Of a DNA stretch of 19,831 nucleotides, positions 1 to 19,831 are shown piece after piece. Made by a program: the position numbers and the translations under genes. This DNA comes from Candidatus Fermentibacterota bacterium (lineage in GTDB: Bacteria; JAFGKV01). Numbering within the stretch: position 1 is the stretch's first letter; the number at the start of each line of letters is the position of its first letter. Location: the NCBI GenBank assembly GCA_030620115.1, contig JAUXFG010000066.1, positions 1 through 19,831 of the forward strand. The letters are read 5' to 3'. The notes below the pieces were generated by a model. The model was not told the origin of the DNA, made no database searches, and saw only the letters and a list, made by a program, of their open reading frames with translations.

Positions 1-2
1 AG

Positions 3-638
3 TTCATAGTCCAGTACAAGATCTTGGATGCCGCGAAGTACTTGTTCAAGGTCAAAGATCCCGACGGTACTGTCAGAGACGCCGCAGAAGCATCTCTTCG
101 CCAAATCATCGGCGCGCACGGCATCGATGATGCCCTTACTGCCGGTAAGGCGATCATTCAGGACGAGACGCAAACCAGGCTTCAGGAGATCCTGGATTCA
201 TATGACACCGGGATCACCGTGGTCGCAGTCCAGCTGCAGGATGTCCATCCCCCCGACGCGGTAGTCCACGCATTCAAAGACGTTGCCAGTGCAAAAGAAG
301 ACAAGCAGCGCTTCATCAACGAGGCGCAAGGTTATAGGAACAACATCATCCCCGCGGCTCGCGGTGAGGCGGCGAGAATGAAGCTAGACGCCGAAGCATA
401 TGCGGCGCGTCGAGTAGAAATGGCCGACGGAGAGGCCACCCGTTTTCTCAGGCTCTATGCGGAGTATAAGAAAGCCAAGCCGGTGACACGCCAAAGGCTC
501 TATCTCGAGGCCATGGAGGAGATTCTTCCACGGCGAAAGAAGTTTATCGTTCCTGAGAACACCGTATCATTGCTCAACTTGGGATCCATGGGTGAGATCC
601 TCAAATCGGTCGAGAAAACGCAGGGAGGTGGGCGATGA
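3..638 (+). CDS. hflK: HflK, SPFH/band 7 membrane protease regulator (5' end outside window)
   Basis: This is the C-terminal 211 residues of HflK; the reading frame is open to the left edge, so the start lies outside the window and the first in-frame TTG is only an internal leucine. Visible features are the SPFH-domain end (FIVQYKILDAAKYLFKV, then the LRQIIG stretch typical of HflK), a VQLQDVHPP segment that is nearly diagnostic for the HflK subfamily, and a long alanine/glutamate-rich coiled-coil (EAQGYRNNIIPAARGEAARM). HflK partners HflC in a large periplasm-facing complex that controls the FtsH protease in the inner membrane (family knowledge). The stop overlaps the hflC start by 4 nt (ATGA), indicating translational coupling. 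The identification is very secure. Confidence 0.96.
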   Translation, partial: FIVQYKILDAAKYLFKVKDPDGTVRDAAEASLRQIIGAHGIDDALTAGKAIIQDETQTRLQEILDSYDTGITVVAVQLQDVHPPDAVVHAFKDVASAKEDKQRFINEAQGYRNNIIPAARGEAARMKLDAEAYAARRVEMADGEATRFLRLYAEYKKAKPVTRQRLYLEAMEEILPRRKKFIVPENTVSLLNLGSMGEILKSVEKTQGGGR

Positions 639-1495
639 GGGCGCTGCTCAAGCTCGTTGTTGGCATTGTCATACTCATGATAGTCCTCTCTCTCTTTCTA
701 TTCACCGTCAATGAGACCGAGCAAGTGGTTATCACACAGTTCGGGAATCCGGTACGCACTATTCTGGAGCCCGGCCTCAAGATCAAGCTGCCCTTCCCGA
801 TTCAGGTTGCGAACAAATTCGAGAAAAGAATCCTCGAACACGATGCCATACCCGCGGAGGTTCTTACCGGGGACAAGAAAAATCTGGTGGTGGACAACTA
901 TGCGAAGTGGCGCATCAGCGATCCCCTCAAGTTCATGCAGACCGTTGCCAACGAGAACTCGGCACAGGCCAGATTGGATGATATCATCTATTCGAAGATG
1001 CGTGAGGCCATTGGCAAGGTGAAGCTGACTGATGTCATCAGTACGCACCGCGATTCGATCATGAACGAAGTCACACTTGCGAGCAATGAGAAAGCCATCG
1101 CATACGGTATCGAGGTGCTGGACGTCCGGATCAAACGAGCGGATCTCCCGGAGGAGAACGAGCGTTTCGTCTTCGCGAGAATGCAGGCGGAGCGGCAGCG
1201 GCAGGCGAATCTCTATCGCTCCGAGGGTCGGCAGGAGGCCGAGGTCATACGCGCCCAGACCGACAAGGAGAAGGAGATCATCCTGGCGGAGGCCTATGCG
1301 GAGGCGGAGAAGGAACGTGGAACAGGTGATGCCGAAGCCACCAGAGTCTATGCCGCTGCCTATGGGAAGGATGCTGAGTTCTATGCCTTTGTGAGGACCT
1401 TGGACGCATACAAGAAGAGCCTGGACGAGGAGACCATTGTGGTGCTCCCGGCCGAGGGCGGATTCTTGCACTATTTGCAGAAAGGCGTCAAATAG
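635..1495 (+). CDS. hflC: HflC, SPFH/band 7 membrane protease regulator
   Basis: Complete 286-residue HflC. An N-terminal membrane segment (about residues 5-24) is followed by the band 7 domain (VNETEQVVITQFGNPVRT, then LEPGLKIKLPFP), the conserved VLTGDKKNLVVDNYAKWRI stretch, the RADLPEEN segment, and an alanine/glutamate/arginine-rich coiled-coil ending in FYAFVRTLDAYKKSL. These are all HflC hallmarks. The start is fixed by the ATGA overlap with hflK and a GGGAGGTGGG ribosome-binding stretch inside the end of hflK. It forms a complex with HflK that modulates FtsH-dependent turnover of membrane proteins. It is somewhat shorter than the enterobacterial protein, as is common outside that group. 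No further gene is coupled downstream; the next start is 136 nt away across a repeat copy. Confidence 0.97.
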   Translation: MRALLKLVVGIVILMIVLSLFLFTVNETEQVVITQFGNPVRTILEPGLKIKLPFPIQVANKFEKRILEHDAIPAEVLTGDKKNLVVDNYAKWRISDPLKFMQTVANENSAQARLDDIIYSKMREAIGKVKLTDVISTHRDSIMNEVTLASNEKAIAYGIEVLDVRIKRADLPEENERFVFARMQAERQRQANLYRSEGRQEAEVIRAQTDKEKEIILAEAYAEAEKERGTGDAEATRVYAAAYGKDAEFYAFVRTLDAYKKSLDEETIVVLPAEGGFLHYLQKGVK

Positions 1496-1537
1496 GCGTC
1501 TTCAATCGGTTGGAAACCTGACAAACGAGTCAAGATT

Positions 1538-1567
1538 ATCGCTCGTTGGTTTGAGGCGCAGCTTCGC
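1538..1567 (+). repeat. Dispersed intergenic repeat, copy 1 (GTTTGAGGCGCAGCTTCGC family)
   Basis: This 30-nt segment in the hflC-hydrolase gap matches the reverse complement of 10314-10343 with three mismatches; the core GGTTTGAGGCGCAGCTTCGC is identical. Just upstream, AACGAG (1524-1529) can pair with CTCGTT (1542-1547). It is a short dispersed repeat of unknown function, seen directly by comparing the two intergenic regions. Confidence 0.75.
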
Positions 1568-1631
1568 GAGGCTTGTTGGGGAGATCCGTCTCCCGCGGAA
1601 TCCCTGGATCGAGAAGTGAGGAGATGTCACG

Positions 1632-2939
1632 ATGAAAGCACTACCTGAGAAGAAGATCATTGAGCTGGCCGACAAGGGGCGGGATGACGTTGCGAAGTTC
1701 TTGAAGCAGCTCATCGTTATTCCTTCCATGAGTGGCCAGGAGGCAGGCGTTATCGAGCAGCTCCGTGTGATGATGAAGATGGCCGGTCTCGCCAGGGTCA
1801 GGATAGATCGTCTCGGGAATATTATTGGAACGCTTGGCACCGGCCCCAGGGTGCTGGCCTTTGATGCGCACGTGGACACGGTTGAGGTGGGGGATCTCGA
1901 CGCGTGGGAGGCGAACCCTTTTGAGGCCGTGGAAAAGGACGAATGGATCTTGGGGAGGGGAGCGGCTGATCAGAAGGGCGGTATGGCTTCCATGCTTCTT
2001 GCCGCCCGAATTTTGAAGGAGATCGGCGTTCCGAAAGACATGACTATCATGTTCGTAGGCAGCATCATGGAGGAGGATTCGGACGGGCTTTGTTGGCAGT
2101 ACCTTGTCAAAGAGGAGAAGTACAAGCCGAGTTGGGTTGTGCTGACGGAGCCCACAGGTCTTGCGGTGAATCATGGGCAACGAGGCCGGGTGGAAATCGA
2201 GGTCAGTACCTTCGGGAGATCGGCGCATGCCGCCGCTCCGGACCAGGGAACCAATGCGATCTATCTGATGAACCCAATAGTTGATGCCGTGAGGAAACTT
2301 GGCCGCAAGCTGAAGGACGACAAGCGTCTTGGCAAGGGGACTGTGGCGATTACGGACATCCGGTCCAGGGAGGCCTCTCTCTGTGCCATCCCCGATCGCT
2401 GTACGATCCACTTGGACAGGCGGTTGACCTTAGGAGAAACGGCAGAGACGGCTCTCGAGGAAATCACTTGTCTTCCCGAGGTGAAAGCAGCCAACGCCGA
2501 GGTGGTTATTCCCGATTACTCTGTGCCAAGCTATAGGGGACTCGTGTATACGGTACAGAAGTACTACCCATCATGGATTCTGGAACCTGCGCATATCCTT
2601 GTCAAAGCGGCGATGCAAACTTCAAAGACCGTTGTCAAGAAGAAGGCCAAGCTGGATACTTGGAATTTTAGCACCAATGGCGTGGCGACCATGGGCATGT
2701 TTGGCATTCCCAGCATTGGTTTTGGACCCTCCGAGGAGAAGTACGCACATTCGCCCGAAGATCGGTGTCCCATCGATCACCTTGTGAAATCAGCCGCCTT
2801 CTATGCCTTGCTGCCATGGGTGCTGAATGAAATGGTGGATGCGGGAGAAAAAGATCAGGTCCCCGATTTCGGAAGTAGCGGAGGAGCTGGCGGTGAGGAA
2901 ATAGCACGTGGCGAATCAGAGGCCGGAGAAAAAGAGTAG
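1632..2939 (+). CDS. ygeY: M20-family metallohydrolase, YgeY type
   Basis: A 435-residue zinc-dependent peptidase/amidohydrolase of the M20 family. Metal-site motifs are all present: DAHVDTV (H80, D82), GRGAADQKGG (D113), MEEDSDG (E147/E148), LTEPT (E173), the dimerisation-domain SAHAA (H199) and a C-terminal YAHSPEDRC (H373). The GRGAADQKGGMAS and FSTNGVATMGMFGIPSIGFG stretches are most like the YgeY selenium-metabolism-linked hydrolases. No selenium or purine-catabolism genes are visible nearby, so the true substrate is unknown; ArgE, DapE or carboxypeptidase activities cannot be excluded. The start has GAGGAG at 1618-1623, 8 nt upstream. The last 30 or so residues form a Gly/Glu-rich low-complexity tail beyond the normal fold. 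No signal peptide is seen, so it should be cytoplasmic. Confidence 0.9.
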   Translation: MKALPEKKIIELADKGRDDVAKFLKQLIVIPSMSGQEAGVIEQLRVMMKMAGLARVRIDRLGNIIGTLGTGPRVLAFDAHVDTVEVGDLDAWEANPFEAVEKDEWILGRGAADQKGGMASMLLAARILKEIGVPKDMTIMFVGSIMEEDSDGLCWQYLVKEEKYKPSWVVLTEPTGLAVNHGQRGRVEIEVSTFGRSAHAAAPDQGTNAIYLMNPIVDAVRKLGRKLKDDKRLGKGTVAITDIRSREASLCAIPDRCTIHLDRRLTLGETAETALEEITCLPEVKAANAEVVIPDYSVPSYRGLVYTVQKYYPSWILEPAHILVKAAMQTSKTVVKKKAKLDTWNFSTNGVATMGMFGIPSIGFGPSEEKYAHSPEDRCPIDHLVKSAAFYALLPWVLNEMVDAGEKDQVPDFGSSGGAGGEEIARGESEAGEKE

Positions 2940-3014
2940 GGGATTCTGGACCTATCTTCGGCCGGTACCCGGTCGATCTCCTAAAGACTCCAAGATGAGC
3001 GGATTGGAGGAGCC

Positions 3015-5657
3015 GTGAAGCGCGTGGTGGTTGTGGTCTTGCTCATCGATCTGGTCCTGGTGCTCTCATGTGCCAGGAGCATAGTGGTGGAAAGGGAACC
3101 TCTTACGAGGCTTCTCTCCAGGGCCAGGGCGCTGGAGTCATGCTGTCGCTGGGAGGAGGCCGAGCAGACGCTTGACCAGGCCATGCGACAGCATCCCGCT
3201 GCCATAGAGCCCTGGCTTCTGCTTGGGAAGCTGTATGAGGCCCAAGGCGAACATGCCAGGGCAGTCCATTTCTGGGATCGGATTCTCGCCGTGCGAACAG
3301 AGGAGCATGAAGCCATTGTTGGACGGTGGCGATCGCTCCTCGCACTGGCGTCAAGTGACCGGGCGATCTCCGACAGTCTTTTTGCTCTTGTGCGAACCGA
3401 AGTCGAAACATGGCACACGCGTATTCCCAGGACCCGCCTGTCGCTCGAAGTGTCGTATGAAGGATGGCGTATTCTGGGGGAGGGTTCCTTGGCGCGTCGT
3501 GTGGGATCCGTGATGGCCTTTCGCCACCCGGATACGAAACTTTCCATGGAATTCTCCTCGTCCGCGTTCTACGATAGTCTTTCCCAGCTCGGCCATGACA
3601 AGGGGAAGAGGATCCGTTTTCTGAGGCGTTTCCTTGCTGATCACCCTGTAAGCCCCTGGCGCGGAGAGGCGTATGCCCGCCTTGCCTCGGCACTCAGTGA
3701 GAAGAGGGAGTTCGATGTCCTCGTGCGGACCTTGAGGAGCTGGAGACAAGAAAGCCCGGATGATCCGCGAGCGCTCAATACCTCGGCTTTCCTTTTTTTG
3801 GAGAACAACTTGGGTGATTACAGGGCACTTCAGTACGCCCGAAGAGCTTTGGATGCGGTTGCCCGTTACCGGCCGCCAGATGGCTATCCCGCCCAACGCT
3901 GGAAGCTCGAGAGGCATGGTTTGGAATCCTCCGCAGGAACGAACTATGCGCGAGCCTTGCTCCGCAGGGGAGACTACGAAACAGCGGCACGCGTGGCCGA
4001 GGACGTCATTGCAGGTGTTCCAAGAGATGTCGATTCCGATGTGACAGCAGCGGCTGCGCGAGTCGTGCTTGCACAGTCTCTCATCGCACAGAAGTACAAG
4101 GAACGGGGAGCCGAGCTTCTGGTGCAGGCGCTTATTGAGGGAGACGTGGGGAATATCTGGACATCCCGCGCGGAATCCGTATTGGCCGTAGTTCTTCGCC
4201 GGATGGGTGTGCTTGCCGAACCTGTGTACTATGCACGCGCGGTGAGCCAATACCATGGTCCACGATTTGTCGATGTCACCAGCAGGTATGGACTCATGGA
4301 CATACGTGGTGGCCGGGTGGCTTGGGGAGACTACGATGGTGACGGGTGGGTGGATCTCCTTATCGACGGGAGAAGCATCTTCCGAAATATTGAAGGACGT
4401 CGCTTTACCGAAACATCCCAAGGATTGGGTCTTGGCTCTTCGAACGCTTTTGGGGGGCTCTGGGCCGATGTGGACAATGATGGTGATTTGGATCTTTTCC
4501 TGGCCGCGACAGGGAATGAGCAGAGCCGCGATCAATTGCTTCTGTTCCGGAGCGGCGCCTATGGAGCCGTCAGCTCCTTTCCCGGTGACGACTTTCCCAC
4601 CGAAGGAGCGGCATTCTGCGATTTCGATGGTGATGGATGGCTCGACCTCTATCTGGCAAAGTATGAAAAGCTCGGTGCGCGAGGAGAAGGGCCTCCCGAT
4701 CGCCTGCTGATGAACGGCAAAAACGGGGTGTTCATTGATAAATCAAACGAGAGCGGTATCGGTGAGCCCTACCTGGCAGGCAGAGGGGTAAACTGCGGCG
4801 ACTACGACAATGATGGTGACCAGGATATCTTCGTTTCCAACCACAGGCTGCAGCCGAATCTTCTCTGGGAGAATGATGGTTCGGGGCGTTTCGTTGATGT
4901 GAGCTGCGTGCGTGGCGTGAGGGGCGTCGAAAAAGAGGGCTGGTGGGGACATACCATCGGAAGTGCGTGGGGCGACTATGACAATGATGGCGATCTTGAT
5001 CTGATTTCCGCCAATCTGGCCCATCCGAGGTTTATCGATTGCTCGGATAGGACTATGCTCCTGGTCAATGATGGCCAAGAGCCACCCCGCTTCAAGGACA
5101 TGCGGGCTCCCTCAGGCATCGTGTACGCAGAAAGCCATTGCGATCCCGCGTGGGCCGATGTGGACAGCGACGGGGATCTTGACCTTTTCATCACGTCGAT
5201 CTATAAGGGAAGCCGTTCATTCCTGTATCTCAACGATCATGGAAGATTCAAAGACGTCACCTATCTGGCAGGCGTGAGAGTATTGAATGGTTGGGGATGT
5301 GCCTTTGCCGATTTCGACCGGGACGGCGATGAGGATCTGGTCGTGGGGAGTGAGGATGGGGTCAGGCTCTTCAGGAATCAATCATCAGGGCACTGGCTGA
5401 ACGTCGCTGCCGTAGGAAATGGATCCAGCACGAATCGGGATTGTATCGGATGCCGGGTTTCGGTTACGTCGCCTTCCGGCGTGCAGATACGCGAGATCCA
5501 GTGTGGCAAAGGAACCATGAGCCTCAACTCATTGATTCAGCATTTTGGATTCGGAACGTCTATTGGTCCGGTTGCCATCACGGTACGATTCAGTGATGGG
5601 GAGATGCGAGAAGTGCCTGGTGTGGCCCTCGACCAACTGGTCGTAGTATATCAGTAG
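3015..5657 (+). CDS. Lipoprotein with TPR region, seven-motif FG-GAP beta-propeller and ASPIC/UnbV domain
   Basis: 880 residues. The N-terminus is a lipoprotein signal: basic KR, a hydrophobic run, and a lipobox V-L-S-C with Cys19 as the lipidation site. Residues from about 30 to 420 are alpha-helical with at least one clear TPR pair (ALESCCRWEEAEQTLDQAM and LLLGKLYEAQGEHARAVHF). From about residue 425, seven Asp-rich calcium-loop motifs of the D-x-[DN]-x-D-G-[DW]-x-D type occur (first near 439, second near 485, last near 766), as expected for a seven-bladed FG-GAP/VCBS propeller. The final 95 or so residues (HWLNVAAVG, then GVQIREIQCGKGTMSLNS, HFGFG) are an ASPIC/UnbV domain, the CRTAC1-like arrangement. 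The start is GTG with GGAGGAG only 2 nt before it. Role unknown; likely outer-membrane-anchored binding or adhesion. It stands alone, with 75-77 nt gaps on either side. Confidence 0.9.
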   Translation: MKRVVVVVLLIDLVLVLSCARSIVVEREPLTRLLSRARALESCCRWEEAEQTLDQAMRQHPAAIEPWLLLGKLYEAQGEHARAVHFWDRILAVRTEEHEAIVGRWRSLLALASSDRAISDSLFALVRTEVETWHTRIPRTRLSLEVSYEGWRILGEGSLARRVGSVMAFRHPDTKLSMEFSSSAFYDSLSQLGHDKGKRIRFLRRFLADHPVSPWRGEAYARLASALSEKREFDVLVRTLRSWRQESPDDPRALNTSAFLFLENNLGDYRALQYARRALDAVARYRPPDGYPAQRWKLERHGLESSAGTNYARALLRRGDYETAARVAEDVIAGVPRDVDSDVTAAAARVVLAQSLIAQKYKERGAELLVQALIEGDVGNIWTSRAESVLAVVLRRMGVLAEPVYYARAVSQYHGPRFVDVTSRYGLMDIRGGRVAWGDYDGDGWVDLLIDGRSIFRNIEGRRFTETSQGLGLGSSNAFGGLWADVDNDGDLDLFLAATGNEQSRDQLLLFRSGAYGAVSSFPGDDFPTEGAAFCDFDGDGWLDLYLAKYEKLGARGEGPPDRLLMNGKNGVFIDKSNESGIGEPYLAGRGVNCGDYDNDGDQDIFVSNHRLQPNLLWENDGSGRFVDVSCVRGVRGVEKEGWWGHTIGSAWGDYDNDGDLDLISANLAHPRFIDCSDRTMLLVNDGQEPPRFKDMRAPSGIVYAESHCDPAWADVDSDGDLDLFITSIYKGSRSFLYLNDHGRFKDVTYLAGVRVLNGWGCAFADFDRDGDEDLVVGSEDGVRLFRNQSSGHWLNVAAVGNGSSTNRDCIGCRVSVTSPSGVQIREIQCGKGTMSLNSLIQHFGFGTSIGPVAITVRFSDGEMREVPGVALDQLVVVYQ

Positions 5658-5734
5658 CGTGAAATGCGATATCCGGCGTTGATCCCCACGGATTGGATCA
5701 GGGAACAGATTCCGGTACATGAGGAGGAGATCTC

Positions 5735-6667
5735 GTGGCGCATGAACAACTCGTGATTGTCGGCTCGGGTCCGGCAGGGCTGACGGCAGCCATCTACGCA
5801 AGCAGGGCAATGCTCAAACCACTCGTCATCGAAGGCACACAGCCCGGCGGCCAGCTGATGATTACCACGGAGGTTGAGAACTATCCGGGCTTTCCCGATG
5901 GCATCATGGGGCCGGAACTCATGAATCGAATGCGGCAACAGGCGGATCGATTCGGGGCGCGATTCCGCATGGAAGTAGCCACTGGATGCCGATTCCAGAC
6001 TCGTCCCCTGGCCATCTACCTTGGCGATGAAGAGGTTACTGCTGATACGGTGATTCTAGCCACCGGTGCAACAGCTCGTTACCTCGGGCTTCCCTCCGAA
6101 GAACGCTGGCGAGGGCGTGGTGTTTCCGCGTGTGCCACATGCGACGGCTTTTTTTTCAGAGATAAGGAGGTGGCGGTTGTCGGTGGGGGGGACACGGCTG
6201 CCGAAGAAGCACTGTTTCTCACGCGGTTTGCTTCCAAGGTCACCATCATACATCGACGAAATGAGTTGCGTGCCTCGAAGTTCATGCAGGAGCGCCTCTC
6301 CAATGATCCGAAAGTGGAGATCAGCTGGGACAGCGTCGTTATCGATGTCTTGGGCGAAGAACCAAGAGGCGTCACCGGCGTGCTACTCAAGAATGTGAAG
6401 ACCGGGGAGGAAAACGTACTCGCTTGTGACGGCATGTTCCTGGCCATCGGCCATCAGCCTAGTACGCTATTCGCCAAGGGCGAGCTTGAACTGAATGATG
6501 CCGGATACATAAAGGTTTTTCCAGGCAGTACGAGAACCGGAGTCGAGGGTGTGTTCGCGGCCGGTGATTGCCAGGATTCCATCTTTCGACAAGCCGTTTC
6601 CGCGGCAGGCACTGGATGTATGGCAGCCATTGAGGCCGAGCGCTATCTCCAGTCCGTCAAGAGCTGA
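5735..6667 (+). CDS. trxB: Thioredoxin reductase (NADPH, FAD)
   Basis: A 310-residue low-molecular-weight thioredoxin reductase. It shows the FAD-binding GSGPAGLTAAIYASRA near residue 10, QPGGQL, the redox-active CATC at residues 133-136, the second nucleotide-binding motif VVGGGDTAAEEA near 150, HRRNELRAS near 174 (the HRRxxxRA arginines favour NADPH), and the FAD-contact VFAAGD near 275. All catalytic residues are present and the length is standard. The enzyme transfers electrons from NADPH to thioredoxin in the cytoplasm. The start is GTG with a strong GAGGAGGAGA site at 5721-5730. A possible small gene begins 10 nt after the stop. No thioredoxin gene is visible in the window. Confidence 0.97.
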   Translation: MAHEQLVIVGSGPAGLTAAIYASRAMLKPLVIEGTQPGGQLMITTEVENYPGFPDGIMGPELMNRMRQQADRFGARFRMEVATGCRFQTRPLAIYLGDEEVTADTVILATGATARYLGLPSEERWRGRGVSACATCDGFFFRDKEVAVVGGGDTAAEEALFLTRFASKVTIIHRRNELRASKFMQERLSNDPKVEISWDSVVIDVLGEEPRGVTGVLLKNVKTGEENVLACDGMFLAIGHQPSTLFAKGELELNDAGYIKVFPGSTRTGVEGVFAAGDCQDSIFRQAVSAAGTGCMAAIEAERYLQSVKS

Positions 6668-6677
6668 GGACAGCGGC

Positions 6678-6887
6678 ATGCGTCGCCGCGGCGGATGGTG
6701 GTGCGAATTGCGGATTAGACTTGGCGCGGGTATGATTCCGATGCGGGTACGACTCGGCGATCGCGAACAGACATGGATCTGGGCGGCAGGGCTCGGAGGG
6801 AGAGGCATTTCGCAAATGATAAGGCCGGTGAGGGATCTTCTGCTTCGGGCGATTCGTCAGCTGGAGACGGGTCCACAGGGATCATAG
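6678..6887 (+). CDS. Possible small basic protein behind trxB, function unknown
   Basis: A 69-codon frame starts at an ATG 10 nt after the trxB stop, with GAGGA (6666-6670) overlapping the trxB terminator at good spacing. The predicted product is Arg- and Trp-rich at the start (MRRRGGWWCELRIRLG) and ends in an amphipathic helix-like segment (IRPVRDLLLRAIRQLE). The frame is also open back into trxB in another phase, which weakens the coding argument, and no family is recognised. If real it would be co-translated with trxB. The remaining gap, 6888-6979, holds nothing I recognise. Confidence 0.4.
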   Translation: MRRRGGWWCELRIRLGAGMIPMRVRLGDREQTWIWAAGLGGRGISQMIRPVRDLLLRAIRQLETGPQGS

Positions 6888-6979
6888 AGTGAAATGCAGA
6901 ACGGCCGCAGACATGGGCAATCGCCAGGATTCTAATGAAATCCCAGCGGGCTAATCAACCGGGCTGACCTGGTACACCC

Positions 6980-8032
6980 ATGTGGGGATTCTACGTAGGT
7001 CAGAAGATGCCTCCCGGCATTCTCGTGATGGTGCTCCTGACGGCATTGGCCCTCCTGCGATCAGGAAAATCGAGAATGATCTGGTTGGTGATGCTCTTGG
7101 CAGGTGGGCTCATCGAGGCTTCCTCTACCTCATTCACCATGGCGATCAGCGGGATGACTGTCATGGCCCTGGCGGGAACAGCGCTGACTGGCAGAGACAG
7201 ACCCATGCTTTATGTCTTGTTCGGATCTCTGTTCCTGATCATATTCGGGAGTTCCATTCTTGCAACCCAAGGCAGGACCGATGATTTTTCTCTCCTGAGA
7301 ACAGCACTTGGATTCTCGCACGACTCGGCAATGGTGGGGGCGCTTCTTGTCTTGTGGATTGGTTTCCTGCTCAGGCTGGTTCTTCTCCCTATTCTCTCTC
7401 CTCATCTGGCTGAGCCTGGTGATGCGGCGACCGTGGGCGTTGGGTGGGTGTCGGGCTTGGTGGTGACTACGAGGCTTGGCGGGCTATTCCCGCAAGCGTT
7501 GCTCGAATCGTCTCAGGGGATTCTCTGTTTCATCATAGTGCCGATTTTCGTCGTCGTGGGCCTCGCGGCATTCAGCACGACGGTATGGGAAAAGCGTAAG
7601 GCCTATGTGGCGGCGGCAGTAGGAGCAACCGCGCTCTGGGGTGCATGGTTTGGAGGTGCGCATGGTCTGATGGGAAGAATGCTGGTCGCGAGGATGGCCA
7701 TACTTCTTCTCTGTCTTGGTCTCATGGGCCACGTGTTTACCTGGCGCTGGCGTATCCCCGTGGCTGCTCTTCGGCTTGCATGTATTGGATTCCCATTCAC
7801 TGCCATCTACTTCACGCGTCGAGATCTCCTCTACGCGGTGGAAAAGCCAGTGCAGATTGGCATGGCAATCGCATGGATTTTGCCGCTGATGGCCATGGTG
7901 GCACATCCTTTTCCAGGATCGAGGGCGGAAAGCGAGAGAACACGTGGTGTTTCCCTCAAATGGATTGGGTTGGTTGTGGGAAGCCTGACGATTCCTCCGG
8001 GTCTCATAGAACGCGCTCTCGCATGGTGGTGA
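6980..8032 (+). CDS. Polytopic membrane protein, possibly a divergent NuoN/NuoM-type antiporter subunit
   Basis: 350 residues with about nine or ten hydrophobic segments separated by short, often basic loops. The segment GRDRPMLYVLFGSLFLIIFG followed by SSILATQGRTDDFSLL resembles the helix pair in NuoN-like proteins (usually YFLLGAFAS, then a TGSTDL-like loop). GFLLRLVLLPILSPHLAEPGD resembles the FK-x-x-x-x-PFH-x-W-x-PD-x-x-E-x-APT region. If so, the conserved membrane lysine is replaced by Arg, the PFHxW motif is lost, and the functional glutamate of the earlier helix is missing. The protein is also shorter than NuoN. No complex I, Mrp or hydrogenase genes are nearby. An in-frame stop lies 15 nt before the ATG; the alternative start is Met10 (7007). 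No strong ribosome binding site is seen. The coding call is good, the family call tentative. Confidence 0.75.
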   Translation: MWGFYVGQKMPPGILVMVLLTALALLRSGKSRMIWLVMLLAGGLIEASSTSFTMAISGMTVMALAGTALTGRDRPMLYVLFGSLFLIIFGSSILATQGRTDDFSLLRTALGFSHDSAMVGALLVLWIGFLLRLVLLPILSPHLAEPGDAATVGVGWVSGLVVTTRLGGLFPQALLESSQGILCFIIVPIFVVVGLAAFSTTVWEKRKAYVAAAVGATALWGAWFGGAHGLMGRMLVARMAILLLCLGLMGHVFTWRWRIPVAALRLACIGFPFTAIYFTRRDLLYAVEKPVQIGMAIAWILPLMAMVAHPFPGSRAESERTRGVSLKWIGLVVGSLTIPPGLIERALAWW

Positions 8033-8197
8033 GTCAAAAGCATTGGGGGTCACGTGTGACTGGAGTCATAGTGTCCTGTCCCGGAAATAGGTTCAGATCC
8101 CGAGGAAGCCGAGGCGCCGCGAGATTTTTGTCGAGAATTCGCTTGGTCAGCTCATTTTGCCACCGCATCTCAATAAGGGTTCGATCCTCCGACTTCC

Positions 8198-8265
8198 TCC
8201 CCCTTTCGCAAAGGGGGATTGAGGCCACCGGCTCATTGAGCCTATGGCTCGGTGAGGGGATTTCT
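8198..8265 (+). repeat. GGGGGATT/GGGGATTTCT repeat element, copy 1
   Basis: It begins with a perfect 9-bp hairpin (TCCCCCTTT, loop CGC, AAAGGGGGA) at 8198-8218, continues with the short hairpin GGCTCA-T-TGAGCC, and ends with GGCTCGGTGAGGGGATTTCT (8246-8265). The same 20-nt ending occurs at 11331-11350, and both copies start with AAAGGGGGAT. The middle differs between copies. It looks like a mobile or recombining palindromic repeat. Confidence 0.75.
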
Positions 8266-8344
8266 CGATTCAGCCCACATTCATTGAGATGGTGCATTCT
8301 GCTGATCAGAGCATAGCATATTGTTCATTTTGACACTACCCACG

Positions 8345-8381
8345 TTGAGCAGTTCTCGTGACGGCACAGTGAATTGCTCAA
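8345..8381. promoter_or_regulatory. Inverted repeat upstream of rng
   Basis: TTGAGCAGTTC (8345-8355) faces GAATTGCTCAA (8371-8381). Ten of eleven positions are complementary and the eleventh would be a G-U pair in RNA; the loop is 15 nt. It lies 73 nt before the rng start. It could be a 5'-leader stem-loop or a dimeric-protein operator; the sequence alone does not decide. Confidence 0.4.
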
Positions 8382-8454
8382 TCCGGGTACAGTATTCTCT
8401 CCGGGTTTGAAGGCATAGGAGCCAACCCGCAGAGGAAAGGATAGGTACACAGGG

Positions 8455-10314
8455 ATGAAGATGTTGATTGTGGAGACGTGGGGGCGGGTGAAGGTAGCCT
8501 TGCTTCAGGATGGATTGCTGGTTGACTACACGGAAGAGTCGATAGACAGGGGGCAACTGAGGGGAAACATATATAAGGGGGTCGTATCCCGGGTAGAACC
8601 CTCACTGCAGGCGGCCTTTATTGATATAGGGGAGGACCGGCACGCATTCATCCAGGCCAAGGACCTCCACCGTCGTTGCTTTCCAGATGACGCAAAAAGG
8701 GATGAATCTGGGTTCATCCAGATACAGGATGTTCTGAAACGACGACAGTCGATTCTGGTCCAAGTGACCAGAGATCCCATTCGGAATAAAGGCGCGGATC
8801 TCACTGGGCGGGTCTCACTGGCTGGGCGATTTTTGGTTCTGATGCCAGAGGAGGAAGGTGGAGGGGGGATTTCCCGGCGGATATCGAATCCGCGCGATCG
8901 AGCGCGTATCAGGAGCATTCTCTCGAAACTCGAACAGCCCAAGGATTCTTCGATAATCGCCCGCACAGTAGGGAAGGGATCAAACAAGAAGGAGTTCGAA
9001 CGAGATCTCGCTCGCCTGCAACGGCTCTGGCAGAAGATCAAATCGGACTATGAACGAAGTCCCGCGCCTGCGATTCTCTTGCGCGAGGAAGATGCCGCAG
9101 CGAGAGCTCTCAGAGATTATTTGACCCCGGATATCGACGAGGTGGTGATCGGTTCTCGATCCGTGGCAGAACGAGTGCGCGAATATGTCCGCGCAGTGAT
9201 GCCGAGAACAAGAGTGAAATTCACTATTCACGAAGGATCATCCCCGCTTCTCGTGCATGCAGGAGTGGAAGAACAGGTGCTTCGAGCATTGGAACCGCGG
9301 GTGCCCCTCCCATGCGGAGGCTCTCTGGTGATTCAGGCAACCGAAGCACTCATTTCGGTGGATGTCAACTCTGGGAAATCAACAAAAGGATCTGGAAGCG
9401 CTGAGACTGCTTTGAGCACGAACTTGGAGGCGGCGGCAGAGCTGGCGCGGCAACTGCGGCTCAGAGACCTGGGTGGGCTCATTGTGGTGGATTTTATCGA
9501 TATGGAGTCGGAGAATCATAGGAGTGAGGTGGAGCATGCTTTCCGTGCCGCGGTGAGAGAGGATAAGGCCAGGATTTCTGTGGGACATATCAGCTCCTTT
9601 GGCATGCTTGAGCTTTCCAGGCAAAGGCTGAGGAAGTCGCTGTGGGATCAGAAGACCACACAATGCCCCACATGTCAGGGAAAGGGGAGAATTCTCGACC
9701 CGGTACTCAGCGCCGAGAAGGCCATCGATCTATTGGAGAGCAGCGCCGTGGCAGGGGAGGAGACTGACCTCTTCCTCAGAGTTGACCGAAGTACTGGCAT
9801 GGTGCTCATGAACGAGCTTCGATGCGCACTCAATGATCTGGAGAGAGCCTACGGTGTGAACATCCAGCTTTCGATTGTTTCTGAAGAAGGTGTTTCACCC
9901 CGCATGAGCCGTTTATCGAGACAAGGCACGCCCGTCCGCCCCCAACGTTCCCTTGGTGGCGGAGAGATGAGCGACTCAGATGCCGACGCTCCTGCTGCCT
10001 CAAGAAGCAGCAGGAGAAGGCGGCGGAAAAGGCGACCTTCTTCGGATGATGCTGCCGTGCCAAGAGATGAGAGCACTGCTGTCTCGAATGGTCGCGCCGA
10101 GAGCACGCAAAGTACGGAGGGCGGCGATTCAACCGCACCAAAGAAGAGGCGACGTCGAAGACCAAGATACAGTCGAACCGGTCAGGCGAAGCTCTGGAGA
10201 GAAGAGGAATCCCGCAGCGCTCCACCAACTCCCGCGACAGCCCAGAAGAAGGAGGGCCGTGTTTCAAGAGTCCTGAAAAAGCTATGGCCGCGGGACTCAA
10301 AGCCGAAAGACTAG
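8455..10314 (+). CDS. rng: Ribonuclease G/E family endoribonuclease with Arg-rich C-terminal tail
   Basis: 619 residues. The order is an N-terminal RNase H-like start (MLIVETWGRVKVALLQDG), an S1 RNA-binding domain from about residue 36 (RGNIYKGVVSRVEPSLQAAF), the 5'-sensor region, and the DNase I-like catalytic core with ISVDVNSGK (D303) and GLIVVDFIDME (D346), the two magnesium-binding aspartates. The zinc-link cysteines are in CPTCQGKG (C404, C407). These four positions coincide with E. coli RNase E numbering. Beyond about residue 490 lies a polar tail with two Arg clusters (RSSRRRRRKRRP and KKRRRRRPRYSRTG), longer than a standard RNase G and suggestive of RNA binding. It cleaves single-stranded RNA during rRNA maturation and mRNA decay in the cytoplasm. 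The chosen ATG has a GAGGAAAGGATAGG stretch upstream; the ATG two codons later is an alternative. Confidence 0.95.
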   Translation: MKMLIVETWGRVKVALLQDGLLVDYTEESIDRGQLRGNIYKGVVSRVEPSLQAAFIDIGEDRHAFIQAKDLHRRCFPDDAKRDESGFIQIQDVLKRRQSILVQVTRDPIRNKGADLTGRVSLAGRFLVLMPEEEGGGGISRRISNPRDRARIRSILSKLEQPKDSSIIARTVGKGSNKKEFERDLARLQRLWQKIKSDYERSPAPAILLREEDAAARALRDYLTPDIDEVVIGSRSVAERVREYVRAVMPRTRVKFTIHEGSSPLLVHAGVEEQVLRALEPRVPLPCGGSLVIQATEALISVDVNSGKSTKGSGSAETALSTNLEAAAELARQLRLRDLGGLIVVDFIDMESENHRSEVEHAFRAAVREDKARISVGHISSFGMLELSRQRLRKSLWDQKTTQCPTCQGKGRILDPVLSAEKAIDLLESSAVAGEETDLFLRVDRSTGMVLMNELRCALNDLERAYGVNIQLSIVSEEGVSPRMSRLSRQGTPVRPQRSLGGGEMSDSDADAPAASRSSRRRRRKRRPSSDDAAVPRDESTAVSNGRAESTQSTEGGDSTAPKKRRRRRPRYSRTGQAKLWREEESRSAPPTPATAQKKEGRVSRVLKKLWPRDSKPKD

Positions 10315-10373
10315 CGAAGCTGCGCCTCAAACCGACGAGTGATGCTGCCGTGGCGCATTGATTGAGGCGCAGC
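10314..10373 (-). repeat. Dispersed GAGGCGCAGC repeat, copy 2, forming an inverted repeat behind rng
   Basis: Positions 10314-10343 are the reverse-complement copy of the repeat at 1538-1567. A third partial copy in the opposite orientation follows, so that GCTGCGCCTCAA (10319-10330) and TTGAGGCGCAGC (10362-10373) form a perfect 12-bp stem around 31 nt. It begins at the rng stop codon. No T-run follows, so a standard intrinsic terminator is not supported. Confidence 0.75.
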
Positions 10374-10386
10374 GATACTGGTTGCT

Positions 10387-10475
10387 GGTTACTGGATGCT
10401 GGATGCTGGTCTTTGGATACTGGATGGAACCCGGAGTCGTTCCGTTCTCCTTCCAGCATCAAGCATCCAGTAACC
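10387..10475. repeat. CTGGATGC-type long palindrome
   Basis: The left arm (10387-10409) contains two GGATGCTGG units; the right arm (10453-10475) is its reverse complement at 22 of 23 positions. The 43-nt spacer contains a further stem, GGAAC/GTTCC (within 10427-10445), and another TGGATACTGGAT unit. It could form a long hairpin or cruciform. Short GGATRCTGG unit repeats of this kind are familiar in intergenic DNA of uncultured bacteria. Confidence 0.85.
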
Positions 10476-10612
10476 GGCATCACCTCGCAGCCAACCCACA
10501 TATGTCGGGATGTCTCATTCTCTCGTTTTGCGGTCTCGGCCCAACGCTACGGCTCAAGATTAGGAATACAGAATCCCGTAGAGAGATTCCGGAACCGTCG
10601 CCCCACCCTCAG

Positions 10613-10714
10613 TCATTGCGAGGAGAGTTGCGACGAAGCAATCTCATCCGCCTATCGAGATCGCCGCGCTGTTGCTCGCGATGACCGACCCACCCTCTGT
10701 CATTGCGAGGAGGG
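10613..10714. repeat. TCATTGCGAG/CTCGCGATGA dispersed element, one full and one partial copy
   Basis: The 72-nt unit at 10613-10684 starts TCATTGCGAG and ends CTCGCGATGA (terminal inverted repeats, 9 of 10 matching), with the characteristic GCGACGAAGCAATCTC inside. A second, truncated copy begins at 10700 and shares the upstream CCCACCCTC context. This is the widespread element whose translations appear in databases as spurious CHCEE...DEAIS peptides (from memory). Confidence 0.8.
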
Positions 10715-10740
10715 TTTCGAAAGTGCAAACCACTTCCCGG

Positions 10741-10764
10741 CCTGTCCTGAGCTCAGTCGAGGGG
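10741..10764. repeat. CCTGAGCTCAGTCGAGGGG repeat
   Basis: A copy of a recurrent intergenic motif with the perfect palindrome CTGAGCTCAG at 10747-10756. It abuts the truncated TCATTGCGAG copy on one side and the three-hairpin element on the other. Confidence 0.55.
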
Positions 10765-10792
10765 CCTATCCTGAAATATCCCGAAATGAGCA

Positions 10793-10912
10793 GGCATTGT
10801 GCCCCGAAGGGGCTTGACATACCAGCCCAGGGACAGCCCGATAGGGCGTAGCCCTGGGGCATGGAAACAAAATGCCCTCAACCCTGACAGGGCGAGACAT
10901 AAAGGACAAGAG
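10793..10912. repeat. Three-hairpin GCATTGTGCCCC...CCCTGACAGGGCGAGACATAA element
   Basis: Three consecutive stems: GCCCC-GAA-GGGGC (10801-10813); CCCAGGG (10826-10832) with CCCTGGG (10852-10858) enclosing GCCC-GATA-GGGC; and GCCCT/AGGGC (10874-10893). The general layout resembles elements common in Bacteroidetes/Chlorobi-related genomes (recognised from memory, not searched). Confidence 0.7.
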
Positions 10913-11057
10913 GATGGCCTAGTCGTTGTTGGAGGAGTTCCTTGAGCTTCTTCAGGAACACCGGTTGAATACGATAACCCGTCTTCGCCAAGGCTTCCAT
11001 CTATGAATGACAACGCCGTGACAAGCCGCTACTTGTGGACCTGATGGGCAAGGGGCC

Positions 11058-11200
11058 CCGAATCGGTATCGCGATCGGAATCGGTATCGAATGGAGGTGT
11101 AATCACATGGCCTCAGTCGTGGGAATCCGGATGTTTGATGAAGGCGAGAGTAACGGGGTAGCTGATTTCGATAGCGATGCCGATTCCGATCCCGATTCCG
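11058..11200. repeat. Imperfect inverted repeat of GATTCCGAT-type hexamers
   Basis: The left arm 11058-11091 is built from ATCGGN hexamers; the right arm 11167-11200 is its reverse complement at 28 of 34 positions. About 75 nt lie between them. Both arms are hexamer-periodic, so the pairing may come from opposite-facing simple repeats rather than a selected hairpin. The apparent GIAIGIGIEW and DFDSDADSDPDSDD peptides are repeat translations. Confidence 0.7.
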
Positions 11201-11262
11201 ATGACGCGGTTGGATCAGAGAATGGCCCCGGCGTCATGTATGTCCGAGTGTCAGCTTCTGAA

Positions 11263-11350
11263 AAAGGGGGATCAAGGCCTCCGGCTCCGCTTCCAGCCCG
11301 TAGGCTTACAGGCCGGAGGGTAAAGCCTACGGCTCGGTGAGGGGATTTCT
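11263..11350 (+). repeat. GGGGGATT/GGGGATTTCT repeat element, copy 2, with interleaved stems
   Basis: It shares the start AAAGGGGGAT and the 20-nt end GGCTCGGTGAGGGGATTTCT with 8210-8265. Its middle contains two interleaved inverted repeats: CCTCCGGC pairs with GCCGGAGG, while GTAGGCTT between them pairs with AAGCCTAC beyond them (order A-B-A'-B'). Confidence 0.75.
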
Positions 11351-11506
11351 ACAATATCGCATGGGCTTATTGAGAAGTTACCAAGGCTCGGGCGCACAAG
11401 ACACCCCGTCTTGGCATAAATTCTCACGAGGGTTCTGATCTAAGAAGGCCTCTGCGGCAGTCAGCAAGGTCCTCAACATTGAGAGAACCTATCCCACTAC
11501 AGAAAC

Positions 11507-11536
11507 TGATTAAGTATATGCGCAGGAACTTAATCA
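11507..11536. promoter_or_regulatory. AT-rich inverted repeat downstream of pmbA
   Basis: TGATTAAGT (11507-11515) and ACTTAATCA (11528-11536) form a perfect 9-bp stem with a 12-nt spacer, about 80 nt past the pmbA stop. No U-run follows on the minus strand, so it is not a canonical terminator; it could be a protein-binding site. Confidence 0.35.
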
Positions 11537-11616
11537 AATGCACTCTTGCGACGAGACCCGGTGAGGAATGCGGGATAGGCCCTCTCGACGAGACAAAGGA
11601 GCGTGCCCATGAGCGC

Positions 11617-12912
11617 CTACTTCCCGGAGATCGTGATGTCTCCGATCTGGACCCACGGTAGGATCTCGTTTCCGAAATCGATCCTCTCGCTGGAGATGCG
11701 CCTGATATTCTTTAGCACCTTGCCGAGATTGCTGGAGATCATGGTCTCCTTGATGGGATACATGATCTCGCCATTCTCGATGTAGTAGCTGTTCTTCGCC
11801 ACTCCGGAGAAGTCTCCGTTCTCGCTGGGGTTTCCACCAGAGATCCTGCACATGAGGATACCCTTCTCCACTGACTCGATCATCTCATCCAAAGAGTGCT
11901 TGCCGGCGTCGATCATATAGGCGCCGCCGCTGTTCACCGCCTTCGGCTTGCCCGTCTTGTGAGCGCCGTAGAGACCCAGCAGGAAGGTCTTCAATACGCC
12001 GTTCTCTATGATAGTGCTGTTCTCGGCCTTGAACCCATCTCCTGTGAAGAAGTAGCCACTGGCGATCTCGTCGGATACCGGCCGAGAGTGAAGGGTCAGC
12101 TGCGGATCCGCAATCAGTTCGTTCAATGAGTCCTTGTAGATGGAAGTCCCGGTGATGAGGGAGTGATCACTGAGGTACATGGCGACAGCGGATAAAAATT
12201 CATCCAAACAGTCCGGCGTGATTATCATGTCGCCAACGATTTTCCCGGGGAAGTGGCTGGTTCGTATCTGCTCGGTGGATTTTCGCATCAACATATCCAT
12301 GGAGCCATACTCGTAAAGCTCCCTGTCGAGGCTCCCTGCCGAGAACCCGGAGTAGTTGAAGGAGGAGGATTCCTTTCCTTCCTTGGCGGTGAACATAGCC
12401 ATGAAGCCGTAGAAGCCGTGCCTGGATTCGAAGTCAACCCCGTTCGAATTCAGGAAGAAGCTCCTTTTCGATACGAAATCCAGGATAACCTGCTCGAGGA
12501 TGAGGGTGGGGTAGGTGTGACGGGAGTAGTCCAGGAATGCCGTGATTCTGTCATACATGAGATCGAGATCGGGCTCGCCGGGCCCCTTCTGGAATTCCTC
12601 TGAAGGCTGCATCTCCGAGATATCGTTGGCGCTGTCAGGCTTCGAGGATTCAGCGAGTTCAAGCACTTCCCTCACAGCCTTGTCGATAGATTCGGCGTCG
12701 GTCCTGTTGATGGAGACGGAACCCCTTTTATCGTCGATCATCCCTGTCAAACTCAGAGAAGTGTCATTCGTTGTCCTGAGAAGGCTTATCTCGCCTTTCT
12801 CCGCGTTGAGTTCATCCTTGCTGCTGTCACGCAGGATACACTGAGCCTTTGGGATACCGGCCTTGAGCAAGGCATCAATACAGTATTTCGTAATGTCTCT
12901 TCTGTTTCTCAT
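11617..12912 (-). CDS. pmbA: TldE/PmbA, non-metal subunit of the TldD/TldE protease
   Basis: 431 residues when started at the ATG at 12912-12910. The frame is open further upstream into tldD, but this ATG has a GGAGGAAAG ribosome binding site (the codons for the last residues of TldD) and gives the usual PmbA N-terminus (MRNRRDITKYCIDALLKAG). Family signs are ISLLRTTNDTSLSL, SVSINRTDAESID in the N-terminal domain, FDSR-like substrate-cavity strands, and a C-terminal half with GFSAGSL, SGYFFTGDGFKAENSTIIENG and CRISGGNPSENGDFSGVAKNSYYIENG. There is no HExxxH motif, as expected for the TldE/PmbA subunit. It pairs with TldD to make a cytoplasmic metalloprotease that trims unfolded peptides or peptide natural products. 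Its start shares one base with the tldD stop (TGATG), so the subunits are translationally coupled. Confidence 0.93.
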   Translation of the reverse strand: MRNRRDITKYCIDALLKAGIPKAQCILRDSSKDELNAEKGEISLLRTTNDTSLSLTGMIDDKRGSVSINRTDAESIDKAVREVLELAESSKPDSANDISEMQPSEEFQKGPGEPDLDLMYDRITAFLDYSRHTYPTLILEQVILDFVSKRSFFLNSNGVDFESRHGFYGFMAMFTAKEGKESSSFNYSGFSAGSLDRELYEYGSMDMLMRKSTEQIRTSHFPGKIVGDMIITPDCLDEFLSAVAMYLSDHSLITGTSIYKDSLNELIADPQLTLHSRPVSDEIASGYFFTGDGFKAENSTIIENGVLKTFLLGLYGAHKTGKPKAVNSGGAYMIDAGKHSLDEMIESVEKGILMCRISGGNPSENGDFSGVAKNSYYIENGEIMYPIKETMISSNLGKVLKNIRRISSERIDFGNEILPWVQIGDITISGK

Positions 12913-14291
12913 CACTTTCCTCCGATATTGACCTTGCATTTGATGGCCGGGCCGCCCATGCCCACAGGAATGGGCTGTTTTTTTCCGCACGTCCCGCTGC
13001 ATGTCCATTTCATGTCATCCGAGACTGCCGTGACCGTCTTCAGCATGTCGAAGGCCACACCCGAGATCGTGGTGTCCCTGAGTGCCTTTCCCCGCTTGCC
13101 GTTCCTTATCTCGTAGCCCTGAACCACACCGAACATGAACTCACTCGTGGAGTCAGCCTGTCCGTTGCTGGGCTTCATGAGGTAATATCCATCTTTGACT
13201 GAGGCTATCATCTCTTCGAGCTTGCTCTCCCCGGGAAGGATAGCGGTATTCCGCATCCTGATGAGTGGTTCGTCATTGAAGCTGAAAGCCCTGGCATTGC
13301 CTGTAGGCTTGGTATGGAAGAGATTGGCAGTCTCCTTGTTGTGCATGAACTGCTTCAGGACACCCTTATCGATTATCACGGCATCTTCAGCCTGCGTTCC
13401 CTCATCGTCAATGAACACTGGCACCGGACAGAGTTTTCCGAGAGCCATGTGTGCGAAATCCACCAGGGTGATGAGTGGGCTGGCGACCTCTTGATGGAGA
13501 TAATGACCCGCAATCGAACCGCCGCGGACGAAATCTGCTTCAGTCGTGTGTCCTATGGCCTCATGAGCGAGGATCCCCGCCAGGTGAGCATCAAGTATGC
13601 AGTCCTTCACTCCCGCCTCGGGATAGATGCCCTCCACCTTCCTGCGAAGGTGTTCATATTGTCGGTCCATCTGCTCGAAGAGAGAATCAGGGGTGGCAAA
13701 CACATCCTCGTACTGTCCGAAGCCGCCATAGGCATCGAACAGCTCGATGGGTTCACCGTCGCGTTCCATGGTGAGGGAAATGAGGATGATCGACCTCGGC
13801 GTCATCGAGTATGCTGATGATCCATCGGAAGTGAGCAGGGATTTCTCCATGTCGAGGAGCCGCAGCCATGTGGTTCTCGCACTGATCCCGCCGAACATAT
13901 CCACTATCCTGGAGTCGATTTCCCTCATGAACTCGATGAGCTCTTTCTGCGACTTTCGCGGCAGCGATGTGGAGTAGTCCTTCACTCCACTCGCGAGCGT
14001 TACCGGCAGTGGCTTGCCTCCTCTCTTCTCCCTGCTGTCCAGAAACTTCGCGTTCCTCGTGGCGGAGGCGATGACTTTCTTGATGGTGTCGTCGGTTATC
14101 TCCGGGGCGGAGACGAATCCCCAGACACCGTTCCGATATGTCCTTGCGGAAACACCGCTGGAGGAGGATTTGCTGTTAGACATGACATCGCCGTTCACGA
14201 CAACGATGCTGTTGGAACGGTTTTCCTGAACCCGCAGCTCCGTGTAATCGGAGAACAGATCAGAGTATCTGCCAAGCTCTTTTGGAATCAT
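12912..14291 (-). CDS. tldD: TldD, catalytic zinc subunit of the TldD/TldE protease
   Basis: 459 residues. The zinc motif is H243-E-A-I-G-H248 followed by TTEAD, the TldD-type HExxxH. The likely third ligand is Cys435 in CSGTCGKKQPIPVG, matching the C-terminal cysteine of characterised TldD. The N-terminal domain contains SSSSGVSARTYRNGVWGF, typical of the family, and the C-terminal half has FIDDEGTQAED and GNARAFSF. The start has AGGAAGGA about 6-8 nt upstream. With PmbA it forms the TldD/TldE heterodimer, known to mature microcin B17, degrade CcdA and trim some RiPPs. No leader-type precursor peptide, YcaO or transporter gene is visible next to this pair, so a housekeeping peptidase role is more likely here. 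Confidence 0.95.
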   Translation of the reverse strand: MIPKELGRYSDLFSDYTELRVQENRSNSIVVVNGDVMSNSKSSSSGVSARTYRNGVWGFVSAPEITDDTIKKVIASATRNAKFLDSREKRGGKPLPVTLASGVKDYSTSLPRKSQKELIEFMREIDSRIVDMFGGISARTTWLRLLDMEKSLLTSDGSSAYSMTPRSIILISLTMERDGEPIELFDAYGGFGQYEDVFATPDSLFEQMDRQYEHLRRKVEGIYPEAGVKDCILDAHLAGILAHEAIGHTTEADFVRGGSIAGHYLHQEVASPLITLVDFAHMALGKLCPVPVFIDDEGTQAEDAVIIDKGVLKQFMHNKETANLFHTKPTGNARAFSFNDEPLIRMRNTAILPGESKLEEMIASVKDGYYLMKPSNGQADSTSEFMFGVVQGYEIRNGKRGKALRDTTISGVAFDMLKTVTAVSDDMKWTCSGTCGKKQPIPVGMGGPAIKCKVNIGGK

Positions 14292-14551
14292 CGAACATCC
14301 TTCCTGTGACTGAATGCTGCATGTCGGGGCCTCATCAAGAAAGGATTTGGATCACCTGATATCAAGGCCATCCAGGAGGATAGCCCGGCATGAGTCGAGA
14401 TCTATTCTCTTGTGGCGAATTCCCGGGATCAGGGGCGAAGATCGTGTCATTCAGTTGATCGTTGCACGTGACCGCATGAATGTGCATACTCTTCGCGTGA
14501 TTTCCGGCGTGCGGGACGTTTCCCGCTGTGCTTCGCCTGGAGAACGCAATC
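14292..14551. other. Divergent gap between tldD and the ATPase fragment
   Basis: 260 nt between divergently oriented genes, so promoters for both sides should lie here. I could not identify a convincing -35/-10 pair. A TGGAGAAC ribosome-binding stretch at 14539-14546 serves the downstream ATG at 14552. Confidence 0.35.
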
Positions 14552-14890
14552 ATGAACAACAAACGATTCTTCAATACTGCTGGGCCTGTGAACTGCGACA
14601 AGCATTACTGTTTGTCGCCGCTGGAGCGAGTCAAACTTGAGGAGATCCTTCCTCTTATCGAACAGGAGAAGTACTTCGTGCTCCATGCGCCTCGCCAGAC
14701 AGGGAAAACATCGTGTCTACTCGCTCTGAGGGATTGCCAGAACGAATCGCAGGAGTATCGCGGAACACACTTCCCGGACTTCATTCCTGCGCTGAGCTGG
14801 ATAGCCCAGCTATACCAGGGCGCGAAGGGGCGAGGACGTTGTGCGGAGAAAACACACGATGAGAAGATCAGACTTCCGCGGGGTTCATGA
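14552..14890 (+). pseudogene. N-terminal fragment of an AAA-type ATPase (Walker A), disrupted
   Basis: From the ATG at 14552 the product starts MNNKRFFNTAGPVNCDKHYC and continues through LEEILPLIEQEKYFVLHAPRQTGKTS, where APRQTGKTS is a Walker A P-loop. This is the familiar beginning of a P-loop ATPase family whose members usually run to several hundred residues and end in a nuclease-like domain. Here recognisable similarity stops around LLALRDCQNESQEYRG (near nt 14765), followed by about 40 unrelated codons and a stop. Walker B and the rest of the ATPase are missing. The family's C-terminal end is found 1.36 kb downstream at 16129-16434 in the same orientation, so I call this one half of a broken gene. 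The ribosome binding site looks intact, so a short peptide could still be made. Confidence 0.8.
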
Positions 14891-15533
14891 AGATGCTTCC
14901 GCTCAATGGCTAAAGACAAGGGAGTATGATGGATGTGTCGATAGCGAAAGTGTAACAGAGACTTGGTACAGACTCAGTTTTGAAGACGCAGGGTGTTTCA
15001 TGGACGATGATGAATGGATTGAACATAAGATCGACCTGGAGCACAGAGTTGTCAATTCATGGGTAAAGCTCATTACTCTTGAATACAGAAACACGACAAC
15101 AGGAGAGATAAGACGGTCTTGGTCCACTTCTCTACGCCCATACGTGCAAGGTTATGGATGTGATGGGTCAACAGATCTCAATATCCATGCGATTGCCAAT
15201 AGACTTGCTGAGCAGCAGGGACTTGATTACCCTTCCCTCATGATAAGGGCGTATCCCAGCGATTTCGCCACTACAGACGATTTCAGCTGGTTGAAAGATG
15301 AAGTTGTGTTGGCAGAGACCATCATTCCCAGGGAAGTAGACGCTGATCTGGCTTTGAGAGACTTGCAGGAAATAAACAACTACACGCTAGCGACGGAGTT
15401 TGGGATTGAACTCCATAGAGTCGGGGCCATATCAACAGATTGGGCGGAAATCCGGAGAACTCAGGAAGTGTTGAAAGAGAAAATTGAAGGAGATGTACGT
15501 GACTGGTTTGAGATGTATAGCCGGACAATATGA
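14859..15533 (+). CDS. Hypothetical protein, unknown function, inside a disrupted ATPase gene
   Basis: 224 residues from the ATG at 14859 (GGAGA ten nt upstream); a GTG at 14841 would add six residues. The product is acidic and soluble with no signal peptide or membrane segment. The N-terminal half reads like beta-strands (WYRLSFEDAGCFMDDDEWIE, then NSWVKLITLEYRNTTTGEIR) and the C-terminal part is helical (DLALRDLQEINNYTLATEFG, then TQEVLKEKIEGDVRDWFEMY). I recognise no family. The gene is visibly richer in A/T than its neighbours and sits in the gap between the two halves of the ATPase-nuclease gene, both of which suggest acquisition by transfer. It overlaps the tail of the truncated ATPase frame by 32 nt in another phase. 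The coding call rests on length, the ribosome binding site and protein-like composition. Confidence 0.65.
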   Translation: MRRSDFRGVHEDASAQWLKTREYDGCVDSESVTETWYRLSFEDAGCFMDDDEWIEHKIDLEHRVVNSWVKLITLEYRNTTTGEIRRSWSTSLRPYVQGYGCDGSTDLNIHAIANRLAEQQGLDYPSLMIRAYPSDFATTDDFSWLKDEVVLAETIIPREVDADLALRDLQEINNYTLATEFGIELHRVGAISTDWAEIRRTQEVLKEKIEGDVRDWFEMYSRTI

Positions 15534-15628
15534 TATCGTTGTTGAGCAGGAAGAGGAAGGGGAAGCGCAACGAATTAAGGATTTCCAGGGTGCCGAAGGC
15601 ACGCTGTCAGGCGCTTAAGGGGTGCGAG

Positions 15629-15658
15629 TTTACTCCCGCCATGGCAGGATTGGTAAAG
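15629..15658 (+). repeat. 30-nt direct repeat, copy 1
   Basis: It starts TTTACTCCCGCCATGGCAGG and matches 15945-15974 (TTTACTCACGTCATGCCGGG start) at 25 of 30 positions. Both end in GGATTGG-AAAG. Confidence 0.55.
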
Positions 15659-15853
15659 TCAGGAAAGAGAGAGATTCTCTCGCCCTTCGACGCCGCTCAT
15701 CTCGACTCCGCTCGATACAGGCAGGATCTTCGACAAAGGCACGAAGATCGCAAAGGTGCCACTTTCGGTCGTTTGGGAGAAGTGGGGAGATGGGATTTGA
15801 ACTACGATAAACGCGAATGACACGAAAGGAAGAAGACCGGGCACATCCATGTC

Positions 15854-15923
15854 TGGAGGGCTATGCTTTGTCATGGCCGCCGTATGAGCCGATAGCGTTG
15901 ACGCGACGGAGCGCGTCTCTCCA
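15854..15923 (+). repeat. 70-bp element with TGGAGGG end, copy 1
   Basis: It begins TGGAGGGCTATGCTTTGTCA and ends GACGCGACGGAGCGCGTCTCTCCA. The second copy, at 17153-17222, has exactly the same length, and there the ends are the inverted pair TGGAGGG/CCCTCCA. Inside is the hairpin GACGCG-ACGGAG-CGCGTC. Its minus-strand translation is the WRDALRRV...GHDKAW peptide seen in many spurious annotations (from memory). Confidence 0.8.
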
Positions 15924-15944
15924 CAGGTGGATAGTAACGCCAGT

Positions 15945-15974
15945 TTTACTCACGTCATGCCGGGATTGGCAAAG
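15945..15974 (+). repeat. 30-nt direct repeat, copy 2
   Basis: Second copy of the repeat at 15629-15658, with five differences. It lies 21 nt after the 70-bp element. Confidence 0.55.
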
Positions 15975-16027
15975 GCGATGACGAAACACCGTCAAAAACG
16001 ATCCAAGTCTTTTGGGACGAGTTTTTA

Positions 16028-16111
16028 GGTACAGAGAGTGCCGAGGCTGTCTGGAACTCACCACAACACTAGGAGTTTTTGTATCCGGGGTATTTGTGCA
16101 CTCTCTGTACC
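16028..16111. repeat. Perfect 14-bp inverted repeat around 56 nt, at the edge of the nuclease fragment
   Basis: GGTACAGAGAGTGC (16028-16041) and GCACTCTCTGTACC (16098-16111) are exact reverse complements. A smaller inner pair (GGAACTC/GAGTTTTT region) is possible. It ends 17 nt before the point where homology to the ATPase family's C-terminal domain resumes. It matches no attC or terminator layout. Confidence 0.8.
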
Positions 16112-16128
16112 AACGTCCCCTAGTCATT

Positions 16129-16434
16129 ATGAATGCTGGGGGAAGGATAGAGCGTGAATACGGACTGGGGCGGAAACGCACTGATCTTTTGGTGATATGG
16201 CCATACCCGGCAGGACTCCAGAAGGCCGTTATTGAGCTGAAGATACTCCACAAATCATTGGAAACGACTATAGCAAAAGGCGTGGAGCAGACATGGGAGT
16301 ACATGGACCGGTCTGGAGCCGAGGAAGGTCATTTGGTGATTTTCGACCGGGCGGAAGGCAAGCCGTGGGAGGATAAGATCTTTCGACGCAAGGAGGAGTA
16401 TCACGGCATCCCCATCATGGTTTGGGGCATGTGA
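16129..16434 (+). pseudogene. C-terminal PD-(D/E)XK-like fragment of the disrupted ATPase
   Basis: 101 residues from the ATG at 16129 (MNAGGRIEREYGLGRKRTDL) to a stop at 16434. The block carries a nuclease-fold signature: E near REYG, D in RTDLLVIWP, then AVIELKIL (E-x-K) and a downstream EQTWEYMDR, followed by GHLVIFDR and the terminal KIFRRKEEYHGIPIMVWGM. This is the usual end of the same ATPase family whose P-loop start lies at 14552, in the same orientation. The frame is open back to 16012, but codons before 16129 cross the inverted repeat and do not look like the family. Roughly 300 residues of the parent protein are absent between the halves. Whether the fragment is translated alone is unknown; no clear ribosome binding site precedes 16129. 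Confidence 0.8.
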
Positions 16435-16481
16435 GCCGTATCAAGATCGAGGAGATAGAGCGTTCGAGATAGAGGGGATTT

Positions 16482-16517
16482 GGGAAGCGTTGAGCGTTCA
16501 GCAATGAGTGTTCAGCG
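16482..16517 (-). repeat. GCGTTGAGCGTTCAG repeat, inverted copy
   Basis: It reads GGGAAGCGTTGAGCGTTCAG followed by an ATGAGTGTTCAGCG variant. It is the reverse complement, with an indel and few changes, of the 17048-17075 stretch, itself part of one of the three 27-nt direct repeats. Confidence 0.6.
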
Positions 16518-16609
16518 TCCGAGGAAGAGAGGATATAGAACACCGAGTATCCTTTTTGCAATGCCCGCCTTGCGATGACCCCCGATCCCTCTCTCATACA
16601 TCTTGGAGT

Positions 16610-16646
16610 GCGGCAGCCCCGCATACTGCGCGGGGCTGCCGCTTTT
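16610..16646 (+). terminator. Strong GC hairpin followed by TTTT
   Basis: GCGGCAGCCCCGC (16610-16622) and GCGGGGCTGCCGC (16630-16642) form a perfect 13-bp stem with a 7-nt loop, followed by TTTT. It could end + strand transcription from the island. Equally, it may be one more copy of a GCGGCAGC-type intergenic repeat, since the surrounding DNA is repetitive. Confidence 0.5.
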
Positions 16647-16838
16647 CCCAAGCAAGCCATGCTTGCGCCCATCACCAGGCATCCGACAGTCTACCATGAG
16701 CAGATATCGATTGGGCGAACGCGCAAGGTTGTTCTACACCATTGATCACGGCCGTGAACTCACAGAAAACGGCAATCGTATCCCAGGCTATCATCCCTGG
16801 CGCGCCGCAGCCCGGGGCAAAGGCGGCTGTTCACTCTT

Positions 16839-16865
16839 CATCTATGCGCTTATCGCTGAACGCTC
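16839..16865 (+). repeat. 27-nt direct repeat, copy 1 of 3
   Basis: Consensus CATCTRTRCGCTYATCRCTG followed by AACGCTC. Copies start at 16839, 17040 and 17229, spaced 201 and 189 nt. Copies 1 and 3 differ at one position. Confidence 0.8.
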
Positions 16866-16885
16866 TCTTCTCCCCTGCCCACCCA

Positions 16886-16984
16886 GATTCTTCGGTCGCT
16901 CCGCTCCCTCAGAATGACACGCGATGCAACATCCTTCTGCTTGCTACCATTGTCATTCTGAGCGACCGCAAGGAGCGAAGAATC
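16886..16984. repeat. GATTCTTCG...CTCAGAATGAC inverted repeat pair
   Basis: The two 33-nt arms (16886-16918 and 16952-16984) have matching outer 9 nt (GATTCTTCG) and inner 10 nt (TCAGAATGAC) in inverted orientation, while the middles differ. This is a very widespread intergenic motif (from memory). Confidence 0.75.
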
Positions 16985-17039
16985 TTTCCTTGCTCCAGAA
17001 TCCCCTCTCCCATTCCTGTCTCTTCCTCCTTCGTCTCTT

Positions 17040-17066
17040 CATCTGTACGCTCATCACTGAACGCTC
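17040..17066 (+). repeat. 27-nt direct repeat, copy 2 of 3
   Basis: The most diverged of the three copies. It continues into CAACGTTCCC, which makes it the partner of the inverted copy at 16482-16517. Confidence 0.75.
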
Positions 17067-17152
17067 AACGTTCCCAAAATCCCCCATTCCCCGAGCGCGA
17101 TCCGCCGGCTGGCGGACGTCCCTCCACAGGAGAAGACGTACACATTGCTTGA

Positions 17153-17222
17153 TGGAGGGCCATGTTTCGTCATGGCCGCTGTTGGTGCCAATACGGCGGA
17201 CGCGACGGAGCGCGTCCCTCCA
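17153..17222 (+). repeat. 70-bp element with TGGAGGG/CCCTCCA ends, copy 2
   Basis: Same length and orientation as 15854-15923, with perfect 7-bp terminal inverted repeats. A further truncated relative ends at about 17098-17130 (GCGGACGTCCCTCCACAGG). Confidence 0.8.
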
Positions 17223-17228
17223 GTCTGT

Positions 17229-17255
17229 CATCTATACGCTTATCGCTGAACGCTC
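17229..17255 (+). repeat. 27-nt direct repeat, copy 3 of 3
   Basis: It lies 12-38 nt past the 3' end of the minus-strand FG-GAP gene. It continues into ATCGCTTCCCC before the stop codon. Confidence 0.8.
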
Positions 17256-17266
17256 ATCGCTTCCCC

Positions 17267-19831
17267 TTACGGCAACACGAAATCGTGCTCTCCCGCTCGG
17301 TTCGACCGGGTGATCTCCTGTTCCGATCCATCCACCGCGATAACGAGATAGACCCAGTTATGATCGGCATCCCCGATGCCGCTGGGGCTGGTCCACGTGG
17401 TGGTTGGAGAAACAACCACGGCCTGTCGGTGCATATGAGGCGAACTCAATCCCGGCTCGAAGTAGGCTTCGTTGTCGGCGCCGTAGACCCAGTAGGCTGT
17501 CGCTGATGGACAGGTCGTCCATTCCAGCACGAGATCACTACCCGATACGCTGCCATCCAGCGTCATCTCATTACCGCCACCAATGATGAACTGGCTGAAG
17601 GCGGTCAGGTCATTGGCCGTGATGGAGCCTACGCCATCCGACGTACTCCCTTCATAGTCCGTAGTAGTCCCGCTGACGAGACTCCAGCTCTGCCCGGGAG
17701 CCGTCCGCGTGTACAACGCAAGCGCCGTCTCGTCCCAGATCCCGCTCAAGTTATCGTAGTGGAACGCCACATCAGCCTGGAAAGACCCGTCGTCGTGGGC
17801 TATCCAGAGTTCCCAGTAGGTGGAGTCGTAGTGGACCGGCAGTCCGCCGGTTGTGTCGGGAAAATCGTCAACCTGGATCGCCGCAAAGATCGCATCCGTG
17901 CCCGGATCAGCTTCCCACGTGATGTCCACAGGGACGTCGACGTCCTCCACCAGGTTGCCGATGCCCAGCCCCACGTGGCTGTGATGCCCCACGGCAGCTG
18001 CGGATGTAACCCAATCCGTATCGTCCATGTTCATGAGGGTGCCGTCGTTGTCGTTGGTAGTCCGATCCGAAAGCGCCGTGCCCGAGAGGTGATCGAACCG
18101 GTAGTAGGCTGCGAGACCTGCCTCGTCCCCGTTCATTACCTTGTTCATGTCGGTCTGGATGTCGGTCTCGGAACGAGCAACGTTCCAGATCCGAACCTCG
18201 TCGATCTTGCCGTGGAAATATCCTCCAGGACTGCCGCCCGAATTCAATGCCGAGCCGATGGCGTTGTCTTGTATGCTGTCATACCGAGGGATAGCGCCGG
18301 CGCCGACGCTGTTTTCCTGCTTCCCGTTCAAGTAGAGCTTCAATGCCGAGCCGTCATAGGTTACCGAAGCATGATACCAAACACTGTCCTGGACCGCGGT
18401 GGCGCCGCTGATTGGATGATTGCCCCCAGAAGACATGTCTTCGAAATCCGCAGCCAAGACACCCCCGTCGCTTATGCCCAGGAAGTAGTTCATATCTCTG
18501 CTGTCGCCGTCCGCCTCGCCACGCCCTTTTGTGACCAGTGGCACGGCGGTGATTCCTCCTCCTCCGGTATTGGTGGTAACGCCGCTGCCCTCCTTCCTGA
18601 ACCAGCAACACAACGTGAATGTCTGCAGCCCCAGACTTTCGGGCTCTTGCAGGTCAACGTAGTCGTCGCTGCCGTCAAAATCCAACCCGTTGCCCGGCGG
18701 GGTCATGTTCGTGGCGAAGACCTTGTTTTCCCCGTGTGCGGTCTGCTCTGCATTCGTGGCGTAGGCACGCACGTAGTAGGTCTCACCAGAGGTAAGACCG
18801 GTGAGCGAGCTGACGAACGATCCCAGGCCGCTGCCGTCGTTGGTCATGCCGAGGTGCGTGCCAACAGTGGGATTCTCGCTGGTATCCCACACAACGCCTT
18901 TGGCGGTGACCGAAAAGCCGCCTTCGTGGGTAACCTCTCCGCCGCTAGTGGCCGTGGTCTTGGTGATGTCGGTAACGCTCGCCGTGGTGATGCTGATGAC
19001 GCTAAACGTCCCTTCAGTGGCAAAGGCTGAGCCGGCGAAGGCGTTGTCTATGGCCTGGACGCTCCAGTAGTGCACTCCGCCGGGCAGGCTGTGTATCACC
19101 CACGTGGTGTCGTGGTTCGTGTTACCCAGGGCAGGCACGCGGCGGTAGCCGGTGCCGGCATCGGCCATGGGGGTCATGATGTCCATCCCTCCCGGAGAAA
19201 TGCCGATGCGGAGGTTGTAAGTCAAGGCGTCGACCGCGGTCTCGGTGTTCGTAGACTTGACCCAACTGAGCGTGACCTCCTGATCGGAAACCGATGCGGC
19301 AGGGTTTGACGGCGCATCAGGAACGGTATTGGTAGTCAACCCGTCATTGCGGTAAATGCGGGTCATGCGGGTGCTGCCGGTCCACCCGGCCAAGAACGCG
19401 TCGAGGTCGCCGTCGTTGTCGTAGTCGCCCCACGCTACGCTGCAATAGTCTACCCCCGGGAGACCAGCGCCGATGTTCGTGAACGTACCACTATCATTGC
19501 GGTAGATGCGGGTGATATGGCTGCCAGCGGTATACCCGGCCACGAGCACATCCAGGTCGCCGTCGTTGTCGTAGTCCCCCCAGGCTACGCTGCAGCAATA
19601 TACCCCCGGGAGACCGGCGTCGATGTTGGTGAATGTACCGGAGCCCTCATTGCGGTAGATGCGCGTGATGTCGCTGCTGCCGGTCCACCCGGCCAAGAGC
19701 ACATCCAGGTCGCCGTCGTTGTCGTAGTCCCCCCACGCTACGCCGCAATCGCGTACGCCTGGCAAACCTGCGCCGATGTTGGTGAATGTACCGGAGCCCT
19801 CGTTGCGGTAGATGCGCGTGATGCGGCTGCC
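17267..19831 (-). CDS. Large secreted FG-GAP/FN3/LamG-like surface protein (5' end outside window)
   Basis: 854 residues are visible; the frame is open to the right edge, so the N-terminus, including any signal peptide, is missing. Going from N to C: at least three FG-GAP/VCBS repeats with VAWGDYDNDGDLDVLLAGW calcium loops; an FN3 domain (VPDAPSNPAASVSDQEVTLS through HYWSVQAIDNAFAG); a second FN3-like module (ATSGGEVTHEGGFSVTAKGV to GETYYVRAYATNA); a LamG/concanavalin-like domain (LDFDGSDDYVDLQEPESLG, WYHASVTYDGSALKLYLNGK, GKIDEVRIWNVARS); a beta-rich region; and a last FN3-like segment with NWVYLVIAVDGSEQEITRSN. There is no PEP-CTERM, LPXTG or clear Por/T9SS tail. It is probably an exported adhesin-like or carbohydrate-binding protein. 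The first-position TTG near 19765 is an internal codon, not the start. Confidence 0.9.
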   Translation of the reverse strand, partial: GSRITRIYRNEGSGTFTNIGAGLPGVRDCGVAWGDYDNDGDLDVLLAGWTGSSDITRIYRNEGSGTFTNIDAGLPGVYCCSVAWGDYDNDGDLDVLVAGYTAGSHITRIYRNDSGTFTNIGAGLPGVDYCSVAWGDYDNDGDLDAFLAGWTGSTRMTRIYRNDGLTTNTVPDAPSNPAASVSDQEVTLSWVKSTNTETAVDALTYNLRIGISPGGMDIMTPMADAGTGYRRVPALGNTNHDTTWVIHSLPGGVHYWSVQAIDNAFAGSAFATEGTFSVISITTASVTDITKTTATSGGEVTHEGGFSVTAKGVVWDTSENPTVGTHLGMTNDGSGLGSFVSSLTGLTSGETYYVRAYATNAEQTAHGENKVFATNMTPPGNGLDFDGSDDYVDLQEPESLGLQTFTLCCWFRKEGSGVTTNTGGGGITAVPLVTKGRGEADGDSRDMNYFLGISDGGVLAADFEDMSSGGNHPISGATAVQDSVWYHASVTYDGSALKLYLNGKQENSVGAGAIPRYDSIQDNAIGSALNSGGSPGGYFHGKIDEVRIWNVARSETDIQTDMNKVMNGDEAGLAAYYRFDHLSGTALSDRTTNDNDGTLMNMDDTDWVTSAAAVGHHSHVGLGIGNLVEDVDVPVDITWEADPGTDAIFAAIQVDDFPDTTGGLPVHYDSTYWELWIAHDDGSFQADVAFHYDNLSGIWDETALALYTRTAPGQSWSLVSGTTTDYEGSTSDGVGSITANDLTAFSQFIIGGGNEMTLDGSVSGSDLVLEWTTCPSATAYWVYGADNEAYFEPGLSSPHMHRQAVVVSPTTTWTSPSGIGDADHNWVYLVIAVDGSEQEITRSNRAGEHDFVLP
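19341..19831 (-). repeat. Tandem DNA repeats encoding FG-GAP units
   Basis: Units of 150 and 153 nt, measured between the CGTCGTTGTC cores at 19411, 19561 and 19714, are strongly similar at the nucleotide level, with a fourth partial unit at the window edge. Each encodes about 50 residues (WGDYDNDGDLD, then ITRIYRN, SGTFTNI). High DNA identity suggests recent duplication or gene conversion. Confidence 0.85.

Follow-up and report, generated by a model that had tools for sequence, protein, structure and literature searches.

The window, by which we mean the whole stretch of 19,831 nucleotides analysed, is contig C161 of a 4.10 Mb genome assembled in 296 contigs. Towards its right-hand end it carries the two ends of an ATPase-nuclease gene, separated by a filling of 1,363 bp that holds a foreign gene, repeats and a palindrome. 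The features of this region are as follows.

14427–14551, forward strand: retained upstream region of the ATPase copy; the CTGGAGAACGCAATC ribosome-binding stretch ahead of its ATG is conserved (alignment to C27 and C109)
14552–14761, forward strand: 5′ fragment of the ATPase-nuclease gene, residues 1–70 (paralogue alignment)
14762–14858, forward strand: 97 unique bases from the left breakpoint to the foreign gene, with no second copy in the genome
14859–15533, forward strand: horizontally acquired gene, 224 residues, uncharacterised family
15603–15669, no strand assigned: dispersed intergenic repeat, with a copy on C39 and a weaker match on C27
15835–15930, no strand assigned: dispersed intergenic repeat, of which the genome has some 30 or more other copies, one at 17153–17222
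16014–16124, no strand assigned: probable palindromic miniature element abutting the right breakpoint; its terminal repeat matches the repeats bracketing the Y1 transposase gene on C241
16125–16434, forward strand: 3′ fragment of the ATPase-nuclease gene, residues 429–530, coding from 16126 (paralogue alignment)
16435–16614, forward strand: retained downstream flank, common to C109 (to 16583) and C27 (to 16459, then 16519–16614)

Both fragments match the same three other loci of the genome, on contigs C27, C109 and C217, the last being a distant copy. The genes on C27 (encoding 530 residues) and C109 are the two uninterrupted close paralogues and the window holds the third close copy. The 5′ fragment is 90% identical to C27 and 83% to C109 (the nucleotide match to the upstream region and 5′ part of C27 covers about 14427–14745 at 89%) and the 3′ fragment is 96% and 94% identical to the same two. 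Full-length proteins of unrelated bacteria, too, are matched by the two fragments at opposite ends; in a Pseudanabaena plasmid-protein homologue (WP_281010165) the 5′ fragment matches residues 3–65 (57%, E 2e-19) and the 3′ fragment residues 415–490 (34%, E 1e-11), well outside what chance would give. We based the assignment on paralogues and full-length homologues because Pfam alone is too weak for these pieces: it gave no match for the 5′ fragment, and for the 3′ fragment its only hits, PDDEXK_9 and PDDEXK_3, had an E of about 0.1 and missed the cut-off (PF08011 at 12.9 bits vs 25.5). On these alignments the first-pass annotation was right that the Walker A start and the PD-(D/E)XK-like end belong to one protein family, of which they form the opposite ends.

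The general architecture resembles that of the DUF1703 proteins, AAA-ATPase_like (PF09820) followed by PDDEXK_9 (PF08011) (Knizewski et al., 2007; PMC1913061), in having an N-terminal AAA+ module with Walker A and B, a C-terminal PD-(D/E)XK nuclease-like domain and several copies per genome. However, the C27 protein misses both Pfam cut-offs (PF09820 at 17.9 bits against 26.1; PF08011 unlisted) and for this reason it is set apart as a related but separate family. Homologues of C27 elsewhere are annotated as ATP-binding protein or AAA family ATPase; none was found among viral contigs, and a PADLOC search with the intact C27 protein gave no confident match, only PDC-S01 at E 0.016–0.037.

The breakpoints, placed at 14765 and 16115 by the first-pass annotation, could be refined to 14761/14762 and 16124/16125. 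On the left, nucleotide homology to C27 ends at 14745 and is extended at the protein level to 14761; on the right it resumes at 16125. Counted on C27, the missing piece is 1,073 bp (5708–6780). Residues 71–428 are thus absent, as had been proposed for the middle of the family, and a simple insertion is ruled out by this loss; the middle of the gene is gone, so a replacement (insertion plus deletion) is required, again in line with the earlier suggestion. The 5′ fragment keeps Walker A (HAPRQTGKTS) and has lost Walker B (the stretch VVLLIDEID) and everything past it, leaving an incomplete ATPase module. The 3′ fragment has the PD-(D/E)XK catalytic residues (D...ExK; RTDLL, IELK) and lacks the first nuclease helix. 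As judged from the alignments, these pieces cannot work as one ATPase enzyme because they lack Walker B, the remainder of the AAA module and the first helix of the nuclease.

We consider it probable that the window copy is a pseudogene formed by insertion and deletion, in which the third ATPase copy lost residues 71–428 and received instead a 1.36-kb patchwork that includes a horizontally acquired orphan gene. The retained upstream and downstream flanks are both part of the same duplicated unit, and a single broken gene is thus favoured over a pair of truncated neighbours. The latter arrangement, in which two neighbouring ATPase copies flanked the foreign gene and were shortened, one from the 3′ side and the other from the 5′ side, so that the fragments were never one gene, seems improbable to us. 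It would fit the multi-copy nature of the family and the uneven distances of the pieces, the 5′ piece being nearer to C27 (dS 0.34) than to C109 (0.63) while the 3′ piece is equidistant (0.24 to both), but it needs two separate truncations and the flanks match those of single copies. Moreover, C27 (L009:5373–7191) and C109 (L010) are mosaics in which blocks of about 90–95% identity alternate with blocks of about 50–70%. Gene conversion within the ATPase family is therefore likely, and this would explain the uneven distances as well. Incomplete copies and recombination among copies, as in the window genome, have been reported for DUF1703-type genes in Cardinium (PMC6387759). For comparison with the broken gene, uninterrupted copies are thus at hand as paralogues on C27 and C109, but not in relatives: two genomes of the host's family lack the ATPase, their tldD contigs stop shortly past tldD with no intact locus there, and no strain with an uninterrupted locus was found.

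Another rival reading is a chimeric contig that joins different loci or organisms at repeats. The assembly is fragmented (the 296 contigs mentioned above) and rich in repeats, and inside the fragments the sequence is identical to C27 over 98 bp and to C109 over 48 bp. It should be noted, however, that a mis-join within those runs would leave both junctions between ATPase and insert standing. Exact words across the two junctions reach at most 13 and 10 nt in the comparison loci (about 291 kb, part of the genome), and since no exact word of more than 13 bases spans either junction a simple chimera is disfavoured. The right flank of the foreign gene has genome-typical repeats to both of its sides. 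On these word-sharing grounds a misjoin is unlikely, and we give the chimeric origin very little weight.

The two edges of the replacement differ. The left breakpoint is without any repeat or element, unlike the right one, which is touched by the palindrome at 16014–16124. This 111-bp palindrome has perfect arms of 14 bp, 56 bases apart, and its single-strand fold has a z of −3.9. Genome-wide, 13 matches to the terminal motif GGGGACGTTGGTNCNGAGAGTGC occur at ≤3 mismatches vs 0 for the reversed control. On C241 two copies of the motif face inward (39982, forward, and 40780, reverse) around a PF01797 match at 40107–40391, a Y1 (IS200-like) transposase gene whose reading frame shifts part-way. 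Because it carries the inverted repeats that bracket this transposase, the palindrome is probably a miniature element of the IS200-like family. It resembles published TIRtrons, in which inverted repeats enclose IS200-like Y1 transposase genes (PMC3733652), in being a non-coding palindromic copy whose ends are the inverted repeats around a Y1 transposase gene of the same genome. It differs from them in its terminal motif, here GGGGACGT whereas some published TIRs share GGGGWSAS (PMC3733652), and in that the transposase between the repeats on C241 is frame-broken. The C241 locus (L063, C241:39983–40780) has the transposase gene between inverted GGGGACGTTGGTGCAGAAAGTGC-type repeats, and elsewhere in the genome the motif occurs singly or paired. 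The dispersed repeats at 15603–15669 and 15835–15930, together with the palindrome, account for the repeats noted earlier within the gap. A 70-bp dispersed repeat (TGGAGGGCYATG...GCGACGGAGCGCGTCYCTCCA) lies at 15854–15923 and again at 17153–17222, with dozens of copies genome-wide.

To account for the pseudogene we propose that a Y1 transposase mobilised the palindrome, which inserted into the right edge or recombined there; insertion by the transposase is suggested by the ends of the palindrome. A neighbouring deletion or repair event would have joined the imported gene and the intergenic DNA downstream of it to the 5′ end of the ATPase. DNA loss adjoining insertion sequences is a documented outcome (PMC11708052), and we adopted it by inference as the model here. 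The old ATPase promoter may drive transcription of the imported gene, which has its own ribosome-binding site.

We set the start of this gene at 14859, where it aligns with the starts of its relatives (the ORF list has a longer start at 14841); GGAG, 10 nt upstream of this ATG, provides the ribosome-binding site. The protein family has the motif RPYVQGYGCDGxTDxNIH. As the first-pass annotation had it, the gene is AT-richer than its surroundings, with 46.3% GC vs 53–57% in neighbouring genes. Its AT-richness holds for each of the three hosts compared (46%, 47% and 43% GC; loci of the two relatives 53–55%). The gene is single-copy in the genome and absent from all 59 other genomes searched, including two of the host's family. 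The encoded protein is 70% identical to a relative in Desulfobacterales HSG2 and 62% to one in Desulfobacteraceae S15.Bin039, the only two carriers among 389 sampled genomes of that Desulfobacterales relative's order. Comparison with the HSG2 locus (L038; dN 0.17, dS 1.02) points to purifying selection. Taken together, the sequence comparisons indicate horizontal acquisition.

More distant relatives occur in Methylobacter and Achromobacter and on plasmids of Methylomonas and Acaryochloris. Like the gap gene, the proteins of the Methylomonas AM2-LC plasmid, Acaryochloris pREC3, Achromobacter ANB-1 and Methylobacter KS41 have an RPxVxGxGCDGxxD core and a C-terminal INN, but they are only 26–39% identical to it and their genes sit amid plasmid or element genes that are absent around the gene in the window. 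In both methanotrophs the neighbours include a CobT-like VWA gene; those of the Achromobacter gene include genes for an N6 methylase, an integrase and a PAPS-reductase-like protein, and those of the Acaryochloris plasmid gene a PAPS-reductase-family gene and DNA methyltransferases. The S15.Bin039 relative adjoins PemK/MazF-like and Uma2 genes. From such neighbours the product of the gap gene is most likely an accessory protein, one whose family moves with plasmids and integrative elements. Near the HSG2 relative, reading of L038 shows an ATPase-like protein with a nuclease-like end (13345–15153) and a partial copy (24–692); the ATPase-like protein has no Pfam match.

The gap gene had been seen as possible cargo of a mobile or defence-type island. 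The gene is horizontally acquired and has distant relatives on plasmids and near an integrase gene, but no island and no defence system could be recognised here. No intact mobile island was found around the gene, and the ORF list of the window, read rather than scanned for families, has no integrase- or transposase-like ORF beside it. PADLOC gave no match to it and no known anti-phage defence system was identified; no relative appeared in viral-contig and phage searches. Pfam, NCBIfam and PHROGs hold no family for the protein (NCBIfam VioC, at E 0.035, is far under cut-off), a PDB sequence search with its profile returned nothing, and Rfam had no hit at gathering scores. An AlphaFold model of the protein has a mean pLDDT of 76 and gives weak matches (Foldseek best E 0.047, VIA-align best Z 5.3), the structure-match rows spanning mainly residues 5–96.

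The 3′ fragment has accumulated 2 replacement and 7 silent changes on the window branch (P 0.0006 against neutrality), and the corresponding ratios for the intact copies in the same region are 2:7 and 4:7. From this constraint it follows that the break would be recent or the fragment still used and under selection. The second possibility could take the form of functional re-use, with the ATPase promoter driving the foreign gene and the 3′ fragment kept as a small separate nuclease-domain protein, a reading we regard as highly unlikely. In keeping with it, the fragment has an in-frame ATG at 16129, and the frame of the 5′ fragment, which has the same orientation as the foreign gene, reads into the start of that gene. 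Nevertheless, a recent break yields the same substitution pattern, the fragment lacks the first nuclease helix, reading of the sequence ahead of 16129 shows no evident ribosome-binding site and a consensus scan, which covers promoters of the sigma-70 type alone, found no promoter. That the break put a plasmid-type gene behind the ATPase promoter and left the nuclease-domain remnant as a small protein of its own, the two forming a new working arrangement, is in our estimate very unlikely.

As a pseudogene, then, the locus would be a real scar left by genome rearrangement, though of a fairly ordinary kind, and it reveals no new system. It is a clear example of the decay of a multi-copy ATPase-nuclease gene, in one copy of which the middle would have been replaced by horizontally acquired DNA that has a transposon-type palindrome at one of its edges. 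A small uncharacterised protein family has also come to notice; it is present in several phyla, and distant members of it lie on plasmids and near an integrase gene.

Beyond the remnant, 17267–19831 encodes a protein with FG-GAP and Laminin_G_3 domains that is convergent to it and runs off the contig; by ORF reading an FG-GAP-like protein is likewise convergent to the ATPase on C109. The intervening 16838–17264 contains three copies of a TCATCTATACGCTTATCGCTGAACGCTC repeat, and a further palindrome (16885–16985) has 35-bp arms and the ends AGATTCTTCGG...TCAGAATGACA. Stretches resembling these repeats and this palindrome are also present near the ATPase copies on C27 and C109.
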